DNA of 64,000 nucleotides, from NCBI GenBank assembly GCA_017643365.1, contig JAEPNO010000015.1, positions 1 to 64,000 of the forward strand, read 5' to 3'. The position numbers and the translations under genes are program-made. Below the pieces are notes generated by a model. That model saw only the letters and a list, made by a program, of their open reading frames with translations, did not search any database and was not told where the DNA came from. Origin of the DNA: Balneolaceae bacterium (lineage in GTDB: Bacteria; Bacteroidota; Rhodothermia; Balneolales; Balneolaceae). Position 1 is the stretch's first letter; the number at the start of each line of letters is the position of its first letter. Of the stretch, positions 1 through 64,000 are shown in pieces.

Positions 1-450
1 ATTTACGGCTTCAAATTTACTGCCATCAATGGCAATAAGTTGCCCTCCAAACACGCCCATGCGTTTGCATAAAACAAGAAATTCGGCGCATACCGCTTGC
101 AATGACTTAGTATTGTCTTTGCGGAAATTAGCAATGGTCTTAAAATCTGGCTGCAATTTACCCAACAACCACATGAACTCGACATTGCGCTGCGTTTCTC
201 GCTGCAGAGCACGGCTACTTCGTAGTCCATGCAAATACCCGTATACATACAACTTGAGAAGTTCTTGGGCTCGGTAAGGAGGCCTACCTGTTGTAGCGAG
301 TTGCGTATGAGTAAATCCTAACTCAAACAGATCCAAACTCTCGATATAGGCATCGATAAACCGAACAGGATGGTTCGCATCTATGTAATCATCAAGAACT
401 GCTGGAAAGAGCGTGGATTGCTTGCGATGGGCAGGACGAATGTAATCCAT
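1..450 (-). CDS. IS1182-family transposase, N-terminal part (runs off the left edge)
   Basis: Reading leftward from an ATG at 448-450 gives 150 codons with no stop to the window edge. The product begins MDYIRPAHRKQSTLFP and contains NHPVRFIDAYIESLDL, TGRPPYRAQELLKLYVYGYL, RNVEFMWLLGKLQPDFKTI and, at the very edge, LIAIDGSKFEAVN. This is the N-terminal DUF772 region and the first catalytic Asp segment (DGSKF) of IS1182-type DDE transposases, which cut and paste their own insertion sequence. Recognition rests on these conserved blocks. The catalytic remainder and the distal inverted repeat lie outside the window, so intactness cannot be judged. The overlapping short frame at 3-248 is a shadow. 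Confidence 0.85.
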   Translation of the reverse strand, partial: MDYIRPAHRKQSTLFPAVLDDYIDANHPVRFIDAYIESLDLFELGFTHTQLATTGRPPYRAQELLKLYVYGYLHGLRSSRALQRETQRNVEFMWLLGKLQPDFKTIANFRKDNTKSLQAVCAEFLVLCKRMGVFGGQLIAIDGSKFEAVN

Positions 451-745
451 AAGTAATACAAATTGGTTGAACTACATTAATAATCAAACACTTATATAGC
501 AAATTAATCATCTACTAATTCCTTACTTTTTACACAGGCTGTGGACCTTCGGAACGATATAAATTGTAGTAGCACTCAGTAACGATTTTCTTAAATATTT
601 AGATTTAAACCATTTTTGTGCCTCAGTGCCTTTGTTCCTTTGCCTCTTTCTCCTCTCCATATTATCAATTCACAAATTTACACTTCGTAATTGCCTTGGC
701 GAGTTAAAAGTCCGACCTTAGCGCTCGAAGAAATCAAGAAAGCAC
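451..745. other. Gene-less spacer holding the end of the insertion sequence
   Basis: No coding frame is supported here. The stretch should contain the terminal inverted repeat of the IS1182-type element, because the transposase start is at 450. The other end is outside the window, so the repeat cannot be paired. Around 616-650 the text runs 'gcctcagtgcctttgttcc', resembling the reverse complement of the CACTAAGG tandem array at 35971-36048. Confidence 0.5.
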
Positions 746-1084
746 ATGAGCGTAAAACAATCTCTCAGTAAAAAAGACTATAAATTCTTAAAAGAACTCG
801 AAGAACTACTGTATGAACGGAAGCATGAGATGCCGAAAGGCTCTTATACAACTTCGATGTACAAAAAGGGTTTAGATAAAATCGCACAAAAAGTGGGTGA
901 AGAAGCCGTTGAAACGGTGATTGCCTCGAAAAATGAGGGCGATAAGGAAACCATTGCTGAAGCAGCAGACTTGCTTTTCCACCTGATGTTGCTCCTCGCC
1001 GAGAAAGACATCCCGCTCCATAAAGTGATTAAGTTATTGCGCAAGCGTCATGATCGCGGTAATCACAAGCATATTGGCGAGTAG
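746..1084 (+). CDS. hisE: Phosphoribosyl-ATP pyrophosphatase (HisE)
   Basis: HisE hydrolyses phosphoribosyl-ATP to phosphoribosyl-AMP, the second step of histidine biosynthesis. The 112-aa product has the family signature GSYTTSMYKKGLDKIAQKVGEEAVETVIA followed by EAADLLFHLMLLLAEKDI, the all-alpha MazG-like fold with acidic metal-binding residues (EE and E..D). Length matches stand-alone HisE rather than the HisIE fusion; no HisI part is visible upstream. It is not near other his genes and lies next to an IS element, so it may have been separated from a his operon. The ATG at 746 leaves a normal short N-terminus. Confidence 0.88.
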   Translation: MSVKQSLSKKDYKFLKELEELLYERKHEMPKGSYTTSMYKKGLDKIAQKVGEEAVETVIASKNEGDKETIAEAADLLFHLMLLLAEKDIPLHKVIKLLRKRHDRGNHKHIGE

Positions 1085-1087
1085 TTA

Positions 1088-1158
1088 ATTCAAAATGAAA
1101 GATTTAAAATTAAAAATGAATTTGTCCTCCTCGGAATTTTTCATTTTAAATTTTGAAT
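1088..1158. terminator. Imperfect AT-rich inverted repeat after hisE
   Basis: An outer stem attcaaaat (1088-1096) pairs with attttgaat (1150-1158), and an inner stem aaaatgaa (1113-1120) pairs with ttcatttt (1140-1147). It sits just past the hisE stop, so a termination or mRNA 3'-end role is plausible. The stem is AT-rich and interrupted. Confidence 0.4.
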
Positions 1159-1306
1159 CTGACAAGCTTATAAATAATGCTCTGCTCGCATTTTGTTTTC
1201 TAGTAGTTGAAATAGGTAATAAGGGAAGATCGACCTAAAATTCTAATGGCGAATCACTGCTAATTTTCACATAATTATCCCAATTAATACATCTGGGGTA
1301 AATATT

Positions 1307-1927
1307 ATGCGATTACTTTTATTCGGTTTGATAGCTCTTCTGGCTACATCCGTAGTACAAGCTCAAACCAAACCACAAGCACTTCAAAAACAAGCAACAT
1401 CACTCGAATACAGTATGTTTCAGGCCCAGCCTGATGTTGTAAAAAATCCCGGTAAAGCATTGTTTTATTCGGTAGGGGCTACTCTTGCAACCTTTGTTGT
1501 TTCGCCTATTCTTTTAAATAGCGATGTTTTCTATACCGCTTCATTTCTGGCTGTGTTGGCGATGTTTTCGTTCGCTCCGGGAGCCGGCTATTTATACATA
1601 GAAGACAGCGATCAATTTTTAAAGGGCGGGGTACAGCGCGGACTCTCAATATTAGCCCTTGGTGCAGGTGGACTTATCTTGGTTGCCTCTTTATTCGACG
1701 ATTTATTCGAAGAGGATGGCGATTCTAACGATGCAGCATATCTTCTTGGCTATGGCTTGATGCTTTCCGGATTCGGCTTCTACGTGTACACAACTTTCCG
1801 CGATTTTATAGGCGTTTACCGCGATACGAATCGGTACAATCAAGAACGTAATCTAAGTATTCGACTTGCACCCGTAGTCGATCCAGTTAATTCTGTGTAT
1901 GGTGCCGGATTTCAAATTCGATTTTAA
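1307..1927 (+). CDS. Uncharacterised exported membrane protein
   Basis: 206 aa. Residues 1-20 (MRLLLFGLIALLATSVVQAQ) form a Sec signal peptide ending in AQA/VQAQ. Hydrophobic segments follow at about 50-68, 78-98, 108-128 and 145-162, suggesting a small inner-membrane protein with its C-terminus ending in RLAPVVDPVNSVYGAGFQIRF, which looks like the last strand of an outer-membrane-type protein. The loop FAPGAGYLYIEDSDQFLKGGVQRGLSI resembles the glycine-rich turn of DUF5683-like membrane proteins, but I do not recognise the family firmly. It stands alone between hisE and the OsmC gene. Confidence 0.7.
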   Translation: MRLLLFGLIALLATSVVQAQTKPQALQKQATSLEYSMFQAQPDVVKNPGKALFYSVGATLATFVVSPILLNSDVFYTASFLAVLAMFSFAPGAGYLYIEDSDQFLKGGVQRGLSILALGAGGLILVASLFDDLFEEDGDSNDAAYLLGYGLMLSGFGFYVYTTFRDFIGVYRDTNRYNQERNLSIRLAPVVDPVNSVYGAGFQIRF

Positions 1928-1987
1928 TTTTTTGATGTCTTCTCTGCTGATTCGTTGTATTTTGGCGAAAAATCAGATCAAACTACT

Positions 1988-2413
1988 ATGGACGTAAAAG
2001 TAAATGTAAACTGGATGGGACAAGGCTTTCACATGGAAGCCGAAAATGAAACCGCGGGCAAAATTCGCATTGATGGCGATCGCAAAATTGGTGGGCTTGA
2101 AGGCGGGATGAGCCCAATGGAAATGTTGTTAGCGGGTGCCGCCGGATGCAGTGCCATCGATGTGATTTCCATACTGGAAAAACAACGCCAAGATTTAAAG
2201 GATTTATCTGTTGAAGTAATTGGCGATCGCGAAAAGCTGAAAGAGGGATATTCACGGTATAATTCTATTCACCTTCATTTTGTGCTTTCGGGTGAGCTGG
2301 ATGAAAAGAAAGTAGCACGAGCGCTCGAGCTTTCCATCACTAAGTATTGCTCGGTATCTAAAGCGCTGGAAAAGGGCTCTGAAATCACCTACGACTTTAC
2401 AATTAAGAATTAA
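1988..2413 (+). CDS. OsmC/Ohr family protein
   Basis: 141 aa from the ATG at 1988 (MDVKVNVNWMGQGFHMEAEN); an upstream TTG at 1955 would add 11 residues unlike the family. OsmC-like thiol peroxidases use two cysteines to reduce organic hydroperoxides. Here MSPMEMLLAGAAGCSAIDVISILEKQRQ carries the first Cys and ITKYCSVSKALEKGSEITYDF the second, in the usual positions. This subgroup (YhfA-like) is often of unknown substrate, so the peroxidase role is family inference. Confidence 0.85.
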   Translation: MDVKVNVNWMGQGFHMEAENETAGKIRIDGDRKIGGLEGGMSPMEMLLAGAAGCSAIDVISILEKQRQDLKDLSVEVIGDREKLKEGYSRYNSIHLHFVLSGELDEKKVARALELSITKYCSVSKALEKGSEITYDFTIKN

Positions 2414-2414
2414 G

Positions 2415-2470
2415 AATTAAGAATTATTCAATTTTCAATGACTTAATTGATCCATTGATAATTCTTAATT
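2415..2470. terminator. Bidirectional hairpin between convergent genes
   Basis: aattaagaattat (2415-2427) is an exact inverted copy of ataattcttaatt (2458-2470). It lies between the convergent OsmC and M28 genes and overlaps the M28 stop. AT-rich, so folding strength is modest. A small direct repeat of 'attaaga' precedes it. Confidence 0.5.
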
Positions 2471-3361
2471 GAATAAATGTTCATCGATAGCCAAAACGGC
2501 ATTTAAAATAACTTGAGCGCTTTTTTTGTAGAATTCCTGAGGGATAGTTTCAAACTCATCAGTTGCCCTGTGGTAATGTTCGTGGTCTTCCACGCCAAAG
2601 TAAATGAATGGAACTCCTTGCCTGAAGAAAGCGCCGTGATCCGATGCATATGTCCAGTCTTGATTGCCATCTTCCGGTCGATCATGACCAAACAGCAGAC
2701 TGATTTCACCGGTTTCTACGCTTTCAAGCACTGGTTTAAATTGCGGAAAATGATACGTCCCCACAGCGTATAATTCGTTCTTTTCATTTTGGGCAATCAT
2801 ATCCATGTTGATGTTCAAAACAACGCGCTCCAAAAAGGTTGAATCGCTAGCTAGAGCAACCGCACCGTTCAGCCCACCTTCTTCGGCATCGAGTGTTGCA
2901 AAAACCATGGTATGATTAGGCTCTACTTTCGAAAAATAATCCATCATTGCCAGTAAACCCGCTGTTCCTGAAGCGTTGTCGTCGGCTCCGTTATAAATCA
3001 GGCTATCGCGAATCCCCAAATGATCGTAATGAGCGGTAATCAGAATCACAGAATCTGTTTTTCCTGCAATACTCCCGATCACATTTATCCCGGTAAGTTC
3101 CTCTCCCCTCCGCTCAAAAGTAAACGGATGCTCCAATGCGCTTTTGAATGGTTGAGCTCCAATTTCTTCATAACGTTGCACCAAAAATGCTCTCGCTTTT
3201 TCGCTTCCCGGAGTTCCCACTAATCGCCCTTCCAGCTTATCGGATGACAGATACTCGATATCAGCAATAAGTTGATCGGTGTTCAGTGTTATTTCTTTTT
3301 GTGGGGATGAGCATTCCATCAACCCAATAAAAAGCAGCGAAAGTAAAGTAGTTTTGTTCAT
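2465..3361 (-). CDS. Secreted M28-family metallopeptidase (aminopeptidase)
   Basis: 298 aa. The N-terminus MNKTTLLSLLFIGLMECSS is a signal peptide, possibly lipoprotein type although LMEC is a poor lipobox. The M28 di-zinc site is visible in order: TAHYDHLG (His and Asp), NGADDNASGTAG (bridging Asp), DAEEGGLNG (catalytic Glu and ligand Glu), NMDMIAQN (Asp) and HYHRATDEF (last His). These enzymes release N-terminal amino acids from peptides outside the cytoplasm. Length is typical for the short single-domain bacterial type without PA domain. It is monocistronic, convergent with the OsmC gene. Confidence 0.9.
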   Translation of the reverse strand: MNKTTLLSLLFIGLMECSSPQKEITLNTDQLIADIEYLSSDKLEGRLVGTPGSEKARAFLVQRYEEIGAQPFKSALEHPFTFERRGEELTGINVIGSIAGKTDSVILITAHYDHLGIRDSLIYNGADDNASGTAGLLAMMDYFSKVEPNHTMVFATLDAEEGGLNGAVALASDSTFLERVVLNINMDMIAQNEKNELYAVGTYHFPQFKPVLESVETGEISLLFGHDRPEDGNQDWTYASDHGAFFRQGVPFIYFGVEDHEHYHRATDEFETIPQEFYKKSAQVILNAVLAIDEHLFN

Positions 3362-3446
3362 AGAAATTGGATGTTTTTGATGAAAGTAGTCAGCAAATGT
3401 ATCACCCTCAATGGAGCTACCTGTTTTTACATCTGCATTACATAAA

Positions 3447-3474
3447 AAAAGCTCATCCCGCAGAATGAGCTTTT
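3447..3474 (-). terminator. Rho-independent terminator of gapA
   Basis: aaaagctcat (3447-3456) pairs with atgagctttt (3465-3474) around an 8-nt loop. Read on the minus strand it follows the gapA stop by about 25 bases and ends in a T tract. Confidence 0.75.
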
Positions 3475-3499
3475 CAATATTTGTATGCTTAATCAGTTA

Positions 3500-4498
3500 T
3501 TAACCGATTCGCTTCACTAAGTCAGCAGTTCTGTGAGCATAACCGGCTTCGTTGTCGTACCAACCGATAACTTTAACCAGGTTACCATCCACTTTAGTGA
3601 TTTGAGAATCGAAGATGTTCGAATGTGGATCTCCAACGATATCTGAAGAAACGATAGGCTCGTCTGTATAACGTAAGATTCCCTTCATAGGACCTTCAGC
3701 AGCTGCTTTAAACGCTGCGTTGATTTCTTCTGCAGTTGTATCTCTGTTCACTTCACAAACGAAATCGGTTAAAGAACCGGTTGGGGTTGGTACACGTACC
3801 GCGCCACCATCCAGTTTTCCGTTCAAGTGTGGAAGAACTAAACCAACCGCTTTAGCTGCACCGGTTGAAGTAGGAATAATATTAATTGCTGCTGCACGAG
3901 CACGACGTAAATCGCTGTGAGGAGCATCCAAAATTCGTTGATCGCCGGTGTAAGCGTGAATGGTAGTCATGAATCCTTTTTTGATTCCCACCAAGTCATC
4001 GATCACTTTTGCCATTGGAGCAAGGCAGTTTGTGGTGCACGATGCATTTGAGAAAATGGTAGTCTCATCGTCGATCTCACCATCATTTACACCAAGTACA
4101 ATGGTTTTAACATCACCTTTTGCAGGAGCAGAAATTACTACTTTCTTCGCGCCTGCTTCGATGTGCTTTCCTGCAGTTTCCGGAGTGGTAAAAAATCCTG
4201 TTGATTCGATTACAACGTCAACACCAAGATCGCCCCAGTTTAAGTTTGCAGGATCGCGCTCTGCAGTAACTTTGAATGAAAGATGATCGATCGTGATTGT
4301 ATCTCCATCAGCAGAAACGTTACCAGCGTAAGTGCCTTGAGTTGAATCATATTTGAAAAGATGGGCTAGTGTAGCAGTGTCGGTTAGGTCGTTTACTCCC
4401 ACTACATCAATATCATCTTTATAGTTTGCTATAATGGCGCGAGTAACCATGCGGCCAATTCGACCAAAACCATTTATTCCAACCTTAATTTTTGCCAT
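3500..4498 (-). CDS. gapA: Glyceraldehyde-3-phosphate dehydrogenase, type I
   Basis: 332 aa. It converts glyceraldehyde-3-phosphate, NAD and phosphate to 1,3-bisphosphoglycerate in glycolysis and gluconeogenesis. The Rossmann motif [11 protein letters not shown] starts the protein, the catalytic cysteine is in [16 protein letters not shown] (about residue 152), the partner His is in [10 protein letters not shown], and the C-terminal [11 protein letters not shown] is invariant in the family. Length is full. It is monocistronic with a terminator behind it and a divergent promoter region shared with the P5C dehydrogenase gene. Confidence 0.97.
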
Positions 4499-4747
4499 TT
4501 CTTTTCCTCTGTATTAATTATTTATGTGGATAGTCTATGTTTTTGAACACGAACATATAACTATCATGTAAAGTTCTTATGAAGTGTTAAACTACCACTA
4601 CTAAGTCCCATTTTCAATGGTTTTACAGCAAGATAATGCAGCTTTATACTATCTTTGAGATGGGAGCGCTTTTCTACGTATATTTGTTACCTGAATTGAA
4701 GATTAAATCAAAAAACCTGAGAACAAAAAGGAGTTAAAAGATACAAG
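4499..4747. promoter_or_regulatory. Divergent promoter region of gapA and the P5C dehydrogenase gene
   Basis: No gene. TATCTTTG at 4650-4657 matches the Bacteroidota -7 element (TAnnTTTG) on the plus strand, about 90 bases before the dehydrogenase start. I do not see a well-spaced TTG -33 box. A strong Shine-Dalgarno-like aaaggag at 4727-4733 precedes the ATG at 4748. Confidence 0.4.
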
Positions 4748-6358
4748 ATGTCTGATATCACCCTAGAAAAATTTGAAAATGAAGTTTATTTAGACTTCAA
4801 CGACCCCACCATCGACGCCGCACAGAAGAAAGCTATTGAAGAAGCTCGTGCTGGTTTCGGCAAAGAACACGACATGTATATTAACGGCGAGTGGGTGAAA
4901 GGAGAATCAGGTACTTTCGAAAGTATCAATCCATCGAACACCAACGAAGTAATCGGGTCTTTTCAATTGGCAAGCACCGAGCAGGCACTTAGTGCTCTTG
5001 ATGCAGCCTGGGAAGCCTTCGAAACCTGGCAGTACACTCCAGCTAAAGAACGTGCAGAATATTTATTAAAAGCTGCTGATGTAGTTAAGCGTCGTCGCAT
5101 GGAAATCAACGCTTGGATGGTTAGCGAAGCCGGTAAAAACTACTTGGAAGCTGACGCCGACACTGCAGAAGGCATCGACTTTTTGATCTATTACGCATAC
5201 GAAGCGATGCGTTTGGATGCAGGAATGCAGGTTAAAGATAGTTGGGGCGATGCCAACAAAACTATTTATATGCCACTGGGCGCTGGTGTTTCTATTTCGC
5301 CGTGGAACTTCCCATTTGCGATCACTTTAGGTATGGCTGCCGCACCCATCGTTGCAGGAAATACTGTTGTTGCTAAGCCATCACCGGATACTCCAAAACT
5401 TGGTCATGTAATCGCTGAGATATTTGAAGAAGTTGGATTACCGAAAGGCGTATTTAACTTCGTAACCGGAGAGAACATCGAAGTGGGTGAAGCATTAACG
5501 ACCAGCCCAAAAACCAGATTTATCTCTTTCACCGGCTCAAAAGCCGTTGGTTTACATATGGCTGAAATCGCCGGAAAAGTGGTTGAAGGTCAGCATTTCT
5601 TAAAGCGACTTGTTTGCGAGTTGGGTGGTAAAAACGCCACCGTTGTTGATGCAGATGCTGACATCGACTTAGCAGCTGATGAAATCGTTAAAGGTGCTTT
5701 CGGCTTTCAAGGTCAGAAATGTTCAGCCGGATCACGAACCATCGTTGTGGAGAGCGTGTATGATGAACTGCTCGAAAAAGTTGTGGAAAAAACGAAAGTT
5801 CTTAAAGTTGGCGATGCCAAAGATAACTATCCAAACGGACCGGTTGTGAACCAAAAAGCCGTGGATAAAATCATGAGCTACATTGAAATCGGCAAGAAAG
5901 AAGGTCGATTGATGGCTGGTGGTAAGATGGCGGATACTGAAAATCCGGGTTATTACATCGAACCAACCGTATTTGCTGATGTAGCTGAAGATGCTCGCAT
6001 CGCCCAAGAAGAAATTTTTGGTCCAGTTACTGCTTTCATCAAAGCTAAAGACACTGATGATGCACTTCGTATTGCAAACAGCACTCAGTATGGATTAACC
6101 GGCGCCTATTTCAGCCGTGATCCAAAGAAAATTGAGCGTGCATTACGCGAATACAAAGTGGGTAATCTGTACATCAACAGAAAATGTACCGGAGCACTTG
6201 TTGGCGCTCAGCCATTTGGTGGATTTAATATGAGTGGTACCGACGCTAAAGCCGGTGGCCGCGATTATCTGCTTTATTTCCTTCAGCCAAAATCAATGAC
6301 TTTACGTCCGCATAAAGATGTAGACATGAGTTTACCTGAATTCAGCTACACGAAGTAA
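4748..6358 (+). CDS. pruA: L-glutamate gamma-semialdehyde (delta-1-pyrroline-5-carboxylate) dehydrogenase
   Basis: 536 aa NAD-dependent aldehyde dehydrogenase completing proline (and arginine/ornithine) breakdown to glutamate. NAD-binding [10 protein letters not shown] and SFTGSKAVG, general base Glu in [11 protein letters not shown], and catalytic Cys in [15 protein letters not shown] are all present, with the C-terminal [14 protein letters not shown] typical of this clade rather than of generic aldehyde dehydrogenases. It is not fused to proline dehydrogenase (unlike PutA), so a separate PRODH must act upstream; none is in this window. The symbol could equally be rocA. Confidence 0.92.
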
Positions 6359-6375
6359 ATAATTCGACATTAAAA

Positions 6376-6410
6376 TAGCCCGCTTGGTGATGCCATAGCG
6401 GGCTTTTTTT
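6376..6410 (+). terminator. Rho-independent terminator of the P5C dehydrogenase gene
   Basis: agcccgct (6376-6383) pairs with agcgggct (6397-6404), followed by a run of T. A textbook intrinsic terminator 18 bases after the stop codon. Confidence 0.88.
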
Positions 6411-6750
6411 ATTTAACAATATTTGGGAATAAGGAAGAAGGAGAAAAGGATTTGAAGACGAACAAATAACCATTAACGACTAACGAAAGATGGTAATGCA
6501 ATAGTAAGTCCTCCTTTGAAGGAGGTGGATCCCGACGAATAGTCGGGAGACGGAGGATGTTGCCACAGAGTACCGGAGCTAGTTTCAAATTCTATGGGGT
6601 TCGAATTTGCGAATAGTCCTACATTTAACATTTAAATCTTAGCATTTAAAATTGCTCTGGTGCCTGAGAATGCTTCGTCGCAGGCTCCTCGCAAACGGCG
6701 TCGACATAAATTTCCGTGGTTTTGTGTTTTTGTGGCTAAAGATTTTGGAC
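6411..6750. repeat. Gene-less spacer with a REP-like double palindrome
   Basis: At about 6512-6560 two short palindromes lie in series: cctcctttgaaggagg and cccgacgaatagtcggg, followed by 'agacggaggatgt'. This is the shape of the small dispersed intergenic repeats common in Bacteroidota. No coding frame is supported in the stretch. Confidence 0.5.
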
Positions 6751-7452
6751 TTAGTCGAGATCGTCATCCATTTCGTCGGGGGCAATTTCATCCGAAACCA
6801 AATCATCAACGTCATGAGTGTCATCTAACATTGAGTCCTCATCATCGTCACCGATGTCTTCTCCTTTTTTTTCTTTGGGCGGTTTAGCCACATAATTCGC
6901 ACCAGCCCTTTTTAGAATAATAGCAATGTCTTCTTGTTCATTCTCCGTAGCAATGTTCATTGCAGTATCGTTATTTCTGTCTTTGAGAAACAGATTCGCA
7001 CCTTGCTCAAGCAGATATTTTACAACCTCAATATGACCGTCTTTGGCTGCAACCATTAGTGCTGTGTGCCCCCAGCGCTGCTGGAAATCTACGTCTGCGC
7101 CTTTTTCTACTAACAATTTAACTGCTTCCAGGTTGCCGTAGCGAGCCGCTACAATCAAAGCGAGCGAGCTCACTTTCACTCCTTTTTCGAACATGTAGTT
7201 CATCATTTCGATGTTACCTACTTCGGCTGCACGTTGCAGAGCCGTCCCCCCCATCTTAGTTTCGATATTGAGATCGGCACCAAAATCACCCAAGTATTTA
7301 ACAATTTCGAAGTGATTTTTTTCCGCAGCAATAATTATGGCACTGGCTCCACTGCTGTTCGTTTCATTTAAATCGGCTCCTTCTTTGTGAAGTCGTTTAA
7401 CGGTTTCGAAATCTCCGTTCCTAGCTGCATTAACAAGTTCTACTGAATTCAT
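6751..7452 (-). CDS. Ankyrin-repeat protein with acidic tail
   Basis: 233 aa, no signal peptide, so probably cytoplasmic. About six ankyrin repeats run from residue 1 to 190; clear consensus units are ALMVAAKDGHIEVVKYLLEQGAN and ALQRAAEVGNIEMMNYMFEKG, which form protein-binding helix-turn-helix stacks. The last 45 residues are strongly acidic (GDDDEDSMLDDTHDVDD...DEMDDDLD) after a KPPKEKK linker. The partner is unknown. It is followed downstream by the repeat-bearing spacer and lies just upstream of (3' to, in transcription) the fmt-def-ruvX group on the same strand. Confidence 0.9.
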   Translation of the reverse strand: MNSVELVNAARNGDFETVKRLHKEGADLNETNSSGASAIIIAAEKNHFEIVKYLGDFGADLNIETKMGGTALQRAAEVGNIEMMNYMFEKGVKVSSLALIVAARYGNLEAVKLLVEKGADVDFQQRWGHTALMVAAKDGHIEVVKYLLEQGANLFLKDRNNDTAMNIATENEQEDIAIILKRAGANYVAKPPKEKKGEDIGDDDEDSMLDDTHDVDDLVSDEIAPDEMDDDLD

Positions 7453-7527
7453 CTCTTTCCTTATTTTTGACTTTGCGAGATAATAAAAAACGGAATTACG
7501 AACTCAAACTTTTAATTCATCAAAAAC

Positions 7528-8442
7528 TTAATTAAATCTACCGGTTGGGTAGTTGCCTGCTAAAAACTGAGCCGTATTCATCCGTCGCTTTCCAGGGAAC
7601 TGTAATTCTAAAATTTCTATGGTTCCATTGCTACAACCAACTAGCATCTTATCATCTTTGATCAGGATTTCCCCGGCATCGATGTTGGCATCCGGACCCG
7701 GTTTTGCCTGATAAAAATTTACTCTCTCTCCTTCCAGCATGCCAAATGCAGTAGGAAATGGACACAAGCCACGAATGTGATTATGCACTTCATCTACTGA
7801 TCGGGCAAAGTTTGTGTGGCAATGTTCTTTAAATAGTTTTGGAGCAGGACTTGCTTCCGCATCGTTTTGGGAAAGCAGTGTATAATCGCCGGTTTCAATC
7901 AAGTTAACCGCATCGAGCAGCGCATCGCTGCCCATCATGCGCAGCCGTTCGTACAGATCACCGGTGGTTTCTTCCCAACCAATATCAGTTTCTTTTTGCA
8001 GAATTATATTCCCGGTATCCACTAGTTCATCCAAAAAGAAAATGGTGCACCCGGTTTTTTCTTCACCATTCATAATTGCCCAATGGATAGGTGCTGCTCC
8101 GCGATATTTAGGCAGTAACGAAGCATGTAGATTAACGGATCCGATTTTTGGTATTTCCAGCACCGATTTAGGTAACACACGAAAAGCCACAACAACCAAC
8201 AAATCAGGTTCTAACGCTTTTAACTGGTTTGCGAATTCTTCGGATTTTAGATCTTCAACTTCAATAACCGGTAATCCCAACTCAATTGCTCTTGCTTTAA
8301 CCGGCGTGGGAGAAAGTGATTTGCCTCGCCCTCTTCTCTTATCAACATTGGAAACTACTGCTGAAATGGTGTGTGATGAACTGTGTAATTTCTCAAGACT
8401 GGGAATCGCAAATTCCGGCGACCCCATAAAAACAATTTTCAT
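7528..8442 (-). CDS. fmt: Methionyl-tRNA formyltransferase
   Basis: 304 aa. Fmt formylates initiator Met-tRNA using 10-formyl-THF. The N-terminus MKIVFMGSPEFAIPSLEKL, the folate/catalytic block SVNLHASLLPKYRGAAPIHWAIMNGE (Asn, His and downstream Asp in FFLDELVDTG) and a C-terminal OB-like domain match the family at full length. It lies 4 bases after def on the same strand, the usual def-fmt coupling, in which the deformylase removes what Fmt adds. Confidence 0.96.
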   Translation of the reverse strand: MKIVFMGSPEFAIPSLEKLHSSSHTISAVVSNVDKRRGRGKSLSPTPVKARAIELGLPVIEVEDLKSEEFANQLKALEPDLLVVVAFRVLPKSVLEIPKIGSVNLHASLLPKYRGAAPIHWAIMNGEEKTGCTIFFLDELVDTGNIILQKETDIGWEETTGDLYERLRMMGSDALLDAVNLIETGDYTLLSQNDAEASPAPKLFKEHCHTNFARSVDEVHNHIRGLCPFPTAFGMLEGERVNFYQAKPGPDANIDAGEILIKDDKMLVGCSNGTIEILELQFPGKRRMNTAQFLAGNYPTGRFN

Positions 8443-8446
8443 AAAC

Positions 8447-8998
8447 TTATTTTGGTTTAACCGGGTAACTGGTTTCTCTCAATCCTTTGTCGATTTCTTT
8501 TAGATCGGATTTGTGCATTCTTCGGCGAAAGGCACTCAAATAATCGATAAATAACACACCTTCGAGGTGATCGTACTCATGCTGAATAACGCGAGCAACC
8601 CAGCCGTCAAATTCTTTGGTTTGCTCTTCAAATTTATCATCCCGATAATTAACCACCACTTTCTCCGGACGTGTAACTTTATCAGTCACCTCAGGAATAC
8701 TCAGGCATCCTTCGTCCATCGTAATTTTATCGCCCTTTTTCTCGATAATTTCGGGATTGATGAATAACAATGGCCCAAATGTTTCTTCATCTTCATCTGC
8801 CATAGGATCGGCATCCATCACAAAAATACGGTGTAAAGATCCTACTTGTGGTGCTGCAAGTCCAACTCCATCCGAGTTGTACATGGTTTCGAACATATCA
8901 TTAATAAATGACTGAATTTCAGGTGTTAGAGCTTCAACCGGTGTAGTTTTTTGGCGTAAAACGGGATCGTTGTAAGTTACAATAGGCAGAATGGGCAT
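8447..8998 (-). CDS. def: Peptide deformylase
   Basis: 183 aa iron/zinc enzyme that strips the N-formyl group from nascent proteins. All three motifs are intact: GVGLAAPQVG (motif 1), EGCLSIP (motif 2, metal Cys) and VIQHEYDHLEGVLF (motif 3, HExxH). It is co-directional with ruvX (15-base gap) and fmt (4-base gap), forming an apparent operon with the HU gene upstream. Confidence 0.97.
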   Translation of the reverse strand: MPILPIVTYNDPVLRQKTTPVEALTPEIQSFINDMFETMYNSDGVGLAAPQVGSLHRIFVMDADPMADEDEETFGPLLFINPEIIEKKGDKITMDEGCLSIPEVTDKVTRPEKVVVNYRDDKFEEQTKEFDGWVARVIQHEYDHLEGVLFIDYLSAFRRRMHKSDLKEIDKGLRETSYPVKPK

Positions 8999-9012
8999 GT
9001 GCTAGAATGCTT

Positions 9013-9435
9013 TCAATAATTAGATTCCATGTATCGCTGTAAGATAAGGGCTGCCGCAATTCTATCCACGCGTTCTTTTTGTTGACGTCTCTTTTTAGAG
9101 ATTCCAGCTTGAACCATTACATTTTTTGCCTCAACCGAAGTATACCGTTCATCAACTTTGTGGATGGATACATTGGGAAATTGCTTTTTTAAACGATTGA
9201 TAAACTCGTTTACGCGATTGGTTGCTTTACCTTCTTCTCCCTTTGTGGTGAGAGGCCAACCAACGATAAAAGCCTCAATGCTAGCTGAGGATGCTATATT
9301 TTTAATGGCTGGAATAACCTCTTCGTGCGAAAATGTACCCACAGGAGAGGCGATAGTTCGTAGCAGATCGGTTTGGGCGATACCGATGCGTTTTGTTCCG
9401 ACATCGATACCGACCAACCGTTTATATTCCTGCAA
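9013..9435 (-). CDS. ruvX: Putative pre-16S rRNA nuclease / Holliday junction resolvase-like protein (YqgF)
   Basis: 140 aa RNase H-like protein. GIDVGTKRIGIAQTDLL carries the first catalytic Asp, VGWPLTTKGEEGKA the second strand block, and VDERYTSVEA plus KERVDRIAAALILQRY the remaining acidic residues. The family matures the 5' end of 16S rRNA in E. coli. Typical length; co-oriented with def. Confidence 0.92.
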   Translation of the reverse strand: MQEYKRLVGIDVGTKRIGIAQTDLLRTIASPVGTFSHEEVIPAIKNIASSASIEAFIVGWPLTTKGEEGKATNRVNEFINRLKKQFPNVSIHKVDERYTSVEAKNVMVQAGISKKRRQQKERVDRIAAALILQRYMESNY

Positions 9436-9445
9436 AATAGGTAGG

Positions 9446-9757
9446 TTACTTGTCTATCAAAGGCTGACGTAAGAAAGACTTCAATAATTTACTTGGCTTA
9501 AAGTGTGTTTTACGATGAGCCGGTACATAAATCACTTCGTTTGTTTTTGGATTTCTTGCCTTAGGCTTAGCCTTGGTTTCTTTAACTTCGAAAACCCCAA
9601 AATCGCGGATTTCGATTCTACATTCTGTATTAGCAGACATCATGATTTCGCGAATGGCGACAATCACTCCATCAACCCATGGTTCTACTTTGATCATCGG
9701 TTCGCCTTTTGCTTCTGCAACACGTCGAACGATGTCTCGTTTGGTGTATGTCATCAT
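9446..9757 (-). CDS. HU/IHF-family DNA-binding protein
   Basis: 103 aa. TKRDIVRRVAEAKGEP is the N-terminal helix pair, EIRDFGVFEVKETKAKPKARNPKTNE the beta-arm region with the conserved RNP (here ARNPKT) that inserts into the minor groove, and VPAHRKTHFKPSKLLKSFL the C-terminal helix. It bends DNA in nucleoid organisation or supports recombination. Two adjacent ATGs (9755-9757 and 9752-9754) could start it. It is 10 bases upstream of ruvX in the same direction. Confidence 0.92.
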   Translation of the reverse strand: MMTYTKRDIVRRVAEAKGEPMIKVEPWVDGVIVAIREIMMSANTECRIEIRDFGVFEVKETKAKPKARNPKTNEVIYVPAHRKTHFKPSKLLKSFLRQPLIDK

Positions 9758-9918
9758 AACTTCTAGTCTTTAGTTGTTGTGTGCTTTTTGCACGTTTATT
9801 TATCCTTCCAGTATGTTATACGCTGTATTTTTTCCTTAAGCTGAGTCGTTTTGCGTAAAAACAATTTCCACTAATATACTTAGCGGTTAAATCTATTGCA
9901 AAATAGATATAAGCTCAT

Positions 9919-12162
9919 TTACTCATAGCGCATCACGGTTTTAACGCCTTCTACTCGTCCTAAACGCTTCATTATTCTATCTAAATGCGACAATCCATCC
10001 ACATATAAAGTAATGATGCCTTCAAACATACCCTCATCACTCGAAACATTAATGCTTTTCATGTTTGTTGACAGCGACTTCGAAAGTACATCGGTAATAT
10101 CATTGATCATTCCAACCCGATCTTCTCCAATTACCCGAACGGCACCCAGGAATTTATTATCAATATTCTTAGCCCATTGCACATCTACAATACGATTGCC
10201 TTCGGTTTTAAGCAAATGTTGTGCATTATTACACATAGTGCGATGGATCTTAACATCTCCATTCCGGCTTATGAACCCTATCACATTGTCACCGGGAATT
10301 GGATTACAGCAATTTGCATATGAATACTTCACATTGCTGATGTCATCGTCTAATATCAAGGCATTTCCGGCAGCAAAACTTCTAGCATTATTGATGTATT
10401 CGTCTTGTATTTGCTGATCAGTCTTCGAGGTGGTTTCAGACGTATCGTCTTCAATTCGGCCGGTGCTCTTATATTTTTTCACCTCTTTATACACCGTATT
10501 AACATCAAGCGAACCGGTACCCATTTCGTAAAACATATTCTGGGTATCATTGTATTTAAAGCGTTTGGCTATTTTTGTGAGTTCCTGATCCGAAATTTCA
10601 ACTTTACCTCGATCAAGACGTTTTTGCCATAACTCACGGCCTTTATCCGATACAATTCTCTGCTTTTGTTTGATGAATTGCCTGATTCTCGACTTCGCTT
10701 TGTGAGTAACCACATCGTCAATCCAGTCGGGATTCAGATTTACTTTGTTTCCGGTGATGATCTCAACCTGATCGCCATTGCGAAGCTTTTGACGTAACGG
10801 TGCCATTTTACCATTTACCTTCGATGCCATCGCACGTTCACCAATTTCACTATGTATTTCGAAAGCAAAATCGATAGGCGTAGCATTTACCGGTAATGTT
10901 TTCAACTCACCTTTTGGAGTAAAAACATAAAGCTCATCCTGATATAAATTCAGCTGGAAATCCTTCACAAAATCCATCGTAGAATCCGGACGTGGATTAT
11001 CCAATACGTCGCGTACCCAATTCACAAAACGATCGAGCGATTCTGATCCTGCCTGTTCACCTTCTTTGTATTTCCAATGTGCTGCGAGTCCTTTTTCAGC
11101 AATGTTATCCATTCGTCGCGTTCGAATCTGAATCTCTACTTTCTTCCCGCGGTTTGTGATCACCGTAGTATGCAGCGATTGATAGCCATTGGCTTTTGGT
11201 ACCGAAATAAAATCACGAAAGCGCTCCGGAATAGGCGTGTACCAATCAGTAATAATGGAATACACACGCCAGCAATCTTCTTTTGTATGCGGATCTTCAA
11301 GTATGATTCGAATCGCAAACAGATCGTAAATCTCTTCGAATGGTTTTTGTTGGCGCTGCATTTTTCGATAAATCGAATAAATATGCTTCGGCCGGCCTTT
11401 AATCTCGAAACTGAATTTCTGTTTGATGAGCTGCCTACCAATCGGCATCATAAACTCATCGATAAATGTCTCACGCGAATCTTTTTTTTCGCGAAGTTTA
11501 CGTGCGATAAACTTAAATGAAGTAGGATCGATTGCTTTAAAACAAAGATCTTCTAGTTCATTTTTGATGTTAAATAATCCAAATCGGTGCGCAAGTGGAG
11601 CGTACAATTCCATGGTTTCTGAGGCAATTTGAATCTGTTTCTCGCGCCTTAGATGCTGAATGGTTCGCATATTATGCAAGCGATCGGCAAACTTGATGAG
11701 TATAACCCGAATGTCTTCAGCCATCGACAGCAACAGCTTCATAAATGCTTCGGCTTGCTTACTGTCGCGACTTTTAAACACACCGGCGATTTTTGTAACT
11801 CCATCAATAATTACAGCAACTTCATCACCAAACCAAAAGCGAATATCTTCCAGCGTAACATCGGTATCTTCAACAGTATCATGCAGTAATGCGGAAATCA
11901 CCGAGATATCATCGATATTAATTTCTTGAGCAACTATTTTAGCAACTTCAACCGGATGATAGTAATACGGCTCACCCGAGGCGCGTGTGAGGCCGTGATG
12001 CGACAAATAACAGAGCTTGAAGGCCTTAGTTATTGCTTCTTCATCCAAAGAATCCATATTCTCATTGCAAATCTTTATAAGTTGCTTGAGATCTTCACTT
12101 TGCGCTTTTTCGAGCTCGTACTCGTCGAGGTTATATTTTTCCAGAATCGATGCCTTGTCCAT
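9919..12162 (-). CDS. Bifunctional (p)ppGpp synthetase/hydrolase (RelA/SpoT, Rel)
   Basis: 747 aa full-length long RSH. The hydrolase domain is active-looking: YHPVEVAKI and LLHDTVEDTD carry the metal-binding HD residues. The synthetase has YDLFAIRII and FRDFISVPKANGYQSLHTTV. A TGS domain (YVFTPKGELKTLPVNATPIDFAFEIHSEIG), the Zn-finger-like region around SYANCCNPIPGDNVIGF and a C-terminal ACT domain complete it. It makes and degrades the stringent-response alarmone. It is the last core gene before the tRNA-Leu and the island. Confidence 0.96.
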   Translation of the reverse strand: MDKASILEKYNLDEYELEKAQSEDLKQLIKICNENMDSLDEEAITKAFKLCYLSHHGLTRASGEPYYYHPVEVAKIVAQEINIDDISVISALLHDTVEDTDVTLEDIRFWFGDEVAVIIDGVTKIAGVFKSRDSKQAEAFMKLLLSMAEDIRVILIKFADRLHNMRTIQHLRREKQIQIASETMELYAPLAHRFGLFNIKNELEDLCFKAIDPTSFKFIARKLREKKDSRETFIDEFMMPIGRQLIKQKFSFEIKGRPKHIYSIYRKMQRQQKPFEEIYDLFAIRIILEDPHTKEDCWRVYSIITDWYTPIPERFRDFISVPKANGYQSLHTTVITNRGKKVEIQIRTRRMDNIAEKGLAAHWKYKEGEQAGSESLDRFVNWVRDVLDNPRPDSTMDFVKDFQLNLYQDELYVFTPKGELKTLPVNATPIDFAFEIHSEIGERAMASKVNGKMAPLRQKLRNGDQVEIITGNKVNLNPDWIDDVVTHKAKSRIRQFIKQKQRIVSDKGRELWQKRLDRGKVEISDQELTKIAKRFKYNDTQNMFYEMGTGSLDVNTVYKEVKKYKSTGRIEDDTSETTSKTDQQIQDEYINNARSFAAGNALILDDDISNVKYSYANCCNPIPGDNVIGFISRNGDVKIHRTMCNNAQHLLKTEGNRIVDVQWAKNIDNKFLGAVRVIGEDRVGMINDITDVLSKSLSTNMKSINVSSDEGMFEGIITLYVDGLSHLDRIMKRLGRVEGVKTVMRYE

Positions 12163-12278
12163 AACAGTTGATTAACCTGTACTTTAGCTAGGTTATCTTT
12201 TTAAAACAAACTTTTTTCTCTCTTTTTAGGCTTTAAACGTACAAAAAATGAGAATCAATATTTTTGATGCAAAAGCGA

Positions 12279-12310
12279 TTGAGTTAGTACGAAATTAAGT
12301 TGTATATTTG
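12279..12310 (+). promoter_or_regulatory. Promoter of tRNA-Leu
   Basis: TATATTTG at 12303-12310 is a perfect TAnnTTTG -7 box, and TTG at 12279-12281 lies 21 bases before it (consensus about 19). The tRNA starts 13 bases after the -7 box. This is the Bacteroidota primary sigma factor pattern. Confidence 0.65.
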
Positions 12311-12323
12311 CACCCCTTGAAAA

Positions 12324-12411
12324 GCCGCGGTGGTGGAATTGGTAGACACGTTGGACTTAAAATCCAATGGCTATTACAATGGCCGTGCCGGTTCGAGCCC
12401 GGCCCGCGGTA
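12324..12411 (+). tRNA. tRNA-Leu (anticodon UAA)
   Basis: 88 nt, CCA not encoded. Acceptor GCCGCGG (12324-12330) pairs with CCGCGGT (12404-12410; first pair G-U). The anticodon arm ttgga-CTTAAAA-tccaa places anticodon TAA at 12358-12360. A long variable arm (ggctattacaatggcc) marks a class II tRNA, and the T arm is gccgg-TTCGAGC-ccggc. Its 3' end is the integration target of the island to the right; the gene is kept whole by the element. Confidence 0.97.
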
Positions 12412-12412
12412 C
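12400..12412 (+). repeat. attL: left attachment site of the island
   Basis: cggcccgcggtac covers the last part of the tRNA-Leu T arm and acceptor stem and is repeated exactly at 32850-32862, next to the integrase. The upstream flanks diverge at the C-C/T-C position, so the identical core is 13 bp. Confidence 0.88.
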
Positions 12413-12453
12413 AAAAAGCCTAGTAAGACATTGTTTTTGCTAGGCTTTTTTAT
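12413..12453 (+). terminator. Terminator of tRNA-Leu supplied by the island
   Basis: aaaaagcctag (12413-12423) pairs with ctaggcttttt (12440-12450) and ends in a T run. It follows the tRNA directly. Confidence 0.85.
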
Positions 12454-12457
12454 TTCC

Positions 12458-12477
12458 GGTAGAACATAGGTAGAACA
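12458..12477 (+). repeat. Left inner end motif, likely integrase arm site
   Basis: ggtagaacataggtagaaca: two GGTAGAACA half-copies spaced by 11 bp. It matches 32717-32736 in 19 of 20 positions in the same orientation. Both lie just inside the island ends, and the integrase has an arm-binding domain, so arm-type binding sites are the natural inference. Confidence 0.65.
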
Positions 12478-12532
12478 AGCCTCATAAATTCTAATCTATT
12501 TAGGACACCTTCCTGAGAGTAAGGATTCATTT

Positions 12533-12859
12533 TTAACCATACTGTTCCCACGCATTTTCCATATCATAAGAAATCAACCATTCTAACAGTAGCCTATCAT
12601 TATCCTCGTAAAGGCTCATTATTTCATCTATTTCTTTGTTTAATTTTTCTACAGAAGACTTCAAGTATCTTAAAGTAGTTATATTAGTTTGATACTTACG
12701 TTTTAAAACTTCGATCTGTATGTATTCGCTTTTAAGAGTGAATCTGGTATTGATAAGATTCTCTTTTTCATTATTAATGTCTTCGATTAAGCTCCAATAC
12801 TCACTCTTAATGGTGATTAATTTTTCATGAATGCTTGGATTTATTTCTTCTGTTTTCAT
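12533..12859 (-). CDS. Small coiled-coil protein, unknown
   Basis: 108 aa, rich in Glu, Lys and Leu with heptad character (LKSEYIQIEVLKRKYQTNITTLRYLKSSVEKLNKEIDEIMSLY). No signal peptide or recognised domain. It is the last gene of a leftmost minus-strand cluster of four small genes (14715 to 12533) that lies where island maintenance or excision genes usually sit. Confidence 0.65.
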   Translation of the reverse strand: MKTEEINPSIHEKLITIKSEYWSLIEDINNEKENLINTRFTLKSEYIQIEVLKRKYQTNITTLRYLKSSVEKLNKEIDEIMSLYEDNDRLLLEWLISYDMENAWEQYG

Positions 12860-12933
12860 TATCGTATTTTGCTTTTTATTTCGTTTTAATATTAATGTTA
12901 ACTCTCAAAAATCCGACACATAATACCGTGGTA

Positions 12934-13650
12934 TTAGCTCCAGGTCTTTCGTCTGAATAAATGAGAGTCGCTAAAAAGATCAGGTCTTTGAATTCCTATG
13001 TAAGCACCTACTCTTCTTAAGAGACCATGAAGCTCTGGGTACGCTTTATAAATCTGTTTCGAATGTGAAGAAACGTGATACAGAATCTTGTAATCATGTT
13101 TTCTTGACAGGTACTCGTTTTCAATAGATCGCTTTTTAAGCACTATAAGAGTATCTTTAGATAGTCCTATTACCTTGTTCATTGCTCTTAGAGCAACCGG
13201 TTTAAAAACGCAGGCGGGGGATTGTTTAGAGCACCACGTTATTTGCTCAGCCCCCCGCCGTTCCTTTCTGTTTTGTGACCTCAACAAGTAAGCCACTTGA
13301 ACAGAAAAAGAAAATGATTGAAAATTGAAAAGATCACGCGGTGTAAATTTGACCGCAGTTTTAGACTGAAACTTTTCTATTTCTAAAATATATTTAAAAC
13401 TCCTTAGGTAGATTTTTTTTGGTGCTTCTATTCCAATCCAATTCCAGCTTTTAAGTGTATTTAAATATCTAAATAGCGTTGAATTCGATATCGAAAAATT
13501 ATTCCTTATTTCATTTCTCTTCTTTCTATCCAATTTTACATATCCTGAACTAGTCATCTTCAAGTAAATAAAAAGAGAAATTTCTCGATGTTTTTTTTCA
13601 ATAAGTGCTTTTTGAACGACTGGTAATGGCACCCATTTTAATCGTATCAT
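12934..13650 (-). CDS. Unknown protein with winged-helix-like N-terminus
   Basis: 238 aa, basic. Residues 30-85 (MTSSGYVKLDRKKRNEIRNNFSISNSTLFRYLNTLKSWNWIG) look like a winged helix with a recognition-helix segment STLFRYLNTLKSWNWI, suggesting a replication- or transcription-type DNA binder. The rest is not recognised. Its start overlaps the end of the excisionase-like gene by 4 bases (ATGA type), so the two are translationally coupled. Confidence 0.7.
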   Translation of the reverse strand: MIRLKWVPLPVVQKALIEKKHREISLFIYLKMTSSGYVKLDRKKRNEIRNNFSISNSTLFRYLNTLKSWNWIGIEAPKKIYLRSFKYILEIEKFQSKTAVKFTPRDLFNFQSFSFSVQVAYLLRSQNRKERRGAEQITWCSKQSPACVFKPVALRAMNKVIGLSKDTLIVLKKRSIENEYLSRKHDYKILYHVSSHSKQIYKAYPELHGLLRRVGAYIGIQRPDLFSDSHLFRRKTWS

Positions 13651-13967
13651 CTTTTATCTCTACGGTGTGAGATGTAATGATTTTCAAGAAATTCCTCTAT
13701 GCCTATACGTGGATACAATATTTTTCTACCGTGTTGAGAATAAGGTATTTGATTTGTATCCCTCATATGTTGAATTGTCCTGGAGCTCCATCCAGTAAAT
13801 TCCATTAGCTCTTCTTTCGTGAGCCAATCTTTTTTACCAAGCTTCTCGAGTAGTAATGGCAATTCTTCCCGAAGAATATTTCTGAGAACTTTATTGAAAT
13901 ATAGTTCTAACTCTTTTCGTTCGGCTACAAATTGTAGTTCACTATTTTCTAAACGATTGTAATTCAT
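13647..13967 (-). CDS. Excisionase-like helix-turn-helix protein
   Basis: 106 aa from the ATG at 13965-13967 (MNYNRLENSELQF). A longer frame to 14111 exists, but it would overlap the upstream gene and adds a low-complexity, unlike-family N-terminus. DWLTKEELMEFTGWSSRTIQHMRDTNQIPYSQHGRKILYPRIGIEEFLENH is a MerR-type HTH_17 fold, the kind used by recombination directionality factors of Bacteroidota islands. A role in excision is inferred from fold and position. Confidence 0.75.
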   Translation of the reverse strand: MNYNRLENSELQFVAERKELELYFNKVLRNILREELPLLLEKLGKKDWLTKEELMEFTGWSSRTIQHMRDTNQIPYSQHGRKILYPRIGIEEFLENHYISHRRDKR

Positions 13968-14046
13968 TGCTTTGCTCTTTGAGTTTAATGTATGAAGCAA
14001 AGCTAAGCAGCTTTTTACAGCTCTAATAAGACAAAAGGCTCTGATC

Positions 14047-14715
14047 TCATGACAAAATTGTCTTGGCTCTTTTCCATCTATTATAGGATTGATTAAAGGA
14101 ATCGGCATCAAATACCTGAATACCTATTTCATCTTTTATCTGATTTGGTGCTTTGTCGTAGGAATTAAGCCAATCAATTAGCTTTTCATGAGCAATTGAA
14201 ACTGACATCATATTTTCTGTTCTCAATTTGTGATAAAAGAGAAAAACCTGTTCTCTTTCAAAAATAGCGGATGTTCGCTCTATGTAATCTTTTGCTAGTT
14301 TATGAAATGTTAAGTGAACATTATTGTACCAATCAGAAACAGCTCTATGAGTTTGAATTGATTCAACCCCGGGATTATTACTAAACTTTTTTGGTTCCTT
14401 AGGAAATAAAGCTATTCCAAATACATTGTCTTTTTGGTCCAAAGTGTTTTTGATTTTCTTGAACTTCATCTTCAATCCTAACAAAACTGATATATGCTCT
14501 GAATCCCAAACTGATTTTTCTGAAGCTAATGATGCTCTATGGCCGATGTCAACTATTTGATTTGCAATAGTTTTATGGACCATATCAAGTTGGTATAAAT
14601 AATTTTTAAAAAGCTTCAAATACTGATCTATATACATTTGTGGGACCATTGTCGGGTATTCGATCACATACCGTTCAATACAATTCGACAATTTATTGAG
14701 CTGTTCTTCTTTCAC
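14047..14715 (-). CDS. Unknown island protein
   Basis: 222 aa, mostly helical, no signal peptide or membrane segment. No domain recognised. Notable segments: VWDSEHISVLLGLKMKFKKIKNTLDQK and ESIQTHRAVSDWYNNVHLTFHKLAKDYIER. It is first in the four-gene minus-strand cluster and is preceded by a spacer with an inverted repeat (14783-14864), so it may be autoregulated with the excisionase-like gene. Confidence 0.65.
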   Translation of the reverse strand: MKEEQLNKLSNCIERYVIEYPTMVPQMYIDQYLKLFKNYLYQLDMVHKTIANQIVDIGHRASLASEKSVWDSEHISVLLGLKMKFKKIKNTLDQKDNVFGIALFPKEPKKFSNNPGVESIQTHRAVSDWYNNVHLTFHKLAKDYIERTSAIFEREQVFLFYHKLRTENMMSVSIAHEKLIDWLNSYDKAPNQIKDEIGIQVFDADSFNQSYNRWKRAKTILS

Positions 14716-14782
14716 TCGGTGTATTTGTTCGTATTAAAATTTCGACTTGAACTAATTTTTAAATCCTTAAAATTCGACAAAC

Positions 14783-14864
14783 TGCGACCTTTAGTAACAT
14801 ATTCATTTATGAATCATAAACAATATCAACTATTTATAGCTGTGAATGATTAATAAAGGTCGCA
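14783..14864. promoter_or_regulatory. Separated inverted repeat in the spacer between hsdR and the left gene cluster
   Basis: tgcgaccttt (14783-14792) and aaaggtcgca (14855-14864) are exact inverted copies 62 bases apart, in an AT-rich 294-bp spacer without genes. They could be a paired operator or a long stem. Function unknown. Confidence 0.4.
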
Positions 14865-15009
14865 CAATTGGCGTATAATTGTATTCTTAAATCGAATACA
14901 ATTCTGTAAATACTTTGACAAACTTTGACTAAAATCATTTCGCTAATATTCTATAAAACATTGTTTTAATTGTACTTATATTATGTTTTTTAAATTTCGC
15001 AGTCAAAAT

Positions 15010-18000
15010 TTACCCAACCTTAACCTCATTCATCTCTTTGATTCGTTCTACCAGGATATCGATCACCTTGGCCTTGTCGCGGAAGACGCCATCAATGCCT
15101 TGTTCATCAATAAAGTCGAAAGGTGGCTCATATAGGTTTGAAATTTCGAGATGTCCCTTCTGCGTGAAGAACTCGATCATCTGCTCAACGAATTGAATCT
15201 GCGTGGAGCTAAGGCGCTGATCGCTGAGAAACTCTCCAAACTTCTGCATCACAGCCTGACGTTCTAATCCGGATACTTCACGAACAAAACGAATGAGATC
15301 GAGTTCACCGCCTACCAGCTCATGAAATTCATCAGCACTGATTGCCGGGTCTACTTCCAGTAACAGCTGCTCCAAGGTCTCAACGTCTTTATCAGTGAGT
15401 GGCTGCGCGTTGCGGATTTTCTCGATAACTAGATTGTTGCCATGTTCTTCGATGAACTTTCGGATCTTGCGCAGGTAACGGTCTTTATCGATCAGCGGAC
15501 TTGTTGCAATTACATCATCAATTTCGATATCGCCAAAGGTATCCTGAAAGTCTGTGTAGACCGGCGCACGTTTCTTTTTCTCGATGAGCTGAATTAACTC
15601 ACGTACTTCTTTTCGAATCTCTTCCAGTTCAATGATCGGTGGAGCTACCCAGAAGTCTTCTGTGATGATCTTCTCAACAGATGTGAGAGCTTGCTTCACA
15701 GCCGGAATGTGTCGCTTCTCATACAGATGCTCACCAAAACCAATAACAATCTCTTTCGTCTTTTTTTGACCAAGCACGCCGTCCATACGTTCGTGCATCA
15801 GAGTAAGCATCAGCAAGTCGAAACGCCGTGCCGTTTCATCTTCGTTAAGCTCGGGCTGAATAAGCTCAGCTAGTTCTCGAACGATCTCCTTTCGCTCGTG
15901 GGATTCTAGATGCTCCCACACTGCCCGATCTTCCAATCGGTGTATGATGCGCAGATGTGGACGAACCTGAATGCTTTGCTTCTCTAGATTTGCTATCTGC
16001 TGGTGCAGCAAGTCTAACAACTGCGTGCGATAAGCTTTCAGCTCTTCTTGATGTTTGTACGGCTCGTTCTTCAGCTTCGCGGTGAGTAGCAATCGCTTCT
16101 CAAAGATCTGCGCACTTACTGAAGCTGATTGCGTGGTATCGAAGCCCTCAGGGTTTTGCTCAAAGAACTCGAAGTTTCCGCAGTAGTCGAAGATCAGGAA
16201 ATGCTTCTTATTCTGTCCCGGACCAAACAAATCAGGGCGTAAACGTGTACCCCGTCCAATCATCTGATTGAATTTTGCCTTTGATCGCACCGGCTTAAAA
16301 AAGACCAGATTCACACAGTCAGGTGCATCGATACCGGTGTCCATCATATCCACAGAAATAGCTATTGCCGGCATCTTTCCCGGTGCGCAGAAAGTATCAA
16401 TGAGATCCTGCGCATATTCAATCTGATTATCAATCACTCGTGCGAGGTGCCCCGCATACTTCGGGTAATTCTTATCGAATACTTCTTGTATAAACATGGC
16501 GTGACGGTGATTCTTCGCAAAGATGATCGTATCTCCTATGCGGTCTCCACCTTCTACTTTGATGCCATGTTCCATGAGTTGTTGCAGCACTTGCTCAACC
16601 GTGTCTTCATTAAAGAGCCACTGATTGAGTTTACCGGGATCTACGTGGTCAGGCACCGCGCCGGTCTCATCATCGGCAAGCAGGTCATCGTACTGCTTTT
16701 GCTCTTCCGGGGTTAGATCCGAATACTTAATCCCCTCTGATAAGAACTTCCCGAGCACCGAGATCTTTCTAGGTGGCACTAAGAATCCATCTTCTACAGC
16801 TTCCTCTAATCCGTAGGCATAGGTTGGACTGCCCTGCTCGGCGTTAAACAGGTTGTACGTATCGTGATCTACATCCTCTTTTGGAGTGGCTGTGAGACCT
16901 AGCAATAGTGAGTCGAAATAGTCGAAGATTGCCTGATACTTATTGTACACCGATCGGTGCGCTTCATCAATAATCACCAGATCGAAATAGCCCGGATCGA
17001 AACGTCGCTTACCTTCTTCAATCTTTTCAATCTGATTGAGGATAGTCGGATAGGTGCTGAATACAATACGCGCAGCTTCATCATTCTTTTCTCGCACTAA
17101 ATTTACGATCGGCACATCGGGTAGATGCTTCGCATAGTTATTGTACGCCTGTTTAACGAGTGCATTCCGATCGGCAAGAAACAAGACACGTTTTGCCCAC
17201 TTCTTTTTGAGCATCATGTCCACAATTGAGATGGAGGTGCGCGTTTTTCCTGTTCCCGTTGCCATTACAAGTAGAGACCTTCGGTGGCCTTCTTCAAAGC
17301 GCTCACCTACTCGGCGTATCGCTGCAATTTGGTAGTACCTTCCGGTTATGTCTTCATTGATCTCAGCAAGCTTGAGCGATTCTTTATTCCGGCGCTGAAA
17401 GAACAGCGTTTGAAGGCTGTCCTTGGTGTAGAATCCTTGAACCGGTCGGGGAGGATAATCGCTGTCATCCCAGATCCAGATCTCATAGCCGTTCGACAAA
17501 AAGATCACAGGACGGATTTGATAACGAGCTTCCAAACAATCGGCGTAGAGCTTTGCTTGATGTTGCCCCTCACCTACATCACGTGTGGTACGTTTTGCCT
17601 CAACCAGCGCAATCGGCTTACCGTCATCATCCCACAGCACATAGTCCACGTAACCGATTCCTGAGCCATTCGGCATTCCTTCCACTTTAAATTCACGCAC
17701 ATTAGGATCTGCCGGATTCCAGCCACTCTCGCGAAGCATCACATCAATCAATAGCTCGCGTGTGCTTGCTTCGTTGTAATCGTGATCATCGGCATACTTA
17801 CGCGTTTGCAAGCGCATCTGTTTGATCTCGCGATTGCGCTGCTGCAACACTTCATCCTTTTCTTCGAGAGACTGCTGCAATTTCCTTAAGGCATCAGCCT
17901 TTGCTTCCATTTCTTCTTCGAGCTGCTTGAGGCGCTGCTCGGTTTCCTTGTTCCCCGATGTGATGTCAGGCACCAGCGAAGGATCGAAGCTCTGCGATGG

Positions 18001-18390
18001 TTTAGGTGTGTCATCGGTGGTATAAGTGCGATACAGCCAATACATGATGTGAAAGGTTTCTTCGCACACTCTGAGGGCATCATGTTCGGAGATTCGCTTA
18101 TTCTCATGCACCGCCAGATTCCCCACCTTCCGAATCACCTTAATCTTTTCGTAGATGGTGTAGCCTATGATCTTACGGAAGGAAAGCTCATTGGTGATGT
18201 TGTACAGGCTTGTGTCGTAAGGGAGTTCGAGATCTTCGTCGTTCTTGTACATCCAAAGTACAACCTGCTCGATCAGGTATCGCGCACGCCCACAGGCTCC
18301 GCGTGGATCGAAGCGCACCAGCTTTTCCATCGCCTTAGCATCCTCGATGAACTCGCTCCAGTCTTGCTCTAGGAAGTTAAAATTGGACAT
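15010..18390 (-). CDS. hsdR: Type I restriction enzyme, R (translocase/nuclease) subunit
   Basis: 1126 aa. Domains in order: DUF4145-like N-terminal helical region (about 1-130), coiled coil (about 150-200), HSDR_N nuclease with PD-(D/E)xK residues in GYVDYVLWDDDGKPIALVEAKR, SF2 motor with Walker A MATGTGKTRTSI, DEAH box VIIDEAHRSVYNKY, LLGLTATP and motif VI QMIGRGTRLRPDLFG, then an EcoEI-type C-terminal region (REVSGLERQAVMQKFGEFL). It translocates and cuts DNA lacking the host methylation mark together with HsdM and HsdS. The partner genes lie 8.3 kb away beyond unrelated cargo, which is unusual. All catalytic motifs look intact. Confidence 0.95.
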   Translation of the reverse strand: MSNFNFLEQDWSEFIEDAKAMEKLVRFDPRGACGRARYLIEQVVLWMYKNDEDLELPYDTSLYNITNELSFRKIIGYTIYEKIKVIRKVGNLAVHENKRISEHDALRVCEETFHIMYWLYRTYTTDDTPKPSQSFDPSLVPDITSGNKETEQRLKQLEEEMEAKADALRKLQQSLEEKDEVLQQRNREIKQMRLQTRKYADDHDYNEASTRELLIDVMLRESGWNPADPNVREFKVEGMPNGSGIGYVDYVLWDDDGKPIALVEAKRTTRDVGEGQHQAKLYADCLEARYQIRPVIFLSNGYEIWIWDDSDYPPRPVQGFYTKDSLQTLFFQRRNKESLKLAEINEDITGRYYQIAAIRRVGERFEEGHRRSLLVMATGTGKTRTSISIVDMMLKKKWAKRVLFLADRNALVKQAYNNYAKHLPDVPIVNLVREKNDEAARIVFSTYPTILNQIEKIEEGKRRFDPGYFDLVIIDEAHRSVYNKYQAIFDYFDSLLLGLTATPKEDVDHDTYNLFNAEQGSPTYAYGLEEAVEDGFLVPPRKISVLGKFLSEGIKYSDLTPEEQKQYDDLLADDETGAVPDHVDPGKLNQWLFNEDTVEQVLQQLMEHGIKVEGGDRIGDTIIFAKNHRHAMFIQEVFDKNYPKYAGHLARVIDNQIEYAQDLIDTFCAPGKMPAIAISVDMMDTGIDAPDCVNLVFFKPVRSKAKFNQMIGRGTRLRPDLFGPGQNKKHFLIFDYCGNFEFFEQNPEGFDTTQSASVSAQIFEKRLLLTAKLKNEPYKHQEELKAYRTQLLDLLHQQIANLEKQSIQVRPHLRIIHRLEDRAVWEHLESHERKEIVRELAELIQPELNEDETARRFDLLMLTLMHERMDGVLGQKKTKEIVIGFGEHLYEKRHIPAVKQALTSVEKIITEDFWVAPPIIELEEIRKEVRELIQLIEKKKRAPVYTDFQDTFGDIEIDDVIATSPLIDKDRYLRKIRKFIEEHGNNLVIEKIRNAQPLTDKDVETLEQLLLEVDPAISADEFHELVGGELDLIRFVREVSGLERQAVMQKFGEFLSDQRLSSTQIQFVEQMIEFFTQKGHLEISNLYEPPFDFIDEQGIDGVFRDKAKVIDILVERIKEMNEVKVG

Positions 18391-18435
18391 CTCTACCCCT
18401 TATTTCTACAATTTGCGCCTTAATGTAGTAAAATC
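18347..18435. repeat. 89-bp direct repeat, authentic copy (hsdR 5' end and leader)
   Basis: Covers the first codons of hsdR and about 45 bases upstream. A second copy with 6 mismatches (my count) is at 22924-23012 in the same orientation, bracketing the Panacea/Fic/AbiE/422-aa cargo. Confidence 0.92.
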
Positions 18436-18583
18436 TGCTACTAATTTGCTTTGATTTACAGATTTTTAGTTAACTAGCGTAAACTAAAATGCCGATAAAG
18501 AGGTTGTTAAGGCATGCTATTTGCTACATGATAGTTATCAATCTAATTTCTGTTATATTCGATGGTCTAATCGAGGTAGGCAT

Positions 18584-19171
18584 ATGAACAAGTTTGAACT
18601 TGCGAAATACATTGCGGAAAAGTACTCAGGCACAGTGAGCCCAATGAAGCTTCAAAAGCTGCTGTACTATTGTTATGCTTGGCAGTTAGTTGCCGGTAAA
18701 AAGTACTTTGACGCCAGTTTCCAGGCATGGAAATATGGTCCGGTAGATCCCGACATCTTCTATGAGTTCAAGTCATTTAGTTCAAATCCAATTGTAGTTG
18801 AAGAGGCTCCTCTTATCCAAGAGCAGCTCATCGACTTTGTGCTTGATAGCTACGCGGTGTATTCTGCAATAGAGCTTTCTAAAACAACGCACGAAGAAGA
18901 ACCCTGGAAAATGCACAAGTCAACCGGTGGGCTAATTCCTGACGAGGCGCTTATCGATTATTACAGCCAGCAAGCTTTTGCTAAGAACTTCCCGATAGAA
19001 GAAGGCAAGACCTATTATCCGCCAAAGACATCCGCGCATTACGCCTTCACCTTCGACATGGATAAAGAGTATGTGCCAGAGTTTAGCAGTATTCACGAAT
19101 ACCTGGACAGCTTTTCTACTGAAAAGGCCAGACTCTCTCAGATGTTGAGTGATTATGGTATCCAAAGTTGA
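18584..19171 (+). CDS. Panacea-domain (DUF4065, SocA/GepA-like) antitoxin
   Basis: 195 aa from the ATG at 18584, preceded by gaggtagg (18573-18580); frames extending upstream add unlike-family sequence. SPMKLQKLLYYCYAWQLVAGKKYFDASFQAWKYGPVDPDIFYEF is the diagnostic core of the Panacea/DUF4065 domain, an antitoxin fold known to neutralise unrelated toxins. Here it directly precedes and overlaps a Fic gene by 17 bases, the expected antitoxin-toxin order. The C-terminal 70 residues (YYPPKTSAHYAFTFDMDKEYVPEF) may give toxin specificity. Confidence 0.85.
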   Translation: MNKFELAKYIAEKYSGTVSPMKLQKLLYYCYAWQLVAGKKYFDASFQAWKYGPVDPDIFYEFKSFSSNPIVVEEAPLIQEQLIDFVLDSYAVYSAIELSKTTHEEEPWKMHKSTGGLIPDEALIDYYSQQAFAKNFPIEEGKTYYPPKTSAHYAFTFDMDKEYVPEFSSIHEYLDSFSTEKARLSQMLSDYGIQS

Positions 19172-19829
19172 TCCCGCTGAATTAGAAACAACGCAAGACT
19201 TACTTGATGATTTCGCTGCATCTCAGGGTCTTACTCCGGAGAAAGTGTATAAAGATAGCTGGAGTAGGTATCAAATTTTACAGCAAACAAAAATCCGTTC
19301 TGTTTTTGATGATGAAACATTAAAAAAATGGAAAAGAAGAGATGTTTATGCAATTTTACCTCGTTTTATTCACAAATTTATTTATCAGGAACTTTTCACT
19401 TTTGCTGGCAACTACAGGCAAAAAACCGATCCTGGTAATGGCATTGTTCGTTTTGGACCGCAACACGGACATAAATATACCCAAAAATTTAGCGGTGATC
19501 CGCCAGATTTAATTGTAGAAGGCGTATATGAAGCAGTTGGACATTTAATCTGGAATGCTGAAGATCTGCTTTTACAAGCTATCCGATTTTACCAAAAATT
19601 TGTTAATGTACATCCCTTCTATGATGCCAATGGTAGGATCGCAAGAATGATAGCTAACATCTATTTAGCGAATCATGAATTGGTTCTTAGCTGGAAAGAC
19701 TTTGACGGGAAAGGGAAGTTCATTAAAAAACTTAATTATTGCCATAAGAACCCAACTGACGAGAGTTTCCAGTATTTAGTAAATCATATTCGCCCGTTTA
19801 TGTATACTTTGAATGAGGAAGATGCGTAA
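19155..19829 (+). CDS. Fic-family AMPylase toxin
   Basis: 224 aa starting at ATG 19155 (MVSKVDPAELETTQDLLDD); a GTG at 19149 is an alternative. The Fic motif reads HPFYDANGRIARMIANIYL: the catalytic His and the NGR anion hole remain, but the usual Gly before Asn is Ala, recalling Doc (HxFxDANxR). The beta-hairpin flap FTFAGNYRQKTDPGN and an N-terminal helical part are present. I see no [S/T]xxxE[G/N] inhibitory helix, so inhibition should come from another protein, fitting the overlapping Panacea gene. Target and transferred group are unknown. Confidence 0.88.
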   Translation: MVSKVDPAELETTQDLLDDFAASQGLTPEKVYKDSWSRYQILQQTKIRSVFDDETLKKWKRRDVYAILPRFIHKFIYQELFTFAGNYRQKTDPGNGIVRFGPQHGHKYTQKFSGDPPDLIVEGVYEAVGHLIWNAEDLLLQAIRFYQKFVNVHPFYDANGRIARMIANIYLANHELVLSWKDFDGKGKFIKKLNYCHKNPTDESFQYLVNHIRPFMYTLNEEDA

Positions 19830-19852
19830 ATTAGTCGAAACTAGACTAGACT

Positions 19853-20758
19853 TCACTTATCCCATCCTTTTTCAGGTGTCCAGACTTCAGTGATCTTTCT
19901 ATCCTGTGTGATCGCGACAGTAATTGGCCATAGGAAATATTGAAGCTTCTCAACGACTTCACTCAACTCACCAGGAGCTTCTGTATCTTTTAATTTTCGA
20001 TTGAAAGCTTTCCATTGAATTACTTTGTCTTTATCTCTACTAAAAATTGGAGTCAGTGCAGTTGGAATCTCAGCTGGCAATTCAGTTTTTCTTCGTTGGA
20101 AAGTGCTTTTTATTGCCGCTCCTAACTCTCCTCCTGTAATGCGTTGCGTGCCTGCTATGAACCAAATATCGTAGAAATCTTTCATCCTGCTGTTAGCCAG
20201 GTCTAAAGCAACCATAGCCTGGTACTTTTCTGCTACCACCGTTTCCAAAGGGTACCCTTGTAGTTTAGGTGACTCATGCTCTAATAAGGTTGGGTATTCT
20301 ATCCAAACAGGACCGGGAGTAACAGCGTCACCAAAGCCGATATCTACCTGCATCGAGATTATCGCATTTCCCAGATTCCCGGTAAATGTTACTCTTACAC
20401 CCTGATAAGCCTGCTCTTCTCTTATTTCTATACCCCGAACGGAAGCTGCATCAAATAATAAACCATCATCCAACGGGACAGCACAACAGGTCCGAAATAC
20501 GTCTTCCAGTACTTTAATATCCTCGGTAGACTCGCTTAGCAAATCAATATCCTTGGTTGGACGGGATTGTCCGATTCCAGTGGCCTTTAGTAACAATGCG
20601 CCCTTCAGAATAAATGCATTTGCGTATTCGGTACTTGCCATCCGGTACAAAAATCTTTCCATGGCATAGTATTGTAGCAATTCCTGAAACGGCCGTTTTT
20701 CTTGCCTTGCCTTATTAATTAATCGCTGATGAACCGATGCCGCTACGTTTTTAGCCAT
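19853..20758 (-). CDS. AbiEii-type nucleotidyltransferase toxin
   Basis: 301 aa. AFILKGALLLKATGIGQSRPTKDIDLLSES carries the nucleotidyltransferase GS-like and DxD residues, and PLETVVAEKYQAMVALDLANSRMKDFYDIWFIAG is the hallmark motif of AbiEii/AbiGii. Known members are type IV toxins that add nucleotides to tRNA or halt growth in phage defence. The start overlaps the AbiEi gene by 8 bases, indicating coupling. The motif I glycines differ from the classical GGxxL...GS pattern, so activity is likely but not certain. Confidence 0.88.
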   Translation of the reverse strand: MAKNVAASVHQRLINKARQEKRPFQELLQYYAMERFLYRMASTEYANAFILKGALLLKATGIGQSRPTKDIDLLSESTEDIKVLEDVFRTCCAVPLDDGLLFDAASVRGIEIREEQAYQGVRVTFTGNLGNAIISMQVDIGFGDAVTPGPVWIEYPTLLEHESPKLQGYPLETVVAEKYQAMVALDLANSRMKDFYDIWFIAGTQRITGGELGAAIKSTFQRRKTELPAEIPTALTPIFSRDKDKVIQWKAFNRKLKDTEAPGELSEVVEKLQYFLWPITVAITQDRKITEVWTPEKGWDK

Positions 20759-21371
20759 GCGTAATGCTCTCCAGATAGGGCTTCATTACTTTTTCTACCC
20801 GGCAAAGTCGTGCGTATTCCAGAATCTCTCTCACCGTGGCTTTCTTTTCTGAAAGAGTTCTCTTGAGTGCTTCCACCGCAATAGTCAGCCCGATTTGATT
20901 CCGAAATTTGAAGCAATCGGACACTGTTTTAGCCGGAGAAAACACCTTAAGCGCTGCACCATCCTGATTATGCACTTGAATACCGGCTGCTAGCGTGGGC
21001 TCTGAAAAGCGATACACCTGAACCGGCGGATAGTCAAAGGCTGGGTCTCTGCTGGTGCGAGGTATTGCAATGTGTACTTCGTGGGGAATTTCATCCGTCA
21101 GGTTATGGAACGACAGCGCCGAAATCAGACATATTCTGGCTTCGGGAATCTTTTTTGCCACCACCACCAGATCGGGGTTACTTAGCGGGTCCATTTCAGT
21201 AAGCTGATAAAGCCCTCTTTCCAAGGGTGTAATTTTCCCCTTATCCCGCATGGTGTATAGAGTGCGATCATAAATCCCGGCTTCCTGCGCTTGTTTTGTG
21301 CGCATAACTCCTCCATGATCTTTAAAGATCTGTATAGCTTCGTTTATCTTTTCCTGGGAGACATACATCAT
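20751..21371 (-). CDS. AbiEi-type antitoxin/repressor
   Basis: 206 aa. An N-terminal winged helix (QIFKDHGGVMRTKQAQEAGIYDRTLYTMRDKGKITPLERGLYQL) is followed by the conserved AbiEi region LISALSFHNLTDEIPHEVHIAIPR and VFSPAKTVSDCFKFRNQIGLTIAVEALKR. Family members repress their own operon through inverted repeats and counter AbiEii without direct binding. A matching inverted repeat overlaps its upstream region at 21384-21409. Confidence 0.88.
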   Translation of the reverse strand: MMYVSQEKINEAIQIFKDHGGVMRTKQAQEAGIYDRTLYTMRDKGKITPLERGLYQLTEMDPLSNPDLVVVAKKIPEARICLISALSFHNLTDEIPHEVHIAIPRTSRDPAFDYPPVQVYRFSEPTLAAGIQVHNQDGAALKVFSPAKTVSDCFKFRNQIGLTIAVEALKRTLSEKKATVREILEYARLCRVEKVMKPYLESITHG

Positions 21372-21383
21372 GCGTATAATTAT

Positions 21384-21409
21384 GCATACAATTATAAATA
21401 AATGTATGC
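21384..21409. promoter_or_regulatory. Palindromic operator upstream of the AbiE operon
   Basis: gcataca (21384-21390) and tgtatgc (21403-21409) are exact inverted copies 12 bases apart. Related 'gcgtataa' occurs at 21372-21379. The position 13-38 bases upstream of the antitoxin ATG fits autoregulation by AbiEi. Confidence 0.6.
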
Positions 21410-21580
21410 GATTTTATACACAAATACAAAGGATACCAATTACTCAAATAATCTCACGAAGATTAGATGAAGAATTAACAAGCTCATCACCTTCTAAATC
21501 ATAAAAGAATAAGGCAAAGTAGTAGAACAACCTTCATCACAACCATCACATATGATCTCGGAAAAAGGCATCGACATAGA

Positions 21581-22849
21581 CTATCCCTTTTCATCTTTCT
21601 GAGTGCCGATTGCTTCAAATTCATCCACAATTTCGATTCGTTCTGCTTTGGATATAAAGCCTATCTCTTCAAGTTCTTCAATAAAAGCCTGATCACTGAA
21701 ATCTTCGTAGGTAGGGTCAAAAATGCGTTTCTCTATCTTAAATCCTTTCATAATCGACTCGATAGTAGGTAAAGATATAGTTCTTGCTTTCTGAGACGCG
21801 TAATCTTCGACAAACATGGTGAACTGTGCATCTCCCTGGAATCGAACTAATTTCTCCGGTGGTTTTTGCTTGTATAGTTGAACCAACTCCTCTTTCAGGC
21901 GTTTCCTGAGATTGATCATCGAAGCAAATATATCTCTTTCAATTTCCTGCTGAACAGCTTTATACTTTTCGGTGAGATCGTATACTAACCGGTTAAACTC
22001 TGCTAAGTGTTTTGTGTGCAGAACACTCTTTTTTCTGGATCGCACTCGTTTGAGAAGCTCACTTCTAATCCGATCCCCTTCCTTCGCAATTTCAGCTAGT
22101 GTTTCTTCGAGCTTTGAACTCGTTTCATCATCAAAAACATTTAGGCGTGTTTGGATTTGATCTCGAAGACTTTCATCCACCAGGTTCAGGATATCATTCG
22201 GAATCTGAACCATTCGGTTATGTACTTTGATCCCATGTACCTCAAACTCGATAAATTTTATTTTGGTGGAATACACATCCAGCAACCTTTTAAAATCCGG
22301 AGAAGGTGGCGGATTTTGCTCGATTTCAACCATCACTTCGTCAAAGGCTTCCTCATCTAAGGCTTCCGGTTTAACCTCATATTTGGTTGAGTACCTTGAA
22401 GGGATATTCTCACTGGTGATAATAATTTCAGGGTCTCCGTCTTTCTCAAAGAAGGCGTAGAGCAATTCCTGCCTGGTCATGTCATTCATGCAGATAGCAT
22501 TGGGTCCCTGCGGATTTTTTTCGATGACGCGACTTTGAGTAAACAGCATCCAGCCCGAATCTTCCGACATAATAAAGCCTAAGCGGTGATTGGGAATTTG
22601 CTTAATCGAAATTCCTGAGCCTGTTAATTTTTGAATTGCGTCTACACTTCCGTAGTGACTTCTAAATGCTGTTTCTGTAGGATCGATAACCAGTTCTATG
22701 TCGAGCTTTGGGTTCTTCTTCTTAGCCTCCACAATACCCTCCGCCAGTTCATCAAAAAGACCCGGTAGTGCCGCATACCAATACTGCTTTGCAGCAAACA
22801 AATGATCCAGAATGTGTTGATACTGTACAGTTTGAATAATTGACCCCAT
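21581..22849 (-). CDS. Unknown 422-aa protein, possibly PLD-like N-terminus
   Basis: No family is recognised with certainty. The first 150 residues (helix, then LDIELVIDPTETAF, IKQIPNHRLGFIMSEDSGWMLFTQSR) have the layout of a phospholipase D/nuclease half-site, but the His-x-Lys signature is replaced by NHRLGF, so any such domain would be degenerate. Residues 200-310 are charged and helical (LEETLAEIAKEGDRIRSELLKRVRSRKKS) and probably form a coiled coil; the tail is acidic. No membrane segment. It lies between the AbiE operon and the decayed hsdR 5' copy, so a defence role is guessed only from context. Confidence 0.6.
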   Translation of the reverse strand: MGSIIQTVQYQHILDHLFAAKQYWYAALPGLFDELAEGIVEAKKKNPKLDIELVIDPTETAFRSHYGSVDAIQKLTGSGISIKQIPNHRLGFIMSEDSGWMLFTQSRVIEKNPQGPNAICMNDMTRQELLYAFFEKDGDPEIIITSENIPSRYSTKYEVKPEALDEEAFDEVMVEIEQNPPPSPDFKRLLDVYSTKIKFIEFEVHGIKVHNRMVQIPNDILNLVDESLRDQIQTRLNVFDDETSSKLEETLAEIAKEGDRIRSELLKRVRSRKKSVLHTKHLAEFNRLVYDLTEKYKAVQQEIERDIFASMINLRKRLKEELVQLYKQKPPEKLVRFQGDAQFTMFVEDYASQKARTISLPTIESIMKGFKIEKRIFDPTYEDFSDQAFIEELEEIGFISKAERIEIVDEFEAIGTQKDEKG

Positions 22850-22923
22850 GTATTCCCTTGTACTCTTTAGTTTCGTTTTTTACTTATAGATTTTACATCA
22901 ACACCATCTAATATTACGCAACA

Positions 22924-23012
22924 ATGAACTCGCTCCAGTCTTACTCTAGATAGTTAAAATTGGATATCTCTACCCCATATTGCTACAATTTGCGCCTTAA
23001 TGTAGTAAAATC
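22924..23012 (-). pseudogene. Decayed second copy of the hsdR 5' end (89 bp)
   Basis: Matches 18347-18435 in 83 of 89 positions by my alignment. Read leftward the former start codon is ATA instead of ATG and the codon for Gln-9 is a stop (ISNFNYLE*DWSEF), so it cannot be expressed as hsdR. It is a scar of duplication or of an earlier hsdR at this place. Confidence 0.9.
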
Positions 23013-23110
23013 AATTTAACTTATCCTTCAGTTTTGTGGAAACACTTTGGCAACAATTGAAGCCTTATGAGAATCAATACGGGGATGAAAGAATTAAGAA
23101 ATAGACAAAT

Positions 23111-23512
23111 TTAAAGCTTCTCTGGTTTTGCAGAATTAGGGGTCACAAGTAATCCAAACGGTTTAGATAAAGTCTTAACTGTGTCTTTCACTGTTTTCCA
23201 TCGTTTAATGTAAAAAAGTACCAGGTCCCAATATTTATACCCCTTCTTTGGTGGTTTGAAAAATACCACACCTAAACCATGCTTTTTATATAACTCTCTT
23301 TGATGCTGCACCCTATGAATATTGCGATCCTGAGTGATAACTATTCCATCTTCTTTTGCAACTTTTGGAATCCACTCTTCATCAGGCGTTCCTGCTCCAA
23401 AAACTTCTTTTATTGTAAAGACTTCAATCTTCTCATCTGTACGTGGATTTTGGAGAATTGCTAACGCTTGAGCAATGTTTGGACTTATGTTTTCGTCAAT
23501 AAAGAACTTCAT
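23111..23512 (-). CDS. DUF5615 PIN-like toxin
   Basis: 133 aa. MKFFIDENISPNIAQAL is the first acidic strand of the PIN-like fold; GAGTPDEEWIPKVAKEDGIVITQDRNIHR supplies the other acidic residues (Asp/Glu and Asp). This family is a VapC-like presumed RNase. It overlaps the DUF433 gene by 4 bases (ATGA), the standard antitoxin-toxin arrangement for this pair. The tail after residue 100 (KRWKTVKDTVKTLSKPFG) is longer than in minimal members. Confidence 0.82.
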   Translation of the reverse strand: MKFFIDENISPNIAQALAILQNPRTDEKIEVFTIKEVFGAGTPDEEWIPKVAKEDGIVITQDRNIHRVQHQRELYKKHGLGVVFFKPPKKGYKYWDLVLFYIKRWKTVKDTVKTLSKPFGLLVTPNSAKPEKL

Positions 23513-24192
23513 GCAGCATTTCGCTTCATGTATGCAATTACATCCTCCACTGCACTCTCTTCTAGTTCGTAAATCGAAGAGATAAATTCTGCAGATTCCC
23601 CGGCATTTAACAAGTTAGATATGGTATCCACAGTAATGTTTGTACCCTTGATTACTGGTTGCCCAAAGCTATGATGTGGATCAACAACTATATGATGATT
23701 CTTTCCAAGAGGCCAAAACCTTTGTGCCAATTGAGTATTATCCTTGAAATCAATTTTCTTACAATATGGAGCTACTAGATTTGTGAAAGAGAACTGTTTT
23801 GTTTTATCCATCTCAAGAATAGAATCTTGAAAATGATCAAGAAAAATTCGATTCCCATCAGTCATCAATTTTGCATGGGCAAAAGGGTATGCAGTTCCGA
23901 GTATTTCTGTTAGATCGGCATGGGCAAATTTAATTTTTGAGAAAGGAACACCTAACTCACGAAAGGAATCCACTGCAATTAGCTCAATTAGGGTATAAAA
24001 GTTAAATGCTTTTCCACTCTTCTCACCCCAAGTATATCCTGAACTATTTCTATTTAGAAATTCGTACTCCCAGTATTTATTTACCCACCGGCGTACTTTA
24101 GTTATAGGCATATTCAAAATCATTGATGCTTCCGGAATCGAATAAATCCCACTTCCAAGTTCTGGTTGTACTATTGTTGCAGCTGCTGTCAT
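23509..24192 (-). CDS. DUF433 antitoxin with N-terminal MerR-like helix-turn-helix
   Basis: 227 aa, two to three times the length of minimal DUF433 proteins. The C-terminal 60 residues (FGQPVIKGTNITVDTISNLLNAGESAEFISSIYELEESAVEDVIAYMKRN) are the DUF433 domain. The N-terminus YSIPEASMILNMPITKVRRWVNKYW is a MerR/excisionase-like HTH, so it can probably bind its own promoter. The middle (60-150) is not recognised. It forms an operon with the PIN-like toxin. Confidence 0.85.
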   Translation of the reverse strand: MTAAATIVQPELGSGIYSIPEASMILNMPITKVRRWVNKYWEYEFLNRNSSGYTWGEKSGKAFNFYTLIELIAVDSFRELGVPFSKIKFAHADLTEILGTAYPFAHAKLMTDGNRIFLDHFQDSILEMDKTKQFSFTNLVAPYCKKIDFKDNTQLAQRFWPLGKNHHIVVDPHHSFGQPVIKGTNITVDTISNLLNAGESAEFISSIYELEESAVEDVIAYMKRNAA

Positions 24193-24257
24193 GATTCTCC
24201 GTTTAATACCCGATTCGCCAATATAACGAAAAGATCTTATTCATAGTTTACCCCAAA

Positions 24258-25010
24258 TTATTCGATCACATCTGTAGAAATGTACTCTAGAAACCGCTCA
24301 CCCAAAGCAGTAATTTTATCACTCTTACCCGTTTGATAATGATTTGAAAATTGGTCTGCAAAGATATTTGTTGAAACTAAACCCATTGAATGTAATTCAA
24401 CCCATTGTTGGTTTACCAAATCAAGCTTTTGTTTATACTTAGGAAAAACACTCAGAAATAGCGTTGCAAGACGATCTGTTTGATTATTGAGCTTGGGATT
24501 CCCAGTTTCTTCTAAAAATTTGTGAGGATTCCCAACCATCTTCATCATTAGAAACTGAGTAGTATCCATTCTTTCAATTATTCTCAGGAATAAGCTTACT
24601 TCCTCATCATCTATATTCTGAGACTCAATTCTAATTGCAGAGTTTATCACTATGGCTTTCAGCGCTTCCAGCTTCTCTTTCTGATGATTCTGCTGAGCCA
24701 ACAGAATGGCCTTAGTTATGGTGGTGTTAATCTCTTTGCTATCTGCCAACTCCTGAATACTTATTTTGCCCTCTTGCTCAAGATTATAAATTCGCGTAGC
24801 TAAATCTTGCACGAATTCCTTTTCCTTTTTTTGGTGAAGCGGTAAAATCAGTGTTGTGATTAATTCATATGCTGGACCTAGGCCAACAACCGATGCAATT
24901 AGACCTAGTGTCTTATCTCGCGCTTCACTAGCCTCAATCTCGCGTTTTTCTCTAATATCACCGGATAATTCCATTTTCGAACCTATTTCTTCTTCCCCTT
25001 CTCCATTCAT
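24258..25010 (-). CDS. Unknown protein divergent from the amidohydrolase
   Basis: 250 aa, acidic N-terminus (MNGEGEEEIGSKMELSGD), then a short hydrophobic stretch LGLIASVVGLGPAYELITTLILPL (about 31-54), then an all-helical body (EKLEALKAIVINSAIRIESQNIDDEEVSLFLRIIERMDTTQFLMMKMV) and an end GERFLEYIS. This layout (helical sensor-like body, 'Gl...lG..Fl.yi' ending) recurs in unassigned proteins of defence islands, but no named family is certain. It is transcribed away from the amidohydrolase gene with 159 bases between. Confidence 0.6.
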   Translation of the reverse strand: MNGEGEEEIGSKMELSGDIREKREIEASEARDKTLGLIASVVGLGPAYELITTLILPLHQKKEKEFVQDLATRIYNLEQEGKISIQELADSKEINTTITKAILLAQQNHQKEKLEALKAIVINSAIRIESQNIDDEEVSLFLRIIERMDTTQFLMMKMVGNPHKFLEETGNPKLNNQTDRLATLFLSVFPKYKQKLDLVNQQWVELHSMGLVSTNIFADQFSNHYQTGKSDKITALGERFLEYISTDVIE

Positions 25011-25169
25011 TTATCTTACACTTTCTTGTTAATTCTAAAATCTACCTTGGGCACCGCCTAAATTCAACTACTTGTTCTTGAATCTAGTCTTTAACCCAAA
25101 ACCACATAGCTATGTGTTTTAAGATTAACCGAAATTTTTTTTATTGAGGTTTAACAAACCACTCTCATT

Positions 25170-26684
25170 ATGTCTTATTCAGAAAAACAACAAGCTTTTA
25201 TTAATAAAGCTAATGATACTATCAGCGATGACCCATCAACCCGCCTCGGCCCTGTAGCTAAAAGAATTGTAGATAGAAATGAATTTGTCATCGATGCTCA
25301 TTGCCATATTTTTGACGGCGACTGTGTAAAAGTCACCTATTTGGTAGCTCGTTTTCTCATCAGTTTTTCTGAGTTCCTTCCACCAAGAATTTATTGGGCC
25401 GTTAAGAAAATTTTTAGACGAATATTCGGACTGATCTCTTTCGATGTGAAATCGACTGAACTATTCATAAACGATTTGTTGCCTGGCCAAAAAAGCAGTT
25501 TTAATCAGCTTTCAGACATGGATTTCCAGAATGAGATTGATCAATCTATTGATGACTTTATTGACGAAATAAACAGCTTTTCCGTTAAGAGCGACACACA
25601 TATTGATGTGGATAATTTCCTAAATGAATTTGAACGGGAAATAGATGAACTGGAGAAACAATTAGAAACATCGGTTGAACTCTATTCAGGTGCTCATAAA
25701 GTAGCTATTCTTGGTTTTGACCGACGAGGCTTTTTCCGAAGACTGCGACATATTATCAGCCTTCTACGGTCGAAAACAATGAAAACAGTGCTTAATCGCT
25801 TTGAAGATGAGTACGCTATCAACCGGGTTTACAATAAAGAGTTTGGAGCCAACAATGAACAACTCTCGATAGTACTAGGTATGGATTTGAACAGCGGATG
25901 GGATGGGTCGAGCGAAAAAAGTTATACCCAACAAAACAATGAACTTGGTGCACTTAGCCAAACCGAAGGTATTCTGCCATACTTGCCCATTGATCCTAGG
26001 CGAGCAGAAAAGGATGGCGAGGAAAATCTATACGAAGCATTTTTAAAAGCCTTTAATAAAGACAATCCCACTTATTTTGGTGTTAAGTGCTACCCAGCCC
26101 TTGGGTATCTACCTTCAGATGCACGCCTGACTCCTATTTTTGAAATATGTGAGAAGAAGAATATTCCTATAATTACCCACTGTGGTGGTGAAATGATCTC
26201 TACCTTTGATAACCCGGTTGTTGTGTACCGGGGTAATGCACGCGAAGAAATCGATGATCAAAAAAGGAAGCATCGGGCTCGAAAGCTGAACGAACCAATC
26301 GAATGGAAACCGGTACTGGAACAATTTAATGATTTACGGCTCTGTCTTGGGCACTTTGGCGGTAAAGGTGCCTGGAATGGAAAGCCTGCTACGAAAGACC
26401 GAATTCCAACTATCTTACAAATGATGGCCGATTACCCGAACCTCTATGCTGACTTCTCATTTAATCTGGAATCGGATAAAACCGTAAGTGCGTTTACCAA
26501 AAAGTTATTTGCAGATGATACAGACAGTAAACTAATGAGTAAAAGAACCCTTTTTGGAACTGATTTCTGGGTGGTGTTGCCCATGTCTGATTTAAACAAT
26601 GACCAGAGATCGTTTCTTAAGGCGGTGAAAGGTTATGAAAAACAACTACTAACAACGAATGTACGGAATTACCTAGGTATATAG
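25170..26684 (+). CDS. Amidohydrolase-family TIM-barrel protein with helical insertion
   Basis: 504 aa. Metal-site residues of the amidohydrolase-2 type appear in order: FVIDAHCHIFDGD (HxH, about 43-52), YFGVKCYPALGY (Lys), IPIITHCGGEM (His), LCLGHFGGKGAW (His) and LFGTDFWVVLP (Asp, near 463). Between the first and later blocks, about residues 60-230, there is a non-family insertion with hydrophobic LVARFLISFSEFLPPRIYWAVKKIF and a long acidic coiled stretch. Such hydrolases act on C-N or C-C bonds of small molecules. The substrate is unknown and its place inside a split restriction locus is unexpected. No signal peptide. Confidence 0.8.
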   Translation: MSYSEKQQAFINKANDTISDDPSTRLGPVAKRIVDRNEFVIDAHCHIFDGDCVKVTYLVARFLISFSEFLPPRIYWAVKKIFRRIFGLISFDVKSTELFINDLLPGQKSSFNQLSDMDFQNEIDQSIDDFIDEINSFSVKSDTHIDVDNFLNEFEREIDELEKQLETSVELYSGAHKVAILGFDRRGFFRRLRHIISLLRSKTMKTVLNRFEDEYAINRVYNKEFGANNEQLSIVLGMDLNSGWDGSSEKSYTQQNNELGALSQTEGILPYLPIDPRRAEKDGEENLYEAFLKAFNKDNPTYFGVKCYPALGYLPSDARLTPIFEICEKKNIPIITHCGGEMISTFDNPVVVYRGNAREEIDDQKRKHRARKLNEPIEWKPVLEQFNDLRLCLGHFGGKGAWNGKPATKDRIPTILQMMADYPNLYADFSFNLESDKTVSAFTKKLFADDTDSKLMSKRTLFGTDFWVVLPMSDLNNDQRSFLKAVKGYEKQLLTTNVRNYLGI

Positions 26685-26698
26685 ATCGGGTAGTTCCC

Positions 26699-27889
26699 TC
26701 ACCCAAACACCTCTTGCACCAACGACGAAAACAACGCTTCGGATTTTAATAAGCTATTTTCTGTTTTACTTTTTTCTACTCTGATTCTATTAATATTTTT
26801 CTCAAACTCTTTTTGCAGCCCCAAAGGTGGAAGTACAACTGGTAGTTTTTTGATCGGCCCTAAAAATAAATTTGATTGGCTAGAAGTATTAGCGCTTTTT
26901 GTCATTTCAGATTGCAAATATTCAGATTGCAACATACTCTCCAAATAGGTGGAGTTAATTTTTTCTTTAGTTGGTTTAACAAGTGCCACACTTCTAACCA
27001 TATTAAATGGTTCATGTATATTGACTTTTGTAACCCTTCCAATTGTTCCAGAGCAAGATATAAGAATATCTCCAAATTCAGGAAGACATCTATTTATCAT
27101 TCGATCATATTCTTCTTGAGGTATATGATCAACCTTTTCTTCTAAGTCGATATATCCATTTTTAATATTTCTCGCGGACAAAAGCATTATACCCGTTTCC
27201 GTTCTGTTTGGAGTTTTGTGATCTCCATCAGTCACTTTTTCAGAAATATCATCAATAGTTAGTTTTTCAAATCCTTTTTCATTTGACCGAAGATCCCCGA
27301 ACATTTCCAAAAACACGCTTTGGATGAGTTGATCGTATTTCGCGAGCATGGCTTTGTCGATGTCGATCAGGCGCTGTGCCCGGTCGAGCTTGGCAACAAT
27401 GGCTTTCTGCTCGGAAAGGCTCGGAAGGGGGATTTTGACTGATAATAAATCACGTTTGCCTAAATTAATTTGCAATCCACCTCCAGCAAACTGTTTATAG
27501 TAATTTTTTACTATTTCCCTATTTAGTACATAATTTAAGTAACCGAAACTAACTGCTTTTCTATCGTATTCAAGCTTCCCTACTCGCTGATTAAGAAGTA
27601 CATTTTTACCGTTAGTTTTAACTAAAGTAGGAACCCCAAGTATCTTTGGCTCATTAGCCATATCAGTCATTGCTATAATCACATCATCATCATGTAGACG
27701 ATAGCTTTCATATTTATCATAAAAATGATCCGGCAAGTATTTTGGGTTATAACTAAGATCAAATTTTCCGTCTGGCCTTATATTGGACATTCGACAATTA
27801 AGAGTATTGCTATAATCGATGTAATCTTTCGATTTAAACGCATGACCATTTTTTAGATCAGCAATCTCACTTAGTTTCACTACCCTCAA
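26699..27889 (-). CDS. hsdS: Type I restriction-modification specificity subunit
   Basis: 396 aa with two target-recognition domains (about 1-150 and 210-350), each ending in a conserved helix: LPSLSEQKAIVAKLDRAQRLIDIDKAMLAKYDQLIQSVFLEMFGD and LPPLGLQKEFEKNINRIRVEKSKTENSL. The halves define the bipartite DNA target. Its start overlaps the hsdM stop by 4 bases. The TRDs are AT-rich relative to hsdM, as is usual for exchanged recognition domains. Confidence 0.94.
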   Translation of the reverse strand: MRVVKLSEIADLKNGHAFKSKDYIDYSNTLNCRMSNIRPDGKFDLSYNPKYLPDHFYDKYESYRLHDDDVIIAMTDMANEPKILGVPTLVKTNGKNVLLNQRVGKLEYDRKAVSFGYLNYVLNREIVKNYYKQFAGGGLQINLGKRDLLSVKIPLPSLSEQKAIVAKLDRAQRLIDIDKAMLAKYDQLIQSVFLEMFGDLRSNEKGFEKLTIDDISEKVTDGDHKTPNRTETGIMLLSARNIKNGYIDLEEKVDHIPQEEYDRMINRCLPEFGDILISCSGTIGRVTKVNIHEPFNMVRSVALVKPTKEKINSTYLESMLQSEYLQSEMTKSANTSSQSNLFLGPIKKLPVVLPPLGLQKEFEKNINRIRVEKSKTENSLLKSEALFSSLVQEVFG

Positions 27890-29361
27890 ACCATCCCCTC
27901 CAACTCATCCAGGATGTGAAGTCGTTCTTCCGCCAGCTGGCGTAAGCCGGGTTCACCGTCTTTGCCGTTTATAATTTCCATCGGGGAATCGTACTCTACG
28001 GCTTCGTATTCAATCTCTTTGTAGCGGTTAATGGAGAGGTCGTAGTTCTGCTCCACAATCTCGGCTTTGGGCACTAAAAAGCTTTGCTCAGTTCGCTTGC
28101 GATCGGTTTCCTCCTCCAACTTGTGGTAACGCGCCACAATATCGGGGAGGTCGTTGTCCTCAATAGCATCGCGTTTGTCATCCAGAGAGTAGCCATCGGC
28201 TTTCATGTCGTAAAACCATACGTTATCGGTTCCACCCGAGTTGGTTTTGGTGAAGATCACTACCGCGGTGCTCACCCCGGCATAGGGTTTAAACACGCCG
28301 CTCGGCATCGAAATAACGGCGTTCAGTTGCTGCTCTTCTACTAAAATCCGGCGCACTTCTTTATGCGCTTTGGAACTGCCGAACAACACGCCATCGGGCA
28401 CCACTACGGCTGCACGTCCACCCACTTTTAACGCCCGCAGAAACAGCGGAAAGAACAACAGTTCGGTTTTCTTGGTCTTTACCGTTTGCAGTAAATCGGT
28501 AGCCACACTGTCGTAATCCAGCGAGCCCTTAAACGGGGGATTGGCAAGGATCAGATCGTAGCGTTCGTCCATGTCTTCGCCCTCGCTGCTCAGCGAATCC
28601 TTGTAATCGATGGTAGCGCCGTCAAAGCCGTGCATCACCATGTTCATATTCCCGATGCGCAGCATAGAATGATCGAAATCGTAACCACTAAACATTTCTT
28701 TCTGAAAGTGCTCGCGCGTGGCGTCATCCACCATGGCCGACGCATAATGATCGCGGATGTATTCCCCGGCTGCCACCAGGAAACCGGCAGTACCACAAGC
28801 GGGATCACAAATATTCTCTTTGGGTTTGGGATGCGTGAGATCCACCATCATTTTAATGATGTGGCGAGGCGTACGGAACTGCCCGTTCTGTCCGGCCACA
28901 CTCAGCTTACTCAGCATATATTCGTAGATGTCGCCCTTAGTGTCGCGGTCGTCCATCTCCAGCTGATCCAGCAACTCTACCACCCGCGCCAGCGTAGACG
29001 GTTTCGGAAACATGAACAGCGCGCCTTCCATGTGCTTGCGGAAGGTACTCCCGTTTTGCCCGCCCAGCTCTTTGATGAATGGAAACACCTGATCGCGGAT
29101 CACATTGAACATCTCCTCCGGACCGAGTTGCTTCAGGTTCCTCCACCGCATGTTCTGTTGATCCGGCGCAAAGGTAGTGTTCTCCAACGGCTTTCCTGTC
29201 CGTTCTGCCTTTTTCTCGGCTTTCAGCTGCTGATCATCCAGCCCTTTAATAAACAACAGGTAGGTCAGCTGCTCGATCACCGTTAGAGGATTGGAGATCC
29301 CGGCTGTCCAAAGCGTTTCCCAAATTTTATCGACTTTATTTTTTAATTCGCCTGTGAGCAT
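27886..29361 (-). CDS. hsdM: Type I restriction-modification DNA methyltransferase subunit
   Basis: 491 aa N6-adenine methyltransferase. An N-terminal HsdM_N helical domain is followed by SAM-binding DPACGTAGFLVAAGEYI and catalytic DLILANPPFKGSL (NPPF motif). It methylates the target to protect self DNA and forms the core with HsdS. hsdM-hsdS are coupled; hsdR is far downstream on the same strand. It is GC-richer than its immediate neighbours. Confidence 0.96.
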   Translation of the reverse strand: MLTGELKNKVDKIWETLWTAGISNPLTVIEQLTYLLFIKGLDDQQLKAEKKAERTGKPLENTTFAPDQQNMRWRNLKQLGPEEMFNVIRDQVFPFIKELGGQNGSTFRKHMEGALFMFPKPSTLARVVELLDQLEMDDRDTKGDIYEYMLSKLSVAGQNGQFRTPRHIIKMMVDLTHPKPKENICDPACGTAGFLVAAGEYIRDHYASAMVDDATREHFQKEMFSGYDFDHSMLRIGNMNMVMHGFDGATIDYKDSLSSEGEDMDERYDLILANPPFKGSLDYDSVATDLLQTVKTKKTELLFFPLFLRALKVGGRAAVVVPDGVLFGSSKAHKEVRRILVEEQQLNAVISMPSGVFKPYAGVSTAVVIFTKTNSGGTDNVWFYDMKADGYSLDDKRDAIEDNDLPDIVARYHKLEEETDRKRTEQSFLVPKAEIVEQNYDLSINRYKEIEYEAVEYDSPMEIINGKDGEPGLRQLAEERLHILDELEGMV

Positions 29362-29402
29362 GGTATGTGGATAAATTCTAAATTTTTACTCTTATTTAAG
29401 TT

Positions 29403-29720
29403 CTAGTATCCTGGGTCATATGGTTCTTCTTCATAGTATTCTCTTAATGAATTGTCCCTTGTAGTATCGTCAAAGGCTGTACATACACTATAAAGTAAAA
29501 TTATCCCTAAAATTATTAATGCACCGGGCAACCACTCCTTATACTCAAGTATCTTTGGATATTTGAATAAAATTAAAAGCCCAACAATTATAAGTCCAAA
29601 AATAGTAAATGCATATTGAGCTTCGATGCTCCATGAATTGTTACCAATGGCGATTATGATCAGGCAAATGATGAATACTATTATAAATGGAATATTCCCT
29701 TTAAAGCTAGTGTCAAACAC
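29403..29720 (-). CDS. Small three-helix membrane protein, unknown
   Basis: 105 aa with three hydrophobic segments (IPFIIVFIICLIIIAIG, AFTIFGLIIVGLLILF, LPGALIILGIILLYSV) and an acidic soluble tail (DNSLREYYEEEPYDPGY). No recognised domain. It sits 41 bases upstream of hsdM in the same direction, so it could be co-transcribed with the methylase. Confidence 0.65.
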   Translation of the reverse strand: MFDTSFKGNIPFIIVFIICLIIIAIGNNSWSIEAQYAFTIFGLIIVGLLILFKYPKILEYKEWLPGALIILGIILLYSVCTAFDDTTRDNSLREYYEEEPYDPGY

Positions 29721-29880
29721 TTTTACCCCGTTAATTCGTTGTTTTCAAACTTTGTAATAATTAAAATAAACATACTCAAAGAGAGGGTATTCAATCAAAT
29801 GTTAAATTCTGTAAGTGACTGTAAGGAATTGGTTTGGGAGGGGTCTAACTTGAAATTTCACACTAATCTAACAAAATGAG

Positions 29881-30666
29881 ATGAGCGAAAGTAAGGACGA
29901 ATTAAACAAATCGATTTCTTGGGGATGGCTTATTGTTGTATTGATTATGGTGCTATTACTCTGGTCAGCCAACTACTTCATATTAAATGACAATTCTCAA
30001 AAAGGAGTTTATGGCGATATGTTCGGTGCAGTTAATGCGCTTTTCTCTGGATTTGCATTTGTAGGCGTTATTTACGCGATACTACTGCAAAGAAAGGAAC
30101 TTGAACTTCAGAGAATAGAATTGGCTCAGACTAGAGAAGAACTTGAAGGACAAAAATTGGAGATGAGACTTCAGAACAAAACGTTGAGAAAGCAGGCTTT
30201 TGAGAATACTTTCTTTCAATTGTTAACTCTTCATACCGACATAACCACCTCACTTAAATTTAATCGTTCTGAAGGTAAAGAAGCATTTACCGAATTATTT
30301 CATGGACTTTCTAATAATTGGCTTGTACGAGGCAATGTAGATGAACTCGTAAAGATAAATTTAAACTACCTAGAGTTTTATAAAGTCAACAGTGCATATA
30401 TAGGACATTACTTTCGGAGTTTATATAATATTTTCAAGTTTATAGATCAGAGTGAAAATGAGAATTAAAGGTTATACACAAATTTAGTAAGAGCACATTT
30501 GTCACGATACGAACTACTTCTTTTATTTTATAACTGTCTTAGTGATTTAGGAAACAAGAAGTTTAAGCCGCTTATAGAGAAGTACGCTTTGCTCAAGACC
30601 GTACCTAAAGACGCATTATTTAGTAGAGATCATTTAGATTTGTACGATAAAAATGCTTTTGAATAA
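29881..30666 (+). pseudogene. AbiC-like phage abortive infection membrane protein, interrupted by an in-frame stop
   Basis: The first 195 codons encode a putAbiC-type protein: two N-terminal TM helices (WLIVVLIMVLLLWSANYFI; AVNALFSGFAFVGVIYAILL), the coiled coil LQRKELELQRIELAQTREELEGQK and AFENTFFQLLTLHTDIT. A TAA at 30466-30468 stops it, yet the same frame continues 65 codons (RLYTNLVRAHLSRYELLLLF...SRDHLDLYDKNAFE) to TAA at 30664-30666, and that continuation is the usual AbiC C-terminal motif. So a single stop, or a small in-frame deletion making TAA, splits one gene. The upper part may still be expressed as a truncated protein. Confidence 0.8.
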
Positions 30667-30714
30667 AAAAGATACAACAACTTTCTAGATCTGAGATTTA
30701 CAATCACTCAAATT

Positions 30715-31125
30715 ATGCTCTGGAAAAGAAAAACCAAACAACCCGGTTACATGCGCTTTCTTGAAAGCTCGGGTGAACCCTATGTACCAGAACTTCGAGG
30801 TGACGGATTATCCATTGAAACAGCCTTTAGAGAAACAGTGCTACCTCCTGATGTTACAAATGACTATAACCGATATTTAACCCCTTTGCATGGTGAACAA
30901 GACAGTGATTGGTGTGTTAAGAATGAAGAGTTCGTACCCACCGGAGAAAGACACCGATTCTACAACCTCGTGACTATTGAGCTGACCAATGGCGAAACTC
31001 GACAATTCTACTTCAACAAGAGTGCAAACTTTTGTGTGCTATACGCTGATGAAATGGAGCAGATAAGAAACGCTCGAGAAAATCGCTCCGGTTGGTTTTC
31101 GAGATTACGCGCAGTTTTGAGGTAA
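30715..31125 (+). CDS. Unknown 136-aa protein
   Basis: No family recognised. Basic N-terminus (MLWKRKTKQPGYMRF), central ETAFRETVLPPDVTNDYNRYLTPLHG, then alternating strands FYNLVTIELTNGETRQFYFNKSANFCVLY, and a basic tail RSGWFSRLRAVLR. No signal peptide or membrane helix. It follows the broken AbiC gene by 48 bases in the same direction. Confidence 0.6.
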   Translation: MLWKRKTKQPGYMRFLESSGEPYVPELRGDGLSIETAFRETVLPPDVTNDYNRYLTPLHGEQDSDWCVKNEEFVPTGERHRFYNLVTIELTNGETRQFYFNKSANFCVLYADEMEQIRNARENRSGWFSRLRAVLR

Positions 31126-31494
31126 TCACCTACATAACAAAGTTTGAATACAACCATTACCGGATCAATAGACTTCAGAATAGATCCTTGCTTGAAGAAT
31201 TACCTCAATTCCACGTTATCAGAGACATACTATCTGACTAGCTAGCGATTCTCACCTTATACTACTTTCAATTTCCCCTATTAGTAAGTAGATAGTGCAA
31301 CTTCATGAAATGTTAAGTAATAGCTGAATTGTGAAGACTTTCATTTTTTATACGATTTGAATTTACCCCCCGTATTTACCCGACCTTTTACCGACCTTTT
31401 ACCGACCTTTTTGGATGGACAGTCCTTCTGTTACCTCTTATTACAGCTCGGTTAAAATTTTGAATTAATGGACCTAAATTTGCACTCATATGCT
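31126..31494. other. Gene-less 369-bp spacer before the integrase gene's 3' end
   Basis: No supported coding frame. It contains three tandem 11-bp units (31380-31412) and a C-rich tract 'accccccgt'. The rest is AT-rich. Confidence 0.6.
31380..31412. repeat. Three tandem 11-bp units CCGACCTTTTA
   Basis: Units 31380-31390, 31391-31401 and 31402-31412 (last base T instead of A). Spacing of 11 bp is about one helical turn, as in iterons or protein-binding arrays. It is located 83 bp past the integrase stop. Confidence 0.85.
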
Positions 31495-32712
31495 TTAGAA
31501 GAGTTGCTCCATCTCACGATCCAGTAAATCCTCATCAAAGTTTTTCAGATAGGTCTGTGTAGTCTTAAGGTTAGAGTGTGCAAGTGCATTTGATATGGCA
31601 TACATATTCATCCCCATATTGGCTGCATGCCTAGCAAAAGAGTGTCTCGAAATATGAAAAGAGATATGGGTTTCAATGTTGGCTAGCTCTGCAATCTTTC
31701 TGAGGTCTAGATTTACTAAAGAGTTTAATCGGCTTTTTTCTCGATCATACACTTCAGGAATTGAGTAATCCACCCCATCCTCTAATAAAGGAAATATGTA
31801 GTCACTTTCGTTTTGGTGCTTAATGTAATAACCCAAAATCTCGAGGCTCTGATCATTCAATCGGATGTTCTTCCACTTGGGATTAGTATTGTTTACGCTC
31901 TTACTCATTAGGTACCTAAGCCGTCCATCTTGAATGTTATCCCACTTTAACCGGCATAAATCACCGAATCTTATACCGGCATTGTAGAAAGAGAATAGAA
32001 AATAGTTTTTCGAATGAAATACACGAGTACCCTCTTCTAAATCAAGCTTTTTGATATCTAAAATTTGCTCAATACTTAGCGCTTCTTTTTTGCTTTGTTG
32101 CCTCGGTGGTTTGCGATACACATCAAATGGATTTTTATCAATTACCTCTTTCTGAAATGCATCATCCATTATCATCTTCAACCTCTCCATATCTTTAACA
32201 ATCGTATTTTGAGCATTGCCGATGTTATTTCTAAGGAAGATCTCAAAGTCCTCCAGAAAAGCCGGAGTCAATTCTGTAAGCTCAAGATAGTCTGCCTGAA
32301 CCATTCGCTTCAACTTATTAAGTAAAACTGTTGTCTGTTTCCTTCTACGAACAGCACCCATTTTATCTAGCCTATCACAATACTTCTTAGCATAGGTGAA
32401 AAAGTTCTCCGGATTAACTCCCTTGAGCCTATCCACAATGTTCTTCGAAGATAGCTTCTTTTGTTTATCGAGTTTGAATCCAATCTCCTGAGCTTCATAT
32501 ACGAGCTGTTCAAGTTCATGGTTAAGCACTTTATATGAAGTATGGCTTCGTCGAATCTCCTTCTTATCTGGATTCCAGTACTTTTGCTCAATTTTAATGC
32601 CTGTGAAGTAGAGGCTTTTCTTTCTGTTGTATGTGACTCTTAGGTAAAGAGGTACATGCCCCTGACTGTTAATCTTATCACGACGAATGAACAAATTGTA
32701 TGATGGTTTCAT
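31495..32712 (-). CDS. Tyrosine site-specific recombinase (island integrase)
   Basis: 405 aa. An N-terminal Arm_DNA-bind_5-type domain (PLYLRVTYNRKKSLYFTGIKIEQKYWNPDKKEI), a SAM-like core-binding domain (about 105-200) and a catalytic domain with the full set: Arg in NAGIRFGDLCRLKW, HisxxArg in HISRHSFARH, His in LAHSNLKTTQTYL and nucleophile Tyr in the same block. It catalyses integration and excision of the island at tRNA-Leu. Transcription runs leftward, starting 138 bp from attR. It looks intact. Confidence 0.96.
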   Translation of the reverse strand: MKPSYNLFIRRDKINSQGHVPLYLRVTYNRKKSLYFTGIKIEQKYWNPDKKEIRRSHTSYKVLNHELEQLVYEAQEIGFKLDKQKKLSSKNIVDRLKGVNPENFFTYAKKYCDRLDKMGAVRRRKQTTVLLNKLKRMVQADYLELTELTPAFLEDFEIFLRNNIGNAQNTIVKDMERLKMIMDDAFQKEVIDKNPFDVYRKPPRQQSKKEALSIEQILDIKKLDLEEGTRVFHSKNYFLFSFYNAGIRFGDLCRLKWDNIQDGRLRYLMSKSVNNTNPKWKNIRLNDQSLEILGYYIKHQNESDYIFPLLEDGVDYSIPEVYDREKSRLNSLVNLDLRKIAELANIETHISFHISRHSFARHAANMGMNMYAISNALAHSNLKTTQTYLKNFDEDLLDREMEQLF

Positions 32713-32716
32713 AATT

Positions 32717-32736
32717 GGTAGAACATAGGTGGAACA
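32717..32736 (+). repeat. Right inner end motif, likely integrase arm site
   Basis: ggtagaacataggtggaaca, the partner of 12458-12477 with one mismatch, lying immediately upstream of the integrase start and 114 bp from attR. Confidence 0.65.
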
Positions 32737-32849
32737 TTTTAGGTAGTTGCTGACACTTCATCACTTTCAAATGCAACTACATAGAAATTAATCCCTTTCT
32801 ATGTATCATGTAAAACCATCTAAATGAAAGAAATTACACAATCTATGTT

Positions 32850-32862
32850 CGGCCCGCGGTAC
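32850..32862 (+). repeat. attR: right attachment site of the island
   Basis: cggcccgcggtac, an exact copy of the tRNA-Leu 3' end at 12400-12412. The upstream sequence no longer resembles a tRNA, as expected for the displaced half. Confidence 0.88.
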
Positions 32863-32865
32863 TTG

Positions 32866-32898
32866 CCCGATATTCTGAAAAGAGTATCGGGTTTTTTT
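32866..32898 (+). terminator. Displaced original terminator of tRNA-Leu
   Basis: cccgatattct (32866-32876) pairs with agagtatcggg (32881-32891; one G-U pair), followed by seven T. Before island insertion this would have followed the tRNA directly. Confidence 0.82.
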
Positions 32899-33647
32899 AT
32901 GGGGTTTATCTTTCGGTTACAATGTGGTTACATGTCGAAATTTGCCTACCAATGTTCACCTCAATTTTACCATTAGTCTAGGCTCCGATGATCCCCGTCG
33001 TCTGTGCCTTATCTGTTATTAGATTTCTCGCTGCACTCGATTTGAAAAACCTTGTTCGATTGTTCAAAGTTCAATGTTCGATTGTTCGATTTTCAATATT
33101 CTATTGTTTTACACCACTCGCCATACACCGGTTGGCGCAAGGCACTCCCCACATTGGGAGACTAATTCGAAATCGTAAATCGTAATTCGTTAATCATTAT
33201 TCGCATATTCGTTATTCAATCGTTCAATGTTCGATGTTCGATTGTTCAAAGTTCGATGTTCTATTGTTTTACACCACCCCACTTCGACTCCATCGACACG
33301 TTCAGGAACCATCGAACCACCCCACCACCGGAGGGGAATTGTCAAAAATAATTCGTAACTCTTGAATTTTAATCAACGAAGTCTGGACGTAGTTGATCCT
33401 AATTCCCATATTCGTACTTCAATCGTTCAACTGTTCCAAGTTCGATGTTCGATGTTCTACACCCCTCGCCATGCCATCCGGCACGGCACTCCCCTCAATG
33501 GGAGACTAAATTCTCTGTTATTAAGAACGAAGTTCGAATTCTATCTCTCGGCCTTGATATTCATTTCTAGATTTCTCGCTTCACTCGAAATGACAAAGCT
33601 TTTTCAAAGTTCAATGTTCAGTGTTCGAAGTTCTAATGTTCGTCTGT
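32899..33647. repeat. Gene-less repeat zone left of tex
   Basis: No coding frame is supported. It holds ggttacaatgtggttaca (32915-32932), GTTCGA-rich degenerate repeats (for example about 33046-33100, 33219-33268 and 33424-33455), two versions of an 'acacc-ctcgccat ... ggcactcccc...gggagactaa' block (about 33111-33165 and 33461-33508), two copies of 'agatttctcgct-cactcga' (33021 and 33569 regions), and the first 154-bp direct repeat. Confidence 0.7.
33271..33424 (+). repeat. 154-bp direct repeat, left copy (flanks tex)
   Basis: Aligns without gaps to 36201-36354 with 11 differences by my count. It begins acaccacccc and ends ttcgtacttcaatc. Contains a short C-rich and G-rich palindromic half (accaccgg / gagggg). 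Confidence 0.92.
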
Positions 33648-35822
33648 TCAAAAGAGTTTCAGCCCAATCCTTCCGCGATCAAGATCCAGCGAAATAATTT
33701 CCACAGAGATAATATCCCCAACCCCTACCACATCGTGCGGGTTTTCGATTCGCCGACCGGTGGTGCTCATGTTAGAGATATGAAGCAAGCCATCTTGTTT
33801 AACCCCGATATCCACAAAGGCGCCAAAATCTACTACATTCCGTACGGTGCCTTCCAGCTTTTGGCCTTCTTTTAAGTCGTTCATATCCATCACATCGGTT
33901 CGGAGTAATGGCTTTTGGAGCTCTTCACGCGGATCACGCCCCGGTTTCATCAAATTCTCGATAATGAGCTCTAGGGTCGGAACGCCCACGCCTACATGTT
34001 CAGCCACTTGCTTCAGATTGATGCTCGACAATTTCTGTTCAATCTCTTTCTTCTGAGTCGAAAGCGTATTCAAATCAATATTATAAAGATTGCAGAGTTT
34101 TTCGGCCGCTTCATAACTTTCGGGATGGATCGCGGTGTTATCGAGCGGGTTTTTAGCCTCAGGGATTCGCAAAAAACCGGCAGCTTGCTGGAATCGAAAA
34201 TCCCCAACTCCGGCTACTTTTTTAATCTCTTTTCGGGATTTAAAAATACCTTCAGACTCACGCTTTTTAACAATATTCTCAGCCACTTTTTTGCTCAATC
34301 CGGAAATGTGCGATAGCAACGGAACACTAGCCGTATTAAGGTTCACTCCCACTTCATTCACACAACTTTCAACCACATCGTCCAATTTTGATGCGAGTTG
34401 AGTTTGATTTAAATCATGCTGATACAATCCAACTCCAATCGATTTTGGATCGATTTTTACCAACTCTGCCAATGGATCTAGCACCCGGCGTGCAATTGAA
34501 ATATTACCACGCTGAGCGGCATCCAATTCGGGAAATTCCTCTCTGGCAATGGTTGATGCCGAATACACCGAAGCACCTGCTTCATTCACTATCAAATAAC
34601 TCAGTCCTAAATCGGTAAATTCGTCGCCTTTTTTGCGAAGGAAATCGGCAATAAACTGTTCGGTCTCTCGACTTGCAGTTCCGTTTCCGATTGCGATCAC
34701 ATTCACTTTGTATTTTTTGATCAGCGAATCTATCACTGCCTCAGCTTGCGCCACTTTTTTCTGTGGTGGAGTCGGGAAGATGGTTGTTCCTTCAAAATAT
34801 TTCCCGGTTTCGTCAACCACGGCCACTTTACACCCGGTTCTAAACGCAGGATCGATACCCATCACCACTTTGTTTTGCAACGGTGGCTGCATCAACAAAT
34901 TTCCGAGGTTGGTTGCAAAGGTCTCGATGGCGTGCTCATCGGCTTTTTCCGTAAGCTTATTCCGAAGCTCCCGTTCCAGCGATGGAAACAATAACCGTTT
35001 GTACGCTTCTTCTACGGCATCCTGAATCTGATCTATAAAAATGGAATTGTTGTTGGTGATCACAAGATCGTCGATCGTTTCGAGGGTTCGTTCTTCCCAA
35101 ATTTCAATTTTTACGGATAGGATTTTCTCTCGTTCTCCACGATTAATTGCCAAAATTTGATGCGGTTTCAGCTGTGGTACGCGGCACGAAAACTCGTAAT
35201 AATCCTCGAAATTAGTACGCTCTTTGGTTTTGGATGTCTTTTTTGTGTTGATAGTAGCATGATTCGCAAAAATGTCGCGCAATTTCTCCCGCACATCCAG
35301 CGATTCATTGATCCATTCTGCGACAATATCGGTGGCTCCGGCCCAGGCATCTTCAAGTGTCTCTACTTCTTTTTCTTTGTCGATGAATTTCCGGGCAAAA
35401 TCATCGGGCTTTCCCTTGGTGATTTCCTGCACCCATACCATTTCCGCCAGCGGTTCTAAACCTTTTTCCTTGGCTTTATCACCTCGGGTTTTTCGTTTCT
35501 GCTTGTACGGCAGATATAAATCTTCAAGCACAGCTAAATCATTACACGCCTTGATTTTCTTTTCCAACTCAGGGGTGAGCTTACCCTGCTCTTTGATGGC
35601 TTTAAGTATCGTTTCCTTCCGAGATTCCAGCGCTTTTTGCAAATCCAGCGCATCTCTGATTGCCCGCAATTGCTCTTCATCCAACCCACCGGTTGCTTCC
35701 TTCCTATACCGAGCCAGAAATGGAATAGTCGCTCCTTCATCGAGGAATCCTTCCACAGTCGTAATCTGGTGTTGAGCGATATTTAGTTGCTTGGAAATGC
35801 GTGCGGTTATTGCTGCTGACAT
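33648..35822 (-). CDS. tex: Tex family RNA-binding transcription accessory protein
   Basis: 724 aa from the ATG at 35820-35822 (MSAAITARISKQLNIAQ); a start 39 bases upstream is possible. Order: Tex N-terminal helical domain (ATIPFLARYRKEATGGLDEEQLR), YqgF/RNase H-like domain (VVMGIDPAFRTGCKVAVVDE), helix-hairpin-helix motifs (NTASVPLLSHISGLSKKVAENIV; IKKVAGVGDFRFQQAAGFLRI) and a C-terminal S1 domain (GQKLEGTVRNVVDFGAFVDIGVKQDGLLHISN). The family binds nucleic acids and affects transcription and stress tolerance. Full length. It lies between two near-identical direct repeats. Confidence 0.95.
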   Translation of the reverse strand: MSAAITARISKQLNIAQHQITTVEGFLDEGATIPFLARYRKEATGGLDEEQLRAIRDALDLQKALESRKETILKAIKEQGKLTPELEKKIKACNDLAVLEDLYLPYKQKRKTRGDKAKEKGLEPLAEMVWVQEITKGKPDDFARKFIDKEKEVETLEDAWAGATDIVAEWINESLDVREKLRDIFANHATINTKKTSKTKERTNFEDYYEFSCRVPQLKPHQILAINRGEREKILSVKIEIWEERTLETIDDLVITNNNSIFIDQIQDAVEEAYKRLLFPSLERELRNKLTEKADEHAIETFATNLGNLLMQPPLQNKVVMGIDPAFRTGCKVAVVDETGKYFEGTTIFPTPPQKKVAQAEAVIDSLIKKYKVNVIAIGNGTASRETEQFIADFLRKKGDEFTDLGLSYLIVNEAGASVYSASTIAREEFPELDAAQRGNISIARRVLDPLAELVKIDPKSIGVGLYQHDLNQTQLASKLDDVVESCVNEVGVNLNTASVPLLSHISGLSKKVAENIVKKRESEGIFKSRKEIKKVAGVGDFRFQQAAGFLRIPEAKNPLDNTAIHPESYEAAEKLCNLYNIDLNTLSTQKKEIEQKLSSINLKQVAEHVGVGVPTLELIIENLMKPGRDPREELQKPLLRTDVMDMNDLKEGQKLEGTVRNVVDFGAFVDIGVKQDGLLHISNMSTTGRRIENPHDVVGVGDIISVEIISLDLDRGRIGLKLF

Positions 35823-35970
35823 GTATTCTTTTTGAGGATGACTTTTAGAATGATGTCTCAAAAATTACGCATTTCGATGATGAAGTCGGGGGATAATTTT
35901 AAGTGTTAAAGGTTAAATGATAAATATCTCCATCAGCATTGTACTTCAACTGGTGGTTTCGCCACAAAAA

Positions 35971-36048
35971 CACTAAGGCACTAAGGCACTAAGGCACTAA
36001 GGCACTAAGGCACTAAGGCACTAAGGCACTAAGGCACTAAGGCACTAA
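35971..36048 (+). repeat. About ten tandem copies of CACTAAGG
   Basis: A perfect 8-bp microsatellite of about 78 bp with no spacers. The unit also occurs singly in a related form near 616-650. Likely variable in copy number by slippage. Confidence 0.95.
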
Positions 36049-36200
36049 AATACAGAATATTGACTAATTCAAAACTCAAAATCCCTGCCTAAACTACGCA
36101 CCAGTGCTTTGTTTATCATGCTCCGCAGGGATAATTAAATATTGGTAAGCAATTCGTAACTCGTAAATCGTCTATCTTAGATTCGTACTTCAGTGGTTCA

Positions 36201-36354
36201 ACACCACCCCGCTTCGGCTCCTTCGACACGCTCAGGAACCATCGAACCACCCCTCCACCAGAGGGGAATTGTCTACAATAATTCGTAACTCGTGAATTTT
36301 AATCAACGAACTCTGGACGTAGTTGATCGTAATTCCCATATTCGTACTTCAATC
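36201..36354 (+). repeat. 154-bp direct repeat, right copy (flanks tex)
   Basis: Ungapped partner of 33271-33424, same orientation, 2930 bp apart. Confidence 0.92.
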
Positions 36355-36403
36355 TTTCAAAGTTCGACGTTCATGTGTTCGAAGTTCAACTGTTCCCTTG
36401 TTC

Positions 36404-37840
36404 CTATCTTCGCTTACCCGCAAGGCTCATCAGCATTCCGTTGAATACAAAGCCGTGGGCCGGAAATACTGCATACCAATACATTCTACCTAAAATCCCC
36501 TTAGGACGAAAAGTAGCCCGTTGATACAGTGTATTGCCTTTAATTTCGAACTCGAGCCAAGCTTCGCCCGGAACTTTCATTTCTGCGAAAAGTAGTAGGC
36601 GTTTTTTGTCGCGATCGGCGTAAAGCACTCGCCAGAAATCGAGCGCATCTCCAGCTTCAATATGATCGGGATTGGTTCTACCACGACGAAGTCCAACTCC
36701 GCCAAAAATCTTGTCGAGAAATCCTCTGATTTTCCACAACCAATCGCCATAATACCAACCGGTGGTGCCTCCAATCGACCAAATGCGCTCTAAACTCGCT
36801 TGCACGTCATCCACTTCAGTCTGTCGATAATCTCTAAAACAGCCGTACTCCGGCACTTTTATATATTCCGAAATATTCTCTTGAAAACGACCACTCACCA
36901 ACGAATCCTTCCAGCTTGAAATCACCGCATTTTGCTCAATTTTAGTAAAAGCACGTTCAAGGGATGTTTTGTAATCGGCCGGATGGTGTTCTAATATTTC
37001 ATTTATTTCTGTGGATGAAGCCACCACATTCACCTTCATGCTGTTCACTAAAGCAACGGCTAAGTTGTAGGAAGTTGAAGTCACAAAAAAGAGCCAATAC
37101 GATGAGAGCCGAGGCGTCATCACCGGAACCGTGAAAACCCAGCGTTTCAAATCTCTTGTTTTTGCAAAACCCACCAACATTTGTTTGTAGGTGAGCACAT
37201 CCGGTCCGGCAATATCAAAATGATTATTGTAGGTAGCAGTGTTAAGTAAACTCCGTTCCAAAAACGTAATCACGTCCCGAATCCCAATGGGCTGACATTT
37301 AGTTTTAAGCCATTTCGGTGCAATCATAACCGGAAGTTTTTCCACCAAATCACGAATAATCTCAAAAGAAGCACTTCCCGAACCCACTATGATTCCCGCA
37401 CGCAGAGTAGTGAAGTTGTAGGCACCTTCAGCCAAGATTCCTTCTACTTTTTTGCGTGATTGTAGATGCTTCGAAAGCTCTTCATCATTCACAATCCCGC
37501 TCAGATAAATCACATGCTCAACCGAAGTCGAGTTCATCGCAGCCACAAAATTCGCGGCTACTTTAGTTTCCAGCGATTCATAATCGGCGGAAGATGACAT
37601 CGAATGCATCAAGTAATATGCAGCGTCGATGTCATTCGGAATCTTGTTAAGATTTTCAGCTTCCAGGAAATCAACCTCAAGCAAAGTGACCTGCGACTCG
37701 TAATCCTCAGGAATAAGCATTCGGTTTTTGTCGCGAACGCAACAAATTACATGATGACCAGAGCGCAATAACACCGGCAGTAAACGTTTGCCAATGTAAC
37801 CCGTAGCGCCGGTAAGTAGAATAGTTTTTGTTGTTTCCAT
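36404..37840 (-). CDS. NAD(P)-binding SDR protein with C-terminal DUF2867
   Basis: 478 aa. An N-terminal extended-SDR Rossmann fold (ILLTGATGYIGKRLLPVLLRSGHHV, TLRAGIIVGSGSASFEI) of about 300 residues is joined to a DUF2867 domain (WRVLYADRDKKRLLLFAEMKVPGEAWLEFEIKG...LGRMYWYAVFPAHGFVFNGML). Proteins of this architecture are uncharacterised, possibly acting on lipids or quinones. It is divergent from the PfkB gene with a 72-bp spacer, so it may not belong to the sugar locus. Confidence 0.88.
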   Translation of the reverse strand: METTKTILLTGATGYIGKRLLPVLLRSGHHVICCVRDKNRMLIPEDYESQVTLLEVDFLEAENLNKIPNDIDAAYYLMHSMSSSADYESLETKVAANFVAAMNSTSVEHVIYLSGIVNDEELSKHLQSRKKVEGILAEGAYNFTTLRAGIIVGSGSASFEIIRDLVEKLPVMIAPKWLKTKCQPIGIRDVITFLERSLLNTATYNNHFDIAGPDVLTYKQMLVGFAKTRDLKRWVFTVPVMTPRLSSYWLFFVTSTSYNLAVALVNSMKVNVVASSTEINEILEHHPADYKTSLERAFTKIEQNAVISSWKDSLVSGRFQENISEYIKVPEYGCFRDYRQTEVDDVQASLERIWSIGGTTGWYYGDWLWKIRGFLDKIFGGVGLRRGRTNPDHIEAGDALDFWRVLYADRDKKRLLLFAEMKVPGEAWLEFEIKGNTLYQRATFRPKGILGRMYWYAVFPAHGFVFNGMLMSLAGKRR

Positions 37841-37912
37841 AGATGTGATTACTCTAAAGCTTTGGAATCGATAAGCGTTCCAATCGGAACAACCAATGAA
37901 CTAAAACTTAAG

Positions 37913-38839
37913 ATGATGCCCAAACGAGTTCTTACGATCACAATGAATCCTTCGATTGATATCGGGACGGAAGCAGACGAAGTGATAACCGATCAAAAAA
38001 CGCGGTGTGCCACGCCTACTTTCGATCCCGGAGGAGGAGGAATTAACGTAGCTCGTGTACTCACTCGGTTGGGAGTTCATAGCGATGCGTTGTTTGTTTG
38101 CGGTGGCTATACTGGAAACCTGCTCAAGCAAATGATGGCCGAAGAAGAAATCAAATCTGTTCCCATTGAATCGCTGGATGTTACACGCCAGAACGTTGCC
38201 ATTATCGATAACAGCATTGGCAAACAGTATCGCTTTGTGCTGCCAGGACTAGTTTCCAAAAAAAGTACATGGAAATCTGTACTAGAGAAAGTTGAAACAA
38301 CTATTCAAAATTATGACTTTGTGGTTGCCAGTGGCAGTCTCCCGATTGGAGTTCCCGCTGATTTTTATAGCCTGATTAGTTCAATCACAAAAAAAGCAGG
38401 CAAACAATTTGTACTCGACACCTCCGGTTCAGCCTTGTTTGAAGGGATTTTGAACGGTGCAGCATATATCAAACCGAATCAAGAAGAATTTGCAGAAATG
38501 AAACGCATTTTTAACGCCGCAAGCGATGACGAACTCTGTTCCATTTTATTTGAAAAAGGCATCGATCACATTGTTCATACGCTGGGCAAAGAAAAGACAT
38601 TATTGATTACACCAGAGCATGTCTTTGAGTTTACCCCTCCAACCATAAATGTTCGCAGCACCATTGGTGCCGGTGATAGTTTTATAGGTGGATTGGTGGC
38701 AGGATTAATGCGCGGGCTCGATAAGAAACAAGCGGTTGGGTTCGGGATTTCGGCTGCAGCAAGCACCCTTCAAAGTGAAGGAACCGATTTATGTGATGCC
38801 GATGAAGTTGAAGATATTTATTCTAAAAATTTCGCCTGA
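37913..38839 (+). CDS. PfkB-family hexose-phosphate kinase, likely 6-phosphofructokinase 2 type
   Basis: 308 aa from ATG 37913 (MMPKRVLTITMNPSIDIG); an upstream TTG at 37862 gives an unlike-family extension. The 1-phosphofructokinase/PfkB subfamily is indicated by TMNPSIDIGTEADEV at the N-terminus, PTFDPGGGGINVARVLTRLG, ASGSLPIGVPADFYS and the catalytic STIGAGDSFIGGLVAGL (anion hole plus Asp base). It would make fructose-1,6-bisphosphate. It lies beside a fructokinase gene (convergent, 12-base gap), matching fructose use. Confidence 0.85.
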   Translation: MMPKRVLTITMNPSIDIGTEADEVITDQKTRCATPTFDPGGGGINVARVLTRLGVHSDALFVCGGYTGNLLKQMMAEEEIKSVPIESLDVTRQNVAIIDNSIGKQYRFVLPGLVSKKSTWKSVLEKVETTIQNYDFVVASGSLPIGVPADFYSLISSITKKAGKQFVLDTSGSALFEGILNGAAYIKPNQEEFAEMKRIFNAASDDELCSILFEKGIDHIVHTLGKEKTLLITPEHVFEFTPPTINVRSTIGAGDSFIGGLVAGLMRGLDKKQAVGFGISAAASTLQSEGTDLCDADEVEDIYSKNFA

Positions 38840-38851
38840 ATTGAAATAGAT

Positions 38852-39730
38852 CTATTTGTTTATAAAACCCTCAATTTTACTAAGATTTAGAACCGGCGTA
38901 GCGCCCTCACTTCCGGCTACAAATGCTCCCATTGCGTTTGCAAATTGTAGTGTTTCTTCCGGCGATTTATTTTGAATCATGCTAAAGATCACTCCGGAAA
39001 GAAAAGCATCACCCGCGCCTACGGTGTCTTTTACTTTCACATCAAATCTAGGGTGATGCGCAAATTCCCCATCCACATATAAAGAAGAACCCTCCTCTCC
39101 GAGTGTAATTATCGCTTTTTCGATGCCATACATAGCACAAAGCTTCGGAATCGCACTTTTATAATCGGCATCTAAGCCAAACCAATCGGCCATTTCTTCG
39201 ATTTCTTCGTCGTTTACTTTTAAAACATCAGCAAGACCTAGCAGTTCTTCAATCAATGGTTTTGTGTAGAACGGTTTCCGAAAATTGACATCCAGAATTT
39301 TTGTTGCATCAGTCGCAACTAGCAGCTTTTTGATGCTCTGGGCAGAATCAGCATTGCGGAAACCAAGACTGCCAAACACTACATAATCCGCTTCGTTTAC
39401 TACCGATTTTGCATCTTCAGTAGCCTCAATATAATCCCATGCTCGGTGCTCATGAATCACATAACTAGGAATTCCTTTTTCGGTCAGTTCAACTTCAACC
39501 AGTCCGGTTTTATATCTGTTTGTTTGGATGTGGGTTGTTTCAACACCTCTTTTCTTGATTTCTGATCGTGTTTTTTCACCTAGCTCATCATCACCTACCG
39601 CACTAATTATCGACGTATCCACATCCAAATTTCTGAGATTCACTGCTACGTTGAGTGGAGCACCACCCAGAAACATCCCATGCGGCAACGAATCCCATAA
39701 CACCTCACCAATACAAACCACTTTACTCAT
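38852..39730 (-). CDS. PfkB-family sugar kinase, likely fructokinase
   Basis: 292 aa. IGEVLWDSLPHGMFLGGAPLNVAVNLRNLDVDTSIISAVGDDELG is the bacterial fructokinase-like N-terminus, with the GG substrate motif, and KVKDTVGAGDAFLSGVIFSM has the catalytic Asp. It phosphorylates fructose (ScrK type) released from sucrose. It follows the MFS transporter gene by 10 bases on the same strand, so transport and phosphorylation are probably co-transcribed. Confidence 0.86.
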   Translation of the reverse strand: MSKVVCIGEVLWDSLPHGMFLGGAPLNVAVNLRNLDVDTSIISAVGDDELGEKTRSEIKKRGVETTHIQTNRYKTGLVEVELTEKGIPSYVIHEHRAWDYIEATEDAKSVVNEADYVVFGSLGFRNADSAQSIKKLLVATDATKILDVNFRKPFYTKPLIEELLGLADVLKVNDEEIEEMADWFGLDADYKSAIPKLCAMYGIEKAIITLGEEGSSLYVDGEFAHHPRFDVKVKDTVGAGDAFLSGVIFSMIQNKSPEETLQFANAMGAFVAGSEGATPVLNLSKIEGFINK

Positions 39731-39740
39731 ACCGTCCAGA

Positions 39741-41075
39741 TTATTTTTTTGTCATTTCTTTCGCTAACTCTTCCAACGATTTCCCTTTGGTTTCGGGGAT
39801 CATTTTGAGGGCGAATAGTAGTTGAAGTACCATCATAAATGCAAAAAATGCAAACAACGGCCCCGGATTATCGCCTAACAGATCCATAAAAAACAGCGTA
39901 AATAAAGTGATTAGCGCTGCGAAAATCCAATGTACGCCCGAGCCAAATGCTTGACCGTACGCGCGAACGTGATTGGGGAAAATTTCTGAAATAAATACCC
40001 AAATGATGGCGCCTTGTCCGGCCGCGTGAGAGGCAATAAATCCAAATACCCCCAACACAACCACCAAGCCACCGGCACCGGTATAAAAAGCCCAGGAGAC
40101 AATACTCAAGGTGGTGATGTAACCGATTGAGCCGTAAATCAACAAGGTTTTACGTCCCGCCCGATCGATCAAATAAATGCCTAACATGGTAAAAATAAGA
40201 TTTACAGCTCCGATTCCTACCGATGATAGTAGCGCTGTACTTTGTGCCAACCCTGCTGCTTCGAAAATGCGGGGTGCATAATAAATCACGAAATTTATCC
40301 CTGAAAGCTGATTGAAAAAAGCGAGTAAAAACGCCAATAAAATCGGCCATTTGTATCTCCCTGAAAAGAATCCGTTACCTGCGTCTGCGCGTTCAGTTTG
40401 TTGGATTTCAGCAAGTTCAACATCTGGATCAATCGTCGGATCTAGTTGAGAGATAAGGGTTCGGGCAGTTTCAACATCATTTTTGTGGATGACCAGCCAG
40501 CGCGGACTATTTGGAATCCGAAAAACAAGCAACACATAAATGGCTGCCGGTATGGCCTCGATACCCAACATCCAACGCCAGGCGTTTTCACCAAGTCCAC
40601 TTCCAACCAACCAGTTCGACAAAAAAGCCACTAAAATCCCCAGCACAATCATAAATTGATATAGAATCACCAATCTACCGCGACGATATGCCGGTGCAAT
40701 TTCAGAAATGTAAGTTGGCGCAGCTACCGATGAAGCTCCAACTCCCAATCCTCCAATAAATCGAAAGAACGAGAATAAATACGGTTCAGGTGCCAGCGCT
40801 GACCCCAAAGCTGAAATCAAATAAAGCACTCCTATCCACAACAAGGTTTTTTTGCGGCCAAATTTGTCGCAGGGAATTCCTCCAAATAAAGCGCCAATTA
40901 CTGTTCCCCAAAGCGCCATCGACATGATAAATGTGCCGTGAAAAAGCGGGGTGGTTTGCCATAAATTCTGGATGGGTTTATCCGCCCCGGAAATCACCGC
41001 GGTATCGAATCCAAAAAGGAGTCCGGCTAGGGCGGCAACGATGGATGCAAAAAGTAAGGAGGAGGTTTTTTTCAT
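39741..41075 (-). CDS. Sugar-porter family MFS transporter
   Basis: 444 aa with about 12 TM helices. Sugar porter signatures are complete: LLFGFDTAVISGA, GRKKTLLW, RFIGGLGVGASSVAAPTYISEIAPAYRRGRL, FFNQLSGINFVIYYAPRIF, DRAGRKTLL, PETKGKSLEEL. It imports a hexose or disaccharide across the inner membrane by proton symport. Fructokinase downstream and amylosucrase nearby suggest sucrose or fructose. Confidence 0.93.
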   Translation of the reverse strand: MKKTSSLLFASIVAALAGLLFGFDTAVISGADKPIQNLWQTTPLFHGTFIMSMALWGTVIGALFGGIPCDKFGRKKTLLWIGVLYLISALGSALAPEPYLFSFFRFIGGLGVGASSVAAPTYISEIAPAYRRGRLVILYQFMIVLGILVAFLSNWLVGSGLGENAWRWMLGIEAIPAAIYVLLVFRIPNSPRWLVIHKNDVETARTLISQLDPTIDPDVELAEIQQTERADAGNGFFSGRYKWPILLAFLLAFFNQLSGINFVIYYAPRIFEAAGLAQSTALLSSVGIGAVNLIFTMLGIYLIDRAGRKTLLIYGSIGYITTLSIVSWAFYTGAGGLVVVLGVFGFIASHAAGQGAIIWVFISEIFPNHVRAYGQAFGSGVHWIFAALITLFTLFFMDLLGDNPGPLFAFFAFMMVLQLLFALKMIPETKGKSLEELAKEMTKK

Positions 41076-41138
41076 ACCCGAATTTTAGCTCGGATATTAG
41101 ACAATCGAAGGCACTGTTAAAAATCAAAAAAAGGGTTA

Positions 41139-42986
41139 TCAAACGGTATTCGGAACTTTAAAGGTAAAAGTAGAGCCTTTACCCAAAATGCTTTTTACCT
41201 CGATGCTTGCTTGATGAAGATCAGCCATTTTTTTACTAAGTCGTAAACCAAGACCTGTGCCCACTTCTTTTTTGGTCCCCACTTTTGAGGGATGAAATTC
41301 TTTATGAAATAATTTCTGTTGAACTTCTTCCGTCATGCCAACCCCTTCATCTTTCACCGAAATACTCCAACCATCATTTATTTCTTCGCATGTTAAATAA
41401 ATGGTATCGCCTTTTGATGAAAATTTTAACGCATTTGAGAGAAAGTTTCGAACAATCGTAGCTACAATGTGTTTATCGGCATATATCTCGAAATCATTTT
41501 CGTAAATCGTTTCAATGGTTATAGATTTAAAACTTGTCATCGTTTCAAATAGATCCACTGTTGGGTCTACGATTTCTGAAATTTTAAAATGCTCTTTTCT
41601 GAGTTTTAAATCGCCCGCCTGAATTCGAGACCAATTAAACAAATCGTTGGTGAGATCAGAAATAGATTTTATTGACACCTGAATAATCGATGAAAAATTT
41701 TGGAGCTCTTCTTTATCTATTGGCTCGTCATCATTTAACGAATCAGCCATCAACTCAGCAATTGCTAATGTCGAATTAATAGGCGTTTTGATGTCGTGCC
41801 CAATTACCGAATTTATTTCGTTATTGGTTTCAACCATTCGATTGAGATGATTATTGGTTGATTTCAGCTCGGAGTTGATTTTTCTTTTGGCTCGCGATGC
41901 CCTAATCAAAAATAGAAGGATTAAGATTGCTCCAACCAACAAAGTGAAGATCAATGTGAGCAAAAGTCGTTGGTTTTCAAATTTCAGTAGTTGATCTGTA
42001 ATTGCTTGCTGTTGTTGCTCTAAGATCTTTTGCTGTTCCTGAATCCGTTCTTCTTCATTTTGATAAATTTCTACGTTTTCAGAATTAATTAATGCTGTTT
42101 TTAACGTGATGTTTCTTGGAACAGAATCACCATTAGCAATTGCAATTGCAGTCTCGATAGCAACCCGACCTCCCGTGAGGTAACGCAACGTGGCATCTAG
42201 TTTTCCGTCTTTCACCATTTGTGCACCACCTTCTTTTCCGGGCAGCGCATCAATACCTATAAAGAACATTTCGTCCTCAATCCCAAGCTCAGATGCAACC
42301 AGGAAAGCTGCCTCAGCCATCACATCGTTGTGTGCATACACTAAGTCAAAAGCTTGATCTTCTTCAAATACTTCTCGAATTACTTTTTCTGCGCTCTTTC
42401 CGAACCACTGCCCATCCCCGCCATCTATAATTTCGAAGCGTTCATCCTCTGCAAATTGTTCTATAAAACCTTTATGCCGTTCTTGTGCCGGTGAGGATGT
42501 TTTAGTGCCGTAAATTTCAAGAATTCTACCGCTACCATTCAGTAAATATTTAGCGTAATTACCCGCTTGCCGCCCAATCTCTACATTATCTCCCCCAATG
42601 TAAGTTGTGTACGCATCTGAGCTGGTTTTCCGATCAACTAAAATCACTGGAATGCCCAACTTGTAGGCTTTTTCAACAACAGGTGTCAATAGATCTGCTT
42701 CTTTGGGCGAAACGATGAGCACATCCACATTTTGGTTAATGAAATACTCAATGTCTTTAATCTGCTGCGCCGAAACATCATTCGCATCTCTAATTTCAAG
42801 ATTCACCTCCGGGTAAAGCAAGGCAAATCGTTCAAACTCAGCATTCATGGTTTGTCGCCACAAATCGTTTGATGTTAGTTGGGAAAAACCTATTGATATA
42901 TTCTCAGTTGCCGGTTCATTCGGCAAATAACTACAAGCACTTAATAAGAGAAGGCAGACTAATATTGTCTTTTTAAAACCCGGCAT
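41139..42986 (-). CDS. Sensor histidine kinase with fused sugar-binding periplasmic domain
   Basis: 615 aa. A signal sequence with lipobox LLLLSACSYLP (Cys about 18) leads a type I periplasmic sugar-binding domain (ISIGFSQLTSNDLWRQTMNAEF ... TYIGGDNVEIGRQAGNYAKYLL ... DAYAHNDVMAEA-like), then a coiled Gln/Glu linker, one TM helix (LLLTLIFTLLVGAILILLFLI, near 345), HisKA with VIGHDIKTPINS, and HATPase_c (NFLSNALKFS, GTGLGLRLSKKM). It should sense a periplasmic sugar and phosphorylate a separate regulator; unlike Bacteroides hybrid systems there is no fused receiver or AraC domain. It is divergent from the TonB receptor. Confidence 0.93.
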   Translation of the reverse strand: MPGFKKTILVCLLLLSACSYLPNEPATENISIGFSQLTSNDLWRQTMNAEFERFALLYPEVNLEIRDANDVSAQQIKDIEYFINQNVDVLIVSPKEADLLTPVVEKAYKLGIPVILVDRKTSSDAYTTYIGGDNVEIGRQAGNYAKYLLNGSGRILEIYGTKTSSPAQERHKGFIEQFAEDERFEIIDGGDGQWFGKSAEKVIREVFEEDQAFDLVYAHNDVMAEAAFLVASELGIEDEMFFIGIDALPGKEGGAQMVKDGKLDATLRYLTGGRVAIETAIAIANGDSVPRNITLKTALINSENVEIYQNEEERIQEQQKILEQQQQAITDQLLKFENQRLLLTLIFTLLVGAILILLFLIRASRAKRKINSELKSTNNHLNRMVETNNEINSVIGHDIKTPINSTLAIAELMADSLNDDEPIDKEELQNFSSIIQVSIKSISDLTNDLFNWSRIQAGDLKLRKEHFKISEIVDPTVDLFETMTSFKSITIETIYENDFEIYADKHIVATIVRNFLSNALKFSSKGDTIYLTCEEINDGWSISVKDEGVGMTEEVQQKLFHKEFHPSKVGTKKEVGTGLGLRLSKKMADLHQASIEVKSILGKGSTFTFKVPNTV

Positions 42987-43178
42987 AGTTCTTTTGAAAA
43001 TAGATATGATTACTTATCGCACTATTGGTTTAGCGCATCATTCAAATAATCATAATAGTGACTCGATGCCCACATTATCGGCATGAATATTTTTAACATA
43101 AGATTGTGCTAAAATTTGGAGCGATTTTATTTCTTTCTTGGTTTGGCAGGCAACGACTTATCAAGAGCACGACTATTC

Positions 43179-45536
43179 ATGATCAAAAGAATTCATCTAC
43201 TCCTATTTTTACTATTTCCTATCGCTGCACATGCGCAAACCGGCGAGCTAACCGGAACTGTTACTGATGCTAAAACCGGCGAGCCTCTCATCGGCGCTAC
43301 AGTTATTTTGGAAGGCACTTCAATTGGTGATGCCACCGACGAAAACGGTCGATATCTGATTACCCGCATCCCAACGAAAACTTATAACCTCGTTTTTTCT
43401 TTTGTGGGATATACTTCCATCACCAAATTTAATGTGGTAATTCGTTCGGAAGGTAATCCCGATTTGAATGTTGCCTTACAGGAAGACGCACAACAACTTG
43501 GCGAGGTGGTGGTGACTCCAAACCCATTCGAAAAACTGCAAACTACTCCGCTTTCCATCCAAAAATTCAGCCAGGAAGAAGTGGCCTCTTACCCCGGTGG
43601 GAATAACGACATCGCCAAAGTGGTACAATCGTTGCCCGGCGTGGGCGGAACCGTTGGTGGCTTTCGTAACGATGTTATCATTCGAGGTGGTGCACCGAAC
43701 GAGAACGTGTATTATTTGGATGGCATCGAAATCCCAAACATCAATCATTTTGCAACTCAAGGTAGCGCCGGCGGACCGGTGGGCTTGTTGAATGTCTCGT
43801 TTTTTGAAGGCGTAACACTGTCGGCATCTTCTTTTGATGCCCAATACGATAACGCTCTTTCAGGAGTTTTACAGTTCGATCAACGCAATGGAAATGCGCG
43901 CGAGTTTACCGGGAATTTTCGGCTTGGATCCAGCGAATCTGCATTAACCGTAGAAGGACCTCTTTTTAAAGGGGATGATGCCGAAGCAAATACAACCTTC
44001 ATCGCCTCGGTTCGTCGTTCATATCTACAATTGCTTTTTCAAGCCATTGGGCTCCCATTTCTACCGGATTACTGGGATTATCAGTACAAAGTGAATCACC
44101 AAATTGATGATTACAACAGCTTGCTGATTACCGGAGTAGGCTCAATCGATAATTTTGCGATCAACGAGTTGGATGAATACGATGCTGAGCAAAAAGCAAT
44201 TCAGGAACAGGTGCCTGTCATCAAACAGCAAACCAATACGGTAGGAGCAAGTTGGAATCGTCGATTCAAAGATCGTTCGGGTAGTTTACGACTCACATTG
44301 AGCACCAATCGACTCGAAAACGAATTCTCACAGTTCGAAGATAATGTGAGTCAATCCGGGCTTTACTTTAGAAACGATGCTGTTGAACAGGAGATCAAAC
44401 TTCGGGCAAATGTGACCAAGTTTATGGGCGATTGGATTACAAACTATGGCGGATCCATCCAAAACGTATCGTACACCAACGAAACTACCGATTTAGTAAA
44501 TAGCGCAACCTTTAACTCAGCCATCGACTTTTATAAATATGGTTTGTTCGCACAGTCTTCTCGAAGTTTCAGCGATCGAACCACTTTCTCTTTTGGAGTG
44601 CGTTTTGATGGCAACACCTTTACCGATTCTGGCAATGAACTCTGGCGAACTTTTAGTCCACGAGTTTCGAAATCGTTTAAAATAACCGAAGATGGTACAT
44701 GGACGTTAAACTCTTCGCTTGGGCGATATTATAAAATCCCGCCTTACACCATTCTTGGTTTCGAGAATAATTCCGGTGCATTCGTAAACAAGAATGCAGA
44801 ATACATTCGAACCGATCACGCTGTTCTTGGGCTTGAATACCTGATCAACGATCGTTCGCGAATCACCTTAGAAGGCTTTTTCAAAGATTATGGAAATTAC
44901 CCGGTTTCCCAGCGCGATTCGGTGTCGCTGGCAAACAAAGGCGGTGGGTTTGAAGTTTTAGGCAGTGAGCCTGTTCAAACTATTGGTGAAGGTCGAACTT
45001 ATGGAGCAGAGTTGTTATTTCAGCAGAAATTTACCGGAAAATGGTACGCCATCGCAGCTTTTACGCTGTACAAAAGTGAGTTCACGAATGGCTTTTCGGA
45101 TGAATACCGTCCTTCCGTTTGGGATAACAACTTGCTGATTTCCCTTTTGGGCGGCTACAAGTTTGGCAACAATTGGGAAATAAGTGCCCGATATCGATAT
45201 CTGGGAGCATCACCCTACGCTCCGGTGAATCGACCGGCGACTTTGGAAAATTACCCGGCCATTATTCGCGATTTTTCCCGGATTGGAGATCAGGAATTAT
45301 CGGCTTTTAACCAAATGGATATCCGCATCGATAAAAAATGGAATTTCCGACGTTGGAGCTTAGATGTGTTTATTGAAATTCAGAATGCACTGGCGCAAGA
45401 GAATCCTGAAGAACCTCAATTTGGACTTGCCCGAAATGAGGCCGGAGAGGTAGAAGACCCTCGCCGTCTAGTTCAGGTAAATCTTGAAAATGAAGCCGCA
45501 GTTTTACCTTCGATTGGGTTGGTGATTAATTTTTAA
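43179..45536 (+). CDS. TonB-dependent outer-membrane receptor
   Basis: 785 aa from ATG 43179 (MIKRIHLLLFLLFPIAAHAQ signal peptide); an earlier start would mask the signal. A carboxypeptidase-regulatory-like domain (GELTGTVTDAKTGEPLIGATV...DENGRYLITRIP) is followed by the plug (GGFRNDVIIRGGAPNENVYYLDGIEIPN) and a beta-barrel of about 550 residues ending in LPSIGLVINF. It takes up a substrate across the outer membrane with TonB energy. There is no SusD partner next to it. Placement opposite the sugar sensor and before amylosucrase suggests an oligosaccharide or sucrose. Confidence 0.93.
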   Translation: MIKRIHLLLFLLFPIAAHAQTGELTGTVTDAKTGEPLIGATVILEGTSIGDATDENGRYLITRIPTKTYNLVFSFVGYTSITKFNVVIRSEGNPDLNVALQEDAQQLGEVVVTPNPFEKLQTTPLSIQKFSQEEVASYPGGNNDIAKVVQSLPGVGGTVGGFRNDVIIRGGAPNENVYYLDGIEIPNINHFATQGSAGGPVGLLNVSFFEGVTLSASSFDAQYDNALSGVLQFDQRNGNAREFTGNFRLGSSESALTVEGPLFKGDDAEANTTFIASVRRSYLQLLFQAIGLPFLPDYWDYQYKVNHQIDDYNSLLITGVGSIDNFAINELDEYDAEQKAIQEQVPVIKQQTNTVGASWNRRFKDRSGSLRLTLSTNRLENEFSQFEDNVSQSGLYFRNDAVEQEIKLRANVTKFMGDWITNYGGSIQNVSYTNETTDLVNSATFNSAIDFYKYGLFAQSSRSFSDRTTFSFGVRFDGNTFTDSGNELWRTFSPRVSKSFKITEDGTWTLNSSLGRYYKIPPYTILGFENNSGAFVNKNAEYIRTDHAVLGLEYLINDRSRITLEGFFKDYGNYPVSQRDSVSLANKGGGFEVLGSEPVQTIGEGRTYGAELLFQQKFTGKWYAIAAFTLYKSEFTNGFSDEYRPSVWDNNLLISLLGGYKFGNNWEISARYRYLGASPYAPVNRPATLENYPAIIRDFSRIGDQELSAFNQMDIRIDKKWNFRRWSLDVFIEIQNALAQENPEEPQFGLARNEAGEVEDPRRLVQVNLENEAAVLPSIGLVINF

Positions 45537-45589
45537 TTATCGTTTTGTAAACTTTAGCACTGTGTATAATCTGTACTAAATTCTTCTCA

Positions 45590-45636
45590 TAACCCACCTC
45601 TCCCCGACCCTCTCCTGCATCAGGTGAGGGAGCTCC
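45590..45636. repeat. C-rich palindromic intergenic repeat
   Basis: 'acccacctctccccgaccctctcc' followed by 'ggtgagggagctcc' in the spacer after the TonB receptor gene, with complementary ccctc/gaggg and ctcctgcatcaggtgag parts. It resembles the C-rich blocks beside tex. No gene in 45537-45754. Confidence 0.5.
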
Positions 45637-45754
45637 TTGATCAGATTAGAGTTTTCTGGCATGGTCTTTTAATAACATAATTCCAAGAAATATGAAGTCG
45701 TAAGTTTAATCATCTAAGCTTATTGATAAAAGCCGTTCAACGAACGATGACCTT

Positions 45755-46426
45755 TTAATCCCCCCATCTCTGCTTAAAATCTTCTTTGTAACTGGCGCCG
45801 ATTGGGATTTCTGAGTCACCAATGTGGATCAGATTGCCTTCTACATAATCTACTGCTGAAATTGAAACGGCATACGATTTATGTACTCTAATTATTCGTT
45901 CTTGGCTTAATTCCATCAGCTTTTTCATGGTCATGTACACCGTTATTTTCTGCTCGTTAAGATGAAATTGTAGGTAATCCCCTTTTGATTCAACAAACCG
46001 GATATCAGCTACATCAATACGGTAACTCCTGCCGTCTGTTTTTACAGTAAAACTTACGTCTCGTTTATCAACCACCTTTTTCACCTTATCAACGGCTTGC
46101 AAAAACCGGGGAAATGCAATGGGTTTGAGCAAATAATCAACCACGTTTAATTCATAGCCATCCAGAGCAAACTCAGGGTATGCCGTTGTCAAAATCACGT
46201 TTGGTTGAACTGTCTGGCTCCTAAGAAAATCAATACCGGAAAGCTTAGGCATGTTTATATCCAGAAAAATCAAATCAACTCGCTTTTTCTTTAAAATCTC
46301 AATCAACTCCAAAGCATTACTGCATTCGCCAACCAAATTTAAACCGGGAGCATCCGACACAAATTGACGCAAAATATCTCTGGCAATAGGCTCGTCATCA
46401 ACAATCACACAAGTGAAATCAGTCAT
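45755..46426 (-). CDS. LytTR-family response regulator
   Basis: 223 aa. Receiver domain with CVIVDDEPIARDIL acidic pair, phospho-acceptor Asp in RVDLIFLDINMPKLSG (about 54) and Lys in DYLLKPIAFPRFL; C-terminal LytTR DNA-binding domain (YRIDVADIRFVESKGDYLQFHL ... IRVHKSYAVSISAVDYVEGNLI). Its start overlaps the histidine kinase stop by 8 bases, so the two form a cognate LytS/LytR-like pair. Confidence 0.95.
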   Translation of the reverse strand: MTDFTCVIVDDEPIARDILRQFVSDAPGLNLVGECSNALELIEILKKKRVDLIFLDINMPKLSGIDFLRSQTVQPNVILTTAYPEFALDGYELNVVDYLLKPIAFPRFLQAVDKVKKVVDKRDVSFTVKTDGRSYRIDVADIRFVESKGDYLQFHLNEQKITVYMTMKKLMELSQERIIRVHKSYAVSISAVDYVEGNLIHIGDSEIPIGASYKEDFKQRWGD

Positions 46427-47453
46427 AGCTTATCCTCAATGTTACTTCAAATTCGTGATCGTTTTCGCTGATCTCGAGTTGATGCCGTTTCGGGTAAAGT
46501 AGATCCAATCGTTTTCGAATATTCGACAACCCAACCCCTGTTGTATTTAGTTTACCATCATCTTTTTTATCGATGCTATTCGAGCAAACCATCTCGAAAG
46601 AATTTGACTCGACGGTGATTTTTAAAATAACAAAAGCCCCTTTTTGCTGGATATTTCCGTGCTTTAACGCGTTTTCCAGAAATTCAATTAACATCAACGC
46701 CGGTATTTTTTGATCAGAAATTTTTCCCATCAAAACCATCCGAAGTTGATCGGAATGATCAAGCCGCACTTTTTGCAACTTGATGTATTCTTTCAGGTAA
46801 TCAATTTCATCACTCAAATTTGCCAACTCATCATTCGACTGCTCAAGATTGTATCGCAGTATTTGTGATAACGATAGGATTCTTTCAGGCGTCTCAGGTG
46901 CTTTCTTGATGCTCAAACCATAAATGGTATTAAGGCTATTGAACAAGAAATGTGGACTGATTTGAGCTCGCAATGCCTTCAACTCGTTGGTTGAATTCAG
47001 TTCTTTCAATTCAGCATTTTCTTTCTTCAGTTCGAGTGCTTCAAACCAAGATTTCGATAACACAAGAAGTGTTGAAATAACGTAATAGATCAATAATATC
47101 CCGAAAGTTTCCAGAGGATTATAAACCGCAACAAAGTAAAAGTCGGGGAACACCCAATCTGAAATCGAAGAAAAAGTTAAGTGATACAAGTGGAATGCAA
47201 AAAAGAACAGAAACAAACTGGTTATCCCATATACCCAATATTTTCCCTTTTCAAGATGCTTAGGGATCAACAGAAATACATTAAAACTCACAAAGGCAAT
47301 TAAATGAATGTGAAAAAGTGAGGTGTAAATCACATCCAAAATTGTAGTTTCGCCATCCTGATCCATTACCCGTAGTAACACGAAAAAAGAAATCACCCAA
47401 AACAGCCCGTGCTGAATCAGGTGATTTAATCTCGATTTAGTTCTATTGGTCAT
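46419..47453 (-). CDS. LytS/YehU-like sensor histidine kinase
   Basis: 344 aa from ATG 47451-47453 (MTNRTKSRLNHLIQ); a longer frame would lie inside the upstream lipoprotein gene. About four TM helices (FWVISFFVLLRV, FHIHLIAFVSFNVFLLI, WVYGITSLFLFFFAFHLYHLTF, FGILLIYYVISTLLVL), a short coiled segment, the His_kinase domain with phospho-His in LRAQISPHFLFNSLNTIYG, and HATPase (ALMLIEFLENALKHGN). It pairs with the LytTR regulator downstream. Confidence 0.93.
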   Translation of the reverse strand: MTNRTKSRLNHLIQHGLFWVISFFVLLRVMDQDGETTILDVIYTSLFHIHLIAFVSFNVFLLIPKHLEKGKYWVYGITSLFLFFFAFHLYHLTFSSISDWVFPDFYFVAVYNPLETFGILLIYYVISTLLVLSKSWFEALELKKENAELKELNSTNELKALRAQISPHFLFNSLNTIYGLSIKKAPETPERILSLSQILRYNLEQSNDELANLSDEIDYLKEYIKLQKVRLDHSDQLRMVLMGKISDQKIPALMLIEFLENALKHGNIQQKGAFVILKITVESNSFEMVCSNSIDKKDDGKLNTTGVGLSNIRKRLDLLYPKRHQLEISENDHEFEVTLRISYD

Positions 47454-48117
47454 GGCTGAACCCTTTGAATGTGAATTCAGTTGCTCCTTCAAACGCTTCC
47501 TCTTCATGCGCGTATTTTTCAACGAATTTGCGAAGCTCGTCGGTTGAAGCAGTTATTAAAATGGTATCGTCGGCTTTTTCATGTTTAATACGCACTCGGT
47601 TCGCGCTAATCAGTTCTCGAATAAACGACGATTTAAACATTTCGATTGAAAGTACTTGATCGGCAATCTCAATCTTAGAAAAAGTGTGAACCGGGAAGAA
47701 ATGATTATCTACAAAAGTAGGCTCACTGTCTTCAATTTTACTTAGGCTTTTGGCAAACACATATAAATCCAGAAAATATGCCTCATTGAGTTCGGTAACA
47801 GCTCCAATAAAAATTGCGGTATCTGCTTTTTGATCCTCCAAATATTCAAATAGAATCATGTACGCATTTCCTATATCCAGCGCATCGTCTTCATCGATCT
47901 CAGCATCAGTAGCTAAAAAGAATTCTTCTAAGTTCGGGAACTTTGAGATGTCGTTAATAAAGGTCCAGCGCTGATCATCGGTTTCCCATATACCTTCAAG
48001 TCCGGGATATAATATGGCGTTTTCTTCTTCCACTAAAGGATGCACCGATTTCAAAAAACATCCGGATTGAACTAAATAGAGAATGATTAATAATAGAAAG
48101 TAATGTATGCGTCTCAT
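47443..48117 (-). CDS. Unknown lipoprotein, first gene of the LytTR operon
   Basis: 224 aa from the ATG at 48115-48117 (MRRIHYFLLLIILYLVQSGCFLKSVHP): signal peptide with lipobox VQSGC. The mature part contains LEGIWETDDQRWTFINDI, a lipocalin-like start, and beta-rich sequence. Function unknown. The stop overlaps the kinase start by 11 bases, suggesting a linked sensor function at the envelope. Confidence 0.8.
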   Translation of the reverse strand: MRRIHYFLLLIILYLVQSGCFLKSVHPLVEEENAILYPGLEGIWETDDQRWTFINDISKFPNLEEFFLATDAEIDEDDALDIGNAYMILFEYLEDQKADTAIFIGAVTELNEAYFLDLYVFAKSLSKIEDSEPTFVDNHFFPVHTFSKIEIADQVLSIEMFKSSFIRELISANRVRIKHEKADDTILITASTDELRKFVEKYAHEEEAFEGATEFTFKGFSHDQ

Positions 48118-48265
48118 ATTGTAATTAGTTTGATAGTGATTACGCATCAAAGAAACGGAGGTATTTACTCTCCTTAAAAACTATTCGATGAACCATGTCT
48201 TCTGCACGATGAACAGGTTTTCATTCATTGATTGGCGATCAACTAACTACTATCTCGCTGTATAA

Positions 48266-50176
48266 TTAATCCAACTTCACCCACATTCCCTGATAACCGC
48301 TCAACACAATAGAACCATCCAAGTCAACATGATTGCCGGTTAGCACATCTACACCAACGCTCATCCAACAACGAATTTCCTGTTCCGATTCACTAAAGTT
48401 TTGGATAATCACAAGTTTCTCATTTTCATTTTGCTTGATGAAGCCTAACACATGATCGTTGTGTGTTTCCACCAAATCCACTTTGTTATTGCCTAATGCA
48501 GCATGTTCTTTACGAAATTGAATACGGTGCTTTAATGCTTGAAAGATAGCTCCTTCAATCCCCTGCCCTTTTTTCGCAGTTTGCACTTTTCCCCAATCCA
48601 TAGCCACCCGGTGCACCCAGCGCGTATCTTCTTTTTTGGATGGATCCTGTTCATAGCTGTAGTCATTCATCAACCCGATTTCATCCCCAAGATAAATAAG
48701 TGGAATACCGCCGATAGTTAAGGCGATACTGTAAAGAGCAATAATTCGGTTAATTGCATCTTTTTCACGCCCTTTATCATGTAATTCAATGGCTTGCTCT
48801 AAACCTGCTAACGATGCCGTTGTCCCACAAACTCTAAGATCGCCATTTGTTGGGTTGTATTGGAAAGGTTGCCCTTTGGCAAAAGAGCCGGAAAATTCTT
48901 TCGCGTAAAAATGATTTAGAAAAAATCGATGTCCTTCCGGAAATATCCCCAGACCTTGGGCGTCGTCATCCGAAAAGGTCCAGCCGATGTCGTCGTGGCT
49001 GCGCACATAATTAACCCACGCACAATCTTCGGGGATATAAAATCGATTTTCGATCGACTTTTTCAGCAATTTGACCTCACGCGTGGCCATACTTTCCCAA
49101 ATCAGCGCCATCACCGTAGGGTTATAAGAAAGCTGGCACTCCTCTTGATCCACATATTTTGCAACATCATCAGGGTGGACGATTGCCTCCGATTTGAAAG
49201 TAAGAGCTGGGGCTGCCATCCTCGCTGCCGCATTTAATGCGCGAATTAGAGCATGAGCTTGAGGTAAATTCTCGCAATTGGTACCCATTTGCTTCCAAGT
49301 GAATGGCACGGCATCCAGCCGAAGTACATCAATCCCTTGATTTGCCAAAAAAAGCATTTCTTTAGCTATAGCGATGAGTACTTCCGGATTTCGATAGTTT
49401 AAATCCCACTGAAAGTTGTGGAAGGTGCTCCAAACCCATTCGCCGGTTTCTTTATTTTGATGGAAGCTTCCCCGACGAATTTCCGGAAAAATCTCGCGTA
49501 GGTTTTGTTCGTACTGGTTTGGAATGGTTTTATCGGGGAAAAAGAAATAGAAGTCTTTGTAAAAAGGATCGCCGGCTTTCGCTTTTTTCGCCCACTCGTG
49601 TTCATCGGAGGTGTGATTATTCACAAAATCCACCACCAGACTAATTCCTTCTTTTCTAAACTTTTTCGACAGTTTTTTTAAGCCGGCCATGGTGCCTAAA
49701 CTTGGCTCAACTTTTCGATAGCTACTCACTGCGTAACCACCATCACTTTCGGGATGCGGTCGATCAAACAGGGGCATCAAGTGCAGATAGGTGACTCCCA
49801 GTTCTTTAAAATAAGGTAGTTTTTCTTCGATGCCGTCCAGATTACCGGCAAATAAATCAACATAACAAACGGCACCAACCATTTTGTGCGATGCAAACCA
49901 AGTTGGATTTTCAATTCGCTCGGCATCCACTTCTCGAAGATACTTTGGACGTTTTTTCCAACTTAGCCCCGCTTCCAGTATCATTTTTTCGGCATAAAAG
50001 TACCAATCGGGTTGATCGCTGTAGAGGAAGTGAAGCTCATGAAGTAATTTCTCTACATGATCCTGAACTCTGGTTATGAAAATCGTTAAATCATTCGCCT
50101 TCCATTCAGAAAATTCTGAGGTTACCGCGTTTAGAATACGCTGCTTTGTTCGTTTGAGTGCTTTTTCGTTGATCAT
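48266..50176 (-). CDS. Amylosucrase (GH13 subfamily 4)
   Basis: 636 aa, no signal peptide, so cytoplasmic. It matches amylosucrase/sucrose hydrolase along its whole length: DGGYAVSSYRKVEPSLG, VVDFVNNHTSDEHEWA, nucleophile Asp in IDVLRLDAVPFTWKQMGTNCENLPQAHALIRA, acid/base Glu in LTFKSEAIVHPDDV, and VRSHDDIGWTFSDDDA. It splits sucrose and either adds the glucose to an alpha-glucan or hydrolyses it, releasing fructose. That fits the fructokinase, phosphofructokinase and sugar porter 7-10 kb away. Hydrolase versus glucan synthesis cannot be decided from sequence. Confidence 0.92.
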   Translation of the reverse strand: MINEKALKRTKQRILNAVTSEFSEWKANDLTIFITRVQDHVEKLLHELHFLYSDQPDWYFYAEKMILEAGLSWKKRPKYLREVDAERIENPTWFASHKMVGAVCYVDLFAGNLDGIEEKLPYFKELGVTYLHLMPLFDRPHPESDGGYAVSSYRKVEPSLGTMAGLKKLSKKFRKEGISLVVDFVNNHTSDEHEWAKKAKAGDPFYKDFYFFFPDKTIPNQYEQNLREIFPEIRRGSFHQNKETGEWVWSTFHNFQWDLNYRNPEVLIAIAKEMLFLANQGIDVLRLDAVPFTWKQMGTNCENLPQAHALIRALNAAARMAAPALTFKSEAIVHPDDVAKYVDQEECQLSYNPTVMALIWESMATREVKLLKKSIENRFYIPEDCAWVNYVRSHDDIGWTFSDDDAQGLGIFPEGHRFFLNHFYAKEFSGSFAKGQPFQYNPTNGDLRVCGTTASLAGLEQAIELHDKGREKDAINRIIALYSIALTIGGIPLIYLGDEIGLMNDYSYEQDPSKKEDTRWVHRVAMDWGKVQTAKKGQGIEGAIFQALKHRIQFRKEHAALGNNKVDLVETHNDHVLGFIKQNENEKLVIIQNFSESEQEIRCWMSVGVDVLTGNHVDLDGSIVLSGYQGMWVKLD

Positions 50177-50496
50177 ATAATGTTGATCTCTACAGGAATG
50201 TGATTACTAGTGCTTTTTGAATACTCAACAATCATAACATCAGCCTTCGTGGCGATTAAATAATCAGGCATGCGGCTTGTCTGTAAGCGATTGAGTGATG
50301 AGTAGATTTCTTGTGTGATGGATTTTAATATAACTTTTGGGATTAAGCCAATATCTTAATTGCCGAAAACCGACCTGATTTCAAATATATAATTGATTTT
50401 TTTTCGATGGGATTTTCAAAGGCAGTCAAAAATGTGTAATATTTGTCTTTGAACTATCTGCAAACGAGGGGCATAACGTCTTAGTAATTGTAATTC
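50177..50496. other. Gene-less divergent spacer between amylosucrase and response regulator
   Basis: No supported frame. Contains gtgattac at 50200-50207 (AGTAATCAC read toward amylosucrase, about 22 bases before its start). Presumably holds both promoters. Confidence 0.5.
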
Positions 50497-50871
50497 ATGG
50501 ACAGCAATAATAGAAAAACAGTAATGATTGTAGAGGATGACCTAATCCTAAATCTACTGTACGAAAGTTATCTAGAAAAATTAGGTTACGATGCAGAAGG
50601 TGAACTAGTATATGGTAAAACTGCCATAGAGGTAGCACGTAGAATCAGCCCTGATTTAATTTTAATGGACATTTCTCTTGAAGGAACGATGGACGGAATT
50701 GATGCGATGAAAGAAATTCGCACTTTTTCTGACGTGCCCGTTATTTACATAACCGGGAATTCCGATCCTTACCATGTTCAACGTGCCAAAGAAACGAACT
50801 ATCTCGATTATTTAGTAAAACCTATCGAGTTCAATGATATCAAAGAATCGCTGGAAAGAAATTTCAAGTAA
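50497..50871 (+). CDS. Single-domain response regulator
   Basis: 124 aa, only a receiver domain: MIVEDDLILNLLYESYLEKLGY (acidic pair), phospho-acceptor Asp in PDLILMDISLEGTMDGID, signalling Thr in VIYITGNSDP and Lys in DYLVKPIEFNDIKESL. No output domain. It may be a phosphate shuttle or work with the kinase gene 73 bases downstream, or with the REC-less sugar sensor at 41139-42986. Confidence 0.9.
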   Translation: MDSNNRKTVMIVEDDLILNLLYESYLEKLGYDAEGELVYGKTAIEVARRISPDLILMDISLEGTMDGIDAMKEIRTFSDVPVIYITGNSDPYHVQRAKETNYLDYLVKPIEFNDIKESLERNFK

Positions 50872-50944
50872 TTCTAATCATCTAGTTCACGTTTTTTTAC
50901 CACTTAAGCATTGAATCGATCAGCGTAAGTGATAAATTTATGTA

Positions 50945-52663
50945 ATGAACTCACTTAATAAAGTTTTACGAAATAAAGCCATCCGCTATCTCCTCCTAGG
51001 TTTGGGCTTTGCTGCTGTAATCGCTCTTACAGGCATGAATGTATATTCGCTGTACGATATTCGTGATAAGATGACGATGGGTGTGGAAGAGCGGCAAATA
51101 GCCCTTGTCGAAGATTTGATTCAAGATGTACGACGCGAAATATATTCACCATTTACCGGGCTCAATAAAATCGAACTCGAACCGGTAGAATATTCCATTT
51201 CAGAATCAGGCCAATTTCCTCCTCAACTTCAGGAAAAAATAGAGAAAGCAGCGGCGAGTCCGCTCTTTACCGGCATTTATTACACCCCTGCAGATATTGA
51301 CCCGTGCTTAGATGAATCAAAAATCTATGCCTACAATTACAACGAACACCAGCTGGAACAAACAGGCAATTACCCTACAATACTCTGCGATGGCGTTGGC
51401 TTAGCTCGAACTAAAGCCCGAATTGAGTTGAATAGTTTTAACTACAGATGGAATAATAACATCGAGTTTGATGCGCACAGAACGATGAACATTGGCTTCA
51501 TCAACCTTAAAGAAAACCGTGTAATTGGATATTTGACAACCACTTTAGACAAAGATTACATCGTAAATGATCTGATTCAGCCATTGATGACGCGATATTT
51601 TAGTCCGGATTCTGCCGGCGGCACTGTGCTCTGGTTACACGATTGGGCTAACGATGTTGTACTCGCTACAAATGATCCATCGGTGCAATACGATTTTGAA
51701 ATTGTTGACAAAAGGCAACGCTTTGGAACCAGTATGTTCGAAAACTGGAACATCAAAGTAGCTTTTATGGATAATCCACTTGCCACAGCCTATAACGACA
51801 CTTTGGTTAAAAACTTAGTAGTTCTGGGTTTTGCCGTGTTATTTTTAGTGGGCGCATTGTTATTCATGTTTTATACCGCTCAAAGAGAACGTGCTTTAGC
51901 ACTTCGGCAAGCCGGATTTTTAGCTAACGTAACGCACGAACTGAAAACACCATTAGCGGTAATGCAAGCTGCCGGAGAAAACATTTCGGATGGAAGAGTA
52001 AAAGACACTGCTCGATTAAAACAGTATGGCGACCACATCTATAGTGAAGCAATCCGATTGAGAAAAATGATCGAGAAATTGCTGGATGTGGCTAAAACAG
52101 ATTCCGGCCAAACGCTGATTCAAGCAACACCTGTTAATGTAAATGAAGCACTTAAAGCATTTGTTGCCGAAAACCGTGAGTACATTGAAAGCAAAGGTTT
52201 TAATGTTGGATTAAAACTAACTGCCAAACCTGCATTGGTAATGCTCGATCACGATCATTTTGAAAATGTGATTGGCAATCTCACTGAAAACGCGATTAAA
52301 TACAGTCGGGAAAACAAAAATATATTGTACACATCAAGCTCAAGCGATAAAGAAGTTACAATTAATGTATCCGACACGGGTATCGGGATTCCCCGTAAAC
52401 ATATCAGAAACATTTTTAAGAAGTTCTATCGTGTAGAGGATACTTTAGTAGCCAAGACGAAGGGCCATGGATTGGGTCTTAGCATCGTAAGAAATTTGAT
52501 ACAACTCAACGGCGGTAAAATTGATGTTCAAAGCGAAGTTGGTATTGGAACTACCTTTTCGTTGAAATTTCCAATTTTGGTGAAAGAAGAACATTCGTTA
52601 ACATCCAAGCCCGAAAATAACGCTGAATCAGCAACTGTGATTGACCCAAAAGAATATGCCTAA
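50945..52663 (+). CDS. Membrane sensor histidine kinase
   Basis: 572 aa. TM1 about 15-37 (YLLLGLGFAAVIALTGMNVYSL), an extracytoplasmic domain of about 250 residues, TM2 about 293-314 (NLVVLGFAVLFLVGALLFMFYT), HisKA with LANVTHELKTPLAVMQ, and HATPase (NLTENAIKYS, DTGIGIPRKHIRNIFKKFYR, GHGLGLSIVRNLI). The sensor domain is not recognised. The OmpR-type regulator overlaps its end by 8 bases and is the cognate partner. Confidence 0.93.
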   Translation: MNSLNKVLRNKAIRYLLLGLGFAAVIALTGMNVYSLYDIRDKMTMGVEERQIALVEDLIQDVRREIYSPFTGLNKIELEPVEYSISESGQFPPQLQEKIEKAAASPLFTGIYYTPADIDPCLDESKIYAYNYNEHQLEQTGNYPTILCDGVGLARTKARIELNSFNYRWNNNIEFDAHRTMNIGFINLKENRVIGYLTTTLDKDYIVNDLIQPLMTRYFSPDSAGGTVLWLHDWANDVVLATNDPSVQYDFEIVDKRQRFGTSMFENWNIKVAFMDNPLATAYNDTLVKNLVVLGFAVLFLVGALLFMFYTAQRERALALRQAGFLANVTHELKTPLAVMQAAGENISDGRVKDTARLKQYGDHIYSEAIRLRKMIEKLLDVAKTDSGQTLIQATPVNVNEALKAFVAENREYIESKGFNVGLKLTAKPALVMLDHDHFENVIGNLTENAIKYSRENKNILYTSSSSDKEVTINVSDTGIGIPRKHIRNIFKKFYRVEDTLVAKTKGHGLGLSIVRNLIQLNGGKIDVQSEVGIGTTFSLKFPILVKEEHSLTSKPENNAESATVIDPKEYA

Positions 52664-53360
52664 TAAGACGTTAAAAATACTGGTAGTAGAAGACGAGCCA
52701 AGCTTGATTTTCACCCTTCGTGATACCCTTGAAAGCGAAGGATATGATGTAATTGTAAGTGAAGATGGCGAACAAGCCGTTGAATTAGTGAAAGAACATA
52801 CTCCCGATTTGATGATTCTCGACATCATGTTACCGGGCAAAAGTGGCTACGATATCTGTAAAGAAGTACGTGATTTGAAGTACACTTTCCCAATTATCAT
52901 GCTTACTGCAAAAGACCAGGAAATTGATAAAGTAAAAGGCTTAAATCTTGGTGCCGACGATTACCTAACCAAACCTTTTGGTGTTAAAGAGCTGTTAGCC
53001 AGAATACAAGCAAGATTGCGCCGGGCAAGTGCATATTCAAGCTCAAGCAAAGTTGAAGTGCTTCGCCTTGGCAATATTGTCATCGACATGCTTGAATCGG
53101 AAGTTACCCTACCTGACGGCACCGTGAACGAGCTAACCGCTCGCGAAGTTGAATTGATTCGATATCTGTTATCTGCCGGTGGCGAGCCTGTATCTCGCGA
53201 CGAATTACTTGAGAAAGTTTGGCGCTACGAGTTTAGCACTAACACTCGAACCGTAGACGTACACATCTCGAAATTACGTGCAAAAATCGAAGAACAACCC
53301 GACGATCCGCGTTACTTAATTACCTTACACGGTGTAGGCTATTTACTGAAAACTGTTTAA
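52656..53360 (+). CDS. OmpR-family response regulator
   Basis: 234 aa from ATG 52656. Receiver: LVVEDEPSLIFTLRDTL, phospho-Asp in DLMILDIMLPGKSGYD, Lys in DDYLTKPFGVKEL. C-terminal winged helix: ELTAREVELIRYLLSAGGEPVSRDELLEKVW ... TRTVDVHISKLRAKIEE...HGVGYLLKTV. It overlaps the upstream kinase gene by 8 bases. Target genes unknown. Confidence 0.95.
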   Translation: MPNKTLKILVVEDEPSLIFTLRDTLESEGYDVIVSEDGEQAVELVKEHTPDLMILDIMLPGKSGYDICKEVRDLKYTFPIIMLTAKDQEIDKVKGLNLGADDYLTKPFGVKELLARIQARLRRASAYSSSSKVEVLRLGNIVIDMLESEVTLPDGTVNELTAREVELIRYLLSAGGEPVSRDELLEKVWRYEFSTNTRTVDVHISKLRAKIEEQPDDPRYLITLHGVGYLLKTV

Positions 53361-53908
53361 GAAACAGGCTGATTTAAATTTCTTACGAAATCGATAAAAC
53401 CGGTCACCTTCGACTCTAGTAATTCTTGTTGTAAAGGTACATTCAATCCCGTTTCAGGATCGAATGCGGAGTTTACTCTTTGCACAAATACACGTTCGGG
53501 ATACAGCTGTGCATTTCTGTAATTAGCAACCATTTGAAATTGCTCAACAGCTCGTAATCCACCGAATGCGCCGGACGCGATTCCGATAAAGGCCATCGGA
53601 GTTTTAACAAAAGCCTCGGGAAATGGCAGGTAATCAATAAATAACTTCAAGATTCCCGGAAAACTACCATTGTATTCCGGAATCACCCAAACGATCGCAT
53701 CCGCATCAAGAATTGGCTGTCTAAACTTCTCGACTGAAGGAATACTTTTTCCATATTTACCGCCTTGAACATCAGCAGTCGGAAATTCTTCTAGCGATAC
53801 CACTTCTGCATTAATTCCTTCTTTCTTGTATAAATCTGCCACATAATTAGATACTGATAGTGACATTGAGTTTGGGCGATCGGTAGAGCTGATTATTTTT
53901 AAATTCAT
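53357..53908 (-). CDS. NAD(P)H-dependent FMN reductase
   Basis: 183 aa flavodoxin-like fold. The FMN-phosphate loop ISSTDRPNSMSLSVSNYV, VWVIPEYNGSFPGILKLFIDYL and FIGIASGAFGGLRAVEQFQMV are typical of the NADPH-dependent FMN reductase/azoreductase group. It reduces flavin, quinones or similar. Convergent with the OmpR regulator with a 4-base overlap of ends. Confidence 0.88.
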   Translation of the reverse strand: MNLKIISSTDRPNSMSLSVSNYVADLYKKEGINAEVVSLEEFPTADVQGGKYGKSIPSVEKFRQPILDADAIVWVIPEYNGSFPGILKLFIDYLPFPEAFVKTPMAFIGIASGAFGGLRAVEQFQMVANYRNAQLYPERVFVQRVNSAFDPETGLNVPLQQELLESKVTGFIDFVRNLNQPVS

Positions 53909-54117
53909 TGCTTTTTTTGATTACTAGATGCTCAAAATAACATTATTACAAGTGTATTAATTCAATGATTTTTTGAAAACTTTGTTAACACCGTTATTAA
54001 AAGCGCTTTTCCAATTTGATAATAATATTTTATGATAAATAACATTTTTACCTAATTATTTTAGTTGTTTTCAGGATTTGAATATCTTTAAAGCGATTAA
54101 GTTAGTGTTTATTCCGC

Positions 54118-54220
54118 CTAATACTTATAGAAGGCTGGTTGGTTAGGCCGGCCTCTTTAATTGTATTAGTGACTCCAACAACAACAGGCGAAGTGTTGAT
54201 CTACTTCGCCTGTTTTCTTT
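54118..54220 (+). ncRNA. Candidate structured small RNA ending in a strong terminator
   Basis: ctaatac (54118-54124) pairs with gtattag (54163-54169) and encloses a second hairpin aggctgg (54132-54138) / ccggcct (54148-54154, one G-U). A terminator hairpin acaggcgaagt (54184-54194) / acttcgcctgt (54203-54213) followed by T-rich sequence comes 15 bases later. No open frame is terminated by it: the upstream gene runs the other way and the M23 gene begins after it. So an independent short transcript, or a leader attenuator for the M23 gene, is likely. The 5' end is unknown. Confidence 0.5.
54184..54220 (+). terminator. Intrinsic terminator with 11-bp stem
   Basis: acaggcgaagt (54184-54194) and acttcgcctgt (54203-54213), loop of 8, then tttcttttct. 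One of the strongest terminators in the window, placed 25 bases before a start codon. Confidence 0.85.
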
Positions 54221-54244
54221 TCTACTTTTGAGCTAATTTTCTAC

Positions 54245-55057
54245 ATGCAATTTTTTCGATTAGTTCTGCCTCTGTTATTAGCTTTTATTGTTTGTGATTT
54301 GCCCGACGAACGCTATCAGCAATTCAGTTTTACCAAAGAGATTACCACAACAAATGATTCTCATTTTGTTTACCTGGCAAATCCATCCATGGCCCCTGTT
54401 CGGGTTCGATCGAATTCGAAGTCGATTGAACCTCCTATTGAATTTCAGTTTATACTTCCCGCACTCTCAGATACCACTTTTTCATTTCCAGCAGCCATTT
54501 TTGATAGCTCTGCAATCCAAAATCTCTCGATTGCGGTTTCATTGGGAGACCCTTTCAATTCAACGCCTGATTCTTCGTTCAGTTACTCCTGGCCGTTTCC
54601 CAAAGGGAAAAGCTATGCAATAATGCAGGCTTACTTTGGCAAATATTCGCATAGCAGTGATTATTCCCGCTTTGCCATCGATTTTAGGATGGCTGAAGGT
54701 GACACCATTATTGCTGCAAGAGATGGAATTGTAATTGGGGTAATTGAGGATTACAACGTGGGCGGGAATAATAAAAAGTATCGAGATTTCGCCAACTACA
54801 TCACTTTACTCCATGATGACGGCACATTGAGCCAATATGCTCATCTCATGCATAAAGGAGCATTGGTTGAAGTTGGTGACACCGTTAAGACGTTACAACC
54901 TATCGGACTTGCAGGAAATACCGGATTTAGTAGCGCACCTCATCTTCATTTTAATACCATTAGAGCGGTGGATTGGACCAAAACTGCCGGATTCCCGGTT
55001 CAGTTTGAACAAATGGACGGCTCAGAAATCAAAAAAGGAATGACTGTTTCCCATTAA
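54245..55057 (+). CDS. Exported M23-family peptidase (LytM-like)
   Basis: 270 aa with a signal sequence MQFFRLVLPLLLAFIVC. Domain about 130-250: Zn ligand region SRFAIDFRMAEGDTIIAARDGIV (expected His is replaced in the HSSDYSRFAIDF segment, Asp present), NYITLLHDDGTLSQYAHL and HLHFNTIRAVDW (HxH). These enzymes cut peptidoglycan cross-bridges or serve as inactive LytM regulators. The first metal ligand is not perfectly clear, so activity is uncertain. Confidence 0.85.
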   Translation: MQFFRLVLPLLLAFIVCDLPDERYQQFSFTKEITTTNDSHFVYLANPSMAPVRVRSNSKSIEPPIEFQFILPALSDTTFSFPAAIFDSSAIQNLSIAVSLGDPFNSTPDSSFSYSWPFPKGKSYAIMQAYFGKYSHSSDYSRFAIDFRMAEGDTIIAARDGIVIGVIEDYNVGGNNKKYRDFANYITLLHDDGTLSQYAHLMHKGALVEVGDTVKTLQPIGLAGNTGFSSAPHLHFNTIRAVDWTKTAGFPVQFEQMDGSEIKKGMTVSH

Positions 55058-55061
55058 TTCG

Positions 55062-56432
55062 TCATTCTTTTGAGGGATTTTTAATCTCATTTAATCTGCG
55101 AATAAGCAATCCTTCTCTGCCTTCGTGCCCCGGTTCGTAAAAATTCATCCCAGAAAGAGCTTTAGGCAGATATCCTTGATCCACCCAGTTGCGTGGATTC
55201 GCATGTGGATATTTGTATTCTTCCGACGCATTTTCAACATCCATGTATTTTGCTGAAAGTCGGTTTGCCGTACGATCTTTTAAATATACCGGCACATCCT
55301 TCACCCCTCGATTTTGTATTTCGGAAGTAGCTTTAAAAATGGCTCCTGCACTGTTACTTTTTGGGCAAATGCTGAGATACAGACAGGCGTGAGATAAAAA
55401 GTACATTCCTTCGGGCATTCCGCATTTCATGAATGCTTCATGGCACGATTGAACCACTGTTATGGCATTTGGCTCGGCAAGTCCTACATCTTCTGAAGCC
55501 AAAATGAACAGCCGCCGGAAAATAAAATTAGGATCCTCACCACCTTCCAACATCGCTGTCATCCAGTAGAGTGCACCATCCGGATCAGAACCACGCACCG
55601 ACTTGATAAAGGCAGAGATGTAATGATAGTGCTCTTCGCCGGTACGATCGTAGCGCACATTACGGCGTTGGATGCTTTCTTTGGCAATTTCTAAGGTGAT
55701 GTGGATTTCCCCATCATCATTGGGTTTACTGGAAAGCACCGCAACTTCGAGGGCGTTCAGCGCATTTCTTACATCGCCTCCGGCATACTCGGCAAAATGG
55801 TGAATGGCTTGCTCTTCAATGTGAATCTGTTTCTTTCCAATTCCACGATCTTCATCAGTAATAGCGCGCTCCAGCATCGAACGAACATCTTTTACGGTAA
55901 GTGGGTGTAGCTCGAATAACTGGCATCGAGATAGCAACGGATTTACCAGCGAGTAGAACGGATTCTCAGTAGTTGCGCCAACCAAAGTGATAATTCCCGA
56001 TTCTAGGTGAGGCAACAAGGCATCTTGCTGAGCTTTGTTCCAACGATGGATTTCATCCACAAACAAAATAGTTTTTCGGCCATTTAACTTCCGCAGTTTT
56101 TCGGCTTTCTCAACAACAGATCGTAGTTCTTTGATGCCATCTAACACCGCGTTAATCACTGCAAACGATGCTTTGATCTCTTTCGAGATTACGTGAGCTA
56201 AGGTCGTTTTTCCCGAACTGGGCGGACCAAAAAAGATTAACGATCCAATAACCCCGCTTTCGATCATTCGGCGAAGCATCTTTCCTTCACCAACCAGATG
56301 TTCCTGTCCTGCAAATTCCTCTAGCGATTGAGGCCGCATTCGGGTTGCAAGAGGCTCATCGAAATTAACCTGAGCATTCGGCTCATTTACTTGATTAGAA
56401 GAAGCGGACTTTGGGTCCTGAAACAAATCCAT
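55062..56432 (-). CDS. rarA: Replication-associated recombination protein A (MgsA/RarA AAA ATPase)
   Basis: 456 aa. MRPQSLEEFAGQEHLVG start, Walker A FFGPPSSGKTTLAHVI, Walker B ILFVDEIHRWNKAQQDALLP, sensor LVGATTENPFYSLVNPLLSRCQLF, and the C-terminal tetramerisation part SAFIKSVRGSDPDGALYWMTAMLEGGEDP...RNWVDQGYLP. It acts at stalled replication forks. Full length; an N-terminal 25-residue extension (MDLFQDPKSASSNQ) may be a clamp- or SSB-binding tail. Confidence 0.95.
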   Translation of the reverse strand: MDLFQDPKSASSNQVNEPNAQVNFDEPLATRMRPQSLEEFAGQEHLVGEGKMLRRMIESGVIGSLIFFGPPSSGKTTLAHVISKEIKASFAVINAVLDGIKELRSVVEKAEKLRKLNGRKTILFVDEIHRWNKAQQDALLPHLESGIITLVGATTENPFYSLVNPLLSRCQLFELHPLTVKDVRSMLERAITDEDRGIGKKQIHIEEQAIHHFAEYAGGDVRNALNALEVAVLSSKPNDDGEIHITLEIAKESIQRRNVRYDRTGEEHYHYISAFIKSVRGSDPDGALYWMTAMLEGGEDPNFIFRRLFILASEDVGLAEPNAITVVQSCHEAFMKCGMPEGMYFLSHACLYLSICPKSNSAGAIFKATSEIQNRGVKDVPVYLKDRTANRLSAKYMDVENASEEYKYPHANPRNWVDQGYLPKALSGMNFYEPGHEGREGLLIRRLNEIKNPSKE

Positions 56433-56509
56433 GGAGAGGAATTAGTGAAACATGTGCAATTAATGTGAAAGTAAGAGGCTTTGCACTAAATCCAAACTGA
56501 AAACGGCGG

Positions 56510-57988
56510 TTACTTTAAGTGATAATCGGAGCCGTAGCTTTCCAGATAGTTTTTGAGACGCACTTTTTTGCGCGTGCTTTCGCTGGTCATGTAGCGCAGT
56601 TTGCCAAAAACCTCACGTTCTTGCCAGGCCCGATCGAAGCGACCCAGGCACCAAAAAATCCCGGAATAGGAATTCGGATCGCGACCATCGAGGGCATATT
56701 TATTATTCAATTCGATCAGATATTCTAAAGCAGTTCGATAATCCGGCGTCCACTCAATCACTTTCTTTCCCCACAACATACGCAGGTAATTGTGGATGAT
56801 TCCTTCCTCTCTGAGTTGAGTCTGAGCCGCATTCCAGATTTCATCATGAGTTTTGGATTGCTCAAGTTCCTCGAGTGTGTACACATATTCGCGTGTGTCA
56901 TCCCGATGTGCATCCATCGTCTTTTTCACCCAATCGGGTAAGCTATCAAACTCATCATAATCCGGGCGGTGATGAGCAAAATGAAAACCCACTTCGCGCC
57001 ATGTTATCACCTCATCTAGGAAACTTTCTATGCTTGGGTCGCCATTAAAGAACCCCGAATTTTTGCCCCCATTCGGAGTCAGATCATTTAAACTCCAATC
57101 TTCCGGTTGATGATTAAGCACGGTTTCAACAATCTCGTATTCACTGATTTTCCCAAAATGGAGCCAAGGACTTAATCCACTCGATTTCTTTTCGTCTGGG
57201 TGATTTCGCTTCTCATCATAATCGAACAAACTATGCGCGATGAAATGACCAAGTTTACCAAGTGCAGCAGCTCTAGTTCCTGATTCGTCTACTGCAGGCA
57301 CCGAGTGGTCGATGTCGAGTTTGGAAACCGTTTCGGAAATATCCTCAAAATCATCTGTAGCGGATGGGTAATCGTTCAAAAATTCATCCGACAACTTTAC
57401 GGCTGTGGCATTTTCAAGCTCGTTGAGTGGGTCTTTTTGTGGTGGATTAGTAAATCCTTCCAGAAAATACTTTTGCATCACTTTTCGAAATAGATATGCC
57501 GAATATGGATCTTTGTCGGTGATTCCCAGCGGAATTATCCCGTTAGAATCGATGGTGGTGAATGGCACTTCAATTCGATCGGCTACACGCTCATTGTGTT
57601 TGCGGATGATGAACACCGGAAACTCATCGGAAATCACGCAGCAAGATTTTTCAGCCAGCCGGTAAAACAAGCCTTTTCCTGCCTCGCATTTTGGCTCTAC
57701 ATAACTGAAGTAATTCACTCCATGATCGGTAGCAAACTCGAGATTCTCTTTCATCCCCTCCATCAAAAAGGTGTGAAATCGATCACATGCCCAAGGGTAA
57801 TCAACGTTTAACCCTTCGTATACCAAAAGTGGTTTACCCAACTTGTTAGCCCACGCCACAGCATACTCAAGTGCGTAGTTATACTGAAATCGGCGATTGA
57901 TCTGCATCCAATACAACACATAGTCCCCGTTTTCATTTACAGGATGCTCGTTTCTTTCAAATTTTCGGTACGAATTAATGTTTTTCAT
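56510..57988 (-). CDS. Class II CPD DNA photolyase
   Basis: 492 aa. The N-terminal antenna half (GDYVLYWMQINRRFQYNYALEYAVAWANKLGKPLLV) and FAD half (HNYLRMLWGKKVIEWT, YALDGRDPNSYSGIFWCLGRFDRAWQEREVFGKLRYM) are the signature blocks of class II photolyases, which repair cyclobutane pyrimidine dimers with blue light. Full length. A second, unrelated photolyase lies 2.3 kb away. Confidence 0.93.
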   Translation of the reverse strand: MKNINSYRKFERNEHPVNENGDYVLYWMQINRRFQYNYALEYAVAWANKLGKPLLVYEGLNVDYPWACDRFHTFLMEGMKENLEFATDHGVNYFSYVEPKCEAGKGLFYRLAEKSCCVISDEFPVFIIRKHNERVADRIEVPFTTIDSNGIIPLGITDKDPYSAYLFRKVMQKYFLEGFTNPPQKDPLNELENATAVKLSDEFLNDYPSATDDFEDISETVSKLDIDHSVPAVDESGTRAAALGKLGHFIAHSLFDYDEKRNHPDEKKSSGLSPWLHFGKISEYEIVETVLNHQPEDWSLNDLTPNGGKNSGFFNGDPSIESFLDEVITWREVGFHFAHHRPDYDEFDSLPDWVKKTMDAHRDDTREYVYTLEELEQSKTHDEIWNAAQTQLREEGIIHNYLRMLWGKKVIEWTPDYRTALEYLIELNNKYALDGRDPNSYSGIFWCLGRFDRAWQEREVFGKLRYMTSESTRKKVRLKNYLESYGSDYHLK

Positions 57989-58033
57989 GTGTGATTTTAT
58001 TGCCTTTGCATCACAAACCGAAAAGTGAAAACA

Positions 58034-58732
58034 CTAATTCCTGATTATCAAAAAATCATCTTCGTATGGCTTAATGTCCGCCTTCACTTTTACATCAAAA
58101 TCCTTGTGCCAAGCAACAATGGTGATAAACGAATCCGGAATCACCGTTTCAAACTCCACCTTCCCAATTGAATTCACCTGATCAGATATAATAAGATCCT
58201 TGTACTCCGATGGATTTTTATCTGAAATTACTTTTTGGGCAAGATCGAATCCTGTATCAAAAACATCTTCTCGTAATTGATCTAAGGCTCTACTTTCTAA
58301 AGCACTATCCATTGTGTTTCCGGCTACAATAAAACTTATTGCAGTTGTTGGGATCACACTAAGCGAGGCGATGCAAATTATTCCGCCCACGTACCATTGC
58401 CATGGTTTTTTAAACTCTTCTACCGCTCGAGATTTCTTGAATCCGTTGTAAAGTAACCAAGGCCCTACGATCAAGTAAATGAATATAATACAGTAAATAA
58501 TGAACATCATTTTGGCAGACATACTCTCGATTTCATCACCTGTAAAAACTGCAATGGCATTCTGCGATGACAAAAAAGACAGTACAAAAGAGCTGCTTGG
58601 ATGAAATAAATTATTCCAGCCTGCCGGACTCATTATATAAGTTCCCACCAGGTAACCGCCCGCCATGGCAACCAGTAAAAAAGCCCCAATCAATATTAAC
58701 CACTCATTAATTCGCCTAGTTAAGAACTTCAT
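58034..58732 (-). CDS. Unknown membrane protein
   Basis: 232 aa with about three or four TM helices (WLILIGAFLLVAMAGGYLVGTYI, MFIIYCIIFIYLIVGPWLLY, WYVGGIICIASLSVIPTTAISFIV) and an extracytoplasmic C-terminal domain (YKDLIISDQVNSIGKVEFETVIPDSFITIVAWHKDF). The start overlaps the end of the frameshifted upstream gene by 17 bases, so they are one operon. Confidence 0.75.
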   Translation of the reverse strand: MKFLTRRINEWLILIGAFLLVAMAGGYLVGTYIMSPAGWNNLFHPSSSFVLSFLSSQNAIAVFTGDEIESMSAKMMFIIYCIIFIYLIVGPWLLYNGFKKSRAVEEFKKPWQWYVGGIICIASLSVIPTTAISFIVAGNTMDSALESRALDQLREDVFDTGFDLAQKVISDKNPSEYKDLIISDQVNSIGKVEFETVIPDSFITIVAWHKDFDVKVKADIKPYEDDFLIIRN

Positions 58733-59379
58733 AGTCTACCCCCTCTCTTGAAACGGTGAATTGCATTTCTAGTCGACCCGAATTGCCATTGTAGTTCTCA
58801 TAATCCGGATCTGCTCCCGGTGGAATGTTTGCAACAACGATGAATTTGACAATATCCTCTGCTTCATCTTTCTCGTAGAAAAAAATCTGCGTCATCATCT
58901 TTATCGGATGGTGTTCTTAACTTTAATTTATCAAAATCAGAGAGGTACACATTATTTTCTAAGAGTCGATCACCAATAATAGAATCGGTGGCGGCTGTAA
59001 TACTTTCGTACTCTCCTTGTTGTACTGCTCGGTAGATATAAAATCCTTTTTCCATAATATCCGATTTTGCGACTCCACGCTCGATTGTTCCTCGGATATC
59101 AAGTAAAAACTCTTTCTGAAAATCTTTTCGACTGTAATCGAAAGCAAAACGAATACCATGGGCAGTAATTAATAATAATGCTACGACTGTGATGATTCGA
59201 TAGGTATTTATCTGATTGGTATAGGCTTTACTATTGCCCACTAGAATTGCAATGAATATTATAGCAGCCACAAGTAGTAACCCTAGCGCTAACCACGGTA
59301 ATCCTGCCAACATTATAGCAACATATATAGCCGACCCAATCCCTACTACCCCGAGTAGAATTTTATTGTCTGATCTCAT
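58716..59379 (-). pseudogene. Membrane protein gene with a frameshift in a seven-A run
   Basis: The first part starts at ATG 59377-59379 (MRSDNKILLGVVGIGSAIYVAIML), has three TM helices and a soluble tail ending DKDDDADFFLRER* near 58864. The natural continuation FFYEKDEAEDIVKFIVVANIPPGADPDYENYNGNSGRLEMQF...DYEVLN* is in the next frame to 58716. Removing one base from the plus-strand A run at 58879-58885 joins them (DADFFYEKDEAED). The 60-codon piece from 58898 has no sense alone. It may be a real mutation, phase variation at the homopolymer or a sequencing error. An alternate frame from 59493 is not the natural start. Confidence 0.75.
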
Positions 59380-59419
59380 CTTCTTAATTTTATTATGATG
59401 AAGAAGATTCAATAAACAA

Positions 59420-59449
59420 AAAAAGTCACTTTGGGTAAAGTGACTTTTT
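59420..59449 (-). terminator. Terminator of the beta-barrel gene
   Basis: aaaaagtcacttt (59420-59432) pairs with aaagtgacttttt (59437-59449) around gggt. It lies 19 bases past the stop of the gene at 59468-60160. Confidence 0.82.
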
Positions 59450-59467
59450 AAAATGAGCGATTCGGTT

Positions 59468-60160
59468 TTAGAAATTAAAAACCAGACCAACATTAAAGGT
59501 TGTCATGTCGGTTCGCGATCTACTTACAATATATTCAAGATCGTTACCCCGAGGGATTAGATCACCTTCTTTTAAATACATGGCCTCGCCGCCCAACATG
59601 TATTTTGTTTTCAGGATAAGATGAACTCCGATAAAATCACCATCATCATCGTAGCCCTCCCAAAGTCGGAATTTAGCACCCGCACCGATACCGGAATTTG
59701 AGGTATAGTAATCGTAATTCACGGTGCTGGCAATTTCTTCATCTTCGTATAAATCTGTAATTGAAGATTCGGTGTACAGATAATTAAATCCAAATGATCC
59801 CTCAATAAAGGGTGAAAAACCCCCCATATTTGGCTCAATACGCATAATCAACTGTGGAGAAACCATGTTATTGGTAGTCCGAACGTTTATATCCACTTCA
59901 GGAACGCCTTGCACAAATTGTGTTTCACGCTCTCGCCATCCATAATTTTGGTATACCATTCCTGCACCTATATGAATCGGAATTTGTCTACCTATTTGAT
60001 AGGTGAACGCAAAATCTACACCGTAAGAATCGCGTTCGAGAGATTGTTGAAAAGCTCCTTGCGGTGAGCCGAGCGCAAAGCTGATATCAAAGTTAAAAGG
60101 TTGAGCAGTACCCGCGGTGGTAATTAGTGCAAATAGTAAAACGAGATGTGAAGTTTTCAT
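59468..60160 (-). CDS. Outer-membrane beta-barrel protein, porin-like
   Basis: 230 aa. Signal peptide MKTSHLVLLFALITTAGTAQ, then alternating hydrophobic/aromatic strands (YGVDFAFTYQIGRQIPIHIGAGMVYQNYG, PFIEGSFGFNYLYTES) and a terminal strand MTTFNVGLVFNF ending in Phe, the outer-membrane insertion signal. Length suggests an 8-stranded barrel. Function unknown; transcribed alone. Confidence 0.85.
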   Translation of the reverse strand: MKTSHLVLLFALITTAGTAQPFNFDISFALGSPQGAFQQSLERDSYGVDFAFTYQIGRQIPIHIGAGMVYQNYGWRERETQFVQGVPEVDINVRTTNNMVSPQLIMRIEPNMGGFSPFIEGSFGFNYLYTESSITDLYEDEEIASTVNYDYYTSNSGIGAGAKFRLWEGYDDDGDFIGVHLILKTKYMLGGEAMYLKEGDLIPRGNDLEYIVSRSRTDMTTFNVGLVFNF

Positions 60161-60254
60161 TGCAGTTGGGTTAGGTTCTGCAATGAATGTATTTTCTACA
60201 CCTGCTAAGCTCTATAACATGTAGATGTGATGAACCGGCACAGAATATTCTTGA

Positions 60255-61826
60255 TTAACTGTAGCGCTTCAGGTTGTTTATAAACTTTTCGCTGGAATCG
60301 CGAATCGCTTTTTTCTCTTCCGGGACTTTCTTATCAAACATATTCACCATGAAGTTCGCCCGCCCATTTTCAAGAAAGGTTTCCCGCTCTTGATCGATAA
60401 AATTCCAGTATAAATAATTAAAAGGACATGCATTCTCGCCCGTTTTTTCCTTCACAGAATATTCGCAGCTTTTGCAGTAATCACTCATTTTATTGATGTA
60501 ATTACCACCCGCCACATACGGCTTTGACGCCAGAACCCCACCATCGGCAAAGGTACTCATCCCCAATACATTTGGCAGAACCACCCATTCGTAAGCATCC
60601 AGATAACCAAACCAGAACCATTCATTTAGTTTTCGCGGATCAGTTCGAGTGAGATTTGAGAAATTACTCAAAACCATCAATCGGGGAATGTGATGCGAAT
60701 AGCCATCCTGAATTACCGGACGTACACACTCACTCATGCAATGCATTTTAGTATCGCCCGACCAATACAAGTCGGGAAGAGCCTCTTCAAAGCCGAAATA
60801 GTTGGTTTCTCGCACATCAGGCATCATCGCCTCGTAATACACCCTTACGAATTCCCGCCATCCAATAATTTGCCGGATAAATCCTTCTACCGAGTTTAGC
60901 CGCGCCTTTCCCGCATCATACGCCTCCTGCGCTTTATCACAAATTTCTTTGGGATGCAGCAACCCGTTATTCATATAAATCGAAAGTTGAGAATGAAAGA
61001 TCACATCTTTCCCGGTAGCCATTGCATCTTCGTACGGGCCGAATTCATCCAGCCGCTCATCAATAAATTCGTTTAATCGATACAATGCTTGTCGTCGGGT
61101 CACTGCAATATCGAAGCCTTCAAGCTCTCCAAAATGATCACTGAATTCGCTGCTCACCAATTCGATGACTTCGGCAGTGATTTCATCTACTTTGGTACTC
61201 GCTCTTTCAGGAATGGTGATTTTCCTGGGCAATTTTTTTCGATTTTCTTCATCGTAATTCCATTCCCCGCCTTCCGGATCTTTGCCGTCCATTAAGTAGC
61301 CGGTCATACGCCGCATATCTCTATAGAAGTACTCCATTCTATACCCCGGAGCGATTTTATCTTTGTATTCATCTACATCCGCCAGAAAAAAGGAATTGGG
61401 GATGATCTCGACCCTGTCAGAGCACTCTTCTTGCACCTTATTTTGTTGTTCTCTCGTGTCCCATTCCGAAGCAGACATCATTGTTAGCGACAGATCAGAG
61501 TTCTCCTTCAGTATTTCAGAAAGTGCCTCGTTATACCAAGATTCCGATGAATGGTACAATACAGGAAACCCGGCTTCGGAGCACTCGATAGCGAAATGAC
61601 GCATACTGCTCAACACGTACACCAACTTCTTCTTGTGATAAGGCAAGCTGTATCCTTTTGCTTTCGATTCGATAAAGATTAGCAGCGGTTTTTCATCTTT
61701 CACCCAATCCGGCCAGTGATCTAGATTTAACTGATCGTGTACCACAAACACGGCTTTTCGGATACTTTTCAGATTTGTGCGCTCAATAATTTGATCGATT
61801 TGGGATAGATACGGTCTGTTATTCAT
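60255..61826 (-). CDS. Iron-sulfur cryptochrome/photolyase (FeS-BCP, (6-4) photolyase-like)
   Basis: 523 aa. KAVFVVHDQLNLDHWPDWV at the N-terminus, SVEGFIRQIIGWREFVRVYYE, and SNFSNLTRTDPRKLNEWFWFGYLDAYEWVVLPNVLGMSTFADGG are diagnostic of the prokaryotic (6-4) photolyase PhrB group. Cysteines for the [4Fe-4S] cluster are visible in MSECVRPVIQ, DYCKSCEYS and NACPFNYLYW. It repairs (6-4) photoproducts, complementing the class II CPD enzyme. Confidence 0.93.
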   Translation of the reverse strand: MNNRPYLSQIDQIIERTNLKSIRKAVFVVHDQLNLDHWPDWVKDEKPLLIFIESKAKGYSLPYHKKKLVYVLSSMRHFAIECSEAGFPVLYHSSESWYNEALSEILKENSDLSLTMMSASEWDTREQQNKVQEECSDRVEIIPNSFFLADVDEYKDKIAPGYRMEYFYRDMRRMTGYLMDGKDPEGGEWNYDEENRKKLPRKITIPERASTKVDEITAEVIELVSSEFSDHFGELEGFDIAVTRRQALYRLNEFIDERLDEFGPYEDAMATGKDVIFHSQLSIYMNNGLLHPKEICDKAQEAYDAGKARLNSVEGFIRQIIGWREFVRVYYEAMMPDVRETNYFGFEEALPDLYWSGDTKMHCMSECVRPVIQDGYSHHIPRLMVLSNFSNLTRTDPRKLNEWFWFGYLDAYEWVVLPNVLGMSTFADGGVLASKPYVAGGNYINKMSDYCKSCEYSVKEKTGENACPFNYLYWNFIDQERETFLENGRANFMVNMFDKKVPEEKKAIRDSSEKFINNLKRYS

Positions 61827-62018
61827 ACCCTACAAAAAACAACGGCAAAAAAAGCGTTCCTGCCGAACCAATTTTATCGCCATTGAATATTACATATCAG
61901 TGATGAAAAGAAACATTTATTAGCAGAGTAACTATCAATAATATTTTTCAACTATTTTGTAACCATTAATTTTTTCGGTCGTATTATGCTGTCGATTTAT
62001 GACATAAATTCAAAAAAT

Positions 62019-62201
62019 ATGCCTGCAAAATTAAAAAAATCAAGAAAGGACAAGATGCTAGCCGGGGTTTGTGGTGGGCTGGCTGAGTATTTAGGATGGG
62101 ATCCAACGATTGTTCGAATTATCTTTGTAGTCTGTGCCATTCTTGGGTATGGATCTCCTGCCCTTATTTATCTAATTCTAGCTGTAGTAATGCCCGATTA
62201 A
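62019..62201 (+). CDS. PspC-domain membrane protein
   Basis: 60 aa from ATG 62019 (MPAKLKKSRKDKMLAGVCGG); a start at 61986 gives 71 aa. LKKSRKDKMLAGVCGGLAEYLGWDPTIVRIIFVVCAILGYGSPALIYLILAVVMPD is the complete short PspC domain with two TM segments, related to phage-shock regulation of envelope stress. No other psp gene is adjacent. Confidence 0.9.
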   Translation: MPAKLKKSRKDKMLAGVCGGLAEYLGWDPTIVRIIFVVCAILGYGSPALIYLILAVVMPD

Positions 62202-62261
62202 TCAAGTAGTTGGAAAATAGCATCTCCATTTGCATTTTAGCCTAAATTAAAGGCTTTTACT

Positions 62262-63116
62262 ATGAAGGTAGGAATTGTAGGAGATGCAACACGAGCAGTT
62301 GCCTGGGAGCAACATTTACGCCCACACACTATTGTTAGCGAAGTAGAGCTATGCCCAACACTTCACGATTTAGATACAGTTGACGCATGTTTTATTCTCG
62401 ATGAAAGCGAACAAAACCTAGAAGTTCTTCTGGAAGGTGTTCGCAGAGGCTTTCATTGCTTTTTGATAGCAAAACAACCCACCAACATACCCATGCTCGA
62501 AAAGGTGCATCGATCAGCAAAAGAATCTGGTTGCGGTATTCAATTCTCTCAATGGCCATCGTTAGCGCCTGCAACTCGATGGATGATGGATAAACAGCCA
62601 AAGCCTGCATATTTGCATATCGATAAAGAAATTGAGCGAAATACACTTATAAATATTCATCCTGCATTTAAAAGCCACTGGATGGATGAAGTGGGGTTAT
62701 GCATGAAATGGCTCGATTCGGGTATTCATCATATAGAAGCAAAAGAAGTGCAGTTATCAGGCACTTACCCGATTGCAATTCATCTTTTTCTACGTTTTGA
62801 TAATGGATCCACAGCTACTATTAATATTTATTCGGGATCAGGCTCAAATCGTCATCAACGATTGGCTGCCAATAAACACGAAATTCTTGAATGTAACGTG
62901 ATAGATCAAATTGTAAGAGTTGGTCGGGCAAATGATTCAAATCGAGTTTACTTCGAGAAACAAGAATTTGATGCTAGTACTGCCGCTGAAAAAGCCGCCA
63001 TATTATTTCTAAAATCGGTTCAAATGGGCAAAGAAACCGGCTATAACAGCTATGATGCCCTCCAATTAGCCATCCAAACCGAACGCATAGAAGCACGTTT
63101 GAAAAAGTTCTCTTAA
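62262..63116 (+). CDS. Gfo/Idh/MocA-like oxidoreductase-related protein
   Basis: 284 aa. The N-terminus MKVGIVGDATRAVAWEQHLR is a reduced Rossmann-like start and GVRRGFHCFLIAKQPTNIPMLEKVHRSAKESGCGIQFSQW mirrors the 'G.HV..EKP' region of Gfo/Idh/MocA dehydrogenases, but the catalytic EKP Lys is replaced by AKQP (Lys-Gln-Pro), so a normal sugar dehydrogenase role is doubtful. The C-terminal half resembles the beta-sheet dimer domain (LFLRFDNGSTATINIYS). Function unknown. Confidence 0.75.
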   Translation: MKVGIVGDATRAVAWEQHLRPHTIVSEVELCPTLHDLDTVDACFILDESEQNLEVLLEGVRRGFHCFLIAKQPTNIPMLEKVHRSAKESGCGIQFSQWPSLAPATRWMMDKQPKPAYLHIDKEIERNTLINIHPAFKSHWMDEVGLCMKWLDSGIHHIEAKEVQLSGTYPIAIHLFLRFDNGSTATINIYSGSGSNRHQRLAANKHEILECNVIDQIVRVGRANDSNRVYFEKQEFDASTAAEKAAILFLKSVQMGKETGYNSYDALQLAIQTERIEARLKKFS

Positions 63117-63203
63117 TGGTATGTTAATTTTGTGTTAACATTTGCTTTACTTTATGTTAACAATTTGGTAACATTGGAGAGCATCCAAATAGAGAGGAAT
63201 ACT

Positions 63204-63608
63204 ATGAAAACGTTTACACTTATCCTTGCTCTACTCATTTTTTCGGGATTGACTAATTCAACGGCCCAAAACACAGTACAGCACGAAGAACACCAAAAAG
63301 TGATTACCCATTTATCCGGGGATCATTATTCAATGACCGCATTTAGCGCTGATGGTGGCATTTTAAAAGAAGGGTTTTACTTAAAAAGCGATGAAAAATT
63401 TCTGAAACATGGGATCTGGAAGTTATACGATTACAACACCTATGAATTGATTACAAAAATTAAGTTTGAAAAGGGTGTAAAAGTTTGGATCGAAACAGAA
63501 ATAGACGGTGAATTTGTACGATTTACCCAACAAGAAATCGAAGTTAATCGATTAAAGAACAGGATCGCTACGCTTGAAAAACAACTAGCAGATACCGATT
63601 ACAAATAA
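63204..63608 (+). CDS. Small exported protein, MORN/YwqK-like
   Basis: 134 aa from ATG 63204 with agagagga upstream; a longer frame from 63132 is not needed. Signal peptide MKTFTLILALLIFSGLTNSTAQ. The middle DGGILKEGFYLKSDEKFLKHGIWKLYDYNTYELITKIKFEKGVKVW has the 'G.w..y......i..G' pattern of MORN/YwqK-type repeats, and the tail is a short coiled coil. Role unknown. Confidence 0.8.
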   Translation: MKTFTLILALLIFSGLTNSTAQNTVQHEEHQKVITHLSGDHYSMTAFSADGGILKEGFYLKSDEKFLKHGIWKLYDYNTYELITKIKFEKGVKVWIETEIDGEFVRFTQQEIEVNRLKNRIATLEKQLADTDYK

Positions 63609-63633
63609 CTTTGGTTTTATTGAGGAGATAATT

Positions 63634-63792
63634 ATGAAAGCAGGAATCTACAACAAGTATTATAAACTTGGCATTGAACACTACATTAACAAGCACTATT
63701 TACATTTAAGCCGGCCTGATGTAAGAACAGACATCTTTTATATGGCCGTTATTGGTACCGTTATAGTATCATCTATACTTCTCGGAGCTTAA
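63634..63792 (+). CDS. Short membrane protein of 52 aa
   Basis: Starts at ATG 63634 after a strong gaggag (63622-63627) and ends at TAA 63790-63792. Product MKAGIYNKYYKLGIEHYINKHY then LHLSRPDVRTDIFYMAVIGTVIVSSILLGA: a basic cytoplasmic part and one C-terminal TM helix. It is 25 bases after the exported protein gene in the same direction and is convergent, without gap, with the SDR gene. No family recognised. Confidence 0.65.
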   Translation: MKAGIYNKYYKLGIEHYINKHYLHLSRPDVRTDIFYMAVIGTVIVSSILLGA

Positions 63793-64000
63793 TTACTTTT
63801 TAGGCTTCATTGCTTTAAAAGCCATTTTTAGTTTTTTGCGTGACATCATATCCGTTACAAAATTAAACTGTCCGGCTTTTAAGCTTTCCCCGCCATCAAT
63901 TACAACCGATTCTCCGGTTATGTAAGGAGCAAGGTCAGACATCAGGAAAACAGCTAAATTGGCTAATTCCTGATGTTTGCCCAATCTTTTCGATGGATTT
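63793..64000 (-). CDS. SDR-family oxidoreductase, 3' end only
   Basis: The frame is open to the window edge: NPSKRLGKHQELANLAVFLMSDLAPYITGESVVIDGGESLKAGQFNFVTDMMSRKKLKMAFKAMKPKK, stop at 63793-63795. The blocks RLG..EELANL-AVFLMSD and YITGESVVIDGGE are the C-terminal cofactor/tetramer region of classical SDR enzymes, and GQFN plus a Lys-rich tail resembles 2,4-dienoyl-CoA or enoyl-CoA reductase-like members. The catalytic part is outside the window. Confidence 0.88.
   Translation of the reverse strand, partial: NPSKRLGKHQELANLAVFLMSDLAPYITGESVVIDGGESLKAGQFNFVTDMMSRKKLKMAFKAMKPKK

Follow-up and report, generated by a model that had tools for sequence, protein, structure and literature searches.

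A 250-aa helical protein (HP) and a 504-aa amidohydrolase (AH), encoded head to head in a Balneolaceae genome, are probably two independent passengers of one mobile restriction island: HP belongs to the restriction operon as an accessory, and AH would be an enzyme of protease/STAND-type immune modules. The preliminary description of this DNA had suggested that the two might form one two-gene defence system, a proposal that falls with the absence of their co-occurrence in the other genomes searched. Both genes lie within the window, by which we mean the whole 64,000-nucleotide stretch of DNA analysed, inside a ~20.5-kb integrated island (12400-32862) that sits at a tRNA-Leu gene and is bounded by a 13-bp att repeat. 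The site is empty in a sister species of the same genus (G123, locus L214), where the flanking genes are 835 bp apart versus about 21 kb in the window, and where the sequence downstream of the tRNA-Leu gene matches the window from 32847 onward. Neither AH nor HP is a chance open reading frame, because both have homologues elsewhere. The features of the island are as follows.

12324-12412, plus strand: tRNA-Leu(taa), the integration target, whose final 13 nt are attL
15010-18390, minus strand: HsdR restriction subunit, final gene of the operon
18521-19829, plus strand: two slot-cargo genes opposite in strand to the operon, a Panacea (SocA-like) antitoxin (18521-19171) and a Fic/DOC protein (19149-19829)
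19853-21371, minus strand: slot cargo consisting of the type IV toxin-antitoxin pair AbiEi/AbiEii (at 20751-21371 and 19853-20758)
21581-22849, minus strand: 422-aa protein of no known family, slot cargo
22924-23012, minus strand: decayed duplicate of the 5' end of hsdR, leader included
23111-23512, minus strand: PIN-like protein (PIN_10/DUF5615), probable toxin, slot cargo
23509-24192, minus strand: DUF433 protein with a helix-turn-helix-like N-terminus, probable antitoxin for the PIN protein, slot cargo
24258-25010, minus strand: HP, 250 aa, helical, accessory gene in the hsdS-hsdR interval with a weak phrog_26838 match
25011-25169, no strand: divergent intergenic region of 159 bp with an imperfect dyad
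25170-26684, plus strand: AH, PF04909 amidohydrolase of 504 aa, opposite to the operon strand (from the open reading frame, Pfam, the structural model and the alignment)
26699-27889, minus strand: HsdS specificity subunit (from its position after hsdM and the similarity of its counterparts in other operons)
27886-29361, minus strand: HsdM, methylase subunit of the type I restriction system, with which the operon begins
31495-32712, minus strand: tyrosine integrase of the island
32850-32862, plus strand: attR (CGGCCCGCGGTAC), which repeats the 13 nt of the tRNA-Leu end and closes the island on the right

The starts of HP and AH diverge across the 159 bp between them, and the ends of AH and HsdS converge to within 14 bp. 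Between the two starts lies an imperfect dyad (25091-25128; core AAAACcACATAG/CTATGTGTTTT), followed on the plus strand by a run of T, which could be an operator or a hairpin. We claim no promoter here, since consensus-scan matches to the Bacteroidetes -33/-7 promoter were about as frequent as in shuffled sequences. Elsewhere in the window, 29881-30468 encodes a 195-aa protein whose C-terminal end matches AbiP/putAbiC, possibly a truncated abortive-infection gene.

HP and the interval between hsdS and hsdR

HP is an accessory gene of a type I restriction operon. The window operon is complete, with hsdM, hsdS and hsdR and with HP between them, and the same holds for L058-L061 and L074-L076. A profile of HP recovered eight full-length copies and one fragment from 92 genomes of the same family; one full-length copy, in G397, is broken by a stop. 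All eight full-length copies lie between hsdS and hsdR, and all belong to one HsdM/HsdR operon subtype, the HsdM proteins of the HP-bearing operons being 70-86% identical to that of the window. The general layout is hsdM-hsdS-(cargo)-HP-(cargo)-hsdR. Its plainest form, hsdM-hsdS-HP-hsdR, is found in L061, where HP is the only cargo and its start overlaps the end of hsdS by 4 bp. AH is present in none of the seven HP operons other than the window's, and AH relatives occur without HP, so the co-occurrence that had been put forward as the test of the pair was not seen. Because HP sits in its operon without AH elsewhere, the divergent pairing of the two is a local accident.

The preliminary description had placed HP in no known family. 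This stands as far as Pfam (no family above the cut-off), NCBIfam and PADLOC are concerned and has to be qualified by a match to phrog_26838, a phage family of unknown function (6.4e-8). HP has no confirmed match in IMG/VR. A peptidase assignment was rejected, as the weak PF16218 match does not reach the cut-off and HP shows no catalytic set. The single-sequence AlphaFold model of HP reached a pLDDT of 43 and was left out of the fold searches.

The interval that holds HP is a slot for varied cargo. Across the operons it carries AbiE, DUF433-PIN, Fic, TIR and Zorya genes, and the HP-bearing operons themselves also carry a TIR protein (in L059 and L075), an AbiE pair, a DUF433-PIN pair and proteins of no known family. 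Four operons of the subtype have cargo without HP (Fic, AbiEi, DUF433-PIN). Within L058 (5454-18345), Zorya II ZorA/ZorB and a helicase-nuclease gene stand between hsdS and hsdR. The slot of the window holds AH, HP, DUF433-PIN, the 422-aa protein, AbiE and Panacea/Fic. AH is found in the slot of only 1 of 12 operons, that of the window, where it runs against the operon strand, and its placement may therefore be recent or accidental. The window slot also preserves a direct repeat of 89 nt, in which 22924-23012 is 93% identical to 18347-18435 and the relic start codon has changed from ATG to ATA. As this relic of the hsdR 5' end lies behind the PIN gene, hsdR once directly followed PIN, and the block of the 422-aa protein, AbiE and Fic came later.

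A dedicated divergent defence system made of AH and HP is very improbable. The two genes are adjacent and divergent and share a 159-bp control region with a dyad inside a defence island, and to this extent their head-to-head arrangement is real, but it is not repeated in homologues: HP keeps the same place between hsdS and hsdR in the seven other operons that lack AH, no HP gene stands beside any AH homologue among the loci read for neighbours, and the linkage occurs in no searched genome except the window's. Another reading, which concerns HP only and which we regard as quite possible if somewhat doubtful, takes HP to be a mobile defence or counter-defence protein that is encoded by a single gene, is independent of the restriction enzyme and has the restriction operon as a mere landing place. 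In its favor, distant kin of HP are solitary, on Planktothrix and Hymenobacter plasmids, in a Vibrio integron-like cassette array that includes DUF3265 genes, and within a Pseudomonas phage, and the phage and Vibrio kin match phrog_26838, as HP does. Against such a free element, every full-length copy in HP's own family is in the operon, and HP overlaps hsdS by the 4 bp seen in L061. One of the Planktothrix relatives adjoins type I restriction genes. As an operon accessory, HP may back up the restriction enzyme or be held in check by it, like PrrC and other operon-embedded genes.

Type I restriction operons are already known to harbour embedded genes. PrrC/EcoprrI and the Campylobacter jejuni rlo genes are extra genes within type I restriction loci, PrrC being a latent suicide enzyme that guards against anti-restriction (PMC2610378, PMC3874165), and 'RM guardian' genes have been described in type I restriction operons (PMC12707154). 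HP shares with PrrC and rlo the kind of position it occupies. It differs from these in that it is small and helical, without an ABC ATPase and without recognised nuclease residues.

The amidohydrolase and its family

AH is intact and belongs to a family of amidohydrolases centred on the Bacteroidota. It matches PF04909 (Amidohydro_2; 3.1e-12, 47.3 bits against a curated cut-off of 26.4), and its site is complete (H44, H46, K306, H337, H395 and D465), the whole set being kept in 35 of the 36 aligned sequences. The earlier account of a 504-aa enzyme with apparently complete metal-site residues is thus borne out in its coordinates, its family match and each of these six residues. The AlphaFold model of AH is a TIM barrel (mean pLDDT 88, pTM 0.89) with an all-helical insertion at residues ~55-225. 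This insertion had been called unrelated, a view we could not uphold. The distance from the HxH motif to strand 2 is ~73-89 aa in the outer relatives, ~114-128 aa in the trypsin- and CHAT-linked clades, 139-149 aa in the window's clade and 191 aa in the window AH itself; because the segment lengthens stepwise within AH's own relatives, the insertion is home-grown rather than a foreign domain.

Among solved folds in the PDB, the nearest by Foldseek belong to LigJ, dihydroxybenzoate decarboxylase, dihydroorotase and ACMSD, with identities of 8-15%, and a profile search found no solved relative by sequence. Foldseek also matches SfbO, AibH1H2 and PtmU3, diiron oxygenases that share this fold; they might hint at oxygenase chemistry, but these matches are indistinguishable from those to the hydrolases. 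In the viral library the only good matches were two ACMSD-like proteins of a giant virus, which are uninformative. Like the ACMSD-LigJ group of PF04909 and the dihydroorotases, AH combines the TIM-barrel fold with the motif order HxH...H...H...D; it differs from them in its long helical insertion and in having no sequence match to a solved structure. Dihydroorotases carry a metal-bridging carboxylated lysine after strand 4. The invariant K306 lies at the end of strand 304-307, which we take to be the dihydroorotase-like position after strand 4 as opposed to the single-metal ACMSD type, and hhalign pairs it, weakly, with the lysine of E. coli PyrC (P 0.0026, probability 11.5%). The lysine is not unique to AH, as a further Amidohydro_2-like protein encoded in this genome carries one in the corresponding motif. 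AH is a putative binuclear-metal hydrolase, with two metals predicted.

A scan of 84,980 species genomes for AH homologues yielded 80 loci. In a tree of the 80 sequences, the window AH falls in a nine-member clade (support 100/100) that is nested in a 25-member clade (100/94). No match to AH was found in phages or plasmids, and IMG/VR gave two distant matches only. No PADLOC model matches AH or HP.

Immune neighbors of the AH relatives

The relatives of AH are repeatedly encoded next to proteases. In the 25-member clade, an EAD11-trypsin gene lies directly upstream of the AH gene, on the same strand, in L085, L087 and L088 and is fused to it in L086; a receiver-trypsin (assigned from its sequence for the receiver part and from Pfam for the trypsin) lies directly upstream in L089 and is fused in L100; and a CHAT protease lies directly upstream in L090, L092 and L093, all of these being counts of related sequences and not of independent cases. 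The same upstream position is taken in L091 by an endonuclease/phosphatase-like protein and in L095 by an EAD11 protein with an unassigned second domain. Motifs in the partners are intact, both the His/Asp/Ser of the trypsins and the His/Cys of CHAT. In L085, L086 and L088 the operon continues with EAD11-X, whose N-terminus is EAD11 or EAD11-like, and then with an NTPase of ~880 aa whose NACHT/NPHP3 matches are weak. Since EAD11 is rare, with 4 of 198 Bacteroidota genomes carrying it, chance does not explain why it recurs beside AH, though the loci are mutually related. Taken by class, an EAD or protease effector is encoded with AH relatives in L085-L088 and L095, and an NTPase of NACHT/NB-ARC type in L085, L086, L088, L143 and L145.

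Several arrangements in the family stand out in their own right. The Bacteroidota operon EAD11-trypsin/amidohydrolase/(~248-aa protein)/EAD11-X/NACHT-like NTPase spans 8926-15135 in L085, 8867-15760 in L086 and 8961-15888 in L088. In two Flavobacterium genomes, a SMEK/NB-ARC NTPase gene overlaps the AH-family gene (L143, 6343-11155; L145, 6367-11164). A patatin-like phospholipase gene adjoins an AH relative in L040 (7416-10423), L041 (7516-10454) and L114 (9677-12702), with a 4-bp overlap in L040 and L041. In a distant AH clade, an upstream membrane protein of ~340-430 aa without a Pfam family is conserved (L126, L129, L131, L142, L146, L148-L150, L152-L154), and in some of these loci a membrane-dipeptidase-like gene follows.

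Outside the 25-member clade, neighbors of AH relatives include the SMEK/NB-ARC NTPases of L143 and L145, patatins (L114, L127, L134), metallophosphoesterases and other hydrolases. In the clade of the window AH, L079 encodes the Septu proteins PtuA (4e-164) and PtuB (5e-73) and a CBASS cyclase (9e-89) downstream, and L078 has, within a few kb, genes that by eye resemble hsdM and hsdS in sequence. Three further members of this clade, L077, L080 and L081, lie among ordinary genes. We saw no protease partner for the window AH or its nine-member clade, and no EAD domain, protease effector or NACHT/NB-ARC NTPase among the window genes scanned. Catabolic operons, which the preliminary description had named as a setting that would refute its proposal, were not seen around close homologues: many are beside proteases, STAND/NACHT-type NTPases, Septu or CBASS, and others among ordinary genes.

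The main rival for AH is a metabolic or detoxifying hydrolase that has no defence role and is in the island by chance, which we consider unlikely. The close homologues among ordinary genes speak for it, as do the structural neighbors that include the catabolic LigJ and ACMSD and the presence of AH in the slot of just one of the twelve operons. Trypsin-like proteins that are repeatedly linked to AH relatives, and in two separate cases fused with them, are, on the other hand, atypical of catabolism, as are NACHT, NB-ARC NTPase, patatin, CHAT, Septu and CBASS neighbors, and dedicated catabolic pathway genes were not seen beside close AH kin. Ranked after this, and distinctly less probable, is an antidote or signal-removing enzyme that would damp the neighboring module by hydrolysing its product or second messenger. 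One near relative close to a CBASS cyclase would suit such a role, and AH is the constant member beside varying proteases and nucleases; yet most partner modules lack a nucleotide cyclase, no feature of the site indicates phosphodiester cleavage, and damping would predict toxicity upon loss of AH. From the neighborhoods of its relatives we infer instead that AH is most likely a metallohydrolase component of defence modules, carried in the window as cargo. The earlier proposal that a hydrolase in this restriction island serves defence would thus survive for AH alone, with moderate probability and on a firmer basis than before, and not for the HP-AH pair. AH might still turn over nucleotides or a second messenger, as the preliminary description had suggested.

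A possible immune role for AH and its relation to known systems

AH may act as an enzymatic component, most likely an effector or co-effector, of protease/STAND-type immune modules. Its target would be a small molecule or a peptide product with an amide, ester or cyclic bond to cleave, and this hydrolysis may either deplete a metabolite or process a product released by the protease. The fusion of AH with trypsin suggests that both act in one complex, and the presence of EAD domains and a STAND-like NTPase points to activation upon infection. In the window, AH would have lost its protease partner, or never had one, and would ride as single-gene cargo, the enzyme presumably acting alone in the window's clade. 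More tentatively, the AH family may contribute to NLR-like immunity in bacteria a metallohydrolase not described so far, which NACHT/NB-ARC proteins would control and which would fire alongside EAD11-trypsin or CHAT proteases; a derived clade (the window AH and L077-L084) would then serve as stand-alone single-gene defence in restriction and Septu/CBASS islands.

Conflict systems with EAD, trypsin and caspase components were described by Kaur et al. in 2020 (PMC7159879) and in a 2021 follow-up (PMC8195603); in the 2020 study, caspases have alpha/beta-hydrolases as partners, and trypsins have Trypco proteins (PMC7159879). The relatives of AH follow a similar logic of protease plus partner, with EAD11-trypsin or CHAT and NACHT-like NTPases beside them, whereas the window AH has neither EAD nor protease. 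The word "amidohydrolase" is absent from both PMC7159879 and PMC8195603, and in the literature searched, which covered few subscription journals, we found nothing that ties an amidohydrolase to defence or EAD systems. Within that literature, the link between AH and immune operons appears undescribed. Septu, CBASS, Zorya II, AbiE and Fic are neighbors of AH or HP homologues, whereas AH and HP themselves fit none of the PADLOC models.

The analysis corrects a plausible but wrong gene pair. The restriction operon in which the two genes meet shows exchange of immune cargo between hsdS and hsdR at a single locus, with the relic of one exchange still readable. If our reading of AH is right, the family would add a new enzyme class to the protease/STAND-type immune operons of bacteria, and the operon of L085, L086 and L088, together with the equivalent of D465, would offer a defined target for finding the molecule that is cleaved.
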